From positions 42,676 through 106,675 of the forward strand of contig WMKJ01000038.1 in NCBI GenBank assembly GCA_009733715.1: a DNA stretch of 64,000 nt, written 5' to 3'. The stretch is from Herpomyces periplanetae (lineage: Eukaryota > Ascomycota > Laboulbeniomycetes > Herpomycetales > Herpomycetaceae). A program made the position numbers and the translations under genes. Shown one piece after another: positions 1-64,000 of the stretch (its first letter is position 1; each line of letters starts with the position of its first letter). Below the pieces are notes generated by a model, which saw nothing but the letters and a program-made list of their open reading frames with translations, ran no database searches and had not been told where the DNA came from.

Positions 1-1058
1 TTAACTCGATATATAAGTCTCCAAAAAGAAAATCAAAACCCTTCCAATTCTTAACAAATGAAATGTTTTTCACTTTATCAATTCTACTTTTCCCGCGACA
101 AAATCTTTTTGAACGCGCCCAATTTTACCTTGCCACTTGTCACGTGTCGGCACGTGTTCTACTCCGGGATGTGTCGGCGGCCGAACTGATGGATAGTGAA
201 GAAAGATGCATTTATATGAAGAAAATGGGGTTTTGTAAAGTAAAATGACCAATTGCAATCGATATTCCATGTTAAATAATAAATCTACTTGTCAAAATTC
301 ATACCTAAATCTCACTTTCAACATTTCCATAGTTCAGATCATGGCATAACAAGGTATAGTGTGCATACGGGAGAGGATGGGTCCACAAAGGTTAAGGAAA
401 AATGTATCAATCCATTGATATCTTAATCAGTAAGGATACGGTCAACCGGCACGATTATTTATGTTGATTCAATGATTTTATGTATAAAAGAAAAAATTTA
501 CTAAACTTTTACCGGGTAAATCAACCCATCTACTTCAAAATTTGACCTCTCCAGCACAAAAGCACTAAACCTCTCGAACGAAATCATGTGATCATGACCC
601 AGGTTGTGGGACGCGGAGGAAACTTAAACAAGAAAATAATTGTTGTTAAAGAGTGTTATGATTGTCCAAAAGGTAACAAAACTGGGTGCAATTGATGATA
701 TAGTGAATGGAAAGATTGACAATTTAAGTAACTCACTGATTAATCTACTTGGAAATTCGGATTTTTGCTAAAAGTGCACCCGATCGTTCACACTCAATTT
801 ATACATACGATAATTTTCATTCATGAACATTGGTGCAAAGTCTGAGAAAAGTTATAGGATTTATCGATGCTAACAAGCAGCCTGGGTTAACCATCATTTG
901 TGAAACTTTCGTACATTTCTACCTTTGTCAATATGGTTAGGTTCATTGATTCAAGTAAGTTTAACAATTGCATATGTGCAAACGCAAGCATTAGCTACTC
1001 TGTCAAAGTGTTATTTCTGATGGTAACTTGAATAGTACTTTCGCCTGCAGCACTTGCT
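1..1058. other. Intergenic left edge
   Basis: Stop-rich AT-rich DNA on both strands; only short overlapping open frames are present and none has a recognisable domain. The only distinct feature is a pair of CACGTG hexamers at 141-146 and 151-156. It is upstream of the lysophospholipid acyltransferase gene, so it may contain that promoter. Confidence 0.6.
141..156. promoter_or_regulatory. Tandem CACGTG E-boxes
   Basis: Two CACGTG palindromes start exactly 10 bp apart, about one helical turn. CACGTG is the core bound by Cbf1/Pho4/USF-type bHLH factors. It lies about 0.9 kb upstream of the ALE1 start, so a role there or for a gene left of the window is inference. Confidence 0.35.
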
Positions 1059-2912
1059 ATGGGGACTTCGCTAGACGAGTGTGAGTTATCATAGCGGAAG
1101 TGTATATCTTATGAGCGCGTTACTTTACAAGCAGAATCACGTATTGACTAACGAATGATCAACTCGTTTACAACGGCATTTTTAACCTCTATATTATAGT
1201 CAAGCTGGTGTTTTGTTTTTTCCTCTCGTTTCCCTTTGCCATGATATTGCGATGCATGGGTTTTTGTAAAGCTTGGGTCAAAGATACCTTTTGTATAAGG
1301 TCAGTCGGCAACCATTGATTAACGATACTGAGCAAGCGGGCGGGCGGGCGAGCGAGTGAGTTTATGTATACACATGTGTGCATACGCTCTTAGATCGACA
1401 TTGGACTCAACACACGCACGCGCACGCACACAAACATGCACACACACACGCTAACCTGCCAGATATGCACTTGGGAAATTATTATCAGTGTAACGCTCTT
1501 CTACCTTTTGGGATTGTTCAACCTGTGGAAAGGCTTGCAAACACTCGCGATCAGCGTTACTGTTGCGTACATTCTAGCTCGATATGTTGATCATAATTCA
1601 ATGCCATGGATAGCTTTAGCATTCCTCATGGGCCACCTAGCCGTCAGTCACATCAAACGTCAAGCCGTTAATGATGACTCTAGAGTTGACATTACTGGAG
1701 TGCAAATGGTTCTCGTTATAAAACTCAGTTCCTTTTGCTGGTACGTTCACGATAATCGTTGTCGTAAAGATAAATGTACAGGTAAAGATTCCCATCAATA
1801 TACGAACATGCCCAATATCCTAGACTTTTTAGCCTACCTATTGTTCTTCCCGGAATTATTTGCTGGACCAGCGTGTGAATTTTCCGAATTTCAACGTTAC
1901 ATCCATACTGGCTGCTATGGTGATGCGTTAGCAGATGCTGAGCAAAGCCGTGTACCCGTATCAAAGTTTTGCATTAATTGGCAAAGCATAACTACAGGAA
2001 TAAAGCGTGGATTCCAAGGAGTGGCCTGGTTATGCGCATTCGCGTACGCAGTGCGCTACTTTCCCGTTTCCAGATTGACTGACATTGACCAATTCGCGCA
2101 GTATAGCTTACCGGGGCGTGTTAGCCTAATATGTCTAGTAACTTTCGCAGTGCGTATGAAATACTATGCTGTATGGAACCTGGCGGAGGGTGCAGATATT
2201 TTATGTGGCATGGGTTACTCGGGCAGAGTTAACGGCAAAACTACGTGGAATGATCTAAGGAATATTAAACCTTTGAAAATTGAAACAGCCGGCAACATTC
2301 ATGCGTATATCGAAGGTTGGAATGTACGTACTAACCTTTGGCTTCGACAATCTGTCTTCACACGTGTAGCACGTAAAGGTCAGAAACCCGGTTTTGCTGC
2401 GACTATGGCGACGTTTATGGTTAGCGCTTTCTGGCATGGAATGTATCCGGGTTATTATTTTACATTTGTATTAGCCGGGCTAATGCAAGCTGTCGCAAAA
2501 AGTGAGTGTGCACAAATAACGGGTTTGTGGATTGTGAGCTCACGCATACCCTACCGTCACATGCAATAATGCCATCACAAAAGCGTGCGCATGACAAGAC
2601 TAACTTTAAATGTGTATAACTACAGAAGCACGAAAAAACGTTCGACCTTACTTTGTCGATGGAAAATTTCACAAGTACAAACGTGTGTACGATGTAATAA
2701 CGTGGTTTTTGACAAAGATTGTTATGGACTTTACCGCAATCCCGTTTATAGTTCTGCGATGGGATTGGACCAAAAATGTATGGAGACAAGTATATTACTA
2801 TGGTATAATCGCCATAGGATTAGGCATGGTGGGAGTGAATATGCTGGAAAAAATGCGACAAAAGCATGGAAGCAAGAATGAAAGAATAATAGAACAGACA
2901 AAAGCGGCGTAA
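1059..2912 (+). CDS. ALE1: MBOAT lysophospholipid acyltransferase, Ale1-like
   Basis: Membrane-bound O-acyltransferase that re-acylates lysophospholipids with acyl-CoA in the ER (Lands cycle). Proposed exons are 1059-1080, 1200-1299, 1489-2501 and 2626-2912, giving 473 aa, against about 620 in S. cerevisiae Ale1. The introns start GTGAGT, GTCAGT and GTGAGT, and phases join cleanly. The join restores the family N-terminus, a hydrophobic C-F-F-L-S-F-P-F segment followed by S-V-T-L-F-Y-L-L-G. Later come M-G-H-L, the F-A-G-P-A motif near residue 165, the W-N pair near 319, and the catalytic A-F-W-H-G-M-Y-P-G-Y-Y with His357. Multiple hydrophobic segments are visible throughout. The second intron carries a CA/CG microsatellite. 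It converges on CENP-A with 132 bp between stops. Family and the last two exons are secure; the first two exons rest on splice logic and similarity. Confidence 0.88.
1406..1450. repeat. CA/CG-rich microsatellite inside ALE1 intron
   Basis: Alternating ACGC/ACAC dinucleotides, ending just before a CTAAC branch-like sequence. It sits in the proposed second intron of ALE1 (1300-1488). A frame running through it encodes only His/Thr repeats and is not a protein start. Confidence 0.7.
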
Positions 2913-3044
2913 CGCGAAACGGCGAGCAATGAAGGGTCAGGTCAAGCTGAGGTTTAACACACTGAATCAAAGCGAAATGATATGAGGAGTCGGATGATGC
3001 CGCCCACGCCGGGTAGCAACGTGCACGGAAATCCCGGTCAACGT

Positions 3045-3730
3045 CTACGCCAATGCGGACCATGCACCGCGTATACGACGAGCGAGCTGGATATCCTTTT
3101 GCATAATAGTAACTCGTTTTGCGTGTAATGCACATAGATTTGTATCTTCAAACAAGTGAACGAGAAATGCTTCAGAAGCTTCCTGTAACGCTTGAATAGC
3201 TTGTGATTGCCAACGTAACATTGACGTAGACGAAGCAGATGTGGAGGCCGGTGGTAGCATTTGCAAGGCTATTTCACGTACTAAACGTGCAAATGGGAGT
3301 TTAGCAATGAGCAATTGAGTCGTGCGTTGATACTGGCGAATTTCTTTAAGAGCCAGCGTACCAGGTCGGTAACGGCGAGATTTGGCGGGTTGAGGGCCAC
3401 CTGTAAATTTGTATAAAAGTGAACACGAGTGAGTAAATTAACCAGACTATGGGGAAGAAGTGAGGGAGTAGGGTTATATGCGTGCGTGCGTGTATACGTA
3501 CGCGAGGAGATTAATGCAGTTGAACGACGAGCGTGGGAAGTTCTCGCTGCGCCGGGTGGGGCAGTAGTACTATTATTGGGCGTAGATGATGAAGTTGATG
3601 AAGGCCTTGACCGGGGTGTAGAAGCCTGTCGATGGGAAGTACGATGTGATGTTGAACGATGTAGGTTACTAGTGTGATGCGAGCTCGTAGAGTATGGCCA
3701 ATTTTGTGAGCTATGGTGACGCGACGCCAT
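3045..3730 (-). CDS. CENPA: Centromeric histone H3 variant (CENP-A)
   Basis: The CENP-A homologue (Cse4/Cnp1) that replaces H3 in centromeric nucleosomes. Exons on the minus strand are 3730-3502 and 3400-3045; the 101-nt intron starts GTACGT and ends ACAG. The phase-1 join creates Arg77, giving 194 aa. The Ser/Arg/His-rich tail (1-86) is unlike H3. The fold begins at Y-R-P-G-T (87-91), then alpha-[11 protein letters not shown] (111-120), loop 1, R-W-Q-S (139-142), a long alpha-2 with F-L-V-H-L-F-E-D (155-162), and R-V-T-I-M-Q-K-D (172-179). Trp140 and Phe155 are CENP-A-type residues. Loop 1 (about 122-138) is roughly ten residues longer than in H3 and is Ser/Thr/Ala/Pro-rich. An in-frame upstream ATG would add about 20 aa; the Met-Ala-Ser start is preferred. 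A canonical H3 is excluded by the tail and loop. Confidence 0.95.
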
Positions 3731-5808
3731 CGTACTACCCTCCAATTTTGATCTACTGTACAATATTAAAGTTAGCCCTTCTTCTTTCACTTTCTAAATC
3801 GACCGTACCAACTCTTCCAAACTTGCGTTACCCTTGCCCAAATTCTTCCTTTACCTTCCCTGTACCATTAACGTCAATCGTGTCTATATCGGCTTTCCCC
3901 TCTAACGTTTACCCACCCTTAATCAACCTTTCCACCGCTCGCCGTGCCCACTCTTCCGCACCCCAAAACCATCCAATTCTTATCCCCTGGTGCTTACAAA
4001 AAAGGAACAGCAATAACAAGAAAAAACTAAGTATATACAATTCAAAGCATAAATTTAAGAAAATGATCTAGGGCATAAGTAAGAACTAATTGCACAAAAG
4101 TTAAAGTAAAATGAAAAAGAAAATAAAAGGCGCGACGCTATCGTGATAATCGACGTCGCGACGACTCCTCACGTGACCGCATGTGACGTTTCTCGGGCGT
4201 CACGTTACCGTCCCGAGTGCAGGGAAGGTGCGAAGCTGACCCGTCCCAGTCGGGAATCCTCGACCTCGACCACCCGCCGGGAAGTCGCAGCCCAAGCCTT
4301 CTTTCCGCTTCCGGCACATCAGGTGATTTTCAAACGGTTTGCTCTGTTGAAGATTGCGCTGTTGATGTTGCTTTTAAGGCCGTTGCTACTCTCGCTTTTG
4401 CTTTTGCTTACGCTTTCGTTGTCACTTTGGTTCAATTTGTCGTCGTTTTCTTCTCTCCTGAACCTTATCATACATGCTATCTCGGCGGTGATCTTACGGG
4501 TGATCCTAACACTGATCGTCAATGTCTACAAATGCCCTCTCTCTACTAGTTTTCTGCAGGGTAATGCCTTATCATTCCATGTTATGCCATACCTATCTTT
4601 TAATGCTGTCTATACACACTCTACTCAACTCCTCAAACTCGTTCACCCGGTTCATTCCATTCTTACATGCTCGATTCCTCTTGGATAATCTTGTACCTTC
4701 AACCATGTCATTGCTCAGTTACACCCTGTTATGGCTAGTTACCCATTGATTCATGTACCATTATTGCTATATCAACTTGGTTAATCTAACCAATTTGCTT
4801 CCTCTACCATATTCACCTATGGAACGACAATCTTAAAGCTGAAATTTTCGCTCCAACGTTACCCATTGGAACAGTCCATGCAACTTAAGTAGAATCATAA
4901 AATAATTAATACATCCAAAGTTGATCAATGTATTACCTTTATCGCAAAAATGCAGAGCCTATCGTTACTAATGCCCTCCCATAAATATAATTCCATTAAC
5001 GTTTGCCAACCGTATTACACCCTCCCCCTTAAGAATATAACATCTTCGAGAATATCGTATGCAATACAACGCTTGACACACAGCTACCGTTCATGCTCTG
5101 TGTTAAATTAAACCAGGTATACCTTATACTCCCCACGCCCTACTCGTTGTACGCCCCTCTTCTGCCTCATCACACCAATTGCCCTGGAATCGGTCAATCA
5201 TTCAATCAATGAAAAATTTTCAACTTGGGGCACCGCTCTTCTTCAATAGTCCGCTTCTCCGCACCGCTATATCAATCTCATGGGTAAAAGCTACCGTAGT
5301 ACTGTACCATCCGTCGTTACAATACGCCCAGCATGAGCGTCTCTCAAGTATTTGCATACACCCTTCCCTTCTCCTTCATTATTGACTCGTTAAATGTTAA
5401 AGTTTATGTTAACCTTCCTAGTATTCGCACCTTATCCCTAAATTCTCTTCATTTATGCCTTTACGTAGCACTCGCAATTTGCATTTCTTCTATCCATTGC
5501 CCTAATAGATTTCCACGGTAATGGTCCATTCATTATCCATGGAAAACCCCATAAGATTAACTAGCTCATTCAATTTTCCGTATATAAATGCTTTGCACTA
5601 CGCCCTTCCAACTTCCTGGAATTCATCACTCCTACCCACAGACCATTCATTCTTCACCATTCTCACTTGTACATGTACAAGCTTGCCTTTACTTGATATA
5701 TTGGCAACTTCGTCATATCCTTTTCGTATGGTTAATCTTTTCTCTTGCCCTTAATTCATTTAGTACATTTCCCTTCGTTCCTAAGTCTCCCATTATTATC
5801 TCAACTCA
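3731..5808. other. Divergent intergenic region, CENP-A / GH16
   Basis: About 2.1 kb between two divergent starts. A GC-richer patch at about 4140-4320 holds CACGTG at 4170-4175. Just after it is an inverted pair of GTGACG/CGTCAC hexamers (about 4183-4203) containing a TGACGT CRE-like core. The rest is C/T-rich on the plus strand. Open frames here are long but hydrophobic low-complexity translations without domains, so no gene is called. Confidence 0.5.
4168..4204. promoter_or_regulatory. E-box plus CRE-like inverted repeat
   Basis: CACGTG (4170-4175) in a CTCACGTGAC context is followed by TGACGT and a GTGACG/CGTCAC inverted repeat with a 9-nt spacer. The cluster is about 440 bp upstream of the CENP-A start. 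bHLH and bZIP binding is inferred from motif shape only. Confidence 0.35.
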
Positions 5809-8496
5809 ATGTCTCTCACTAAACTGTTCACTTTGGCCCTCTTTCTTCCCTTTACTCTCGCCTACAAAGGCTGCTCTCAATTCGAAGAAATTGAATCCTA
5901 TAAACCCAGAGACTTTGTCAACAAATTCGACTTCTTTACCGACGAAGACCCTACCCATGGTTTCGTTAAATATGAGAGTAAAGAATCCGCCCGGAAAAAA
6001 AAATTATTTCATATCTCAAAAAAAGCTTTTAGATTTGGCGTCGATCACAAAAATATTCAACCAAATGGACGGAGCAGTATTCGTTTAACCAGCAAGAAAA
6101 CTTTCGGTAACGGTCTTTTCATCTTAAATTTAGTTCATATGCCAGGCAGTGCTTGCGGATCATGGCCTGCTTTCTGGATGTTCGGCCCAAATTGGCCTCA
6201 TAACGGTGAAATTGATATATTTGAAGGTGTTCATTATCAAAAGTCAAGTAGAATGGCTTTACATACCGTCGATGGTTGCAAAATTAAAATCGAAGACAAC
6301 AATCCATTCACCGGTTCGATTCATACTCCCAACTGTGATATTAATGCTGCTGGTCAATACACTAACGAAGGATGTGCTATCAATGCTAATGATACTATAA
6401 CTCCAAAAACCTTCGGTACAAGTTTCAATGAAAATCGTGGTGGTGTATACGCTACTGAATACAAGGATGATGCCGTAAAAATTTGGTTTTTCCCTCGTGA
6501 AGCAATTCCCCGCGATATTAAACGTGGCAAACCCCGTCCTGATAAGTGGCCTTTACCTATAGCTCGTCTCGGTGGTGACTGTGATATTGCAAGGAAATGG
6601 TCTAATATGTCCATCATCTTCAACACTGCTTTCTGCGGTGATTGGGCTGGAAATACGTGGAGTGTCACGCCAGAATGTAAAAACTTGGCTCCCACTTGTT
6701 CAGAATATGTACGGGACAATCCAACAGCATTCAATGAGACATACTGGAAAATCCGGTACTTGAAAGTATATCAACATGTTCCCGAGGAAAAAATCGCTAC
6801 TTGCCGTAAGGAAAAAAAAGAAAGAAAATATGGACAAGTCCCTGTTCAACAATCTGCTAATTCAGACCAAGACAACAAAACTATGGTTCAAGCTTCCCCC
6901 ACCCTAGTAACCCAACCTGCCTCAAATCAACCCATTTCGACTACTCGTCCAAATACTCCAGTTAATCCAGTTCAACCGATAGTGCCATTAATTCATATAC
7001 CACCACCACCTCCAGTTCCTCCATACCCAGTAATACAATTTCAACCGAATACCAAACCTCCCGTTTATCCGAGTAACCCTGCTCCTCCAATCAGGCCACC
7101 GATCGCAACTGAATTCCACATCCTACCTTCCCAGAATCCCGTAGTGTATCCTTTACTACCAACTCCACCTATCATCCAAACTTCTCAATCAGGTTGGATA
7201 CCATGGTCAGAATGGCAAAATCATCCTTTTCCACCACCACCACCACCACCAATTATAACATTAACACGTCCAGCTAGCATTCAGCCAGGACTTTACCAGA
7301 ATAACCATGCTGCATATGCGGCCCCTCCCAAGCCAAACGGACCCTTGTATAAACGACAATTGACAACTAACACACCAAAACCTTCTTTCATTGCCGCTAG
7401 AAACGCACTTAAGTTAATAGAAGCATCAAACTCAAAAAAATCGGCCGTTTCATCCAGTGTACACAACCCTGAACCCTCACCAAATGATACCATGACAGTC
7501 TTGCCCATTGAAGTTGACCAAATAAAACATCTCCTAGAGTATAGAACCCTTTACCAAAGTTTAAAGAATATTGAACATCGTATAAAGGGCCAGACTACAG
7601 GAAATACTGACAAGGCAGATGTTGACCTTATCGCTAGCAATGGCATCGAATTTACCACTGCGGCACAGCAACATCAATTGGAAGATATGCTCCCGGAAGA
7701 TAATGATTCGATTCATTCATCATCGTCCGACAGGAAAAAGCGTGATACTCTGAATCACCCCAAACCACCCCAATCCCATCAGTCAACTTATACCCTTTTG
7801 TTCGCCCCATTAACTGACACACAATACAATTCCATACCCACGAAGAAACCGTCCGCAACAATTAAGGCCAGTGCAAACACAAAATTATTTTCACTGCTGA
7901 ATAGCTTTGGGCCCGGACACCAAAAAATTGCCATGTATCGAATTCCAGAAAGCCAAGTGGATAACTTTATACGGAATATCACCGAAGAGTACCAAACGAA
8001 AAATATTACCGCAAATGATACACTTGACAAAGATCGAGAAGAGTTGCATCCAAACTGGCGCAATAAAACCCCCCAATTTGATAGCTTAATGTCCGATGAT
8101 AATGCTGATACTGCGCCCTCAGAAACATCTACTACTATGAATGCTAATAATGGCGCCAAAGCCGACAGTAGTAAAGATGCGGATTCATTATTTACCAAAA
8201 CAATCGGGGAATATTTTATGGATCGGACACCTCAATCGGATCAGTCAAGATCTCGTATTCAATTTATAATTACCCGTATTAACGTAGATACGGACTTGGA
8301 TAATCCAAATGCAGAAGTTGACCATGACCCTACAACGGAATCGGAGACTAATAAAACATTAGTCGATTTGTCCCATGATGTTCTTCCAAATTTTACAGGG
8401 AAAAACGTCCAAAATAATGATTCCGAGTTTATTTCCAAGCACACAAGTGACTTATCAAATCGACAGACCGTTCGTAGAATCATGGGTTCTAAATAA
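5809..8496 (+). CDS. Secreted GH16 beta-glucanase-like protein with long tail
   Basis: A single-exon 895-aa protein. A signal peptide (about 1-18, hydrophobic L-F-L-P-F-T-L-A) is followed by a GH16 domain (about 25-330). That domain carries the catalytic E-x-D-x-x-E as E134, D136 and E139 in G-E-I-D-I-F-E-G. A W-P-A-F-W-M-F-G segment lies just upstream. These are hallmarks of fungal endo-1,3(4)-beta-glucanase-type enzymes acting on cell-wall or exogenous beta-glucan. Residues about 370-540 are proline-rich with PPPPP runs, and 540-895 are Ser/Thr/Asn/Asp-rich. A K-K-R-D site at 643-646 looks like a Kex2 cleavage site. No C-terminal hydrophobic GPI signal is visible. The typical fungal member is about 300-650 aa, so the tail is the unusual part. 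Exact substrate is not determinable. Confidence 0.88.
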   Translation: MSLTKLFTLALFLPFTLAYKGCSQFEEIESYKPRDFVNKFDFFTDEDPTHGFVKYESKESARKKKLFHISKKAFRFGVDHKNIQPNGRSSIRLTSKKTFGNGLFILNLVHMPGSACGSWPAFWMFGPNWPHNGEIDIFEGVHYQKSSRMALHTVDGCKIKIEDNNPFTGSIHTPNCDINAAGQYTNEGCAINANDTITPKTFGTSFNENRGGVYATEYKDDAVKIWFFPREAIPRDIKRGKPRPDKWPLPIARLGGDCDIARKWSNMSIIFNTAFCGDWAGNTWSVTPECKNLAPTCSEYVRDNPTAFNETYWKIRYLKVYQHVPEEKIATCRKEKKERKYGQVPVQQSANSDQDNKTMVQASPTLVTQPASNQPISTTRPNTPVNPVQPIVPLIHIPPPPPVPPYPVIQFQPNTKPPVYPSNPAPPIRPPIATEFHILPSQNPVVYPLLPTPPIIQTSQSGWIPWSEWQNHPFPPPPPPPIITLTRPASIQPGLYQNNHAAYAAPPKPNGPLYKRQLTTNTPKPSFIAARNALKLIEASNSKKSAVSSSVHNPEPSPNDTMTVLPIEVDQIKHLLEYRTLYQSLKNIEHRIKGQTTGNTDKADVDLIASNGIEFTTAAQQHQLEDMLPEDNDSIHSSSSDRKKRDTLNHPKPPQSHQSTYTLLFAPLTDTQYNSIPTKKPSATIKASANTKLFSLLNSFGPGHQKIAMYRIPESQVDNFIRNITEEYQTKNITANDTLDKDREELHPNWRNKTPQFDSLMSDDNADTAPSETSTTMNANNGAKADSSKDADSLFTKTIGEYFMDRTPQSDQSRSRIQFIITRINVDTDLDNPNAEVDHDPTTESETNKTLVDLSHDVLPNFTGKNVQNNDSEFISKHTSDLSNRQTVRRIMGSK

Positions 8497-9231
8497 ATTG
8501 ACAAGGTATCTTATTAAAAAGGTCTTCAACTCGAAACATATTTCCCGGATCGGACACCTTGCTCAGGACTTGAATAAAGTTCGAAAGACAAGGAAATAGG
8601 CCACTTTCCCACATTTCTTTTTTCTCTTTCCCTATACACCCCCACTTGACAAGAGCTCAATCTGCAAAACTCCCGACATAGTGGGTCAGTTAATCTCATT
8701 AACATATTCAAAACGTTAAAGGGATTCGTTTAATGAAAATACTCATCCAGTACACACATACCAATGTAGACCCCTCCTTTGTTCCGCGGCATCATTACCA
8801 TTATTTGTTACATGACAAACGAGACGACATCCTATACACACGCATGAAGCTAAAATAACAGCAATTAGCATGCATTTTTTCATGAAAGCCGATGCACATA
8901 TGCACACTGTTGGCTCATTAAATTTTCCTTTGAGGCGAACAACCAGGCAGGATTTTGAATTTTTGACATGGGATTTTTTGCCAAATAGATTTTATATTAT
9001 CTCGGGTAGGATTTCTTTTATAGATACGAATAAATCAATTGTACATCATTTATCATGATCCATGTAAGCATAGGAGAGTAGGAAACCGAGTAGATCCACT
9101 CAAGAAAAGTGAATGGTATGAAGAGGAGGGGTTGAGAAGAATACGGTGGACTTGAAAAAGGGTAAAAAGAGGCCAGGAAATAGTAATGGATTAGTCCAGA
9201 AGTACATGGCAAAATCATGTGAAATGAAGCG
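8497..9231. other. Convergent intergenic region
   Basis: AT-rich spacer between two convergent stop codons. Only short frames without recognisable domains are present. Probably the 3' untranslated regions and terminators of both genes. Confidence 0.5.
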
Positions 9232-10566
9232 TTAATTAGTCGATGGATTATCATCACCCGCACTTGTAGCAGGATTAGCATTAGTGGCGGCAGTCCAGTC
9301 AATTTTATTACCGTAAACGTTAAACAAGTTTCCAGCGCCAGTTCCACCTTCGAAGATCCATGCATCATCAGCAAGTGAGTTTAATGTTTCGCGTAAACTT
9401 CGTTTAACTTGATCAAGGCTAAGACGAGCTTCACTATTGTCTTTATCGGATAGCTTAGGGTATCCCGATTTTAACGGAGTTACCGGATGGGTTGTAGTGC
9501 TGGGCAAAGTGCTTGTGGTAGCGTTAACACAGGTAGCGGATCCCGAAGTAGCCATGGCCATTAATTCGGAACGCATAAAATTTAACGGACGTGGATACCG
9601 AGATAGGGTTATACGGCCGGTTGTCGAGTCACATTTAATGAAGCGTTCCAAGGCATCTTTAGTCGTCAAACTATTCACACAAAGATGACAGCTAGATGAC
9701 CCCTTGTTAAGTTTGGATTGATTAATATCGTTACTGGATGCGCTGCTCCCACTGGCGCGTCTCTCACGTAAAAATAGCGTATCATGCAGCTGCGGATCCA
9801 TAATTCCACTTCCGTGGAGGTTAATATTATCGGGTAGCTGATCCATTGCAAAATCTGTGGTTTTAATTGATTCAAAATCTACGCCGCTACATCCTAAGAT
9901 ATTATCGTTGGTGACGCTGACACTAGCAAAAACTTTGCCAGAACCGCGTGCAAAGCCTATTCCACGACCTTCTTTCAGTACACTCGGAACATCTATCCAT
10001 TCCCCGTACACCTCGTTTCCTGTTAGTGTTAACGGCGGATTTGATAAATTTCTTGTAGCAGCGTTTCCTAACCCCACAATATCCCCACTACAACTATCAC
10101 CACAGCTGCCACCACCACCACCGCAGCCAACCGTAAATGACGCGTCACGCTCTGAAATGTTTCTTGTATAATATTGATCTGATAAAAACTCTGGTGTATA
10201 AGAATTTAATTTTGATACATGCAATCGAGATGCGGATGCGTTGCTGCTTTCACTTTCATCACATTTCATGTCCATCATCATCACCATCATCCTTCTGAAC
10301 TCATCCTTTATAAATTGTTCATTTGTCTCGTCATCCGCGCCGTCCTCTTCGGTAGCCGTCTTACATAATACCCGGTATTTTGGCCGGCGATTGGTGTTGT
10401 GAACGGGACGTATTTCGGGGTCCCGAGATGGTCGGGGGATTTTCGGGGGTTCATTTCCGGGTAAGCCGAAGGTTTGGGAGCTGCCGACGGGATTTTCGGG
10501 GGTTGAAACGGGTTCGAATATTGTCACGACGGTATTCAAATTATTTTGATTCACGTTGTTTGACAT
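9232..10566 (-). CDS. Uncharacterised protein, acidic/Ser-rich, single exon
   Basis: A 444-aa open frame whose product I do not recognise. It starts with a Pro/Asn-rich disordered stretch, has a run of methionines near residue 90, and a Gly/Cys cluster (C-G-G-G-G-G-S-C-G-D-S-C) near 147. Isolated Cys pairs follow (H-L-C-V-N). The most ordered-looking piece is the C-terminal helix L-D-Q-V-K-R-S-L-R-E-T-L followed by D-D-A-W-I-F-E (about 392-415), which resembles a short docking motif. There is no signal peptide, membrane segment or catalytic motif. The long frame with a clean ATG and 600 bp of upstream spacer argues it is real. It converges on the GH16 gene. Function unknown. Confidence 0.6.
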   Translation of the reverse strand: MSNNVNQNNLNTVVTIFEPVSTPENPVGSSQTFGLPGNEPPKIPRPSRDPEIRPVHNTNRRPKYRVLCKTATEEDGADDETNEQFIKDEFRRMMVMMMDMKCDESESSNASASRLHVSKLNSYTPEFLSDQYYTRNISERDASFTVGCGGGGGSCGDSCSGDIVGLGNAATRNLSNPPLTLTGNEVYGEWIDVPSVLKEGRGIGFARGSGKVFASVSVTNDNILGCSGVDFESIKTTDFAMDQLPDNINLHGSGIMDPQLHDTLFLRERRASGSSASSNDINQSKLNKGSSSCHLCVNSLTTKDALERFIKCDSTTGRITLSRYPRPLNFMRSELMAMATSGSATCVNATTSTLPSTTTHPVTPLKSGYPKLSDKDNSEARLSLDQVKRSLRETLNSLADDAWIFEGGTGAGNLFNVYGNKIDWTAATNANPATSAGDDNPSTN

Positions 10567-11164
10567 TTTAAAAAAATATGTATAAAAATTATTTATTTAT
10601 AAAATGAATTTTTTCACTAACAAAAATTTGTTTATTCCAAAATCATATTATGAATTCTACAATTTCAAAATAATAAAAAAAAAAGTTTTAGAATCTTCGC
10701 ACACGCATGTACAAACGCTCTTACATGCACACATACATACATACGACCTCAAGATAACAATCTTGCACTACACTGGGAAAAAAATGTTAACCCTACCCTA
10801 CCCAACCGCCGATTAGCCTATGCAGTGCAAAACCCGCTCGAGTACACGATTCGATTATGTAACAAGTAGCGCAAAGTGTAGCTGAGGGGAGTACGGCTGC
10901 ACATCACACTGCATAAAATCTCGCCATTTCGTACAGTACCTGTACCAGATCGCATCGCATCGTATCGTAGTGTATCATACTGCCAAGCGTACTTCACAAG
11001 AAAATTTTCAAATAAAGCAATGACAGACAGAACCTCCACGTGAGCGAACCGTGATACAACGGCAGGTTGGGCGCAAGCGCCTGGTCGAGTAGTACGTAAA
11101 AGTGTATATGTGTAGCGTTAACTTCCGCGTGTACCGGATTGATGGATCGCTTTAGTGCGATCTA
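10567..11164. other. Intergenic spacer, IDI1 3' end to next start
   Basis: About 600 bp lie between the start of the unrecognised minus-strand gene and the IDI1 stop. The first 120 bp are AT-rich, as expected of a promoter. A short GATCGCATCGCATCGTATCG array at about 10950-10970 and a CACGTG at 11037-11042 are the only visible motifs. Confidence 0.45.
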
Positions 11165-11478
11165 TCAGGCTAACCGACGAATTGTTACATCATCGCAAGC
11201 TTCGGCTAAACGATTTTCAAGTAACATGTCCCACCATGTATACAACATTCCCGATTCGCATATCAAACGGAACCACGGGGTGAAAACGGGTTTATCGATT
11301 CGTGAGGTTTCGCGACTAGCTGTAAACATTTCCTTTAACTCTCGCACAGAAACATATTGTGTTTCTTCAACTTCGTTCGCGTTAACCTGAAGCGTCAAGT
11401 CTCCTATATCGTTCACTTGTAGAAACAAGATATAATCAACTGTGTATACACACGGATACACACGCGTAAATGATAATT

Positions 11479-11517
<39 letters not shown>

Positions 11518-12353
11518 AATACATATACACTCATACACATACACATACTCATACACGCACACTCATGCACGCGTATACACACAAGCACATACAAATGTAT
11601 ACACACACACACACATATATATATGCGCACGCCATTGTTGCATTAGCAGTATTCCTAAGCCGGTTGTTTCCGCGCGCTAATACACTCACTCTCATGCTCG
11701 CCCCATCTTCCATCACTTGGGGCTTTATAGTGTATCCTCGTTAAAAAGTTAATACGCTCTACATCAATTTCATCGGGTCGAACGCCCAATTCATGCTGCA
11801 ATTTACGCTTAGCTGCAAGCTTTACACCGTAAACAGCCGATGAAAGTTTGTTAAGTCCACACTCATTGGTAAGGCCAATTTCAGCGGGATAGTCAGCCAA
11901 AGGATGTGAGCAGCATGAATTGGTCCACATGCCGGGGAAGGTGATTTTGGAATTAGCGCGTTTTTGTAATAGTAAACGACCGTGTCCATCAAAGACAAAC
12001 ACGCTGAAAGCACGGTGCAAGTAATTGCTGTGCGTAATATTGCCCATTAGGTGGCCTGTATTTCCCCTCTTGCGAAGGTGAACATTTAGTGATTTAATAA
12101 TTTAATGGTTGGTTATTGAATTGAATAAAGAAAAAAAAGGTCAAGCGTATTTGAATGCGATAATGGGCAAATTAACAAAAATCCCCCGAAACTTACACGT
12201 CTTTTTACTACCGTAGCCAATTACACCATCATTTTCATCCACCATAAGACACATTTCACGCATTAATCGAGATTGTTCAGCATCATAACCACGTTCATCA
12301 TCACCATTAATACCATCATGATCCCTAAAAATGGGCAACACGGGCAATTCCAT
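11165..12353 (-). CDS. IDI1: Isopentenyl-diphosphate delta-isomerase
   Basis: Interconverts isopentenyl and dimethylallyl diphosphate, an essential step to sterols, dolichol and prenyl groups. Exons on the minus strand are 12353-12197, 12055-11690 and 11439-11165, with phases closing exactly (265 aa). Splice donors are GTAAGT and GTGAGT; acceptors end TACAG and CACAG. The first join restores K-K-T-C-H-L, the second W-G-E-H-E-I-D-Y, both conserved family stretches. The Nudix fold carries T-N-S-C-C-S-H-P-L with catalytic Cys101, and W-G-E-H-E with metal/catalytic Glu172 and Glu174. Length is close to the usual 230-290 aa. The 250-nt second intron is nearly filled by CA/TA microsatellite. No peroxisomal or mitochondrial signal is obvious. 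Very secure assignment. Confidence 0.96.
11484..11610. repeat. CA-rich microsatellite inside IDI1 intron 2
   Basis: A pure (CA)n tract at about 11486-11512 is followed by degenerate ACAT/CACA repeats to about 11610. It lies wholly within the intron 11440-11689. Frames through it encode only Cys/Val or His/Thr repeats. Confidence 0.85.
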
Positions 12354-12801
12354 GGCTAATTAAGCACAGATAAAATCGATAAAATTATCAATTCAAGACA
12401 AATTCGCAAATTATTTCCTTTTTTTGGTTATATGTTATGTTTTTCAGGGAAAATCTCAAGATAAAATCTTTTCATCTCTCCCGGTTAAGGCCAACGTCAA
12501 CGTGGCCCAAGTGTACCGAGCGTTATGTAAGCGAAAAGATTGAGAGGAATGTCTGATAAGATGAGGCTTGTCGAGGCGTGGCGAAGGAGGAGAAGAGTAG
12601 GGGAACATTATTACAGTGAAATTGGCTAGAAAAGGACAAGTTGATTCAATGACTAATATAAACAGAAGAGATGTAGCGGGAAAACACTAAAACCCATCCC
12701 AGGAAAGGGCATGTACAGGGTCACGTGTCGGGGAGAGGGTGGCACGGTAGTTGAAAGAATGGCGCAGAAAGGAGGTGAGGAGGGATAGAGACGATGGAGA
12801 A
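12354..12801. other. IDI1 upstream spacer
   Basis: Promoter-side spacer of IDI1, also the 3' side of the next minus-strand gene. One CACGTG at 12722-12727 lies about 370 bp upstream of the IDI1 start. Nothing else recognisable. Confidence 0.45.
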
Positions 12802-13503
12802 TTAACAAAGATTTAAGGTAATGTTAAGAGAATCACATTGGTGCATCCAGGCTTGGGAACCGTTAACGTGTCCGTAAGTATCACGCCATGGTTGTGGAGG
12901 ATATAATTTACGTGCAGTTCCGTCAGGTAACTTTTCATACCAACAAGGTTGACACAAAAAATCGAGAAATGCATCAGGATACTTCAGGGCACAGCGCATC
13001 ACGTGCAAAAACCAACAAGCAGCGCGGGCGCGAGTACCGAGGAATTGTATAATGTAACATCTTCGGGGAAGAAAACGATTTGAAAGTATGTAAATTTGAC
13101 GTTCAGTATACGCAGCGGTGCCGGGACGTTTAAGATCTTCACGCCAGCGTCGATAATTTGCGGTAGTGTGCCACTTTTGAGCATCACTTCGTAACCACCA
13201 TCGTATACGACCCGGGGTATACATTTCCATACGCTTCATATGCCATACACGTTCAGGGCTAAGCAATTCATTTTCACTTCGTGCACTCCAATGATACTCG
13301 TGAATTTCTTTCTTTATCTGTTCAATTAACCCATTTTCCCAATTATTTTTGATCATTGGTTTGTGAATTGACACGTAGGCTTGTTCATCATCGCTATTTC
13401 CACTACGTATCGAGCTAACGTTTTCCAATTTAACGGCAACTTGTCCTTTTAACATTCCCCCTAACAGAAATACTCCAATTGTCCATAATTTGTTTAATTT
13501 CAT
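12802..13503 (-). CDS. Secreted uncharacterised protein, Trp/Arg/Cys-rich
   Basis: A 233-aa single-exon frame beginning Met-Lys-Leu-Asn with a clear signal peptide (hydrophobic core T-I-G-V-F-L-L-G-G-M-L, about residues 8-18). The first in-frame ATG is at 13503. The mature part is very rich in Trp and Arg (for example R-I-R-W-W-L-R and Y-R-R-W-R-E-D). It has a C-terminal half with Cys in C-Y-I-I, A-A-C-W-F, M-R-C-A, L-C-Q-P-C-W-Y and H-Q-C, ending in Leu-Cys. I recognise no family. The signal peptide and Cys spacing suggest a disulphide-bonded secreted or lumenal protein. It could be a lineage-specific secreted protein or an ER-resident factor; no evidence decides. Confidence 0.6.
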   Translation of the reverse strand: MKLNKLWTIGVFLLGGMLKGQVAVKLENVSSIRSGNSDDEQAYVSIHKPMIKNNWENGLIEQIKKEIHEYHWSARSENELLSPERVWHMKRMEMYTPGRIRWWLRSDAQKWHTTANYRRWREDLKRPGTAAYTERQIYILSNRFLPRRCYIIQFLGTRARAACWFLHVMRCALKYPDAFLDFLCQPCWYEKLPDGTARKLYPPQPWRDTYGHVNGSQAWMHQCDSLNITLNLC

Positions 13504-14653
13504 GCCCAATATTGAACTGGGCTGCCCGCAGTAGGCTGGTTGGTTGGTGTAAAAAACTTATATATCAAGGTAAAACGAACGTTAATCAACAGCGAACGCA
13601 ATAGGGTGTTGCGAGGGTGGTTTGCAATGAAAAAGAACGTGGCTAGCCCATTAAAATAATGTCAACGCGAGATTCCCTAATTGGATATATTTTTTCATAG
13701 TACCCCAAAGTATTCGGTTCACCCACTCGCCCACCCTCAGAGATGTTTTAACTACCTTCTGACGGCGGCCTGGGACCAATTTATCCAAGGTCACTTCACA
13801 CCACATTACGCCTGTCATCCCATCAAGTTTGTGTACTATGCATGTGTGCATGCATGCACACATGCATACGTGCGTGCACGCTTGCCTAGGAATGACCTAG
13901 CCGCCGTTCATACGCCCCGAACCATACAAATTCTTTTGTATACACCAAATATACGGCCAAAACAGACAAATTCTCGGATATGATGAAAACGGGTGGGTAA
14001 GTGTGTACGTGTACTTAGGTGCATACGACTAGTCAAGCATAATAAATGAGGACAAACAAAAAAGCACGAAGGATTGGCGAAACCTAACTCTAAATAACCT
14101 GACAGCCCAAATAAACTTAAAAGTACATGATTAACATCAAGCAAACCTCAATAGCACATAAATACCCTTACATATGTCACGCCCCTTGAGATCAACTCGT
14201 ACACTACACACATTAAACACGGCAAAGTGCAGCGCAGCGCAACACAACGACACAAGACAAGATAAGACAACATGGAACGGCACAGCACAGTACAACACAA
14301 GCAACCAAGGGCAATTAACCAAATTTACTCCAGATTAAATGAAATTCACACTGCACAGCTTGCAAATCATGTTGCCCAGCTGTAACAAGTGGAGCCACAC
14401 GGTCAGAAAGCATATCAATTAGAGTAAATAAGCCGGGTCCACGATCAACATACGTGATTTAGCGGCAAAGCCATCCGGGTTTCGATAAAAGATCGGGATG
14501 ATGAATCAAAGGAAATTCATACACCAGTGCACTTCACCAGTAAATACAGACGGCGTACGCGAACTAAAGAGACCAGATAAAACAAAACTAATCGCTCAAC
14601 ATGGAAAACTCACATGAATTGCGGCGGTTTCGTATAATTAAAACGTTCAACTG
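13504..14653. other. Intergenic region with alternating purine-pyrimidine tract
   Basis: About 1.15 kb without a credible gene. An alternating CATG/TGCA tract at about 13838-13880 is self-complementary and could form Z-DNA or cruciform. A GCACAGCAC/ACAAGACAAG purine-rich stretch follows at 14220-14310. Open frames here are low-complexity translations. Confidence 0.5.
13838..13880. repeat. Alternating purine-pyrimidine, self-complementary tract
   Basis: Near-perfect run of TGTGCATGCATGCACACATGC-type steps. The sequence is largely its own reverse complement. Possible non-B DNA; also a likely source of misassembly. Confidence 0.6.
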
Positions 14654-15983
14654 TTAGGAAACGTTTAAACCTGCTAAACTACCGGCATTCGCTAACTCAT
14701 TCGTCCCGAAAGCATCTAATGATCGTGATACAGCACCGGCGGTTGTTCCCGATTGACCCGACCAAACAGCTCCGCCGGAACTGGGTGAAACGTTTAGAAA
14801 ATCGGCCAGATTGAAACGTGGGCATGGTGTATTGCACGATAAACCAAAAAAACTGTTTGAATTTGAGTTAGGAGTATACATGACGGAAGATGGCAACGAG
14901 GTTAATCTTGCAGCAGCAGCGGCAGCAGCAGAGGTACCCGTACTAGTACTGGTTATGGCACTTATACCCGTACCAGATTCGGATACTCCATGCCTAGAGG
15001 GAGTATGAGGCTCAATGCAAGACGTTAAACCAATGAGTTTACTCGTACTACATTTTGGAGTAGCCGGTTTAGAAGCTGGGGATGTTAAGCCAACGGGAGG
15101 AGAGGATCTTATGGCTCGGGCACTTTCACTGCGAGATGAGAAGTCGGGTATGGCGATATCTTCATCATCGCCCTCAGATCGACTTGATGATCCAAACAGT
15201 AAATCGTCACCCAAGGAAACGGATGATTCATCGGAAAAAAGCGTTTGATCGTTTAATGAAGATTGATCGAAATTGCCACAGTCAGGAGAGGAATGTTGTA
15301 AAGAATGGGATAATCTCCAACATGAAGGGTCCGGTTGTCGGGCCACTAATGAGGAACAACAAGGTTGCTTTAAACCATTTGGTTTTTTGAAGGAATTTTT
15401 ACGCTGAAAATTTCGTTCCAGGGAGTATAAATGGGAATTATCACAAAAGGAGAAGCCAGAGCATCTGTGAAAGTGATCAGTAGGTATGAATGGTTGACGA
15501 TAGCTTGATAGGGAAGGCCTTCGGTAAGTAGACGTGGCCGCGGTAATACTGTCACAGTAAGGAAATGATTGGTTGGGGACTATGGAAAAATCTAGGCCGG
15601 ATATGGCGGTGGATGGAACACTGGAGGGGAAGTAAATGTCGGAGGAAGAGCGATCGGAATAAGGTTCAAAGACCAATCTTGGACGTTTACGCTGTTGTAA
15701 TTGTAGTTCAACTTTAGGTTCAATTGCGTCTAGGCTCATTTTTTCCCAGCCATTTTGAATTTTAACGTTTGCCAAAGCGAGTCTATTTCGGAGGGCCCAA
15801 GTCATCTAGAAGGTGAAAAAGGGAAAGGTTAGTGGAAAAAATAAGGAATAAGTAGAAGGAAGATGAAAATATTGCGCAAACCTTTGAGACTTGAGCTCGT
15901 CGTAATACTTTCAAGGCAACATCGTTGGAGTAAGATTGAGAGGGGGTTGAAGGAAGGGAATTTTCCATTTGAATGGTACTCAT
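14654..15983 (-). CDS. Whi5/Nrm1-like G1/S transcriptional repressor
   Basis: Exons on the minus strand are 15983-15882 and 15805-14654 (417 aa, phase 0; the 76-nt intron starts GTTTGC and ends CTAG). The conserved N-terminal block runs across the splice: V-L-R-R-A-Q-V-S-K then M-T-W-A-L-R-N-R-L-A-L-A and V-K-I-Q-N-G-W-E-K (about 27-60). This R-L-x-L-A-x-x-K-V-x-x-G-W signature is what I associate with the Whi5/Nrm1 family, which binds SBF/MBF and delays the G1/S programme. The middle is Ser-rich with many S/T-P sites, consistent with CDK phosphorylation. Residues 365-373, F-N-L-A-D-F-L-N-V before S-P-S-S, look like the short C-terminal motif of filamentous-ascomycete members. A poly-Ala run is at about 295-305. 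Family assignment is by motif, not by structure. Confidence 0.7.
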
Positions 15984-17453
15984 GATGTTGAATAACGATA
16001 TGTGGAATAAATTTAGAGGGGAAGGAAAGAAGGAAAAGATAATAGATTTGAGGTTTGGTAAGTTGGGCAAATTTAGTAGAGTGACACAATCATGTATGCG
16101 GACGGAAAGCGAGAGTAGACAAAAAAAGGAAGGGGATCAATGAAGAGTAGAGAGGGAGATAGTGGCGGCGAGGGTTCTGGGGAGATGAAGAATAGATGGA
16201 GAAATGAAAATTCAGGGGTTAGAAGAATTGAAAGAGGGTAAGCAGAAATGGAGTTTAGGAAGAATGAGAGAGTGTGTGGATAAAGGGATTGGAGTAGCGG
16301 AGAGTGAGAAATTCGGCGGGGAGGAAAGGATAGCGAACGAAGAAGAATGGTGGGAGGGAGAGAAAGATGAATGAATAAGAGAGTGTGAAGATTATTATTT
16401 GTATGGTAAGGTAAGGCGAAAAGAGTGAACGGTGATTGATGGAAATGATGCCAGGAAAACAAAGGGGAACAAGGCTTGGCAAAACAATAAGTTTGCAGGT
16501 TAGTAATCTGAGACGGGGAGGGGAGCGGAAGAGAGTGGAGGAGAAGGGAAGGGAAGGGAAGGGAAAGGGAAGGGAAGGGAAGGGAAAGGGAAGAGAAGGG
16601 TATATGTGTGCAATGAGCAAGGTTGAAAAGGTTGTTCGAGGAGGGACAAGACAAATTTAATAATGTCAACGGGCACCCGCGGAATCAGAGTGGAATGATA
16701 AAAGGGTTCAACGTTTCAAAGTTGAAGATGATGAAAAGAAGGACTAGAGACAACGGGATGAGATGCTCAAGGGACACGACACGATATGACCCGATACAAC
16801 ACAAAACAACAGAATACGACACTGCGAAAAATGTGGAGAGAAAAAGAGTACAGATGAGCAAGTAATAGTGATAATGTTAGGAAAAATTAACAAAATAATG
16901 AGTTGGATAGGTAGCAAAGGTCGGTGGTGAAAGCCCGCCCCTCTACTCGGTTAATGGGGAGAGTGGGTAGTAGAGAATACAGAGGAGATGGGGCAGGCAG
17001 ACAGTACAGAACAAAATTTGGCAAAGAATGATAAAATTATCGAATATAATGGAATTGAATGAATAGGGAATGCAAGAGTAAATTGACGAAAATTTTGGAC
17101 GAATCTCACCAGAATAACACATTCACCTTAGGCATGCACACGAAAAAATTCAGTAATAAAGAGAAGATAAAGCAACATGCATAAATTAAGGCAAGTGATA
17201 AAGTAGAAGGGTTAATTCAAGCAAGCAGAAAGGCAGAGAGGCGATAGATAAAGAGGAAGATGAAACAGTGTTCGTCAGGGTATCTTTGTAGATAACCTTT
17301 TTGAGAAGATCATACGCATACGTATAAGCAGTGGATAAACTAGTGTAAAAAGTGGCAAACTTGGAAGAATTGAAGTAAATGGGAAACGGAACAAAAGTTA
17401 GAATAAACATATGCAAAGGGGGAAGAAGCAGAAGAAGATGAAATAGAAGAGAG
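15984..17453. other. Upstream region of Whi5-like gene, purine-rich
   Basis: The plus strand is strongly A/G-rich over more than a kilobase, with an almost pure GGGAA repeat at its centre. The long minus-strand frames here are Leu/Pro/Ser/Phe translations of that bias and are not called. Confidence 0.55.
16543..16599. repeat. (GGGAA)n homopurine repeat
   Basis: About eleven imperfect GGGAA/GGGAAA units on the plus strand, preceded by more A/G-only sequence. Located about 0.6 kb upstream of the Whi5-like start. Homopurine-homopyrimidine mirror tracts can form triplexes; that is inference. Confidence 0.8.
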
Positions 17454-17485
17454 ATGAAGAATATTTTGGAAGAGATGTGGAGCGA

Positions 17486-17692
17486 ATGTCGGCTAAATTA
17501 TCCCACGATCTTCGGCAAATTGCCAGCGCCGCCCTCGATCCGGCCCAAATCGCCCGATTATGTAATTCCGGTGGGCGGCGCCGGAGGACTGCCGCCACGG
17601 GCGGTCTGCCTAGGCACTCCATCACCATTTTCCCCTCCGTATCCATTTTCCCTCGGTTGTTTCCCCTCCCTTCTCTTCTGCTTAACATTTAA
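17486..17692 (+). other. GC-rich island with possible short reading frame
   Basis: The sequence between about 17505 and 17615 is far more GC-rich than anything around it. A frame from the ATG at 17486 reads M-S-A-K-L-S-H-D-L-R-Q-I-A then D-P-A-Q-I-A-R-L, helical-looking, with G/C at most third positions, before becoming Arg-rich and low-complexity (68 aa). GGCGGC/GCCGCC and CCGCC/GGCGG complementary pairs could fold a stable RNA. Neither a protein family nor a known RNA was recognised. Confidence 0.25.
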
Positions 17693-18108
17693 AGCTATCC
17701 TGTAATTTGCTACTACTACTGGGCTTACTCTATTACCAATTTATACAATCATGCTATTACAACAAAAATCATACTTACATCCTCAATTCCATCTGTGCCT
17801 CTCGTCTCTACATGCTCGAGCATTCCATCCGAGTCTTCCAGACAACACTCTTTTTCCCCTGTACTCGTCAAATCTTCAATATTACCCGTAAACCCGGCAA
17901 ATATATACATCTTACTCGCGCTACATCTACCAATATACTTTATCTACCTTGCAGAATCCATGACCTTTACACAATAATTAATCGGAAAATTTCATGATTA
18001 TGCCTACGCCCACTTTCTCCTATCCTTACCACTTTTCTTTAACCATTATCTCCCGCTTTGACACTAAGCCAAACCTTGACCCGACAAAACTACTCTATTC
18101 ATTCATTT

Positions 18109-18120
18109 CCCCCCCCCCCC
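18109..18120. repeat. Poly-C tract
   Basis: Twelve consecutive C residues in an otherwise AT-rich region. Likely length-unstable and error-prone in sequencing. Confidence 0.85.
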
Positions 18121-19890
18121 TGTACTCGTAAATCTAGCCATCATGCATGCTGCACAATTGGTCAAATAAAACAAATCCAACTACAAAATATAATCCAATC
18201 CCCTCCTGTACTCCTCTCCCCCTCTATTCGTTAACACCCGACCGAGTTACTCGTGAATTAAATTAATCACTCGCCTCTTTAAGATTACCCTCTCTTTCCG
18301 TCCCGATTTGCTTCGCTTCGTATACCCTTAATATTAAGGGAACGTATATATCTCACGCCTCTTAACTATTAATCGTTTAAACTTTCTTATATTCCCTCCC
18401 CTTCCCCCCCTTCAACTCTTTATTACGCCACACTTACGCACTCCGGCTAACAAATTTATTCAAACTTAACCCATAAAATCTTCTACCTTTACTTGAGTAG
18501 TCCTAGACAACATCACCCCTCTGCTACTTTAAAATGCTATCATGTTACTTACTCAGAGGTTAATTCATCAATAATTCGGCCCGCTGACTCTCAACCCTAT
18601 TGTTAAAAAGTTGTCCCAATCTCTCTCGTTAATTCCTTCTACGTATACTACACTGTCAACCTTAGCCCTACCATAAATTACCAGTCCAAAATTTACATTT
18701 ACCGGTCAAAAACCTGCTCAATCTTACACTGAAACGCTAATCTACCGATTTGCACACTATCCCTTACTTTGGAATCGTTATCCAAATAACCTCCCTATAC
18801 TATGCCGGCAAACTTGCTTGCTAGTTAACTTCCCATATACATTATCATGTCAGCTTGTAATCGTTCCCATCCCCCGTGTATTTGTATATCCGCAATTTGA
18901 AGGGTACGATTTCGAGGTACGTAATACGCATAGTTAGTGAAACAGTCCGATGCAGCAGGGGGGAAAAATTTTCATTAGTCTCGCGGCCAAAAATATTATT
19001 CTTCGTCCGTGTAAATGTAAAAAGTAAGTTAGATTAAATCTTGAACTTTTCTTTCGTGTAATAAACATGACTGTCTACTTTCTTCTGCGTATACATGAAA
19101 AACTAAATTTCATACATTGAAGGTAGTTGTATATGATAAAACTACTCTAATAAAGAATTGGCCGAATAAATCAATCAAAAAAACAGTTGGGATGAAAATG
19201 TAGTACCCAATCAAGTATATCATCATTTAGTGAGAGAGGCGGCGGGTTCTTTTGTGAAACTGACCCGACCGACCTGACCCGATTCATGGTAAAACAAGGG
19301 CAGGCGTATAAGGGAAAATCGTTTATATGCGATAAGTTAGACAACCAAAGTAGTAAATATCAGTTAAAATCCACATTAACCTGTGTAATTAGCTTGTAAT
19401 TAATTGCCAGAAAAATACCACAGAAACATAAACAAATTGAATTCGTGCACTTTTATATATACATTAGGAGTTGATACTTACCAAAATGTCCCCATCTAAT
19501 TCAGACTAGCCTGTAGAATTATAATAATCTGACCAAGCGTAACCATAAATTATACCAAAGACACTTCTGCTGAAAATTAAAGTGTTGGCGGTTTATGATC
19601 AACTTGATTGATTGAGTGATTCGATAAATATTTCTTAAAATTCCTGTTATATACACATCCAACAAATAAACTACCCAAGAAGAAACCATGATTTAATTTA
19701 AACGGGTAAGTAGGGTTTAAAAGGTAGTTGAGAATGCTTGTTAAATCATAATTCCCCCCAAAAAACTTACATTTGCATGAATCGAATAACAAAATAAGAG
19801 AAATAGGTAGACCCCAAAAGATAAATGTAAACTGGACCCGATTTGTCTGCTATGGGAACGTTATATATAGTTAATCGTATCAGGCACGGA

Positions 19891-19926
19891 CACGCACGCA
19901 CGCACGCACGCACGCACACACACACG
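19891..19926. repeat. (CACG)n-(CA)n microsatellite
   Basis: Six ACGC tetramers followed by about six CA dinucleotides; the third large CA-type array in the window, after those in the ALE1 and IDI1 introns. Confidence 0.85.
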
Positions 19927-20137
19927 TAACAAAAGGTGATTTTAAAGGGGAATAATATCAGAGGTTACATATATATATACACTTTGAGAATATCATGAAA
20001 GTTAACGCTGAAACTTCCCCCCAAAGAAGTCCATCAAAATTCTTCACTTTCCCAAAATGTTTCCCCTAAAGTCATCCCAAACTTCACCCTCAAACCCCTC
20101 CTGCCAAATAAGGAAGACCCGTTCTTTCTCTAGAATC

Positions 20138-20338
20138 TCAAACATCTTTCTCGAAGCCTTCCGCGCCGCCGATTCGGGGTGAGAATCTAGTTTCATCCCA
20201 GAAAGGCAGGACCGTACCATATTGCATAAATTTCCGTTTCACATCGTCTGTGAATTCTGATAATGTGGCTAATGCTCTGCGATTCGCCTCGCATGCCCTT
20301 CGTTTATCATGACTAATCCAACATGTTATATAAGCCAT
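20138..20338 (-). CDS. Possible small protein, 66 aa
   Basis: A short frame starting M-A-Y-I-T-C-W-I-S-H-D-K-R-R-A-C and ending G-A-E-G-F-E-K-D-V. Composition is balanced, unlike the low-complexity frames around it, with a helix-like middle (E-A-N-R-R-A-L-A-T-L-S-E-F). I recognise no family. A perfect TCACGTGA palindrome (20345-20352) lies 6 bp before the ATG. That is too close for an ordinary promoter element, so either the leader is extremely short or the frame is spurious. Confidence 0.3.
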   Translation of the reverse strand: MAYITCWISHDKRRACEANRRALATLSEFTDDVKRKFMQYGTVLPFWDETRFSPRIGGAEGFEKDV

Positions 20339-20344
20339 GTGCTA

Positions 20345-20352
20345 TCACGTGA
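20345..20352. promoter_or_regulatory. TCACGTGA E-box
   Basis: An 8-bp perfect palindrome matching the Cbf1/Pho4-type site. About 760 bp upstream of ETP1 and 6 bp upstream of a doubtful small minus-strand frame. Confidence 0.35.
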
Positions 20353-21107
20353 TCTCCGCTTTTGGTGGGATAAATAAGGGAAAATTGATTGAATTTGAAC
20401 GTTTTTAAGTAACTTTCTTTAATTTTTTCTTTGCATCTCCAAAATAAATACCTTTTTATGCCCTTTTTTTTTCAATACTTCAATCCAGTTGAAACAAAAT
20501 TAATACTTACTTTGTACAAATTATTTCTCCTACATCTCCACATTCTCTCTAAAAAGAAACTTCCTCTTACAATAGGAAAGTTTATTTTGCTTTCTTATAG
20601 TTTGTCACGCCGCCCATACAGTTTCTTACAGGTTTATGTCAACCCCCATTCTCTCTTCGGATATCTTCTCTACAAACCCTAAACACTGATTAAAATCATT
20701 TACAGGGTAAAATCGTTAATCAACTTTTCCGTCGTAGCCTGCGCCCTCGTCTGCGCGCTCGTAACTATGGAGATTTAGAAACATTTATTGTCAAAGTCAG
20801 CCGACACACGGACTAGTTAAATGAATACACACCACAAATCTTACTCTTTTACATGAGCTACATCCTAAACCAGTTTCATTCAATCAAGGTGAAATTTGGG
20901 CCTAGTATACATGAGCTTTACTCACTTATCGATTGAACTACGTGGTTTCAAAATTTACCTACCTTTACCATCAAAACCTTAATCACAACTTTATTCACCT
21001 ATTTCCTCTCTTACCTCCAAATAACTCACCCAACAAAACTGTCACCCTACATAAATCCGCCCATCGTTCACAGTAAACTTCAAGGGTAAAGGAAAAGCCT
21101 TCCAAAC

Positions 21108-22981
21108 ATGACACCAGTGCCAACAACCAGTCAAGAAAATTCAAGCTCTTTCAGCGGGTTTACCCTTGGAGAATTTTTGCCCGTACAATTAAACAGGGAT
21201 AGCGTAGGTTGGGGTATAATACGACTTTATCGCGACGCAAAAGGTGTCGAATGCACCGAAAATTCTTGGTCCAAAGACGAGCAACCCGAGACAAAGAACA
21301 AATATTGGGCAAACTCAAAACTTCAAAACTCCCCAAAATCTGGCCGTACTTTCAACAACAAAGAGCTTTCCCAATGTTCCATTCTCTGCGTTCTGGCCGT
21401 ACCTTCGTGTATGACATGGTCGGACTTTTTAGTGTTCGCCGGCGACGACGTGCGAATGGACGTCAGCCACTTTAGGCTACTTCGAACGAGTCGCCCAAAC
21501 AGATACATGGTATTAATGAAATTTCGGTCTCCTCAAAAAGCACAATGTTGGTATGAACAGTGGAATGGCCGTCAATTCGGTTGTAGCGCTGATGCGGAAC
21601 CGTGTTCCGTAGTATTCGTCAAATCCGTCACGTTTCAAACCTCCGACATCAGTCAAGGCGTCGTATCATTTCCTTCCATGGAAAATGATCCCTTTGTACC
21701 CTATTCCCAAGTTTCCTCAAGTGAAACCAGAACTTCATCATCATCATCATCAATGGGAGTTTTTTCCGTCGTTGAAATGCCAACCTGCCCCGTTTGCTTG
21801 GAGCGAATGGACGATTTATCCGGAATAATGACAATCCTTTGTCAACATGTATTTCATTGTGACTGCCTACGCAAATGGCGCGGTAGTGGATGCCCTGTGT
21901 GTAGGCATACTCATGAACAAAAAACTAAAACTAATCCAAAAGTGAGCAAGCCTTCATGTCATGCATGTGGCTTGACAGCGGATCTATGGATATGGTAAGT
22001 TAAATCGCCTTGATCAACCAGTCATTCCTTTACAAAAATACTTTCATACCTATTGTATACCTTAGTCCAATATCACGCTAATAACCGTTCAATCCTTTTT
22101 ACAGTTTACTCTGTGCCAACGTTGGATGTGGACGTTACAGCTCAGGTCATGCAATTGCGCATTATGAGGAAACCGGTCATGCTTTTGTAATGGATATCGT
22201 AACCCAGTATGTTTGGGATTACTCGGGTGATTGTTATGTGAATGATAATATTGACGAAAAACTTTCTACCGATTTATTCAACGTAACCTTGGATCAAACC
22301 ACTTCAAAATCTCAATGTTATACACGAGACACAAGTGAAATTGTTGAAATGTTAGCCCTCTTTGACCAATTAGACGACAAATTACAAGAAAGTACCGCTT
22401 CCTTGAACCCCAAGCATATCGAGTTATTTAGCCGTCAATTACAACGGCAACGCATATATTACGAAGATCAGCTTGCGCGCGCCAAAGAAAATGCTTGGGA
22501 ACTTTCAACGGAAAAAGAGGTAACCCTGAAAAAAATTGTCAAACTGGAAGCCCAGATATCGGAGATAAAGGGTTGCAGGGAAAAGACTGAAGACTCACTA
22601 TCCCAAACCCAACGTGAATTGGATAAATCCGAACGGAAAAGAAAAGCCGCCGACCTAAAATGGAGACAGTACGAGAGGGAGCTTTTGGAAGAAAAATCCC
22701 TAAATTCTGCACTAATGGGTAAGATTGTCTATTTGGATCAAAAGGTTCAGGAACTGTCCAAACGGGAGACTGAGCTAGAAAAAGAACGTGATGGCTTAAA
22801 GGAAGAAAATCGGGATTTGGCCTTTTTTATTAGTTCAAGGGATAAACTGGCACAAGAGGACATTGGGAATGATGTTGTCGAGGGTTTTCTTCGTGTAGGC
22901 CATCCCCAAGATTCTTCAATCTTGCATTCTTCTACTCCCCCCGCATCCCAAAAGCGCCGAAATCGAAAACGTCGTACTTGA
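21108..22981 (+). CDS. ETP1: BRAP2-type RING/UBP zinc-finger ubiquitin ligase, Etp1-like
   Basis: Homologue of human BRAP2 and yeast Etp1, a cytoplasmic ubiquitin-binding E3. Exons are 21108-21994 and 22105-22981 (587 aa). The 110-nt intron starts GTAAGT and ends TTTACAG; the join creates a zinc-ligand Cys in L-W-I-C-L-L-C. Domains in order are an N-terminal RRM-like region (about 103-190; F-L-V-F-A-G-D-D, Y-M-V-L-M-K-F) and a RING finger (227-268, C-P-V-C-L-E-R ending G-C-P-V-C-R). A UBP zinc finger follows (about 284-345; C-H-A-C-G, C-G-R-Y, H-A-I-A-H-Y, H-A-F-V). A long coiled coil (about 400-540) ends the folded part, with a basic K-R-R-N-R-K-R-R tail. Domain order and length are typical. 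It converges on COG4 with 123 bp between stops. Confidence 0.96.
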
Positions 22982-23104
22982 ATATATCAACTCTCAGCAT
23001 TCTTGCTTGTCCGTGTCTACATGTTCGTGTGTATATGAGTAACTTGTAAATGTTTATGCATCTTCCATTTAGCAAAATGAACATTAGGGACATCGATTCC
23101 ATTG

Positions 23105-26100
23105 TTAATCAGTATGAGGCATTAGAGCACGAACTCTACGACGTTCATTTGAATCAAGGGCCCATGATTTTTGTGCGCCAGGAAGGCAAGAAGAACGAAC
23201 ATTATCTGTCAAAGATGATGGTGACATAGACTCAAGTTCATTCCATTCTTCACTGTCCATACTAAGTATTAACAGCATTTGCTGGCATCTTGCAAATGCG
23301 GCGTGAATAGCTAAACGCATAGCGTAAACTATGTCAAAATAGTAATCTGTTAACGAGTACATATTTGAGTTTGCCTTATTATCAGTATAGTGATTAGTGC
23401 ACGCCGAAAGGGTATCGTGGATCGGCGATTTGTTGACGGGCATGTGTAGCGTGGAATCAAGTTGATGTGTATCCGAAGCTAAACTAACAAGGTTTCGAAT
23501 AAACAAATCAAGTTTCAGTTCCAACAAGGCCGTCTCGTAAGATGATATATCCTTCATAAGCCAAATACGATGTTCAATGTAACCTGCCAGATATGATGCT
23601 GTAGTCAAAATTATTCGATGAGCTGGGGGTAAGTAAGATGGCATTGGCGATAGTGTCGACGATGACGAGCTAACCAAGTGCAGGGATCGAGCCGCATGGC
23701 CCGAAAGTGACGTTAGACAAGTTAACACCGCCGGTGGCATAAGACGCAATACGGGTAAAAGTAGTGCATTTAAACGCGGCAAAAAACGTTGTTTCACGTA
23801 ATTAAGACAGGGTGACGATTGGCTCGATGTCCATGCATGTTCCCCCGTACTCTCACTCTGCAAAGGTTCATGGTGTTGATTCCGCTCGGGAAATATTAGC
23901 CCAGTTGAATGACCAAGAAGAATCCTTAGGGCTGGTTTAACACGAATATTAAACAGAACTGAGATACTTTCATCTATCAACGCGCTAACCTTGGCCGAGA
24001 ATGTACTTATAAAATGGACTAAATCATGATAAACTACGATTGCATCAGAAAAATCGTCGCCCTCATGAACTTTTGGTAATACTTCGCCCATATCATCAGC
24101 CGTATTAAAAGGAAAAAGTGTCTGTAAGGCTAAAGGAATCTCCTGTGACAGTGTAACTTGGGGTGAAGGTAAGACTGTTGTTGTGTCACAAGATGAAATA
24201 AAAATTCGTATCATGTAGACAATAGTAGCATCGAGATTGTTGATCAACAAGATATAGTCAAAATGATTTGGGGTGAGGAACGTAAATCTCATGTTAAGAA
24301 AAAGCGATTTAGATGATGAATTATGCAATGAAGAACTATAAGTTTTCGACCTGGATAATGGATCTCGATAATCCGGAAAAGGTGGATGTTGAAGAGACTG
24401 TCTCTCGTATGAAAGTCGCTTTTGAATCGTGGCAATAAAATCAGAGAGTAGAATCCGCGAAACGTTAAAAATAGAATTTTTGAAAAACTTGTACTGCCCC
24501 GTCACTAGACTCTTCGTCACAATTTTATCAATAATATACATTATATCATCGATAATTGAACTGATAAAGGGTTGAGAGGGTAAGGGAACTTGCTTAAGTG
24601 CTAAACATTCCATATGCATGCTAAGATCTGCTTCATCATGTTCATTCATTTCATTAGATTGCAAGTCACTGTCATGCATAAAACTTGACCGTGAGCTACG
24701 AGTACTGACGTTATTATCCTCAGTAAACATCACGTTGACCCGACTATTGCATGTAGAAATAAACGTATTAATTTGTCGTATAAGATTAACCGGAATTTCT
24801 TCCAAGTAGAATGCTTTTTCAATGGTTCCACGGGTCAAACACGAAATGAATTGGTTGAAAGGTTCAAAAATATTCACCATGATCTTATCCTGAAACGTAG
24901 AATCTTGAATGAATCGTGGGACATTTACGCCCTTGGAGGGAAGTGAAGAGGTAGGTTGATCAATCCTTTTAGACACAAAACGTGTGTAGATTGACCATTG
25001 ACCCAAAATGATAATCATTTCATTAAAGATTAAGTCAACAATTTTTAAGTCAATTAACTCCGCATCACCAGCTAACACCTTTTTTCCTGACATTGTATCA
25101 GGTAACGGGGTACTCATTTTACCGCTAGCCTTAGCACCAAGGCTTGTAGTTGACACTGAAATGTTGCCCGGAGCAGGTACCTTTAAAATTTTGAGAAGAT
25201 ATGGAAAACTGTACGATTTAAGTTCAAGGGATTTGCGTAAAATATCACGATATTCAAACCAATTTTCAACAAGTAAACCTGCTTGAATATCGACGTCTCT
25301 TTGAATTCGTTGAATAACGTAGACAATCATATCGCGACCGTAATACTGCTCAATTAAACTTTCATGGGAGTTAATAAGATTCATTACATGTTCGAATAAG
25401 CTAGATAAAAGGCACACGTATACGGATTCCCGGGTGAAAGTGTTGTCATCTTTGAGCTTATTGTCGACGAGAGAAAAATTTTTTCGGGCTCGAGCGACAA
25501 TGCCGCGCGAAACGTATTCAGAGTAGGCTTGAATGCCTCGTTCATCGCATCCGATTAAGGGAAACAATTTGAAAAAACGACTAACGCCAATACCATCCTC
25601 CTTAGCTGCAGCCGTTCGGAATTGTTCAAGGAAGATATCGCAAAGAGAATTTTGCGCAGTCTTTAAGCTAACACTTGGCTTGTCAGGAAGATTTGCCGTA
25701 GGTATCATTTTTTGGCAAAATTCACTGTCAATCAACTCAAATGGAATATTTCGTGTACGATAAATATAATTAGCAGCGGCCTCCCAGTCATGAACTGTTT
25801 CCATGCAGCCATATGCACCCATGATACATGCTTTAAGCTCGATAACGCGATTAACGGCTTCAAGTGCAGTATAAACGTTATCACATTCCTTGATTAAACG
25901 TCGAACTCGCGCTAGTAAACCTTGAGCAGATTTAGCTGATTCATCAACGAGTAATTTCTGAACTTTACGAGCTTCATCTCTTTCACGTTTAATAGCCGTA
26001 TATATTTTTGTACAATCCGCTGTTAACGTATTAACTTGCATTAAGTTTCCCGAAGCCAAAGTCGATGACACTGATACACTGTCATGGCCATTAAAAACAT

Positions 26101-26284
26101 TAGCTTGTGAACGAAGTGAATCGTTCAATCGCCAACTTGAAAATTCCGTGATGAATCCATTCAACCGTTGGCCTACTAGGCTTTTACTCTCACGAAGATC
26201 TTTTAGGCATTTAAAAACATCTTGAATGGATTTTGCATTGTATAAATCATGACTTCTAGATTTGACATTTGCAACGTGGCTCAT
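23105..26284 (-). CDS. COG4: COG complex subunit 4
   Basis: Lobe-A subunit of the conserved oligomeric Golgi tether, needed for retrograde vesicle capture at the Golgi. A single 1059-aa exon. The N-terminal part is a coiled coil of the COG type (K-I-Y-T-A-I-K-R-E-R-D-E-A and following). The family block R-F-F-K-L-F-P-L-I-G lies around residue 240, followed by Y-S-E-Y-V-S-R-G-I and later Y-Y-G-R-D-M-I-V-Y. These match COG4 rather than COG6 or COG8. It is longer than human COG4 (785 aa) because of Ser-rich inserts, for example S-R-S-S-R-S-S-F near 535 and around 860-890. The first ATG is followed directly by the coiled-coil region. It is divergent from the RNase III gene with a 512-bp shared promoter holding two CACGTG sites. 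SEC22, in the same window, acts in the same ER-Golgi traffic. Confidence 0.93.
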   Translation of the reverse strand: MSHVANVKSRSHDLYNAKSIQDVFKCLKDLRESKSLVGQRLNGFITEFSSWRLNDSLRSQANVFNGHDSVSVSSTLASGNLMQVNTLTADCTKIYTAIKRERDEARKVQKLLVDESAKSAQGLLARVRRLIKECDNVYTALEAVNRVIELKACIMGAYGCMETVHDWEAAANYIYRTRNIPFELIDSEFCQKMIPTANLPDKPSVSLKTAQNSLCDIFLEQFRTAAAKEDGIGVSRFFKLFPLIGCDERGIQAYSEYVSRGIVARARKNFSLVDNKLKDDNTFTRESVYVCLLSSLFEHVMNLINSHESLIEQYYGRDMIVYVIQRIQRDVDIQAGLLVENWFEYRDILRKSLELKSYSFPYLLKILKVPAPGNISVSTTSLGAKASGKMSTPLPDTMSGKKVLAGDAELIDLKIVDLIFNEMIIILGQWSIYTRFVSKRIDQPTSSLPSKGVNVPRFIQDSTFQDKIMVNIFEPFNQFISCLTRGTIEKAFYLEEIPVNLIRQINTFISTCNSRVNVMFTEDNNVSTRSSRSSFMHDSDLQSNEMNEHDEADLSMHMECLALKQVPLPSQPFISSIIDDIMYIIDKIVTKSLVTGQYKFFKNSIFNVSRILLSDFIATIQKRLSYERQSLQHPPFPDYRDPLSRSKTYSSSLHNSSSKSLFLNMRFTFLTPNHFDYILLINNLDATIVYMIRIFISSCDTTTVLPSPQVTLSQEIPLALQTLFPFNTADDMGEVLPKVHEGDDFSDAIVVYHDLVHFISTFSAKVSALIDESISVLFNIRVKPALRILLGHSTGLIFPERNQHHEPLQSESTGEHAWTSSQSSPCLNYVKQRFLPRLNALLLPVLRLMPPAVLTCLTSLSGHAARSLHLVSSSSSTLSPMPSYLPPAHRIILTTASYLAGYIEHRIWLMKDISSYETALLELKLDLFIRNLVSLASDTHQLDSTLHMPVNKSPIHDTLSACTNHYTDNKANSNMYSLTDYYFDIVYAMRLAIHAAFARCQQMLLILSMDSEEWNELESMSPSSLTDNVRSSCLPGAQKSWALDSNERRRVRALMPHTD

Positions 26285-26796
26285 TATCCCGAAGCGAGAA
26301 TATCACTTCATTGCACTATCCCAAGCTACTTACCGATGAATTGGATAATCGAACCTAATAAAATATAAACCAGAGAATTTACAAACACTATCAACTAAAA
26401 CTGTTAATTCAAACGCAAAATTAAATGTAAAACATTAACGCGAAGAAATGTAATTGTTCTGTGTTAAATCGCTTCCAAAACTTCAATCAAATTAAAACGC
26501 GTTCCATTTCCACGTGACATAAAATTCGGCACTCGGAACTATAATAGACCGTGAAAAGCACGTGAAAAAACGGGGAATTTTTGGGCGTCGATGGCGACGA
26601 CGACGATGGCGGAGTCTTGGAAATGCAAATGATTGTGGAGTGATGTGAAAAAATTTTTATTAATATAATCTGGGTATAATTTAAGAGTTTTGTTAATTGT
26701 GGTTAATGGTGTTTAATTGTGTAAGAATGGTGATGGTTATCGGATCAAAAGTTTGCGTGAAGTAAAGCGTTCATTTTTGCGAAGATATCCTTGAAA
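26285..26796. promoter_or_regulatory. Divergent promoter with two E-boxes, COG4 / RNase III
   Basis: The 512-bp shared upstream region of two divergent genes. CACGTG occurs at 26511-26516 and 26559-26564, 48 bp apart and close to the middle. Between the second site and RNase III is a GGCGACGACGACGATGGCGG stretch. Use by both genes is inference. Confidence 0.5.
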
Positions 26797-28083
26797 ATGA
26801 AGCCGTACCCTAATAGTGTACCGAACTTATCGTGTAAACAGCGCGAAAATACTCAAACTAACTCAAGTAGTTTAAACACTGGAAACAATTACTGTGTTGG
26901 TGGTGGGGAGAATTTAGTTTCACAAGATCATTCACCGCCTGCATACTCAACAGAAAGTCACTCGATGATTGACACCCGACTAAATGAAGAACATCTGAGA
27001 GATTTACTATACCTATTAGATTTAGTCTGCTTGAAACCACATATTAACGTTTCACATAACGCAAAAATTTTGGCACAACAATTGAAAACGGATTTGCTTG
27101 CTAGTAATGTGGCAATAAGAAATCTAAATGGTTCCAGTCTTACAGGAGACAGTACAACTGTCACGCTGAACCCGTTCTCGGAGGAGTACATCCGACGACT
27201 TTACGGTGATATTAATACTTTACCCAGTTTACCGGTAATAAATTCAAAAGATCTACTAGAAAGGGTTTTTACGCACAGATCCGCTTCCCCGATTCATTTG
27301 GGAAAAGAAGATAATCAAACTTACGAACCGTTGGAGTTCGTGGGGGATGCTTACTTAGAGTTAATCGCGACAAGATTTATTCACGCGAATTTTCCAAAGT
27401 GGCCAGTGGTTCGAAAATCTCAATTACGTGAATCCCTTGTGAAAAATGAAACTTTAACGGAATACGCTAAAGAGTATAATTTCATCGGTAAGATTCGGAT
27501 TGGTGGCATGCATTGTGGACTAGACAATGGAAAACAACCGGGGCGTAAGAAAGGTGAAAACGTACCATTAAAGAGTGATACAGGTGGACTTTCCAGTAAG
27601 GGCTGGATGAAAGTATTCGCAGATGTATTTGAAGCGTATATCGCGGCAATAATATTTGATGATCCATTTAACGGTTTTGGGATAACAGAACTATGGCTTT
27701 CTCAACTATTTTGGCGAACTATTCGTGCAAGAAATCTTGATTCAAATAGCACGCTACCAAGTAGGATTAATGAATCCGAACTTATGGGATGCAAGGCAAA
27801 GCTTCATTCTCGCCTACTTTATCCCGGATGTGAAGTTAAAATTCAATATCGTGATGAAGGACCTCCGGTTTACCTTCCGAACGGATCCGCTCAATTCACA
27901 ATTGGCGTCTACTTGACTGGTTGGGGCCACGATAATTTACGCTTGGCTGTAGGAACTGCCACGTCAAAGCAAAAGGCTGGATCAATTGCTGCGTTCAATG
28001 CGTTGACTGAAAAGACCGAGTTAATTGAACAATGTTATATCCGTAGACTAGAGTATGAACAGTTGGTAAAAGCGAAAAAGTGA
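26797..28083 (+). CDS. RNT1: Ribonuclease III (Rnt1/Pac1-like)
   Basis: Double-strand-specific endoribonuclease that, in yeasts, processes pre-rRNA, snRNA and snoRNA precursors in the nucleus. Single exon, 428 aa from the ATG at 26797. After a divergent N-terminal extension (1-130), the catalytic domain has T-H-R-S and the signature E-P-L-E-F-V-G-D-A-Y-L-E. Its metal ligands are Glu180 and Asp184, with Asp276 and Glu279 in A-D-V-F-E-A-Y-I-A-A. Between them sits a Lys/Gly-rich insert (about 235-265) not found in bacterial enzymes. A dsRNA-binding domain follows (about 332-410; it ends T-S-K-Q-K-A-G-S-I-A-A-F-N-A-L). All four acidic residues are intact, so activity is expected. One RNase III domain and one dsRBD match Rnt1/Pac1 and exclude Dicer. 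A mitochondrial MrpL3-type protein is less likely because the catalytic residues are complete. Confidence 0.93.
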   Translation: MKPYPNSVPNLSCKQRENTQTNSSSLNTGNNYCVGGGENLVSQDHSPPAYSTESHSMIDTRLNEEHLRDLLYLLDLVCLKPHINVSHNAKILAQQLKTDLLASNVAIRNLNGSSLTGDSTTVTLNPFSEEYIRRLYGDINTLPSLPVINSKDLLERVFTHRSASPIHLGKEDNQTYEPLEFVGDAYLELIATRFIHANFPKWPVVRKSQLRESLVKNETLTEYAKEYNFIGKIRIGGMHCGLDNGKQPGRKKGENVPLKSDTGGLSSKGWMKVFADVFEAYIAAIIFDDPFNGFGITELWLSQLFWRTIRARNLDSNSTLPSRINESELMGCKAKLHSRLLYPGCEVKIQYRDEGPPVYLPNGSAQFTIGVYLTGWGHDNLRLAVGTATSKQKAGSIAAFNALTEKTELIEQCYIRRLEYEQLVKAKK

Positions 28084-28452
28084 GACTGCACATTATCTGA
28101 CGGGAGTTAACGACGGCGCAGTCTATATAAACAAATTTCTAGGTCAGATTAACGCTACTGCTTAAGTTTTAGCGGCACATCGACCGAGTATGAGGATGAA
28201 TGCGTACGTACAAGACAATGAGAATGATGTATAAAAATAAAATGTCGTAACCGGTTTCGATGATTTTGTGCAACAGAAAACCTTATGCGCAGGATACACG
28301 CAGGCTCCAACGGAATAAAAGGACACGGGTTTATAGGTAAAAAAAATATACATGTCATCGAGTAACAAATATCAAATCATGAAGGCGAAATGGGAGAAGT
28401 TCTAGGAGGGAAAATAAGCTTGTAGAAATGAGAGTATAAGATAAGATGACGT
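28084..28452. other. Convergent spacer, RNase III / PHO88
   Basis: A 369-bp spacer between convergent stops. No motif or frame of note; presumed 3' untranslated sequence of both genes. Confidence 0.5.
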
Positions 28453-29269
28453 TTATTCTTCCTTAACTCCACCTCTGTGGGACTTTTCAGCCTCTTTAAT
28501 AGACTTCTTGCTCGTTTTAACGTCAGAGCTAGCCATACCGAAAAGGGAATTAGCAGATTTCCACGGCCTCTTCAGATCTCCTGTAGGATATAGCCCAAAT
28601 ATATGAATCTTTGCCAAATTACTCTCTAAAGCACTTTTAACCGGAAGGATAGACTGAATGAGCAAAGGATTTGTGTATTTGAAGTAAAAATGCATGACGA
28701 CCATCATGGCTACGCCCATGAATTGATTTTTTAGCAACTGTCGAAGTTGATTCATATCATACTCCATTACGGTGATGGTTACGGATTTTCCTTCATCTGC
28801 AGAGCCTAAGGCAGCCGGTTCGACATACTTGAGGATTGACAAATCTGAAAATACACGTTAACGTCAGAATTAAATAGAGTGATATATTAAATATGGTGGG
28901 GTAACACAAACCGTTTTTTTTGGTGATTTGAGTTCTAATGTAATAGTAAATTGCTAAAATTAAAAAATTTGATGCAACGTATAGGCCACGGACGCATTTT
29001 AAAGTAAAGGGATCGTTAAAGTTAATATGCTTCGAGACCTGCATCAAAACCCTTTATATGCCTTGTTCATCAATATTATACGACTGAACAGTACTGGATA
29101 AATGTGTAAGGGATAGGCTTGATGGTAAATATAATAACGTACAGGACTATAGCGAGATTTGTTCTAAAAGTGAATTGTTAGTAAGGAAGTTACAGGGAGA
29201 AAGTAGTATGTGACCAGTAAACAGGAGGGGGGATAGAAGGATTACTTACAATGCTGGATTTAATGCCAT
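28453..29269 (-). CDS. PHO88: Pho88/Snd3 ER membrane protein
   Basis: ER membrane protein of the SND targeting route (Snd3), also named for phosphate transport. Proposed exons on the minus strand are 29269-29250 (20 nt), 29163-29143 (21 nt), 29051-28912 and 28844-28453, giving 190 aa, very close to yeast Pho88 (188). Donors are GTAAGT, GTACGT and GTTTGT. The first intron ends with an ideal TTACTAAC branch and TTTTAG; the second ends AAAG, a less usual acceptor. The spliced start M-A-L-N-P-A-L-T-N-L-A-I-V-L leads into M-Q-V-S-K, as in the family. Then come N-F-N-D-P, V-R-G-L-Y-V-A-S-N, K-Y-V-E-P, Y-T-N-P-L-L-I-Q-S, L-E-S-N-L-A-K-I and G-D-L-K-R-P-W. Exons 3-4 are certain; exons 1-2 rest on splice signals plus N-terminal similarity. 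Confidence 0.93.
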
Positions 29270-29908
29270 GATGAAGACGATAGGCTTTAATCGCGTCGGC
29301 AGCAAGGCGAGATAGAATGAAAATTATGAGAAATTGCTAACTCCCAGGTAGGATGATAATGAATATTAGACCCTAATGGGAAGATACAAATAAATCAATG
29401 CTGCTATGCAGAGGACAGAAAAAATAAGCTTATAAGTTTGGAAACGGACGTATGAGCTGGGGATAAAGGCACAGATAATTTTTTTATAAAAACTGAATAA
29501 GGATAAAGGTTAGGAAGATAATAATTAGCATGCATGTATTAACGATAAAGGTTTGGTTTGAGCAAGAAAGCGTTTAGAGAGATATGATGATAAATTCACG
29601 ACAGCAAATCACTCTCTTCTAAGATTTAATATAGGTAGATAATAGGACATTAACCAGATGAAAGAGTTGACACATTTGACGAAATAAATGAAGAAGAGAA
29701 AAAATGTTGGTGGGTTAAAAGTAAAACTCCTTTTATTATTGCCAAATCTCTTCATCGCCCAACTACACCATCTGCTTAGTCAGACACGTGGACGGCAGCT
29801 GAGTAATCGGGCACGTGACGGATTTTATTTTGCATCGCGAGAATTTTTTGGAGTTTTTCGTCCATTGTTCACAGTTTAGTTGAATTTTTTTCTACATTCG
29901 TTTTTATC
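29270..29908. promoter_or_regulatory. Divergent promoter, PHO88 / IBA57, with two E-boxes
   Basis: CACGTG at 29785-29790 and 29812-29817, 27 bp apart and 90-125 bp before the IBA57 ATG. This is the best-placed E-box pair in the window. The PHO88 side is AT-rich and featureless. Confidence 0.5.
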
Positions 29909-31390
29909 ATGCAAAGTTTTTCTTCAAAATTATCATATTTGGTATCTACCGTCTCTTTATTGACGCGTTCTCATACGCGCTCATTATCCTCTTATCATAC
30001 TTCATCCATTCTTTTTTCTGTTTTACATAACCATTCTAAACCATCTTCAAGTACTTTATATTACACAAATCTTCCTAATCGTCGTTTAATCCTTATGTAT
30101 GGCCCTGATTCGGCATTCTTTCTTCATAGTTTATCTACAAATACAGTAAATGGTTCTACTTCTTTTCCCCATCATGGCTGGTACACCCTATTCTTAAACT
30201 CAAGAGGCCGTCTCCTCTACGATATCATTGTATACCCTGTTACGGACTTAAATTGGAAAAATTGGCTATCGGATTCATCCACAAAAATTCTTTCTGAATC
30301 ATCCTCTAGTTGGTCTTACACTTCCTCTTTAATCACAGATTCCCCTGCCTCGTCATTACCTACTTACGCATCCACTCGCTGGGCTTGTTTACTGGAACTT
30401 GATGCGTGCCAAGTCGATTCTTTCATTGCTCATGTTAACCGTTATAAATTGAGAAGCAAATTCTTTCTTCAAATCATGGATCCATCTGTCTTATCACCGT
30501 GGGTATTTTGGCTGCCTACTCTACCTTCTCTATCCTACAGCGATAATATTCTTCATTCGACATTTACTACTCGCCTTGATAAACTCATCGAATCCAACTT
30601 ACTCACACTACCTGATCCCCGCCTTTTTGGTCTATCATTTCGATTACTCGCATCCAATTCGTCGGATAAAATAAACAATTTAACTCTATCCAAACTTACG
30701 CCCATACTTCACGAATACTTTTCTAAAGTTCATTGTCTACCTGATACTGTAGACGTGACTGCTAAAAATGTCACACCAGCATACTATACATTGCATAGAT
30801 ACGTCAATGCTATACCCGAAGGTGCAGATGACTTGCCCCAGGGTAACTGTATTCCTCATGAATGTAACATGGACTATTTGGGTGCAATAGATTTCAAGAA
30901 AGGCTGTTACGTTGGTCAAGAACTTACAATTCGTACAGAGCATACAGGCGTTGTACGCAAGCGTTACTTGCCTTGCAAATTATCTATCAATTCACCCAAT
31001 TCTATGGGCGTGACATTGACAAATCATGTATCACATTCTCTGCGAGACTGGGAGCTGAAAAAGGCGGGATCACCGTCCCGATCTGTTGGAAAATGGATTA
31101 ACGGACCAGTATCCATTGCCCAAGATGATTGGGTAGGACTAGCTTTGTGCCGCCTAGAATATTTTGCCTCTGCACTTACGAACTCTGCAATTAATTCGGG
31201 TGATGCACATCCCAAAAATTTGAATGCTACTACCGATTTGCCAATATTAGTGCCACCTCGTGGTGCAGCGGAAACGAACATAATCTCGTCAATGCCCCTG
31301 AAGCATTATTGTGTTAAAGCATCCCCTCCATTATGGCTTCTCTCAAAGATGACCTCCAAGTTGTCTGCCCGAAATAAACCATACTCATGA
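29909..31390 (+). CDS. IBA57: Iba57, mitochondrial [4Fe-4S] assembly factor
   Basis: Folate-binding YgfZ/GcvT-family protein that, with Isa1 and Isa2, matures mitochondrial [4Fe-4S] clusters (aconitase, lipoate synthase, biotin synthase). Single exon, 493 aa. The Ser/Arg/Thr-rich N-terminus lacking acidic residues (about 1-45) looks like a mitochondrial presequence. The GcvT-like fold includes R-G-R-L-L-Y-D near residue 100 and the diagnostic K-G-C-Y-V-G-Q-E (331-338, with Cys333), followed by T-E-H-T-G-V-V-R-K-R. It is divergent from PHO88 and convergent with SEC22 (273 bp between stops). Slightly longer than the family average because of the Ser-rich N-terminal part. Confidence 0.95.
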   Translation: MQSFSSKLSYLVSTVSLLTRSHTRSLSSYHTSSILFSVLHNHSKPSSSTLYYTNLPNRRLILMYGPDSAFFLHSLSTNTVNGSTSFPHHGWYTLFLNSRGRLLYDIIVYPVTDLNWKNWLSDSSTKILSESSSSWSYTSSLITDSPASSLPTYASTRWACLLELDACQVDSFIAHVNRYKLRSKFFLQIMDPSVLSPWVFWLPTLPSLSYSDNILHSTFTTRLDKLIESNLLTLPDPRLFGLSFRLLASNSSDKINNLTLSKLTPILHEYFSKVHCLPDTVDVTAKNVTPAYYTLHRYVNAIPEGADDLPQGNCIPHECNMDYLGAIDFKKGCYVGQELTIRTEHTGVVRKRYLPCKLSINSPNSMGVTLTNHVSHSLRDWELKKAGSPSRSVGKWINGPVSIAQDDWVGLALCRLEYFASALTNSAINSGDAHPKNLNATTDLPILVPPRGAAETNIISSMPLKHYCVKASPPLWLLSKMTSKLSARNKPYS

Positions 31391-31663
31391 AGTGTAATGA
31401 ATTGAATTCCCACATCAACGAACAACGGGGGGAACAGTCATTCACTGGACAAAAAGGGTTAACATTTGACGTGAACATCGCCCACCCTAAACTACACAGA
31501 AAACAGATGTCCAAGTATAGGAGTCGGCGCCGTGGAGCATTCGAAATGGTAATGAATAGAATTGGGGAGAGAGTTTCTTCTTTGAGGATACTTTTGTTTG
31601 AAAAAGGTGTATGGAATAATCGTGAAAGGACTCGAACATTGGAGCTGGACAATTGAAACGAGT
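31391..31663. other. Convergent spacer, IBA57 / SEC22
   Basis: The 273-bp gap between convergent stops carries an incidental 90-aa plus-strand frame without domains. Presumed shared 3' region. Confidence 0.45.
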
Positions 31664-32689
31664 TTAGAGTACGAGTTTCCAAAGGAGGAAGGCCAGAACG
31701 AAGCTAAAGCCGATAATAGGTGCGTACTAAAAGCGTGAACAATGTATTAGTCCGGCCGGAAGCATAAAATCCAGGTGAGCAACCAATGGTTGCAAGAAAA
31801 GAGCTGGTGAACTTACTTGTTTAACGAGGAGATTCCAATTAATGCGGACTGCAGCTTTGCGATATTTTTTACTATCCTCACGGAGTCTAAAGCTCATGTC
31901 ACCCATACGCTCTAAGCTGTCACCACGATAAAGCAAATCTTCGATATTTTTGGTCATAACATTAGTGACATCTTTTAGTTCCGAGTTCAATTGATTAAGA
32001 CTTTGAAGAGCACGAGTATCCTGGTAAGTCTTTTTTGCACGTTGCATGACACTATCGAACGACAGAAAGGAATAAGGGCGACAATTTGGGGATGTGTACT
32101 GTGACGCAGGATATAGGTTGGTGAACTCATTATGTATATCTGAAAGGAGGGTAAAGGCGTGTTTACGAGGATATGATCGATCGCATATGCAAACTAAGAC
32201 GAGGGATTCCCGAACAATGTAACTGTTAGGAAGTTAGGAAAGTTAGATATAACAGAAAGAGAATTTTAGTAGACGGGGGAAGGGGAGCGGCTCACTGGAT
32301 GGTAAACTTGCCACTTTCGATGGAAGCTTGGGGCTCAGAATTGTGGTTAATACGACGGACAACTTGTTTTACATTTTTCTTAACCAGATCTAATTGACCG
32401 GACTATAACATGTTAGAATGCACAAAGGGGAAAGTTCCAATTAACCAACTTTTGCAGGGTCGTGAGTGTCGACAGATTCGGTTAATACTAAGCCTGGTGA
32501 ACAACGTGTATACATTAGCAATATGCGTAAACTGTGTGGACCATATTTTAAGGTAATTTGCACGTAGTTATCAACGCGATATGCGTACAGTAGCATGGAT
32601 GTACGCGTTAGTTGAATAGATGCCGATATGAGCATGGATTTTGGAAAAAACTTACCGTCCAAACGAAAAATTAGTGTAGAATAAATCAT
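31664..32689 (-). CDS. SEC22: R-SNARE Sec22
   Basis: Longin R-SNARE for ER-Golgi transport. Five exons on the minus strand: 32689-32656, 32493-32450, 32402-32296, 32222-31817 and 31726-31664, giving 217 aa (yeast 214). Donors are GTAAGT, GTTGGT, GTGAGC and GTAAGT; acceptors are CCAG, ATAG, ACAG and TTAG. Phases close throughout. The longin domain (1 to about 120) starts M-I-Y-S-T-L-I-F-R and contains S-I-E-S-G-K-F-T-I-H-Y and C-D-R-S-Y-P-R-K. The SNARE helix (about 125-190) reads L-N-S-E-L-K-D-V, then M-T-K-N-I-E-D-L-L-Y-R-G with the zero-layer Arg. The last exon alone encodes the C-terminal anchor (198-217, Y-A-P-I-I-G-F-S-F and following). Two CACGTG boxes lie about 330-360 bp upstream. COG4 in this window tethers related vesicles. 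Confidence 0.96.
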
Positions 32690-33633
32690 TATAAAGGAGG
32701 ATAATAGAGATATTGCGCCGAATGTAACTTTTGCACACGCGCATACAAGATTTTAGGATGCAAAATTCCAGGGAGAATGTATAAAGTAGCAAAAGATATG
32801 TGCAAATATATGAATGTGAGCATGCGTAGTCCAGATGGTAACAGGATAAATGGAAATAATGAGCCAGAATATAGCAAATTTACGGGTTAAATTCCAAAAA
32901 AAAGTATAAGAGAGTGTGAAAGTGCACACACACGATGAAAAGATTCGATTTTAAGTTAATCTTCATAAATGAACAATTTGTCTAGCAAATTCGGGAGCAA
33001 CAGCATCTGGGTATCTCACGTGCCGCGTGGCATAGATATTTAGTCACGTGATCTGTTGAGGATGTGGCGGTGGCCCAACGGTCATGTGATGAGGTGACAG
33101 GGGCAGCGGTTCCGGTTTGTTGGTGGAATTCATGGAAGTGCGAACATGGTCGCGAATACCAATACGCTCACGAATGAGAATACGCGTGCTAGTGCAAGTG
33201 TGAGTGTCAGTGCTATTGCGGATTCAAACACATGTATGAGAGTATAAATTTTAATACTGCGTTAGGCACTATTCTTTCCCCGGGTTATGACACGGTACCG
33301 TTAGTAGTAAAATGATGTATACTTATGTATACCATCTATCATTCCATATCAACTCGGCATCAAATTTACAATACGTTAAATGATCCCCAGAGAATATCTG
33401 GTCAGGAACAATTTATTCATGTTAATGTAACCCAGTCAAGTTTATCGACAGAGTAAGTTAAAACTGTTAAGGGAGAAATGATCAATCCGTGAGACAATGG
33501 GTAAAACAAACTAAGGGAGAAATAATGAAAAGAAAGTATGAAAAAATTATACAACGTCCAGCTAATGCAAAAACTGATTTAGAGAAGTAGTATAACGCCT
33601 GAAAAAATGAAACATTTTATGCATCCCAAAAAC
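32690..33633. other. SEC22 upstream region
   Basis: A 944-bp spacer, promoter side of SEC22 and 3' side of the next gene. It holds the E-box pair at 33017-33050 and a TG-rich stretch; no credible frame. Confidence 0.5.
33017..33050. promoter_or_regulatory. Paired CACGTG E-boxes upstream of SEC22
   Basis: CACGTG at 33017-33022 and 33045-33050 (28 bp apart); the second has the full GTCACGTGAT context. About 330 bp upstream of the SEC22 ATG. Confidence 0.45.
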
Positions 33634-34926
33634 CTAATAATGAGCAGCAGGCCCTGATGTATAATTAACGTTCTGAGATGCGGTGTCAAATAAATCGTCA
33701 AGATAAACACTGGGTGTACGCATTCCAAGAGCAGAATAATTCCGTAGGGTTGGCGTAGTCGACATAGGACGTGGTAAACTTTGCGACGTGTGGGTTGGCG
33801 CAGCTGCTCCAGAAAGAATATTCAACGATGAAGAACTTTTTTGATGTCGAGTCATCAAGGAACATGCCGCGCTAGACGTTGCCGGACATCCATTTATAAC
33901 ACCAATCATACTGCTATTATCACCCATACCGATATATTCCATTGAAGTTTTATAACTTGGATTGGCACCTGTCGCATTGCCGGATGCAGGATCTAAAGGT
34001 ATGGACAAGTGGCTTAAACTAGTTGAAGGAGAAACACAACGTGAACGTGCGTGACTCGGCGTGTAGGCTGAGAGGGGTCGGAAATTCAGATTTGTCGGTG
34101 GAATACAGTCAATCCCATTCCATGGTGCAGCTAAATTTGTAGATGTTGGCGGTAATGTACAAAAATGATTGGAAGGCATTTGAAAAGACGCCCGCGAAGC
34201 TAACGGAACGTTTATGGTAGTTGAAGACCGACGCGCCGTATCGGCAGTTGGAGAGAAGAATAAGGAGGAATTTGGTCGAGCCATTCCTGTAACTTCCGAG
34301 TGTCTGGAAGCTTTTTTATTGTGTCCCATAATATCCATGATAGCTGCGGTGCTGTTACGACGCAAAACTGATGAGTATATGGATCTACGCTTGGTTAATC
34401 GTTTATCAGGGCTTGATTTATTAACGTATGACATGCTCGAGTTTCCACTTAATTGAGAATGGGCAGCATGCCTTGAAGAACGGTGAAGTAACCATACTAT
34501 TAAACCACGCCATGCGAGTACACAAATACCCATAAACCCGAGAATTACGCCGACTGTAATAAAAACAAGGCCCTCTGGAAGATTTGATTTTTGCATAAAC
34601 GGCGCATTGGCAACATAGGGAACGCCTACGGGTGGTATAGGTATGAATTGAGATTGTTGTGAGCTCGGTAAAGATGAGGGTAAAGTCTGCGGTTGCGGTG
34701 ATAATGAACGAGGAAGATGAGTCGATGTTTGACGGGGAAATGAATTGAAGTAGGAATTTCGTGTAAAGAATGTATGGGAAACGTGAAGTTTGGACGGATT
34801 GACATTCGCCGAAAATGTGGAAATAGGTAATGGGGTAAAAATTTGTGTTACCACATGAGAAGCATGGTGTAAATTAGCAGACGGTATTGGCAATGACGCC
34901 TTAAGAACAGGAAAAAGTCCACCCAT
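33634..34926 (-). CDS. Single-span membrane protein, Prm5/Csi2-like
   Basis: At least 430 aa. A Ser/Thr/Pro-rich N-terminal half (1-115) precedes one transmembrane helix (about 119-147, G-L-V-F-I-T-V-G-V-I-L-G-F-M-G), then W-R-G-L-I-V-W-L-L-H-R-S, then a long Ser-rich cytosolic tail. Near the end is T-P-S-V-Y-L-D-D-L-F-D (404-414). The N-L-P-x-G-x-V-F-I-x-V-G membrane segment and the S-x-Y-L-D-D-L tail are features I associate with ascomycete Prm5/Csi2-type vacuolar or cell-surface proteins linked to cell-wall stress. No signal peptide is visible at this ATG. A short upstream exon at 35080-35054 (M-H-V-G-R-L-L-A-L), spliced to 34938 in phase 0, would add 13 residues and is plausible but unproven. 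Function is inferred from topology only. Confidence 0.65.
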   Translation of the reverse strand: MGGLFPVLKASLPIPSANLHHASHVVTQIFTPLPISTFSANVNPSKLHVSHTFFTRNSYFNSFPRQTSTHLPRSLSPQPQTLPSSLPSSQQSQFIPIPPVGVPYVANAPFMQKSNLPEGLVFITVGVILGFMGICVLAWRGLIVWLLHRSSRHAAHSQLSGNSSMSYVNKSSPDKRLTKRRSIYSSVLRRNSTAAIMDIMGHNKKASRHSEVTGMARPNSSLFFSPTADTARRSSTTINVPLASRASFQMPSNHFCTLPPTSTNLAAPWNGIDCIPPTNLNFRPLSAYTPSHARSRCVSPSTSLSHLSIPLDPASGNATGANPSYKTSMEYIGMGDNSSMIGVINGCPATSSAACSLMTRHQKSSSSLNILSGAAAPTHTSQSLPRPMSTTPTLRNYSALGMRTPSVYLDDLFDTASQNVNYTSGPAAHY

Positions 34927-35512
34927 GGGATTGAGTTGCTGGAGGATAGATTAAACGGTGGGAAAAAACACTTGTTAAAAGATAGGTAAATGAAAGATAG
35001 AGGAAGCTGGACCAAGATGGCTATGGCGATAAAAACAACGTTCATACGTATACCAACGCAAGTAAGCGCCCGACATGCATATTAAGAGTTTTGAGAAATG
35101 TTATTAACAAATGAGCCTGTCTGTTAACTAGTAGAGCTTCTGTTTAGCGGGGAAAAAAGATACGAACGGGGAGGAAACGTGTTAACGATCGGTAGTAATG
35201 GAAAAGGCTCGTTTTTCGTATAAAATGGATGAGTGCGTGAGTTGTTAAAATGCTTTTGATAAACTTAACATGAGTTTTAACGTGTGCTTGTCATAAAGTA
35301 ACTGCGCGTAACTTGAATAGGTTAACTGAACGAGGAAACCGTAACGTTAATGTATAAGGCTGATTTTAACGATGTCATTATAAGCAAGAAAATGTAATGT
35401 AAAGATATGCCCGATTGATGTAAAATCTGTAATATAACTCCGAAATACCACGCGCTTGACGCGTGAATTTGCTCAAAACGTAAACTTGAATTGTAAAAAT
35501 GTTTTCACGATC

Positions 35513-35701
35513 CTAACTTCCTCCCGTCGTCGATTTAAGTTGCTTCAACCACTGCCGGATCCACGTGATCGGTTTCGGATTATCATTCTTCAGTGTCCCT
35601 GACGTCCCGGATATAGGATTTTCCGCCTTGGGAAAATGTTCGGCTCGTTTGGACTTGACACCAAGGATAGTTTGTGTTACTGGATTGAGTTGTTTCGTCA
35701 T
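35513..35701 (-). CDS. Possible small basic protein, 62 aa
   Basis: Short frame starting M-T-K-Q-L-N-P-V-T-Q-T-I-L-G and ending W-L-K-Q-L-K-S-T-T-G-G-S. Balanced composition and a basic, hydrophilic character make it more protein-like than neighbouring frames. No family was recognised and no splice partner found. An upstream in-frame ATG at 35752 would add 17 residues. Confidence 0.25.
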   Translation of the reverse strand: MTKQLNPVTQTILGVKSKRAEHFPKAENPISGTSGTLKNDNPKPITWIRQWLKQLKSTTGGS

Positions 35702-36030
35702 GAGGGAAGATTTTATTTGTAGATTATTTGATTTTGGGTGACTAATTCTCAAATCTAACTAGTCACTCTACCTGATAATTTACTAGCCCCTCCTTTTTTA
35801 GTCTTTCGAAACATCGCTCTATCTTTTAAATTTTAAACAATCGTCTACATTATCGTTACAGCCTTTTACATTAACAATCTTTCTTACACATTCTTCCGTT
35901 CCCCCTTGCTTTATTTAACCTCATCGTATCATCCATGTCCAGTTAATTCTTTTCCACTTATTACTCCTTGCTAACTTATTCCCCTTCCCTCTCCTCCACC
36001 CCAACCTCGGAATTATTATTTCCCATTTCC

Positions 36031-36058
36031 GTGTGGCGGGGCTCTGGCTGCGCCACAC
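36031..36058. other. Perfect 8-bp GC-rich hairpin
   Basis: GTGTGGCG (36031-36038) and CGCCACAC (36051-36058) are perfect complements around a 12-nt GC-rich loop, in otherwise AT-rich DNA. It could be an RNA hairpin, terminator or protein site. A tRNA reading was tested and fails. Confidence 0.6.
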
Positions 36059-37840
36059 AACCTGTTCGAATCGCGAATTTTCGGTATTTTCGCTTCGAAT
36101 TTTCACTTTTTTACATTTTATCAAATTTATTTGTTTTTGAGCTTTTATTTTGACAATTTTATCATTAATTTTTAACGGTATTTGGCTTTTGAATTCATGC
36201 ACTTAACATACTGTCAAACGCTAATTTAATTTTGCACTTTTATCGGTACTTTTGGTTATGTTAGCTTATAACCCAACATTTCGTTTATCCGCTTTCTCGT
36301 TAGCAAAGATACTTGCATAATAGTGCATTTTACGCATCTAAACGCATTCATAGAACTGTGTACTAATTTTACTATCCCTGTTCTACTGATTACTTCTTGC
36401 GCGATTTTTTCAACTTAATGCGCCCGTCTTATATTAATGCTTTCTACTCTCACACTTAAATTTAAACCTACTAGCTTTCCACCTATCAATAATTTACTAT
36501 TTTTTCCGGTACCTTTTGCTTTACCATTTCATGCTCCTATCTATAATATACGCTAATGTTATCATTACCAGAATCGCATTTTAGCCTTTCTATTATTTTC
36601 TTTTGATTTATCAAGATCGCGGAACTCAGGATACTCTTCCAACCTTCTGATACTCTAATTAATTCACCATCCAAGTTTGTTTTAAATGAGCTTTCTCATC
36701 ACTCAGCTCCTTGTGCAAGCTAAAATCCAGTTTGCTAATCTGTTATGTTATAGCTCCTATCAACTCATTCTGTTCAGGGGGATACTCTCTTCTGCGCTAC
36801 CATTTTATCCCCTATTATCTCGCAAAAGTGTTCTCGTCCACCTTATCAACCCTTCATTGCATCAGTCTTGTTTACTCCTACATCACAATGTTCAGGCTAC
36901 TTTCCAATCTTATTTAGTCCGTTTCATTTACATTACTCTCCATTAAGCCATTTGTCCAGTACACACTATATTCGTATAATATTTGGTTAATCATTACCAA
37001 TACTTTTATGCTTTGAACTACTCTTTCCATGCAACTTGAGTAGTTGATCTACACTCGTGCGCCATCTTATCATTTTTTCCCGTACTAAAATCTTAAGGGT
37101 AACTTACCCAATATGCGACCACATTCTCTTCCGTCACTCCTACTTCTACCCCTACTACTCCTATACTTCATTTTGCCGTTTATACCAACTTTCTTGCTAG
37201 TTTCTCTTAACATCTCTGAATCCGCCAAGTTCGATTTTATATACTTACACAGCCATTTCCATGCCATGGAATGGTCATTAACGCTATCAGTTTAGTACAT
37301 CATATCAATATAATATCATATCAAACAATATACGGCGTTATCATGCCAACAAATCTATTAACTCGTACACACGATGAACATCTTGACTCAACTTGAATCT
37401 ACGGTAGCATTTTGCTAGCAAGCTTGTCTACATGTAATTCAATAATACGTTGTTGTCACACACGCTGCAATACGTGCAATAGTCTGTAAGAGTGTACTCA
37501 TGTACATACCATTTCTACATTTGCACAATCGCATGTTCCGTATTGGACAGTGATCTATGGCCGAGCTTATTCTTACACTTAACGTATAAGTCCCATTAAA
37601 TTATCATTTAAATAGAGTAAACAATAGGCAAGGCCTGGGTAAAGTTACATAACACCGGGCAATTAAACTTCAACTTACGTGAAACATTGCATTAGCCTTA
37701 TTATGTGGGGGAGTTAATTTAGAGAGATATATGGATACACCAAGTAGAACTAGTAATATTGAGTCAATCATGTATGTACGTTAACGCGCTGACAATTGTC
37801 AATAATGTAGGCCCAACCAAAATGCCAAATGTGCAGTAAA

Positions 37841-38128
37841 TCACAGGATGCTAATTGGGGGAACAACAGCCACTTCGTCACCTTCAGTACAAATCAAATC
37901 GCCGATTTTACTTTTATCGACTAGGTGTAGATTAAGGGAAAAACTACTGGCGGCAAGTACTGTCTCATGAAATCCGGGATACGTTTGCTCTAATCTATTG
38001 AGCAATTCAGGCATTGTGAGAGGTGCGGGAAAATGATCGTAATCGCGTTTAACAAAGTCCGCAGCTTGAGAGAAGTAAAGAACGAGAAAGTGCCCAGGGG
38101 GTAAACCACGGCGAAATGCCAACGCCAT
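37841..38128 (-). CDS. MOCS2A: MoaD-type molybdopterin synthase small subunit
   Basis: Sulphur-carrier subunit (MOCS2A/CnxG) of molybdopterin synthase, cytosolic, needed for molybdenum-cofactor enzymes such as nitrate reductase. The 95-aa frame from the ATG at 38128 gives a beta-grasp domain: F-L-V-L-Y-F-S-Q-A-A-D-F, then L-L-N-R-L-E-Q-T-Y-P-G-F, and E-G-D-E-V-A-V-V-P-P-I-S at the end. Normal members finish P-P-I-S-G-G, where the terminal Gly is thiocarboxylated. Here it reads P-P-I-S-I-L then stop, so the catalytic Gly-Gly is missing. No plausible intron near the end restores it. Upstream, a GTAAGT donor at about 38500 and a CAG acceptor at about 38150 suggest a 5' intron. Family is clear; function is doubtful. 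Confidence 0.8.
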   Translation of the reverse strand: MALAFRRGLPPGHFLVLYFSQAADFVKRDYDHFPAPLTMPELLNRLEQTYPGFHETVLAASSFSLNLHLVDKSKIGDLICTEGDEVAVVPPISIL

Positions 38129-39134
38129 AGATGTGTAGGGAAACTGTATTAAACGGGCAATTTGTACGTCCGGGTATATATCGATAAATATTGTAAGTGA
38201 GCAATGCAGGCGTGAAAGTGAAAACAAATCAAAATGTTAGTATGACATGGAAGAAACCCAACGAAAAAGTTGGGTACGAAAGCAATAGAATAGTTGCACA
38301 TTTAGTAAATGACAACAAAATGTCAGACGTTAAATAGAGATATGTTTTCCTCAATAAGTGGTCATTACATTGTAATAGCAATGCTTGACCACATAATAGG
38401 ATAATACATGCAAATAAATCAAAATCATCATTCGAAAGAATCATGTCACAAATTTTATGGTATAACATGAATATAATGTAATAAAAACTTGTTAAATCAC
38501 TTACCAGAACAGTATAAATCTTTGAATTTTTGAACCCAAGTAACAACAGAGCTAGGGAAAGCTAACGACCAGTAGACCACCCACTTTCATGATAAGTGAA
38601 CATGGAAAAGCAAGCGAACGTTGACCTATTGGCAAGGTTATTTCATAAAAAAAGTAAAACCTATTTACACATTTCTGAACCAAATAAAACAAGAAAAATA
38701 CATTCGTGTAGACCTAATTGAACCCAAGAAAAAGTTGTTACGAACAAAAGTTCGATCCGAGAAAGGAAAAATATTCAAAATCTTCTAAAACGTCACCTTT
38801 ATCCCTCAAAGCGAGCGGTGCGGACAAAATACAAGAACATGCACAGCCTTAACTTAGCCCTAACCCTGACAGGCACATCTGTGGCGCCCCCGCAAAATTG
38901 TTAATGCGTTCCATTTCCTACTTTTCTACCGCGTCGCGTTGTGGAGATTTTTCAAAATCGGTTCAAAATCTTCAATTAAATCGTTTTAGTTCATCATTCT
39001 ACTTTTTTCCTGAAGATTATTTTCTTTTCGTGTCAATTTTTATTTTGCTTTAAAATTCGGCTTGTTTCGCTAATGTAATTTAAAATTTCACATTTGGTCT
39101 ACCTTGAATTGCCCGGTCACATTCTCCTACTCCA
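38129..39134. other. Divergent spacer, MoaD / KAP120
   Basis: Shared upstream region of two divergent genes. It probably includes the untranslated first exon or intron of the MoaD gene. The last 250 bp before KAP120 are T-rich. No E-box. Confidence 0.45.
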
Positions 39135-42100
39135 ATGGATTCTCCATCTTTAATTCCATCATCTTCACTGACCCGTGAAAATCTCTTATACGCTTTACAA
39201 TCTGCTTTATCTTCAGACTCTCAAAAAATTCGTATCAGCACCCAATACCTCAAAGATTGGGTTTGTGCTCCGGGATATTTGCCATTGCTGCAGGTAACCT
39301 ACTTTTCTCTACCCATTCACGCGTCTCAAACTGTTCTTAATCACATCTTTCTCATATTTTAAACTTACTCTATATCAATTAACGGCAGCTCATTGCTAAC
39401 CTAAACTTTAATATTTACCCCTTATACATCGTTTCTAGTCAATCTTTCTACAACAATCTTATCCAATTCCAATCAGGCATCTTGCCATCATACAAATTCG
39501 CAATATCGTCAGCAAATCTTGGGCAAAACATCCCTTGGCTTCATTCAGTCTTGAAGATCGCTCGACTCTATGCCAAAATTTAATTGAACCTGCTTTCTTC
39601 GAACCAAGCCAAAATTTATTCCTCGAAAACGCTTCTGTCATTGCCAAAATCGTCCGTTCTGATTATCCTAGTGTATGGCCTGATTCTATTCCAACTCTAA
39701 TCAACATCTTTGATGCTGCCACCGCTTCACCCATCGTAAATCCCGAAAAACTTTCTCGCATAACTCTAGTTCTAATTAAGGTCGTCAAAGAATTATCAAC
39801 CATATGCATTCCTTCTCGTCGAAAGGCCTTTACCGACTTTGCTCCTATCCTCTTTGTCAAAGCTGCCATTCTATATTGCGATAGCGTCACTGCGTGGATG
39901 CAGTGTGTCAGACATGGCGAAAATCCTGAAACTGGAATTGTTTGGATTGAGCACAGCCTGCGCTCTATTAAGCTCATTCGTCCTCTTATTCTAAAAGGCT
40001 TCAATTATGCCCACGATCACGAAAAGGTCCGTGAATTTTGGCCTTTAATTGGCTCTCACATTAGCGAATCTCTTGACATTTGCGCTCAAATTTCAGAAGA
40101 TTCTCCTTTAGTAAACTTGAAGCTGGCCATTCAAAAGCTAGTCCTCAAACTCGTTGGTGTTCATTTAGACGTTGCTTCCCAATATCCCAGGACTTTTGTC
40201 ATTCTTCCTGGGTCCCTCGATATTACCAGAGCATATTGGTCCTTAATCCGTCGCTTTGCCGCACTAAACTCACTAAATCAAGCCCTCGCCAATACCTCAG
40301 GAGATTCTGATAATTCTAAAATTTCGAAACATGACCAAAACTCCTACGATATTTTGCGTTCCGTAACTTTTAAAGGAATTTGCTTTCTCAGAGCCATTTT
40401 GAAAACGGTTCAGTGCAATTCTCATAAGTATCGCCATTCTATTTCTGACAAGGATGATATTGCTCATGCCACTGATAGAATCTCTGATAACATCTTCTCC
40501 AGGGATAATGTTCTTGAAATGATAAACGTAATTGTTAACCAGTTATTTTGTTTTACCATCGACGACTTACAACAATGGGAAGATGACCCTGAGCAATGGG
40601 AACTAGATGGCTGTTATCGCGACGACACAAAAGACATTTCAATTCGTGCATGCTCTGAGGAACTCTTTCTGAATTTATGCTTAAACTTTAAGCAAATTAT
40701 CACCACTCCTCTCATAGAGATGTTTAAAACTGCATCTTCCCCAGCTCATTCGAATTTGTTGTATAAAGACTCCCTCTACACAGCCATTGGTGTAGCTGTC
40801 TTTGTTTTAAAACGCCACGTTGACTTTAGCGATTTTATTCGTGATTGTTTGATTAAGGAAGTCCAAATTGTTGCCCCATTTTGCAAGATTCTACGCCGAC
40901 GGATTGCTTTTTTAATCAGTAGATGCTTCGATCTTAATGTCGATATAGTGCATCGTGCCCTCGTTTACCAAATCTTCTTGCATTTATTGAACCCTGTTGA
41001 TCCAAATAATGATCTTGTTGTCACCATCAGTGCAGCACGCCACCTTCGTGCTGTGGTTAGCGATTGGAATTTTGAGCTTGCTTCGTTTGAACCTTTCGCT
41101 GAAGAAATCCTCTTTCGTTTATTAACCCTCTTGCAAACTTTGCAATCATACGATACAATTTGTGCTGTTCTTCAAACCTTGAGTGCCTTGGTTAAAGCTC
41201 TTGAGGATAAGGTAGCTTCTTTCTACCATATATTCTATATCCGACAATGGAACTGTCTCACTAACTTTTTTAGATACTTATTTACGCTGGTCGCATCGTC
41301 TCAATCCTTTCCCAACTTTGGCTAAAGTATACCCAAAACAGTCTCATGAGACAGACCATTCTCATTGTATTTCGTCGCGTCATTTCCGCCATGAAGACTG
41401 ACTCACTTATTTTTCATTCTGATTGTATATCAATCATAAAGAGTACCCTTGATTCTGATCCTGTATGTCTGTTTTCTCTATCTGGTGTTCATTCGTTTGC
41501 TAACGTTCATAAGAATCAACGTATGGAAACTTTACCGGCCGTCTTAAGCCTGTGGAAACATGTTATTGATAATACGCCAACTCCACCGCCTAACCCTTCA
41601 AATCAACTTTTGAATCTTATTCCTGCATGCTTGAATTTACTAAACGAAGATAGTTCAGAGTACCTGGAAAAAATTTGCAAAATCATTACTTCATATCTCG
41701 TTTTAACACCCGAGACTATGCTTTCTGATTCTTATCGTAAAGCATTCTTTACCGGATTTTCTCGTCTTTTTCATGCATGCGACTCCTCTTTATCAATTTC
41801 ATCTCCTCATGATTACCCTCAACCGCTAGACCTCTACGGTTGTGTTTACTTGTGTGATATATCAATTCTGTATGTACGTGCGGCTTATCAATTTGGAAGC
41901 TCACAGGGTGTTCATTTTATCTTGGGAGATATGGTAAATTCTGGATTTCTAAACAACGTATTTTCTTCAATTCGTGGGCGCTGGTATAAACGTAATATTG
42001 TCAAGTTAACCAGGGTATCTGAAACCTGCGTTTTCGAATCCTCTGGTCGCTGGAAATGGAATATTGTTGATCCTCAAATGGAATGTGATTTCTTTTCCAT

Positions 42101-42826
42101 CCTTGCGTATATCGCCTGGTTTGCTCCTAGTGCCGTAAAAGATGCTGTTAAATCGTGGGGAGATCAAGTCCTTGCTTCTCCATCCCCTCCTGATTCTTCG
42201 ACAGTTTATGATGAAGCCCCCGTTAAACAAGATTTCCCAAGCATGGACTGGCTCTTAGACCAATGGTTCACTGTATTCGATAAATTTCCCGAACCTGGTC
42301 GTCGTAAAATGATGTGTCTCGGTCTTACCCGTCTTTTCTCTCTTCAGGGTAATTTGTGTATAAGTCAATTGCAGAATTACTTGAATTTGTGGACAAATGT
42401 TATTCTTGACTTAACTGAAGGGGATGAGGATTCTTGTATCGAGTAAGTATTATCGCATAATTTCTTTCTTTTATTTCTTCTCCATTTCGTCCCTCATATT
42501 AGTTTTTTGTGGCTAATGTTCTTGTTAGTTCACTTGTAATTTCTCCTTCCTTTGAATCGAATGGCGATGCTAGACAGGATACTTTGCGTGAACGAAAGTT
42601 GACACTCTCAGATCCCGTTTATTCCGTGAACACCGTAGAAGTTGTTAAGGAATGCTTTTACAACTATGTTGAAGCAATGGGTGGTCGACAGTACTTTGAG
42701 AGTAACTATCTTTCTGATATTGATTTCCATGTTATAGAGGATTTTCGCAACGTAGAAAAGAATTTTTTTTCCCGCTCTCAAATAGTCAAGACTGATAACT
42801 CCATTTCTTCTCATCTGTTTGGGTAA
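39135..42826 (+). CDS. KAP120: Importin-11/Kap120-type karyopherin
   Basis: Importin-beta family transport receptor made of HEAT repeats, shuttling through the nuclear pore with Ran-GTP. Four exons: 39135-39293, 39439-41211, 41274-42442 and 42529-42826, giving 1132 aa (yeast Kap120 is 1032). Donors are GTAACC, GTAGCT and GTAAGT. The 62-nt second intron ends with a CTCACTAAC branch and TTTTTTAG. The joins are phase-consistent and restore family sequence: P-L-L-Q then S-I-F-L-Q-Q; V-K-A-L-E-D-K then a segment containing V-S-I-L-S-Q-L-W-L-K-Y. The importin N-terminal domain contains A-I-I-Q-I-R-N-I and A-K-I-V-R-S-D-Y-P-S-V-W-P, typical of importin-11. The C-terminal L-S-D-P-V-Y-S-V-N block matches the family end. 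Choice of Kap120 over other karyopherins is by overall resemblance. Confidence 0.9.
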
Positions 42827-45199
42827 ACTTCCTGATCTATTAGGCATTTCTCTGATTAAATCATTATACTTTTTCTCCACCCCAACACCATCAGTCAAAA
42901 TATGCTAAGCATCTTGTTTCAACAGGTGTTTCTTAAATTCTTCAAATATTCCGTATACCCTCATTCTTGTTCACAACAAAAAAATGCGTAAATTACTGGC
43001 CATGCTTTCCCGTTTATCTTAAGAAGTTCTTTTAATCGTTATAACTTACCGTGTTTTTGCGGAATTTATATTTATCTCCCTTGACCTTGTATCATGTAGC
43101 ATCAACCGGTTTTATTAGGTTAGATTGCCTTCTACATACCCTTAAACCAACAAACCCTCCGTTAGCTTTTCGACCTAATTAGTGCTATTTAATTAACTTG
43201 GTTTCAATTATAAAGAAAACTTAAAAGTTTATCTACTCTTAATTTCTTCTCGACTGATGTTTTAGTGTCAAATTCAATTTGAATTTCAAATTTGCCCTTA
43301 AAATCCATTCTATACACTGCTTACTTACTAATTATCTGACAAGTCACGTGAATCTCCGTTGTACGCAAGCTGAAGAATTGACGAGATGAGTTTGCAATTT
43401 GAAAATGCTTTTGGCATGTTTATTTTTACACTTGTTCATTGTTTAAGTATTGTCTCGTGTTTGCTTGAGATGTATTTGTCAATTTTAAAATTGTCACAGA
43501 TTTATTAATTCTATACTGTGGTACTCCAAGTTTGCATATGGTGTGTTAATTATATTGATTTCTCACAACCCAACCTTACTTCCATTCAACACTGCTCTTA
43601 ATTGTTTGGTCACATCTCGTATAAATCTTTTTTTGTTAAATACAATCTTTTTAATGGGTATACCTCATCATAAAATTGCTAAAGTACTTCGCTGTGCCAT
43701 AGTTGTTCTTATAATATAAATGCTGTAAAATGACTTATAATTAAAGATGGTGTTCAAATAAATTTTAACCTCCCCATGAAAATAATGATGCAGTTAAATA
43801 ATTGTTATAGCATGTAAAATATTTAAATAATCGAAAACGTTCTCAACTATGAAGTTCACCATTTAGAATATAGAAAATACTGTTCACGACGGGGTAAACC
43901 TACTTGTCTAATACTATAAAATTAACCAATTTACTTAGACCAACCTATACAAATTATTAAAACAAGCAAAATTTGTGCTATGTTGCAAAGAATAAATCAT
44001 ATTTATGCTATTCAACTCTGCATAGGATATATCATATAGTAAATATATTATTTACGGCTATCCGAAAAATTACAAGATATACAAAATCTTGGTTAATCAA
44101 CTTTTGGCAGTGTGTGAATTACAATATTCTATGGATAAAATACTGAATTTAACAAAGGCCAAATAAAATAATTGTAACACTTTTTGACCTCGTTCCAATC
44201 TCGATTCTGTGGGGGACTAACTCTTAATAAATTACTCCCCTTGCAATATGATATCTATTAATTTTAATCATAAAGTCAGACTATTATGATTTGCCACCTA
44301 TCCAAAAATCATCTTTAAGTATCCCGGAGATAGAAAAGATGGCTTAATAGAAGGAAGAACCCAACTACATATAGAAGAGAAGTATACTCTAACAAAACAA
44401 ACCATGTAATACGAAATCAAATTACGGTTATCTACCTTGGTTACAACTAGGGCTACACTGGATAGCGCGTTAAGCTGTATCTGCATTTAACGAGCGAAGC
44501 AATAGTCGAACTACCTAAATACTGTCTGCAAGAGCTATAATCAAACAGAACCAATTAAATACAGCTTCAGAAAGCAAGTCAAATCCATTGCTGCATTGCA
44601 GCTTACAAAAATGACGGAAACTCACCAAATGCCGTTCAAGGCTCTTCTCTTTAACACTATATTATCATACCCCACCAATGGATGTGCTACTCAACTTGTG
44701 GCTGCAGACAGACTTGGTTCATTACTGATCACTTACTGTTTTTCCTGGACACCTTGTTTAGCCGGCATCAGCAATGTCATAGTCTCACCAACGTGCATTG
44801 CACCACCAGTAACACTTCGCCTGAAATCTGCCAATATGGCCACTCAGTCGTCTTGACACTTTCATCACAACCGTAAGGTACCATGCGGTAAGCAGCATCA
44901 GTTCTTTGGTCATCAACAGATACTTACATGTTTGGGAATCCATGCTCATCTAATTTTTTCTCAGGCTGACCACCATAAAGTGTTTCCACATCTCATGTTT
45001 TAGCTTGTGACTTTAAACTTCTTTTTATGTATAACTTCTCTTGTTTTTTGAAGTTTATACTTCATCATGTATAAAGCTGCATGTTCCTTTTCATACTTTG
45101 CTTGTTGTAGCTTAATGTTATTATTCACAGTGAAACACTGAAAAGATTCGCAAAATAAGACTACGAGAACTCTAACTACAGCCTATTATGAAAATACTA

Positions 45200-46450
45200 T
45201 ACGACCCACGCGTAAGTTTGTACCCACAGAACGCTAGCGTTATCCGTATGTAAAAGGTTACGGTTTAATAGTCCGCACGAGGCCAGTAACTATAGGACAG
45301 AAGAACAGGGCAGGTCCGGTGCGGGTGTTGCTCATGCTGCATCACAACAGGAAAGAAAATGGAAAACACGTGAAAAACAGGACGAAGCGAAATACTACCG
45401 CATAGTCATTGCTGAGTAGGAAATGACAGTCTGAGCCGCTACATACTACTGACTAGTCACAGCTAACCGAGATAACTGAGACTTAGTATTTTTAAGAATT
45501 AAAACTTTGCTGCAAGATTATATAGCATCAAATACAACCAAAAATTGATCACTAACGAAATTGAGAGCATGACAAGAGTGAGGGACCTTATTCACTCGTC
45601 ATCTGGAGGATGCTTCCAAAAATTTATAAAGCCATACCGAGAATCGCCATCCTGGAATAATCATGTTACTAAAAAAAAATCAAGTCTCGATCTGTATGTT
45701 AAAAGAGTCCTTATAATCAAGTATAGCTACTTATGTGCAATCCCAGTTTTAGTTTACTGTGAGATGCTGTGGGGATACAAGTTAATGTATGTATTTTTAT
45801 TCGTCTGCATTAGCCGTACATGAAATATTTCGGACTAATTGCTAATAAAGAATAACTTAGTGTTGTGCAGGCATAAGACAGAGCAGAGTTAGGACGCGTC
45901 AATCCGTAAACTATAGGGCAAGGTAGACTATAGAAATTTGCTAAACACAAACAGAAATAGAGTAGACAAGTTATCTAAATATAAATAAACCGTAATAAGG
46001 TCAAAAAAACGATATACAGAGGTACATGACAAGTCAATCAGAGTGCCATGCGTTGATACAAGAATTCTATGAAAATGATATGTTAATTCTACAAGTTACC
46101 AAACATTGTACATGGTATATACTACAGACAAGACGTGTAGTATCACTGACAATAAATATACAAAAGATGAAAAAATTGGGTGATTCTATTTTATGCAGAA
46201 CTAAGGGGAAGGGCGCATTTATAAAAGGAATTCGACTACAAAATTAGTAAATTTTGTCTACCAAAAGCCGCGGAAAACCTTAAAGTAAACAAAAGGACGC
46301 AAAGATATAATAGAGAATGCAATACCGAGCCTCTTTAGACTGAAAAATAAAATGTAAGCGAGATTTTGGTATAGTTTCATTTTTGGTCAGTTTAGCAGAA
46401 ACTCAGCGCACACACATAATCCAAGTCTTCAAATTACAAAATCTCTAGAA
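45200..46450 (+). repeat. Dispersed repeat, copy A (least degraded)
   Basis: Forward copy. Its landmarks are AGACAAGACGTGTAGT (46126-46141), CCGCGG (46268-46273) and CTCAGCGCACA (46402-46412). All recur elsewhere in the desert. No coding capacity beyond a 73-aa frame without similarity. Boundaries are approximate. Confidence 0.65.
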
Positions 46451-47459
46451 TATTGATGAGTCAGCATAGAATATATATTAGTCATCAATAAAAAGCTAAT
46501 AAGCACGCATGATTGGTAGCTTATATCATGTGCCCTAAGCGAGACATGCCTTTTTCTCTGATTAGCTACTGCCACATCGCCCTCAATTTAGCACCAATCA
46601 AGATTATTCAAGTGTCATTCGTGAACTTTCACTCATGGCGAACACAATAGTGAAGTCTTCTGTTTAATAGTGCATCATGTTAATCTGTTCGCAAAATATA
46701 ATTTTCATGACCAATTACACTGTTACTAATTTTGAAATGATGCTGGATCTACTTTCTATAATTCTCGATTGTTTAAAAAGTTTTATACATCTTTTTCTGA
46801 GAGTCAAAATTAATCTACGTAAAACTCATCATTTGACATTACAGATTACGATGATTTTATTTTTTTCAATTCAATATGACCAAAACATTGACCGAAATTT
46901 CACTATTACACGAATCGGTAATAATAGCTTTTGAAAAGATATTTCTGATATCATCACATTGAAATGGCAAAACTTTATGCAAAATATGTCAGAGCACATG
47001 CATTACACACGAGATAGTGTGAAATTCTTACCTTGTCTTTGCAAAGCGTCATTGCAATTTTGGCTCACACTGGTGCTCTTGGTGTGGTATCATCCCCGGA
47101 GCTCTAAGCAGTTATTAAATTATCCGCATACTTGTCGTTATATGCGCTTATTCCACGTCAGGGCTTACAATGCAAACAGAAAATTTAGTTGTAAACTCAG
47201 GTAAATTATAAATAATTATTTTAAATAAATCACTATGTAAGATCTACTCAATAAAGTGGATAAGGAGACAGCCCAGCAGGCACAATAATAGTACCAATAT
47301 CAGTGTCGGCCGGACAAGCGATATGATTCCAAGAAAATACACAACAGACATGAAATAAAAAGTCGCTTTACGAACAACTGGACGAGAAATATAATAAAAC
47401 GATAATTCCAGAGATCCCAGTTGTCATTGGGATTTCGATTATCTTAAATACAAAATATG

Positions 47460-47930
47460 ACCAAGTCTACTTCATTCATGTACGTCTATCTCAGTCATCA
47501 CCACGTGTACATTTTGTCAAATCTCTCCTGGATTTTCATATTATAATATTATAGTGCAATTGGTAATTTCAATCACACTATAATTCAATGTTCTGGTCTC
47601 TTCATAAATGCATTTGGGTGTTAAACACGTTGCACATGCGAGCAGGACATTTACGCGCACGCCCATTTAATTAGGCCTTTAGATATCACGGAATTGCTTC
47701 AAGCAATTACAGTGAGACTATAGTAAGTCCTTGTAACTGGCTACACTACGCTCCTCAAGAAATATCAAACTGATAACTCGTAGCTGATGACATCTTTCAC
47801 TATTACGTTGCTTGTTCGCATCTTGAAAACTGAAAAGCTACTTGGTTTTCCTTTATGTGCATCGTGGTATTTGACTTTATGAACTCTAAATTACTCTTTC
47901 TATCGAGATGCAATCCAGAGGGGTAGCTAC
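47460..47930 (+). repeat. Repeat block also seen at the right end
   Basis: 47466-47575 resembles 62251-62360 (TCTACxTTCA, then CTCCTGGATTTTCATATTATA against CCCCTGATATTCATATCATA). 47850-47920 resembles 63765-63832, sharing GCAATCCAG. The blocks are therefore part of the same degenerate repeat family or segmental duplication. Confidence 0.45.
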
Positions 47931-49099
47931 AATTCCTTCAGGATCGGGCCATATTTTCAGGTGCAGCACGAGGATTCGAACGCATCACATGACCAATGCG
48001 AGTTTCACTAGAGAATTTACGTGATTTTTTTGCAAATGCAGTTTTTGGATAACCGTAAACTTCACTGTTACGGTAATATCTCATTCTGGGGATTGGGGAA
48101 ATTCTTCTAGTGAACTCGAGTCTTGCAAAAATGAGTTTCCATTGTCAATTGTAAGGTAATTAGCATTTTTACAGCTTCTATTATACACAGAACAATAAGC
48201 GTCATTCATGAAATTTTCTTTATGATTCCATTATTATACCTTGTGATACAATTTAGCGTCAAAGATGAGCAATAAATTTTTCATTGATTTATTACTCATT
48301 CCCCCTTCGTTTTATTGATAGTAAACTATGAGAAGGAAAATAAATCTGAGTTTGTTCATAGGTCTCAGATCCTTTACAATCTAGACTATAGATGAATATG
48401 TCCATTTTCCGTTTCTTTTCTTTCTCCAAAAATTCATTCTTATTTTTTTTACAGAGAAAGCCCCCAACGGAAAGTGTTAGACAATTTAGTTTAAATTGCA
48501 ATTTGGAGCTATTCAATATTACTGTTAATCGATGAATATACTTTATTTAATGTAGGTAATACATAAATAGGAAGATCTATTAACCGCTTGTTAAGTCTGA
48601 ACTGGCCTTTAAGTTACCATATGAACACCAGGATCGGTTCCATAGAAAATATGTGATATTAACGGTTGAAAAACAGTATTTCAAATGATACATGGACGGT
48701 GTTTAAAGTCCCGTTAATCAAGTGTAGTTATCTTTTGCAATGGATTGGTTTACTGTAAGATTTAGGTGGGAAATGATTTGTTTCAGTAATTTCTAAATGA
48801 CATTCGGTAGAAGTTATTATTTGGAGAAGTGGGCTAATGTTCATGAATCCAAAGCTGGTAACTTTGAGTGTTTATCAATAATCAACACGGGTGAATTTTT
48901 TTATTATGATCGAATAATGCATTCAATATGATTATTCTTTTGAATCTTCTAAATATTGTCCCATCCACATAAGATATGTTACGTGTATTGGAGTCAGCAA
49001 TATTTAGAATGATCAAATGACAAGTATTCCGCCTTTAACATATCAACAAGCGCCTTTCTGCTTTCCGCATATACTAAATAAATATTGTTGATAAATGAA

Positions 49100-49800
49100 T
49101 AAAAATCAACAAGCAACGATCCTTAGATCAAATATGTTCTTAAGACTGAATTTTTTTTGTGAAATATCAGATTCAGTTTACCATGAAGTGCTGTGCAGTT
49201 AAACGTTTGTGTATGCCTCCTTTATCCGTTTGCATTAGTCTTGGTGAAATATTACGATCTAATTGCCGATGGAGGACTAGTGACAATATCATGCAAGCAA
49301 AAGACAGAAGTCACAGAGTAAGGCATGTAAATTCATCGAGTGTAGAACTTAAAGGAAGAGAGAAGTGCACTAAATACTGAGAGTAGGATTAGCAAATTGT
49401 CAAAATACAAATATGTCAAAATCTAATCAAAAAAATTATTTACAAATGTGTGACAAACCAGCCAGAGTGCCACACGAAGGTGCAAAAGTTGAATAAAGGA
49501 GTTAAACTCGTGTTATTTGATATAAAGCTTTGTACAAGAGTAATGATATAGACAAATTGTTATATCTCAAATACTACATATATGAAATTCCAGAGCACAG
49601 TAGAAAAGCCTTGTTTATTAAAAGCCACAGCTAATCAAAAATTGAATAGATAAATGCAATGATAAGGTAAGGAATGTAGCACTTTCCTTAAAACAAAATA
49701 GGAAATAATATACGAGACCTCGGTAATACTGCCTATTTTTGCCAGTTAAGCGAAAACAAGATACACACACACACATAACAAAACCTGTAATTGTTAGACA
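49100..49800 (+). repeat. Dispersed repeat, copy B
   Basis: Direct repeat of copy A, offset about 3.4 kb. Shared order: AGTTTAC near 49175, GCATTAG and GAAATATT near 49235, GCCAGAGTGCCAC near 49462, and a CGGTAATACTG...CCAGTTAAG...CACACACATAA block near 49730-49775 corresponding to A 46370-46420. Confidence 0.6.
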
Positions 49801-51129
49801 AATAGAAGCTCAATTAGTTAGCACCCAGATATAATTGATTACCAGTAAGATACTAAAAAGGCGTAATTCATTAGTAATTTACGTCTTGTAAGAACTAAGA
49901 ATGAAACGTTTCTTTGATTATTTTCAATTATGATGTTTTGGTTGCCATTCATAGACAATTGCTACCGATGAACTTAATGGTGATGTTATATGCCTGCCAA
50001 TATATCGATTCAGTCCGATATTCTAAACTTCATAGTCCGTTCCGTTAGGTTGCAATAATAGATAGTAGTAGTTGGGCTTATCTTAATGGGGATGAAATTT
50101 TTAATGCTAAAATTACAGAGAATATATGCAAAAATAAAGAATTTTCTACGTTTTCCCTCATCGTCGGTATTTAAATTAATATTGTACCTTCTCAAAAGTG
50201 ATTGTCGCTCTTGTTTATTATTAAAATTTTTCTCATGTATACTCCTATTGAAAAATATATAGAAAGTTAGTATTGCTATGTTGGACTCTACTTTTTCTAG
50301 TATCAGGTTGAATTGGGCAAAGCTACCCTGAGGCATATTTGATGCGGTGTTGTGTTTTAACTATTCTAGTTTAACGGAACAAATACCTATAATTTGTAGC
50401 TTAAAGTGTATATTTTTATATACATTATCTTGTGTATTGTTTTTCCTAGTAAGGTTCGTCTAGTTAAATTGTAAGTAATATCTTCATTACAAGTACTTTG
50501 TATTCGCCTGGTTCTCATTATTCACTATTATTGCAGCCTATTTGTAGATTAAATTACTTACATTATACGATCCCTTATATCATGAAGAATTTCATTACGT
50601 CAGTAACTAGTCGTATGATTATATTTCTATTTGGTGCTTTCACATAAATCCTGTCTTAAGCTTAGATAACACCACATTGCTCATCAATTATTTTTCTCAT
50701 GCCAGAGGTTAATTTGACTGGGATGAGTTGTCATTTTTTTAGATAACTCATCTTTTCGTCTCCCACTTCACTACAAAAACAGTCTGTTGCTTCAATTGTA
50801 ATTGTATATTTCATACCGGATGTCTAACGGATACAACTACAGTATACTGTTCAGAAAAGAATATTGGAATGTGATACTGAGACAATCCGCTAAGAAGATA
50901 ACTCCAGTATCGTGTTTGCCGACAATGAAAGTCTACGATATGAATAACACTTAAAAAACCTCAATTAGTAAAAAATTGGGAATATTAGCAATTAAACAAT
51001 AAAAAGGCTATATTTCTTCCTTAGTACACAGGACATTATTTACCAATCAAGTGTGTTTTTTTTATCTTCTCATTAGTAGCCGATTTATCTGCTCTGTGTT
51101 GACTCATTGAGATATTTTAGATTAATAAA

Positions 51130-52525
51130 TTTAAAGATTGGGTATTTTGTGCGCTGAGTTCCTTAAAATTGACCAAAATAAGAAACTTTACTAAAATCTC
51201 GTTTATAATTTCCTATTTTAAAGTATATTTTTTTATTTTGGTCTAAGGATGTCATGTATAATATTTATTACCATATAATTGTATACCTTTATTCACGAGC
51301 ACCCTCTTTGCCACTTTTAATAAGCAAAGCTCATTGTATGTGCCTTGAATAACCATATATAAAATGACCTAATCCCCTATTGTAGATTAAATAGAATAAA
51401 TCACCAATCTTCATCTTTCGTATACGTATTGTCTTTAAGTACTACACGTTTTGTCTATATTATTTCTCTTATACAATGCTTTGTACCTAGTAGTCCTAGC
51501 TTACCATTGTTATAAAACTATTGTAATAATGCCTGACAACCCCGATTAGTTTATCGCATACATAAGTATACAGTTTCTTTGGCCAAACTACGGTATATTT
51601 GAACAAAGATATTTTACCTGTCTTCTCTCAGTTTAATTTTAGTATAGTTTCATTCCCTTCCGTCCTATATTACTTGGATTCATGTATTTTTTATTATACC
51701 ATTTATCGTTTGCCTGAATATCATTAACAGTGGTCCTCAATTAACAATTGAGCTGTAGTATGATTTAACATAAATTTAGACAAAAGAGGATACATACAAA
51801 AAACTGTAGCGGCATAGTAACTAATGATAACTTAAAGATGGGATTAATTACACATAATTTACTACGCCTGATATTAAGAACATACTTGATCCCTAAAATG
51901 AATGTTCGGGCTTTTCTATTTTGCTATCAACAGCAGGCTCTAGGCAGAAATTTGAGTGTATCACGCATCAGGTAATTACCACTTAATATGTTAACATTGG
52001 AATATATCTTAAGTGACAAGACCAAGTGAAACAACGATATGCTAAATGGAAATTCGAATATTAATATAAGAGATATGTAAGAGTAACATGTATATCCTCA
52101 GATGGAAGTTACTTTGTACAACTATTGAAAATTGTATAAATTTTTCAGGAGACGAATATATGTAGACTATCATCACTTCTTTATTCCCAGTTTGGTTAGT
52201 AGTCAAATTTGGCTTATATCTTAGATAATTCATTATTTGGGCTTAGTGTTAATAGTTGGAAATCATGTGGTTTAGCTTTCTCAGTTATCCATGTGGCTAG
52301 TTAATAGCATTTAGTGATTTAGACTGTGTCCTTACCCATCTAACAATGTGACTGCAGTAGTAATTTTGTTTTTGTCTTTCGTGTATTTTCTTTAGAATTT
52401 CATCCAAGTTTTGTTGCAGCACGAGAAATACTCGTGTCAGACCTGTCATGTATCCCTGTCCTTCAGTCACCGGCCCCGTACAAACAATTTAACTGCAATA
52501 TTTTGCGTTCAGGTGATGTTAAAAT
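51130..52525 (-). repeat. Dispersed repeat, copy E (inverted)
   Basis: Inverted relative to copy A over more than 1.2 kb. TGTGCGCTGAG (51148-51158) is the exact reverse complement of A 46402-46412. ACTACACGTTTTGTCT (51441-51456) is the reverse complement of A 46126-46141 with one mismatch. TGCAGCACGAG (52415-52425) matches the reverse of A 45329-45339 with one mismatch. Order is fully mirrored. Confidence 0.65.
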
Positions 52526-53567
52526 ATTTTATAAGCGAACGTAGACGTGAACTGTACAGCACTTTCAATTTGAGCTGCAATTGGGATTACAAAAATGTTG
52601 TTTTTAATGACCCTTCTTGAATCATAATACTTGAGCCTAATTTCTTTCATATTATTCAGAGTTCCCTGGAATTATTATCATGGGGAATATACGTGTTATA
52701 TTAATCTCATATTGTCATTCTTGGTTTATATTAAAATAGATGATATTTAAATAATCTACCAATTAAGCTACATATTCAACAATCTATATTTTGTATCCAA
52801 AACTTTGATACAAAATTGCTGATAGGATAATTCGTCAAACAATTTTTAAATGCAAAAAGTGTCATATTAATAAATTTAAACAGTCATATATAAATGAATA
52901 TTTTGTACAAAAACGTTGTTTCACTATCACTAAGTAGTGCCCTTAGAATTCATTGATATATGCACTCTAGTAACTCAGTATCTCACTATAAAACCCGAAT
53001 TAGCACTTTTGCAATAACCATTAACCAAATGTTACAAGTGAGTATTGCAACAAGTATGAGTGTACATTATTGCGTTTCGATATTTCATCTGTCTATAATT
53101 TTAGTCTTTTGAATTGAACCTTATAAAATAAGTTTTTTGCATGTGTGCAAATTCAAAGGTATAATTTCATGAAAACTATGATATGTGTTGATTTAAATGC
53201 AATAATTGGGCTACTCTTTATTAGTTATTGATATTCAGGTTTTTTCCATGTTATAGTGATTTGGGAATCAGATCTTCCTGTATTAACATTTAAATTTTTT
53301 TAAATTTACATAAATTTATTCATAAAATAGTAAAAAAAATATATTTTATACGTTTCAAAAATATTTGATAATTTTTCCGCTTTTCAAATTTAGTCTTGGA
53401 CTTTCTGACTCAAAACTTATCCTAGCCTTTTACGGATTAAGTTGATACTAGTAGGCCATATTTCAATTTAATATAATATAACAGAATAGCCAATGCTTTA
53501 AGTACCAGTACTAGTAAAACTTCAGCAAATAATGATAGTTTTATCCGCTCACAATGGTGTGTTTTTT

Positions 53568-53589
53568 CACAACCTGTCTAAAAACAGGT
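53568..53589. other. Short hairpin in desert
   Basis: AACCTGT and ACAGGTT are perfect 7-bp complements around a short AT-rich loop. A weaker 7-bp hairpin (CTCAATT/AATTGAG) is at about 51737-51753. No function assigned. Confidence 0.5.
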
Positions 53590-55684
53590 TCAACCTCAGC
53601 ACGAAATACTGAGCTCTCATCATTCTAATGCGTCTACAGCATCATATTGAATGGACACGCTCTGTCTGTTAATGCAAGATTCTCCAGCGTTAAATCCTGA
53701 AAAATACTACGTAATATTGATATAAAAATAATAAATCTCGACCACGAAGTTAATTTTTTACATACAAAATAAATACTAAACGATGCACATGCTAGTAAGT
53801 GGTAGGCATGTTATTAGTATTATGAAAAAGGTAAACTCTATCGGTATATATTCATACGATGAATTTATTTAATACATAAGAATTCTTACAAACAGATATT
53901 GAAAACTATAAAAAATCAAATTAGCCAGAAAATTATTAAATTATTAAATAACAAAGTATACAAAATTTCATCCAACAAAAAGGCAATACAAATTAAATCA
54001 ATTGCAAATGATTTCCATAGAAACAACTGGTCGTCATAACAACCATTATTTAAAATAATATGTTTCCTTAGTAACCGGATTTTAATCATATTCCTTAATG
54101 ATAAGAAATATAAGTTAATGCTCGAAAGCTAAGACGAACCAACTAACGTTACGCCAAGATAAGATAATGAAATTGTTTAATAACTTCTTTTAAACAGATA
54201 TATGAGGATGACACTATCATATTTTAAGGAACTTCAATTTACTTTTTAGTAGTAGATATTTAATACCATATTTGCATTAAAAGAAAACAGCAGAAAATTC
54301 TTCATCTGTTTGAATTTGTGTGGAATTGGAAATATCATGCAAATACTATTTTTATAGAATATTTCAGCCGCAACACATATGACAAAAGTTTCTAACCAGT
54401 AACGCATATTTAATCGTTTCAAAAATATTTATCATTAAAATTTTTTTATATCAAAAAAATATTAATAATAAGAGAATTTAGATTTTAAGAATTACATATG
54501 CGTAGTGAGCACTTTGAAGTTTACCAATTTACGTAATTTTAGAATTTTAACTGAAATCTTTTCTAAATTTTTTGTATTAGATATAAGGTTACATTAATTA
54601 TTACCCTTTTGTTTTTGGCGTTAGAAGTTAAATTACTTATCTATATGAGCATGTTTGCAATATTTGGAAAGTAAAACTTTAGTGATATGGCCTAAACTTT
54701 CGTCTTATTAATAGATCTTTTAACAATGTAAAATTTTGTAGAAGCATCAAAATCTTTTCTTATCCTGCAATTGTTTTACACAATTTTATTTAAACCATTT
54801 AATATTTGCTTATTCTATTAATTTAATACAAAACCTTTTTAAAAATGATAGTTAAACATTTCTATGGAAGTTTTATATTTATCCATGAATACATTTTAAT
54901 TTTGTAATTTAAGACTGTTTAAAGTTATGTTAAATAGCCTGGTTTAGATACATAAGAAAATTTAAAAGTAAATTGAACAAAAAATACTTGATTCGTAAGT
55001 TAAATTTGCTCTATATTTTAGATGTAGCCATTAATGTGTATTCACTGTGATTGATCATCGGAAGATAATATACAGCTGCGAAATTAAAATGGGACCTTTT
55101 TTGCGTTACTTGTACGCAAAACATTACTGTCTAATTGTTAGCGAACTTCGAATATTAAATAATTACAAGATGAAAATAATAATTGAGAGAAATAATTCTA
55201 AAATAATATAAAACCTGATGAAATAAATATACTAAATACAATGTAAGATCATTAAAATTGTATATAATAAAACCGATATCATTGTCGTATTTGCCATTAG
55301 AGAAAGTCTCATATATGACACTTTAACCATTTCAACAGGTGTGAAATATTAAAATATATATAGTAGTTACAAATTTAAAAATGAAGTTTTCTCGTTTAAC
55401 AAATACAATACTTAAATAACTAATCAATTATGCTTATTTGGTTTCATAATAATAATAAAACACATACATTATGCATTGACTCATCGAAATTTAATAAATT
55501 AAGTGATTTGAACTTGGATATATGTATGCGGACTGAATCAAAAATTAAGAACATAAATATATTCACCGAGCTCTTGTAAATATTCTATAATTTATAAGTA
55601 GATCTAACCAATATTTTCAAATTTCCTTCTTAAAAGCTTTGTATTACAATTCTAACCATAATTTTAAATCCTTGTCTATTTATA

Positions 55685-55900
55685 TATTCTCCGCGGCTTT
55701 TCATAAGCAAAATCTTTTAATTTTGGTATGAAATCTCGTGTACACAAGGTACCTTCCGTCATTGTTTTGATGAAATATAACAACATTCTTTGCCTATTTT
55801 CTATTTCTAAATTTACTATCAAAGATTTTACAAGCCTTGTATATCTAGTACTAGTCTTATTTTTATATTACATACATTATGTAAGACTGGGTACTTTGTT
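55685..55900 (-). repeat. Dispersed repeat, copy F (inverted fragment)
   Basis: TCCGCGGCTTTT at about 55690 is the exact reverse complement of A around 46264-46275, and the following AGCAAAAT...TTTAATTTTG segment also aligns. The rest is heavily degraded. Confidence 0.5.
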
Positions 55901-58074
55901 GTGTTAACCTATCACCCATTTTACTTTTTTGTACCCACACATGATATTCTAATAGATGTAACGTGTGTATCAACACAGTTCCCTTAACAATGTTATATTC
56001 TATTTGCATTTATGTAACCAATTTGTTTTCTATCGTTTGTATATAGTATATTTTTTTTTCACTCTTGTCCTATATACGAGATTCACACGTCATATTTTTA
56101 TGACTTTTACCCTTTGTTTGTGTGATGTTGTCATGGGTTCTCTGTTAATAATTGAAGCATTATATTGCATTATGACTAATACAAGCAAATATAAGACATA
56201 TGCATAGTCTCGTAGCCACAAAACACATCAAAATGAGCTAATGTTGAAATTTCGCACATTTAACTCTACCAGATATCAAACACGTAAATGGTCTATATAA
56301 AATTTTTTTTGACATTTCCTTGTACATTTACCAAAACCTATACGAAAGGTATCTTGTATAGACGAAAGTCCATGCCACAATTAATAGACTTAAAATATCA
56401 AAAAGTACGGAGAACATGTAAGAAGATAGAGGTATTTAAACTTATGGTATGAAACGTAATAGATTGTCTTTTAAGAATATAATTTAAAAACGTTAGTCGG
56501 ATCCAATATTCAATTGATAAATATAAGCCTAAATTCGGTACAACAATACCCAAAATCAAAATTTCTTTATCAATAAAGTATCGGAAATAAGCTCACAATA
56601 GATGAAATTAATCATAATAAAGGCGACAAAAAATTGACTAGTAATGAATTTATTGTAAATACTAATGGGGTTATACTGTTTAAATTGTGAGTTTTAAAAG
56701 ATCTTGTATTATACTTGGTATAATACCATTTCTGTCAGTTGGCTTTACATTGTTTAATTTAGTAGTATACTTCTTATTTATATTTTTTGCATTTTAAAAT
56801 TATAAGAGTTAACAACAATGATAACCTATTAAGCCTAGAGGAGTCTCTATGTTCAAAAAATATTTCTGTGGAAAGTTTTCTATTATCTTATTTTTTTAAT
56901 AATATGCACGAAAGGTTTTATCAGATAAATATATCTGACAAATGGAACGTATGCTTGATAAATAAGTTGTTATAATTTTGAAAATTTTTATCGGAATATA
57001 CAAATAGCATTTGACACCAAATACTTGTAAGTTGCCAAAAGTTAGTTTATTGCCAACGAATACGCTGAAAGATCTATTGCACTTTAGCTTTAAACAAGAA
57101 AATCAGCTTTTTATTTTTATTGCGGCGATAATGAATTTAGCCAATAAATACCCCCAAAATTGACTTGCATTGATAACCCCAAATTATTATTATGATTAAA
57201 ACATTTCGGTACTTGTTTATATCAGTGAGGGTAAAGTGGTGCGAGCTCTAGAATCATTCATGACACCAAACCTATTGAATTTGTTTTGAAAATAACGTTA
57301 ATATCCATTTTATTATACTATCGGGTCTGTCAAATGCCGTAAATTTTGAAAGACAAACAATTATACCAATATTTAAAATGCAGAAATAGCTTCAAATATA
57401 TATTAAAAATATTTCCGAAGTTATGGCTTTTGTAAATATGTTGACAATTTTATGGCTTCACTTACCTAAAATAATACTATAGCTTACTTTTTTAATATGT
57501 TGAAATCAGGCTTTTAAAGTAATAATTGTAAAGTTTAAATTTAAGTACTAAATTTAATTATATCCAAATATGTTAATATTTAAAATATTAATATTTTTCA
57601 TTAAAAAATTGAATATCTGCCAACATTATTATAGTTCAAATCAACAATTATGATACAAGGTTTTAAGAATTATATTAATCCGTAACATAATTTATAATTT
57701 TGCTTCGATATACACTATTTACCACTATATTATAATGTCCAAATAACTCTACAAGGTTCTAGTTGATATGGAAAAATTTATAAATTTTACTTAAGGAGCT
57801 TCAGTTTTACTAGTGTAAGATTTTGTATCTGATACTACTAATATTCCAGGCGTACATGATTCCTTTTCGGTCTAGGATGATAAAACTTGACCGAGTATTC
57901 TCTATATTTGGCATAAACTATTAAATTGCTTGCGGAGAAGTCCTCACTATTATTAACCCATAATAATTTGTTTCTTGAAACTATGCCAAAACATATCAAA
58001 TTTTCAAATAGTGAATCTGTAAAGGTGCTGTACATAAAAATGATAGAAATCACCAAGTAAAAACACTTATGAAT

Positions 58075-58400
58075 TCAAAAAGTGTAGAACAAAGAGGAAG
58101 CAATAAATATACAAATAAAATTGTCATAAAAGAAGGAAGTTTTCTAATACAAATAGATCTTAGTCAAAAAAATTGTTAAAGACATTGATAAACACCAAAG
58201 TGTCGTGCGTAGGTACAAATGTTTTACAATATTGGTAAATTAGCTTTACTAAGTACTATGCTCTGCATAAAATATACAATGAAGACAAGGAACAAGCTAG
58301 TTCTATATCAATAATGCGTACAAATTCTCAGAATAGAAATATGAAAAATGTAAATATATAAAATTATTGTTGTTGTTCCTATTTATATCAAATCTAAAAC
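58075..58400 (+). repeat. Dispersed repeat, copy C (fragment)
   Basis: AGTGTAGAAC...AGAGGAAG (58081-58100) and TCAAAAAAATT near 58164 follow the order of copy B (about 49339-49435). The downstream GTGCCAC-equivalent is degraded to GTGTCGTGCG. Confidence 0.45.
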
Positions 58401-59844
58401 AAAGTTTACTGTTAGAAATCAAACATCAGGTTACAATTTATGTGTATTGTTTATTAATAGTTATGAAGAGTGTATCACTAAGCGTTCTAAGATCGAAGTA
58501 AAAATATTCGCTCCTGAATATAAAAATATGACCGATTTTTCTATAATTTTACAATTTTCGAAATTGTAATGTAGGTGCACCATTTACACACATGACCAAA
58601 TTATATTTAATTGATCAATAATAGTTCGAAGCACCAACTTACAAAAAGTATAATGACTATAAATAACAGATTGAATCTATATCATAAACTAAAATAATAT
58701 GAATTGTTTGCCACACAAAAACGTTTTTGAAGTTAATAACTGCTAATATTTTCCTAATTTTACACCAATTATGGAGGTTTGATAAATAAAACACGAATGA
58801 AAAACCATTCTTTTATTTGAGCATTTTTTTATTTAATATTTCAATAATGTTCTTCATCAATGTCCCTTTTATAGTATTATCATCCTCCGTTTATGAGTTT
58901 CCGAGCTAAGCGATTGATTTTTTTCAAAGATAAATTTTCTCAGTCAAAATGTGATGTAAATGCTATTGTAAATTATTTACAGAAAATACTCTTGTGGTCC
59001 TGTCAACTAGCTACAATTCAAATTTTTACTCGTTACTTTTTTCTTTTTAATACACTCTGAAATTTGTTGTATTTTTAGCAACACCACGCTTGACAAATCC
59101 TTGTAACAGTATTCGAAGTACTGTAAGTTTTTTAATGGTTAAAAATCACTATTTGACAAAAGGTACAGTAATATTGACAGTATTTATTGATTAAGGGAGA
59201 AATGAACACCATGGAATGATAATCAGTTGATGCTGTTTGATCATATATCAAAACGAGAATCGAGTGTAACATGTTGAATTACAGAAATTAAATAACATAT
59301 TAACAAACTGATTTTTCAATATAATGCTTACTTTTACTGAAAGTACAATAATCGCGCTCGAACAATCTGACTTTGAATAAAATCAATAAAATAATAGCAA
59401 TTAATATGGAAATTAAAAGCCATTTTGCTTAAAGAACGCAGCACACAAATTAAATTTTTCCGTCATACGATTTGGATGAATAATTAATGGCTAGCATTAG
59501 AGTACACTGACTTACCGAGCTCTATCGCCAATATTACATTGAATATGAAAGTTTAAATATTTTTAGGTGCCCAAATGTCGCTTAATTAACAAAAATGAAA
59601 ATTTTAGGTCTCACACGCAGTTCTTTATTAGGATGTCGATCACACTTTTTTTTAATTTTATTTAAAGCGAAAGAATGCTGCATTTTACTTATCTATACAT
59701 CTCTTTGTCGATTTATTTATTATCCAAAAAGTTTGGAAACATAGCTATCAAGTTATTACACAAATATTTACATAGATAAATAAATTTCTTTAATCACTGA
59801 AATAAATATAACTGATAAATACCTCCATTATGTTTTTTTCTATG

Positions 59845-60075
59845 TCTAAAATTTATTATTTGAGATACTACATGTTTTGTATATATATTACATATCTGTC
59901 CCTTGTCTTTAATATATTAGAACAGGGTTTTGTGCCAAATAATATGTGCATATCATCTCCGTTTAACTTCTGTACCTACGTCTGTTCCTCCAATTGATTT
60001 ATTTCGTACATTTGTAGATGGTATATTTGACTGAATTATAGTGTAGTAGTATTTTTAGATTTTACTTGTTTCATC
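59845..60075 (-). repeat. Dispersed repeat, copy G (inverted fragment)
   Basis: ACTACATGTTTTGTAT (59867-59882) corresponds to copy E 51441-51456 and the reverse of A 46126-46141. AACTTCTGTACCTACG near 59966 aligns with the reverse complement of B around 49470-49490. Confidence 0.45.
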
Positions 60076-61769
60076 TCATTTTGTATTTTAGTGTTTTTTT
60101 TCCTCTGTAATGTCATAAATTATATTAATTTTTGAATCTTAACTCTGTGTTTTTATTTTTTTCTCGTGAAACATTATCCCTGGTCGTTGTTAACAATTAT
60201 GCCATAGTATTTTGCAAACAATTAAAATCACTAATATAGGACATACAAAAATGTATCCGAACAGCACCTCAGGTTATGCTGAAGTTTAAATTGCATCAAA
60301 GTAGCAAACATTAATTTTATGAAGTTATTGAGTGAACTATTTACGATCAATATGATTGTTTAGACTTAAAAATATACAGTAGTAATAAGTACATCATCTG
60401 ATAAACATTGAGGCTTATTAATACAAATTTGGCTGAAAAGCACATTTTCTGTCTTTTGTAGTAGTCCAATAGCATTAAAACTTAGTATGCATATTTCCTA
60501 TATGTTCATAAAATTATACACTAAAATCCCCAAAAATAAGGCATCTTAAATAATAGTTGTTTAACAACGTTAGCTTTCATTAACATATGATATTTTAGCT
60601 TTTATAAATTCTTGTACTGCACTTTGAGCTCTGAAATCATCGCTTTCATACAATGTTCGTTAACATTTTCGATATATCAAAATTGATGTATAAATATTTA
60701 TGCATGATTAGATGAATTTTGTAAAAAAGATTTGTCTTGTATTGAAATCATGAATATCAGTGAGGATTGAAATTAAGCATTTTTTGGTTGATGAAACGAT
60801 GATTTCAGCACAAGATCTACCCTTATGAAATATTTAATATGTTACGTTAATTTCCACCATTATTGCCCACGTAAGTTTTTTAGCACTACTTTAACAAAAA
60901 TAATATGTGATCCAAAAGATTTTTAAATTTTTTTTGAAGCCTGATTCTCAAACAAAATTTTCTGGCTGATATTTCAAATCGCGCTAATCATAATGGCTCA
61001 TGTCTAATCTTAATACAGCAAAATTAAAGAAATAACTATTTTAATAGTTATCAGCACCGGTACCACTTTCAAAGGTGGTAATAGAATCGTTCAGGCATGA
61101 AGACATGCCACTTCATTACTTATCAGCACATGTTATCATCTTAAAATAAATTATAGAGATATTGCTTAATACAGAGTATTTATCATACACCTTTATTCCC
61201 TTCTGATACACTTATTTTGATTCTTTTAATCTTGCTGTAAGCGTCTTCTTTCAGTCGAGTAGTAGTTGCCACTTCGTTATACTCACTGGTATTAATATGA
61301 TAATGTTTAAACTAGCTCTTTTATTCGAAATATTTTGTTTTACTTCAATCCTGCTTGTAAAGTAACACCTGACTCCCTAGCAGCTTGGGAACATCAGTAA
61401 TACGCCATGAAAGATCTGGTATATTATGATTCTTGCAGCATAAAGCCAACTGATAAATTGTAGTAGTGACTTACCAGGCATTGTTTCTAGTCGTAACTGT
61501 ATACTCAAAAAGCCACAAATTACCGATTTCATGTCTTATTTAGTATTAGTAGCTATTTGTGTAAAATATTTGTTGTAAGATTTTATGCAACAACATTATT
61601 GTGACTGTGCCTTTTATTTGGCAGCATTAGCAGCATGTGAAATAATGCAGTTTGACTGTTAACAAAAGTATTAGGAGCTATATTGTGCAATGAAAAGATA
61701 AAAAGCTAAGTTAAATAAGTGAGTCCACAGAATATATGACAAGAAAAATAAAAAATATACAAATTATGA

Positions 61770-61870
61770 ACCAAATCAGGACAAGTTATCTAAATACAAA
61801 TATGTCAGAGTCAAGTTAGAAACTATATACAGACTTATGTCAAAAACTAGTTTGTGGGTAAGTGGTGTTT
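61770..61870 (+). repeat. Dispersed repeat, copy D (fragment)
   Basis: The 17-mer GACAAGTTATCTAAATA (61780-61796) is identical to A 45965-45981, and the next 60 bp, including ATATACAGA, keep the same order as copy A. Confidence 0.6.
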
Positions 61871-63640
61871 ACAATTAATCTTTGAAGAGTTTTAAAATCT
61901 ACTAGCTAATAGGCTGTACTGCGCTTACTTATGAGGTCATGATACTTTAGGAAAAATGCAACATAGCTATGATGTCACATTAAGTAGCCCTTACTAGTTT
62001 AATCGCGTCATTATTTACAATTTTTTCCCTAAAGTAGATTAGACGACAATCCAACCAATGCAGTAACAATTTTTATATCACTGTCAATGAAAAAAATAAT
62101 GTCTTCAAGCTAATGCACAACAAACAAAAAACGGTTACCTCTTTATCAAAAGCTGAGAGAAAAGATATTTAACACGATAGTTCTCCTGAGATCAGTCAAT
62201 AATGAGATATTAAAAATTAAAATACACGAAAAAGTCAAATTAAATCCATCTACGTTCAACTTATCTTAGCTATTTCTTTGTGTAGATTTCGTGAAATTGC
62301 TCCCCTGATATTCATATCATAACCTAGCGATATAATTCGCAATTGTAATCAATATTGAAGTTAATGCTTTGATATCATTATAAATACGCCTGAGTGCCTT
62401 GAAATTCAGTGCTTACGCGAACAACACATTTTCGTGTATGTTTATTCAAATTGGATATCATATGACATAATATTGCTTCTTATATAATACGTACTACTCT
62501 GCAGCTCAATATATTTTACTTGATAAAACAAAATACGGGAATATGTAAATGTATAAGTGCAACTACAACTGCAAATTTAGAGTATTTGTTTTGATCAGAT
62601 GAAGGAGAAGAAAATATGTAAAACAACCACAAAACACTCTTATCAAAATTGTCGAAGCACAAAACAAAAAGTAATTAAGTTTAAACAAATTAGCTACATG
62701 TAAATGAAGTAATTATTAGTGAGACTTGTAAAACAATATTGATCCCAGAATATCCAAACACTTAAATCTAGATCACCATAATTACGAAAGCAACAGTGTG
62801 AAGAACTTAACCAAGTCCCTGCTTCGTATTGTCAGCCTGAGTCGCTTTGCTTCTTTTGAGGTTATCTTATTAGCTACTAAACGTAGCTCAGACTAACAAT
62901 CATGGCATTTCTGAATTTGTAGATGCAAATAGCATAAGTACCCTTTTCATTATACCGAACAATGAGATACTCTCGTTTTGATCATTTTCATAAAATGTTA
63001 TTTGTAATACTAGTAGCATATTTGATGCAATTTGAGCAATATTCAGAAGCTACCGCAACAAAATCGAATTGAAAGCATTGTCTTTTAAAGGAAATCTAAA
63101 ACACAGCGAATACGAATATTACTTAACTCAAAACTCTTTATGTTTTGGGCTCATAATCATTAGTTTTCCTCACCAAGTAGTTATTACTACCAAAAGCCAC
63201 TTAGAAACCAAATATTTCTTGCTATAGCATTCTACGATCATTTTGGTATTATAACCACCCACTCCTTACTATTAGACGACTGGTTACATGCCAATTCGCA
63301 ATTTCTATTAAAAATTGCTGAAAGAATGCCCATCACTTGGCCTAAGAATAAATTTAGCGTGACCATCTTGACATAATATTCTAATTGGCGTATGTCCGGA
63401 TTCTCTCCTTATAACACGCTGTAAACAATGCTTCATGTTCCAACGCTTGCATATCTATGATGGAAATATTATTGGTGCTGCATAAGCTAAATTGTAAGTT
63501 AATTTTCACTCGATGATCGATGCATAAACCACTTTTTTTGTCTCATCTATTTAAGGTCGTATACATACATGAGAAAAGCTATGAATTATAGCTAATGGGA
63601 GTAATGCTACGAAAATGATATTGATAGACAGTATGTATCA

Positions 63641-63661
63641 CAGTGTTACAAAGTAACACTG
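63641..63661. other. Perfect 9-bp inverted repeat
   Basis: CAGTGTTAC and GTAACACTG flank an AAA loop. It is the longest perfect short-loop hairpin I found in the window. It lies in the desert with no gene nearby. Confidence 0.75.
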
Positions 63662-64000
63662 TAATTGTCGTGGAACTGTAGTAAGCCCTTGATACATGCT
63701 ACTTTGATTTCTTCAAAAGTATCATAATTCCTTAAGCTTGCATGTTGACAACTTGAAATTTTACTTACTCTTCTATGATGTATATCATGGAATTTGAATA
63801 TATGGTCTTTTTTTGCTAAGACGCAATCCAGTAGACAAGCTCAGTTCATGCATAAATTGTATTACATTCAATCGCAGCAAATGTGGACAACATATTAACC
63901 TACACTTGCACCTTAACATTGAAAAAAACATTTGGTGTTATTTCATGTGCAACATGGAATTTAACTGTGAAATTACCGAATTACACTATCAGTTGTGATG

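Follow-up and report, generated by a model that had tools for sequence, protein, structure and literature searches.

The locus at positions 3730-3045 of a 64,000-nucleotide stretch of Herpomyces periplanetae DNA, referred to in the following as the window, raises the question of how far loop 1 of a centromeric histone can be lengthened and what such a lengthening may mean for the way in which the centromere is read. The gene lies on the reverse strand and consists of two exons and one intron encoding a product of 194 amino acids. Exon 1 (3502..3730) is an open frame that starts with the ATG at 3730 and encodes an N-terminal tail rich in Ser, Thr, His, Pro and Arg; a 101-nt intron (3401..3501, GTACGT...TTACAG) separates it from exon 2 (3045..3400), which carries the complete histone fold, the C-terminal GAWSALA and the stop codon TAG (3047-3045), all on the same strand. 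The intron was picked by eye among mechanically listed GT-AG pairs on the basis of splice-site consensus and frame; with some of the alternative pairs found in the mechanical scan, the N-terminal tail would come out shorter or longer, which leaves its boundary uncertain.

The identity of the protein was established at several levels. The exon 2 frame (query P0001) matches the Pfam Histone family with 134.7 bits across residues 9-116, the best match in the PDB is Schizosaccharomyces pombe Cnp1 (9LRV/9LRW; E 1.2e-43), and the identity with the H3 of the same fungus is 70% across the matched region. The position of H3 Q68 is occupied by Ala (LPFARL versus LPFQRL) and that of H3 F84 by Trp (RWQ versus RFQ), both being changes of the CENP-A type: loss of the conserved alpha-1 Gln is given as a CENP-A criterion in excerpts of PMC7052976 and PMC7598501, and replacement of F84, often by Trp, in excerpts of PMC7598501 and PMC3156773. 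The replacement of H3 Thr107 (108 if Met is counted) is also among the criteria in the available text of PMC7598501, but Thr is kept in the present protein (EDTNLC); this replacement is not defining in fungi, because S. pombe Cnp1 and Cse4 also keep Thr. The tail, of about 77 residues with an exact end that depends on the choice of intron, lacks ARTKQTARKS and is unrelated to that of H3. In the genome searched (13,790,361 bases in 220 contigs), the two scored candidates proved to be one CENP-A and one H3. As far as sequence can tell, the protein is CENP-A. No second copy turned up in the genome, and this one is presumably functional. The identity proposed in the sequence-only reading is borne out by the histone fold, the Q68 to Ala and F84 to Trp changes, the divergent tail and the longer loop 1.

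The exposed loop 1 (3216..3266, reverse strand; 17 codons, 51 nt) was measured as the number of residues between the equivalents of REIA and of R/N-W/F-Q. On this ruler, 17 residues separate REIA (118-121) from RWQ (139-141) in CENP-A, as had been proposed, versus 7 in the fungus' own H3, so that the loop is 10 residues longer, while the fold is conserved on both sides of it in the alignment with H3 and Cnp1. The description of the loop as Ser/Thr/Ala/Pro-rich throughout applies to one continuous run of 11 residues, but not to the remaining 6 of the 17, which are Leu, Gln and Met. These four residues make up a share of 0.65 of the loop, which is closer to the 0.60 of the tail than to the 0.26 of the fold. 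Ten-residue stretches with at least 9 Ser, Thr, Ala or Pro are rare (11 of 6349 in the 13 stop-to-stop frames of at least 250 amino acids found in the window), and the loop is more than a chance product because such stretches are rare and because the reading frame stays open across a conserved histone fold. Furthermore, the five Ser codons of the loop are TCC, TCT, TCG, TCT and TCA and the codons for Ser, Thr, Ala and Pro are all varied; therefore, the loop is not the product of a recent codon-repeat expansion, although such variety would also fit selection for a particular loop sequence. No charged residue is present in the loop, which contains neither Arg nor Gly.

How unusual such a loop is depends on the terms of comparison. 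Loop 1 comprises 9 residues in human CENP-A and in Drosophila melanogaster CID, 10 in Cse4 (with an anchor that we take to lie before EVT) and 13 in Cnp1, and the present loop ranks first among the five CENP-As measured, this protein included, exceeding that of Cnp1 by 4 in what is a small sample drawn from solved structures; an Arabidopsis CENH3 query of the PDB gave no match at E 1e-20. Fungal CENP-A loops commonly measure about 10-13 residues and in some cases include Pro-Pro; here, this range of lengths is represented by Cse4 and Cnp1 only. The idea that CENP-A proteins usually lengthen loop 1 by one to a few residues fails with Cnp1, which has 6 more than H3 in the PDB alignment. The length is thus the greatest of the five, but its unusualness had been overstated in view of the 13 residues of Cnp1 and the 14 that the D. 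virilis Cid paralogues have by the authors' own definition (excerpts of PMC8200288). Indeed, a longer loop 1 is used as an identification mark of CENP-A in the available parts of PMC7052976, PMC11633173, PMC4359364, PMC7598501 and PMC3156773, and a loop 1 that is longer and cannot be aligned is recognised as a hallmark of these proteins. The 17-residue loop is a modest extreme, at the long end of a known variable range, rather than a new kind of thing.

The individual comparisons bring out the character of the loop. Cnp1 has the same fold, the RWQ at alpha-2, HLFEDTNLC and a long loop 1, which, however, is 4 residues shorter and contains 2 charged residues. Cse4 of Saccharomyces cerevisiae is likewise a CENP-A with a lengthened loop, but this contains 5 charged residues, and loop-1 residues matter for CBF3 binding in budding yeast (passages of PMC10755175). 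Human CENP-A has a lengthened loop 1 in its CATD, with 3 charged residues; according to the text available from PMC5777823, CENP-N reads R80-G81 of this loop by charge and shape, Arg-Gly being, in that source and in excerpts of PMC7475651, the two-residue insertion that is recognised, whereas the present loop has 17 residues, no charge and no such insertion. In Drosophila Cid the loop is lengthened too, carries 4 charged residues in CID, varies in length and is tied to the chaperone, which is CAL1 in the fly; here Scm3 is present. Loop 1 co-evolves with CAL1 according to excerpts of PMC8015243.

In the titles of the literature matches listed and in the running text available from them, as distinct from figures and supplements, a loop 1 as long as this one is not reported for any fungal CENP-A. 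Exon 2 found no relatives in the viral_contigs and genome_contigs collections, which are non-eukaryotic, and neither did an alignment of CENP-A and H3 in viral_contigs. The same alignment recovered 10 loci in genome_contigs, each an H3-type gene or the end of one within a bacterial MAG record; these are probably eukaryotic contamination. Eight of the 10 span loop 1, each with 7 residues and none of CENP-A type, and the other two correspond to the C-terminal part only. Some of the 10 loci apparently contain introns.

We regard it as probable that this CENP-A is functional and tolerates a neutral and probably flexible extension of its loop, that Scm3 deposits it and that its reading goes mainly through CENP-C. 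Loop 1 would be a 10-residue addition with respect to H3, a neutral Pro-Ala-Ser-Thr stretch leading from alpha-1 to the arginine with which alpha-2 begins (LRWQ). The counterpart of this arginine, located just before the Trp, is H3 R83, which contacts DNA. With the fold, the pre-Trp arginine and alpha-2 all preserved, one would expect the protein to form nucleosomes and to be deposited by its chaperone, Scm3, in the ordinary way. Two AlphaFold models, built from alignments of 2 and 8 sequences, have mean pLDDT values of 57.1 and 51.9, with no gain from the extra sequences; both leave residues 53-62 without helix (P0001 numbering, with the loop at 51-67), which, at such low confidence, is compatible with the alignment without being a test of it. 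The flexibility and the tolerance of the loop are inferred, as are the deposition and the route of reading.

Scm3 and several kinetochore components were found in the genome. Scm3 scores above its curated cut-off, with 70 bits in the profile search and 64.4 bits on translated frames, as do Ndc80 (158.2 bits) and Mis12 (192.8 bits). CENP-C_C, the Mif2/CENP-C C-terminal domain, reaches 95.5 bits against a cut-off of 29 (91 bits on translated frames); this model also matched 8 of 14 control genomes, none of them above the cut-off, and the CENP-C call rests on the score exceeding it. The Mif2_N match of the same CENP-C protein is below the cut-off (19.2 versus 23.5). In the explanation preferred here, the kinetochore would most likely read the nucleosome via CENP-C, which would use the acidic patch and the CENP-A C-terminus, and not via charged contacts with loop 1.

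A different role for the loop would be that of a lineage-specific docking or regulatory site, recognised by a co-evolved partner of this fungus, be it a kinase, a chaperone or a component of the kinetochore, in the manner of CAL1 in Drosophila, CBF3 in budding yeast and CENP-N in vertebrates. The varied codons of the loop, at odds with a fresh repeat expansion, agree with this proposal, as does the fact that loop 1 partners differ by lineage, being CENP-N (PMC5777823), CAL1 (PMC8200288, PMC8015243) or CBF3 (PMC10755175) in the portions of these papers that were available. However, the loop is of low complexity, uncharged and tail-like, and no candidate partner emerged among the families searched (Scm3, CENP-C, CENP-N, CENP-L, CENP-I, CENP-H, CENP-T, Ndc80, Mis12 and Yippee-Mis18). 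The suggestion that the loop is phosphorylatable is relevant here. It does contain 7 Ser/Thr, but a scan for S/T-P, [RK]-x-S/T, S/T-x-x-[DE] and Polo patterns revealed none of the Aurora, CDK, CK2 or Polo motifs that were sought, and what is present is three S/T-x-x-S/T spacings of the CK1-like type, with one SQ in alpha-2. Basophilic, proline-directed and acidophilic sites being absent as well as Polo ones, the phosphorylation idea appears to find little support in the sequence of loop 1. Overall, a dedicated docking site seems an unlikely, though not far-fetched, origin of the extension.

Whether the loop is long because its reader is gone is a further question, which turns on the genes of the inner kinetochore. 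At E up to 1, nothing in the genome matched the CENP-N, CENP-L or CENP-I model. None of the 14 control genomes matched them either; the controls named in these searches are prokaryotes, and the searches had no positive control. CENP-H gave a single match, at E 0.179 and under the cut-off, and the protein behind it is a dynein heavy chain. CENP-T gave five matches; the only one above the cut-off is histone H4, as judged by its match to the H4 part of a PDB chain, and the other four are CENP-A itself, H3, CENP-S and a CBF/NF-Y-type protein. A Yippee-Mis18 match was also obtained, which by its motifs resembles Yippee more than Mis18; the Pfam model does not separate the two.

The absence of CENP-N, CENP-L and CENP-I from the genome is, from these results, suggestive only. 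If it were real, the fungus would have kept CENP-A, Scm3, CENP-C, Mis12 and Ndc80 and lost the CENP-L/N-H/I arm, loop 1 being an uncharged linker and the centromere being read via CENP-C alone, a combination that we hold to be improbable. That the disappearance of the CENP-L/N and CENP-H/I arm actually relaxed the constraint on loop 1 and, thereby, let it grow is quite doubtful. In its favour are the lack of CENP-N, CENP-L and CENP-I matches, the nature of the sole CENP-H match and of the sole CENP-T match above the cut-off, and the detection of Mis12, Scm3 and CENP-C by the same method. But introns and divergence can hide genes, the searches for CENP-N, CENP-L and CENP-I matched none of the controls, and CENP-S is present (50.6 bits), so that not every CCAN-type gene has gone, though CENP-S acts outside kinetochores as well. 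Mis15 is the CENP-N of S. pombe. With Mis15/CENP-N (excerpts of PMC9378642) and a 13-residue loop, this yeast indicates that the loss is unnecessary for a long loop, and budding-yeast CENP-N is reported, in the available text of PMC7475651, not to contact loop 1. Relaxation of constraint following CENP-L/N loss is, nevertheless, the most interesting of the readings that remain: a long uncharged CENP-A loop together with no detectable CENP-N would be a natural test of the share of the loop in centromere reading. At present, the finding extends the known range of loop lengths.

The gene model was also examined for possible splicing within exon 2. The 51-nt segment 3266-3216 contains GT but no AG, and no GT-AG intron can lie inside the loop, in agreement with what the sequence-only reading had concluded. 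A scan of exon 2 for frame-keeping GT-AG pairs, 35 nt or longer, that overlap the loop gave 34 pairs, none of which lies wholly within the loop and all of which remove REIA and RWQ. Since both motifs are conserved and would be deleted in every case, the loop segment is coding in a working CENP-A. A single pair of the 34 has the end hexamers of the intron at 3501-3401, namely the cryptic GTACGT...TTACAG pair detected by the mechanical scan at 3183..3281 (reverse strand, 99 nt, in frame), which spans REIA, the loop and the start of alpha-2, is probably unused and would destroy the fold if spliced. That the loop region is missing from some or most CENP-A transcripts, for instance because 3281-3183 is spliced out, is very improbable. 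The pair does preserve the frame without introducing a stop, and it resembles the intron in its hexamers and in length (99 versus 101 nt), but the end of alpha-1 and the start of alpha-2, helix parts conserved with H3 and Cnp1, would be removed along with the loop, leaving no fold.

The surroundings of the gene were also inspected. A sigma-70 promoter/terminator scan of 2900-3900 returned counts at the level of shuffled sequence, the scan being of a bacterial type that is inapplicable to a fungus. Convergent with CENP-A is a gene for an MBOAT acyltransferase (1394-2912, forward strand; Pfam MBOAT, 146.1 bits on 1394-2500), in which one intron was placed by eye before a short C-terminal exon (2610-2912) that has no Pfam match. 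Also on the forward strand, a GH16-type beta-glucanase gene (5809-8493) matches PDB 3WDT with E 9.8e-83 for 5809-6840, despite the fact that Pfam finds no family at E 0.001 in 5812-8493; by eye, its product has a signal peptide, and its long C-terminal region is of low complexity. Elsewhere in the genome, on contig C198, the genes for H4 (22383-22574) and for the only H3 found (25256-25624) lie about 2.7 kb apart on opposite strands.
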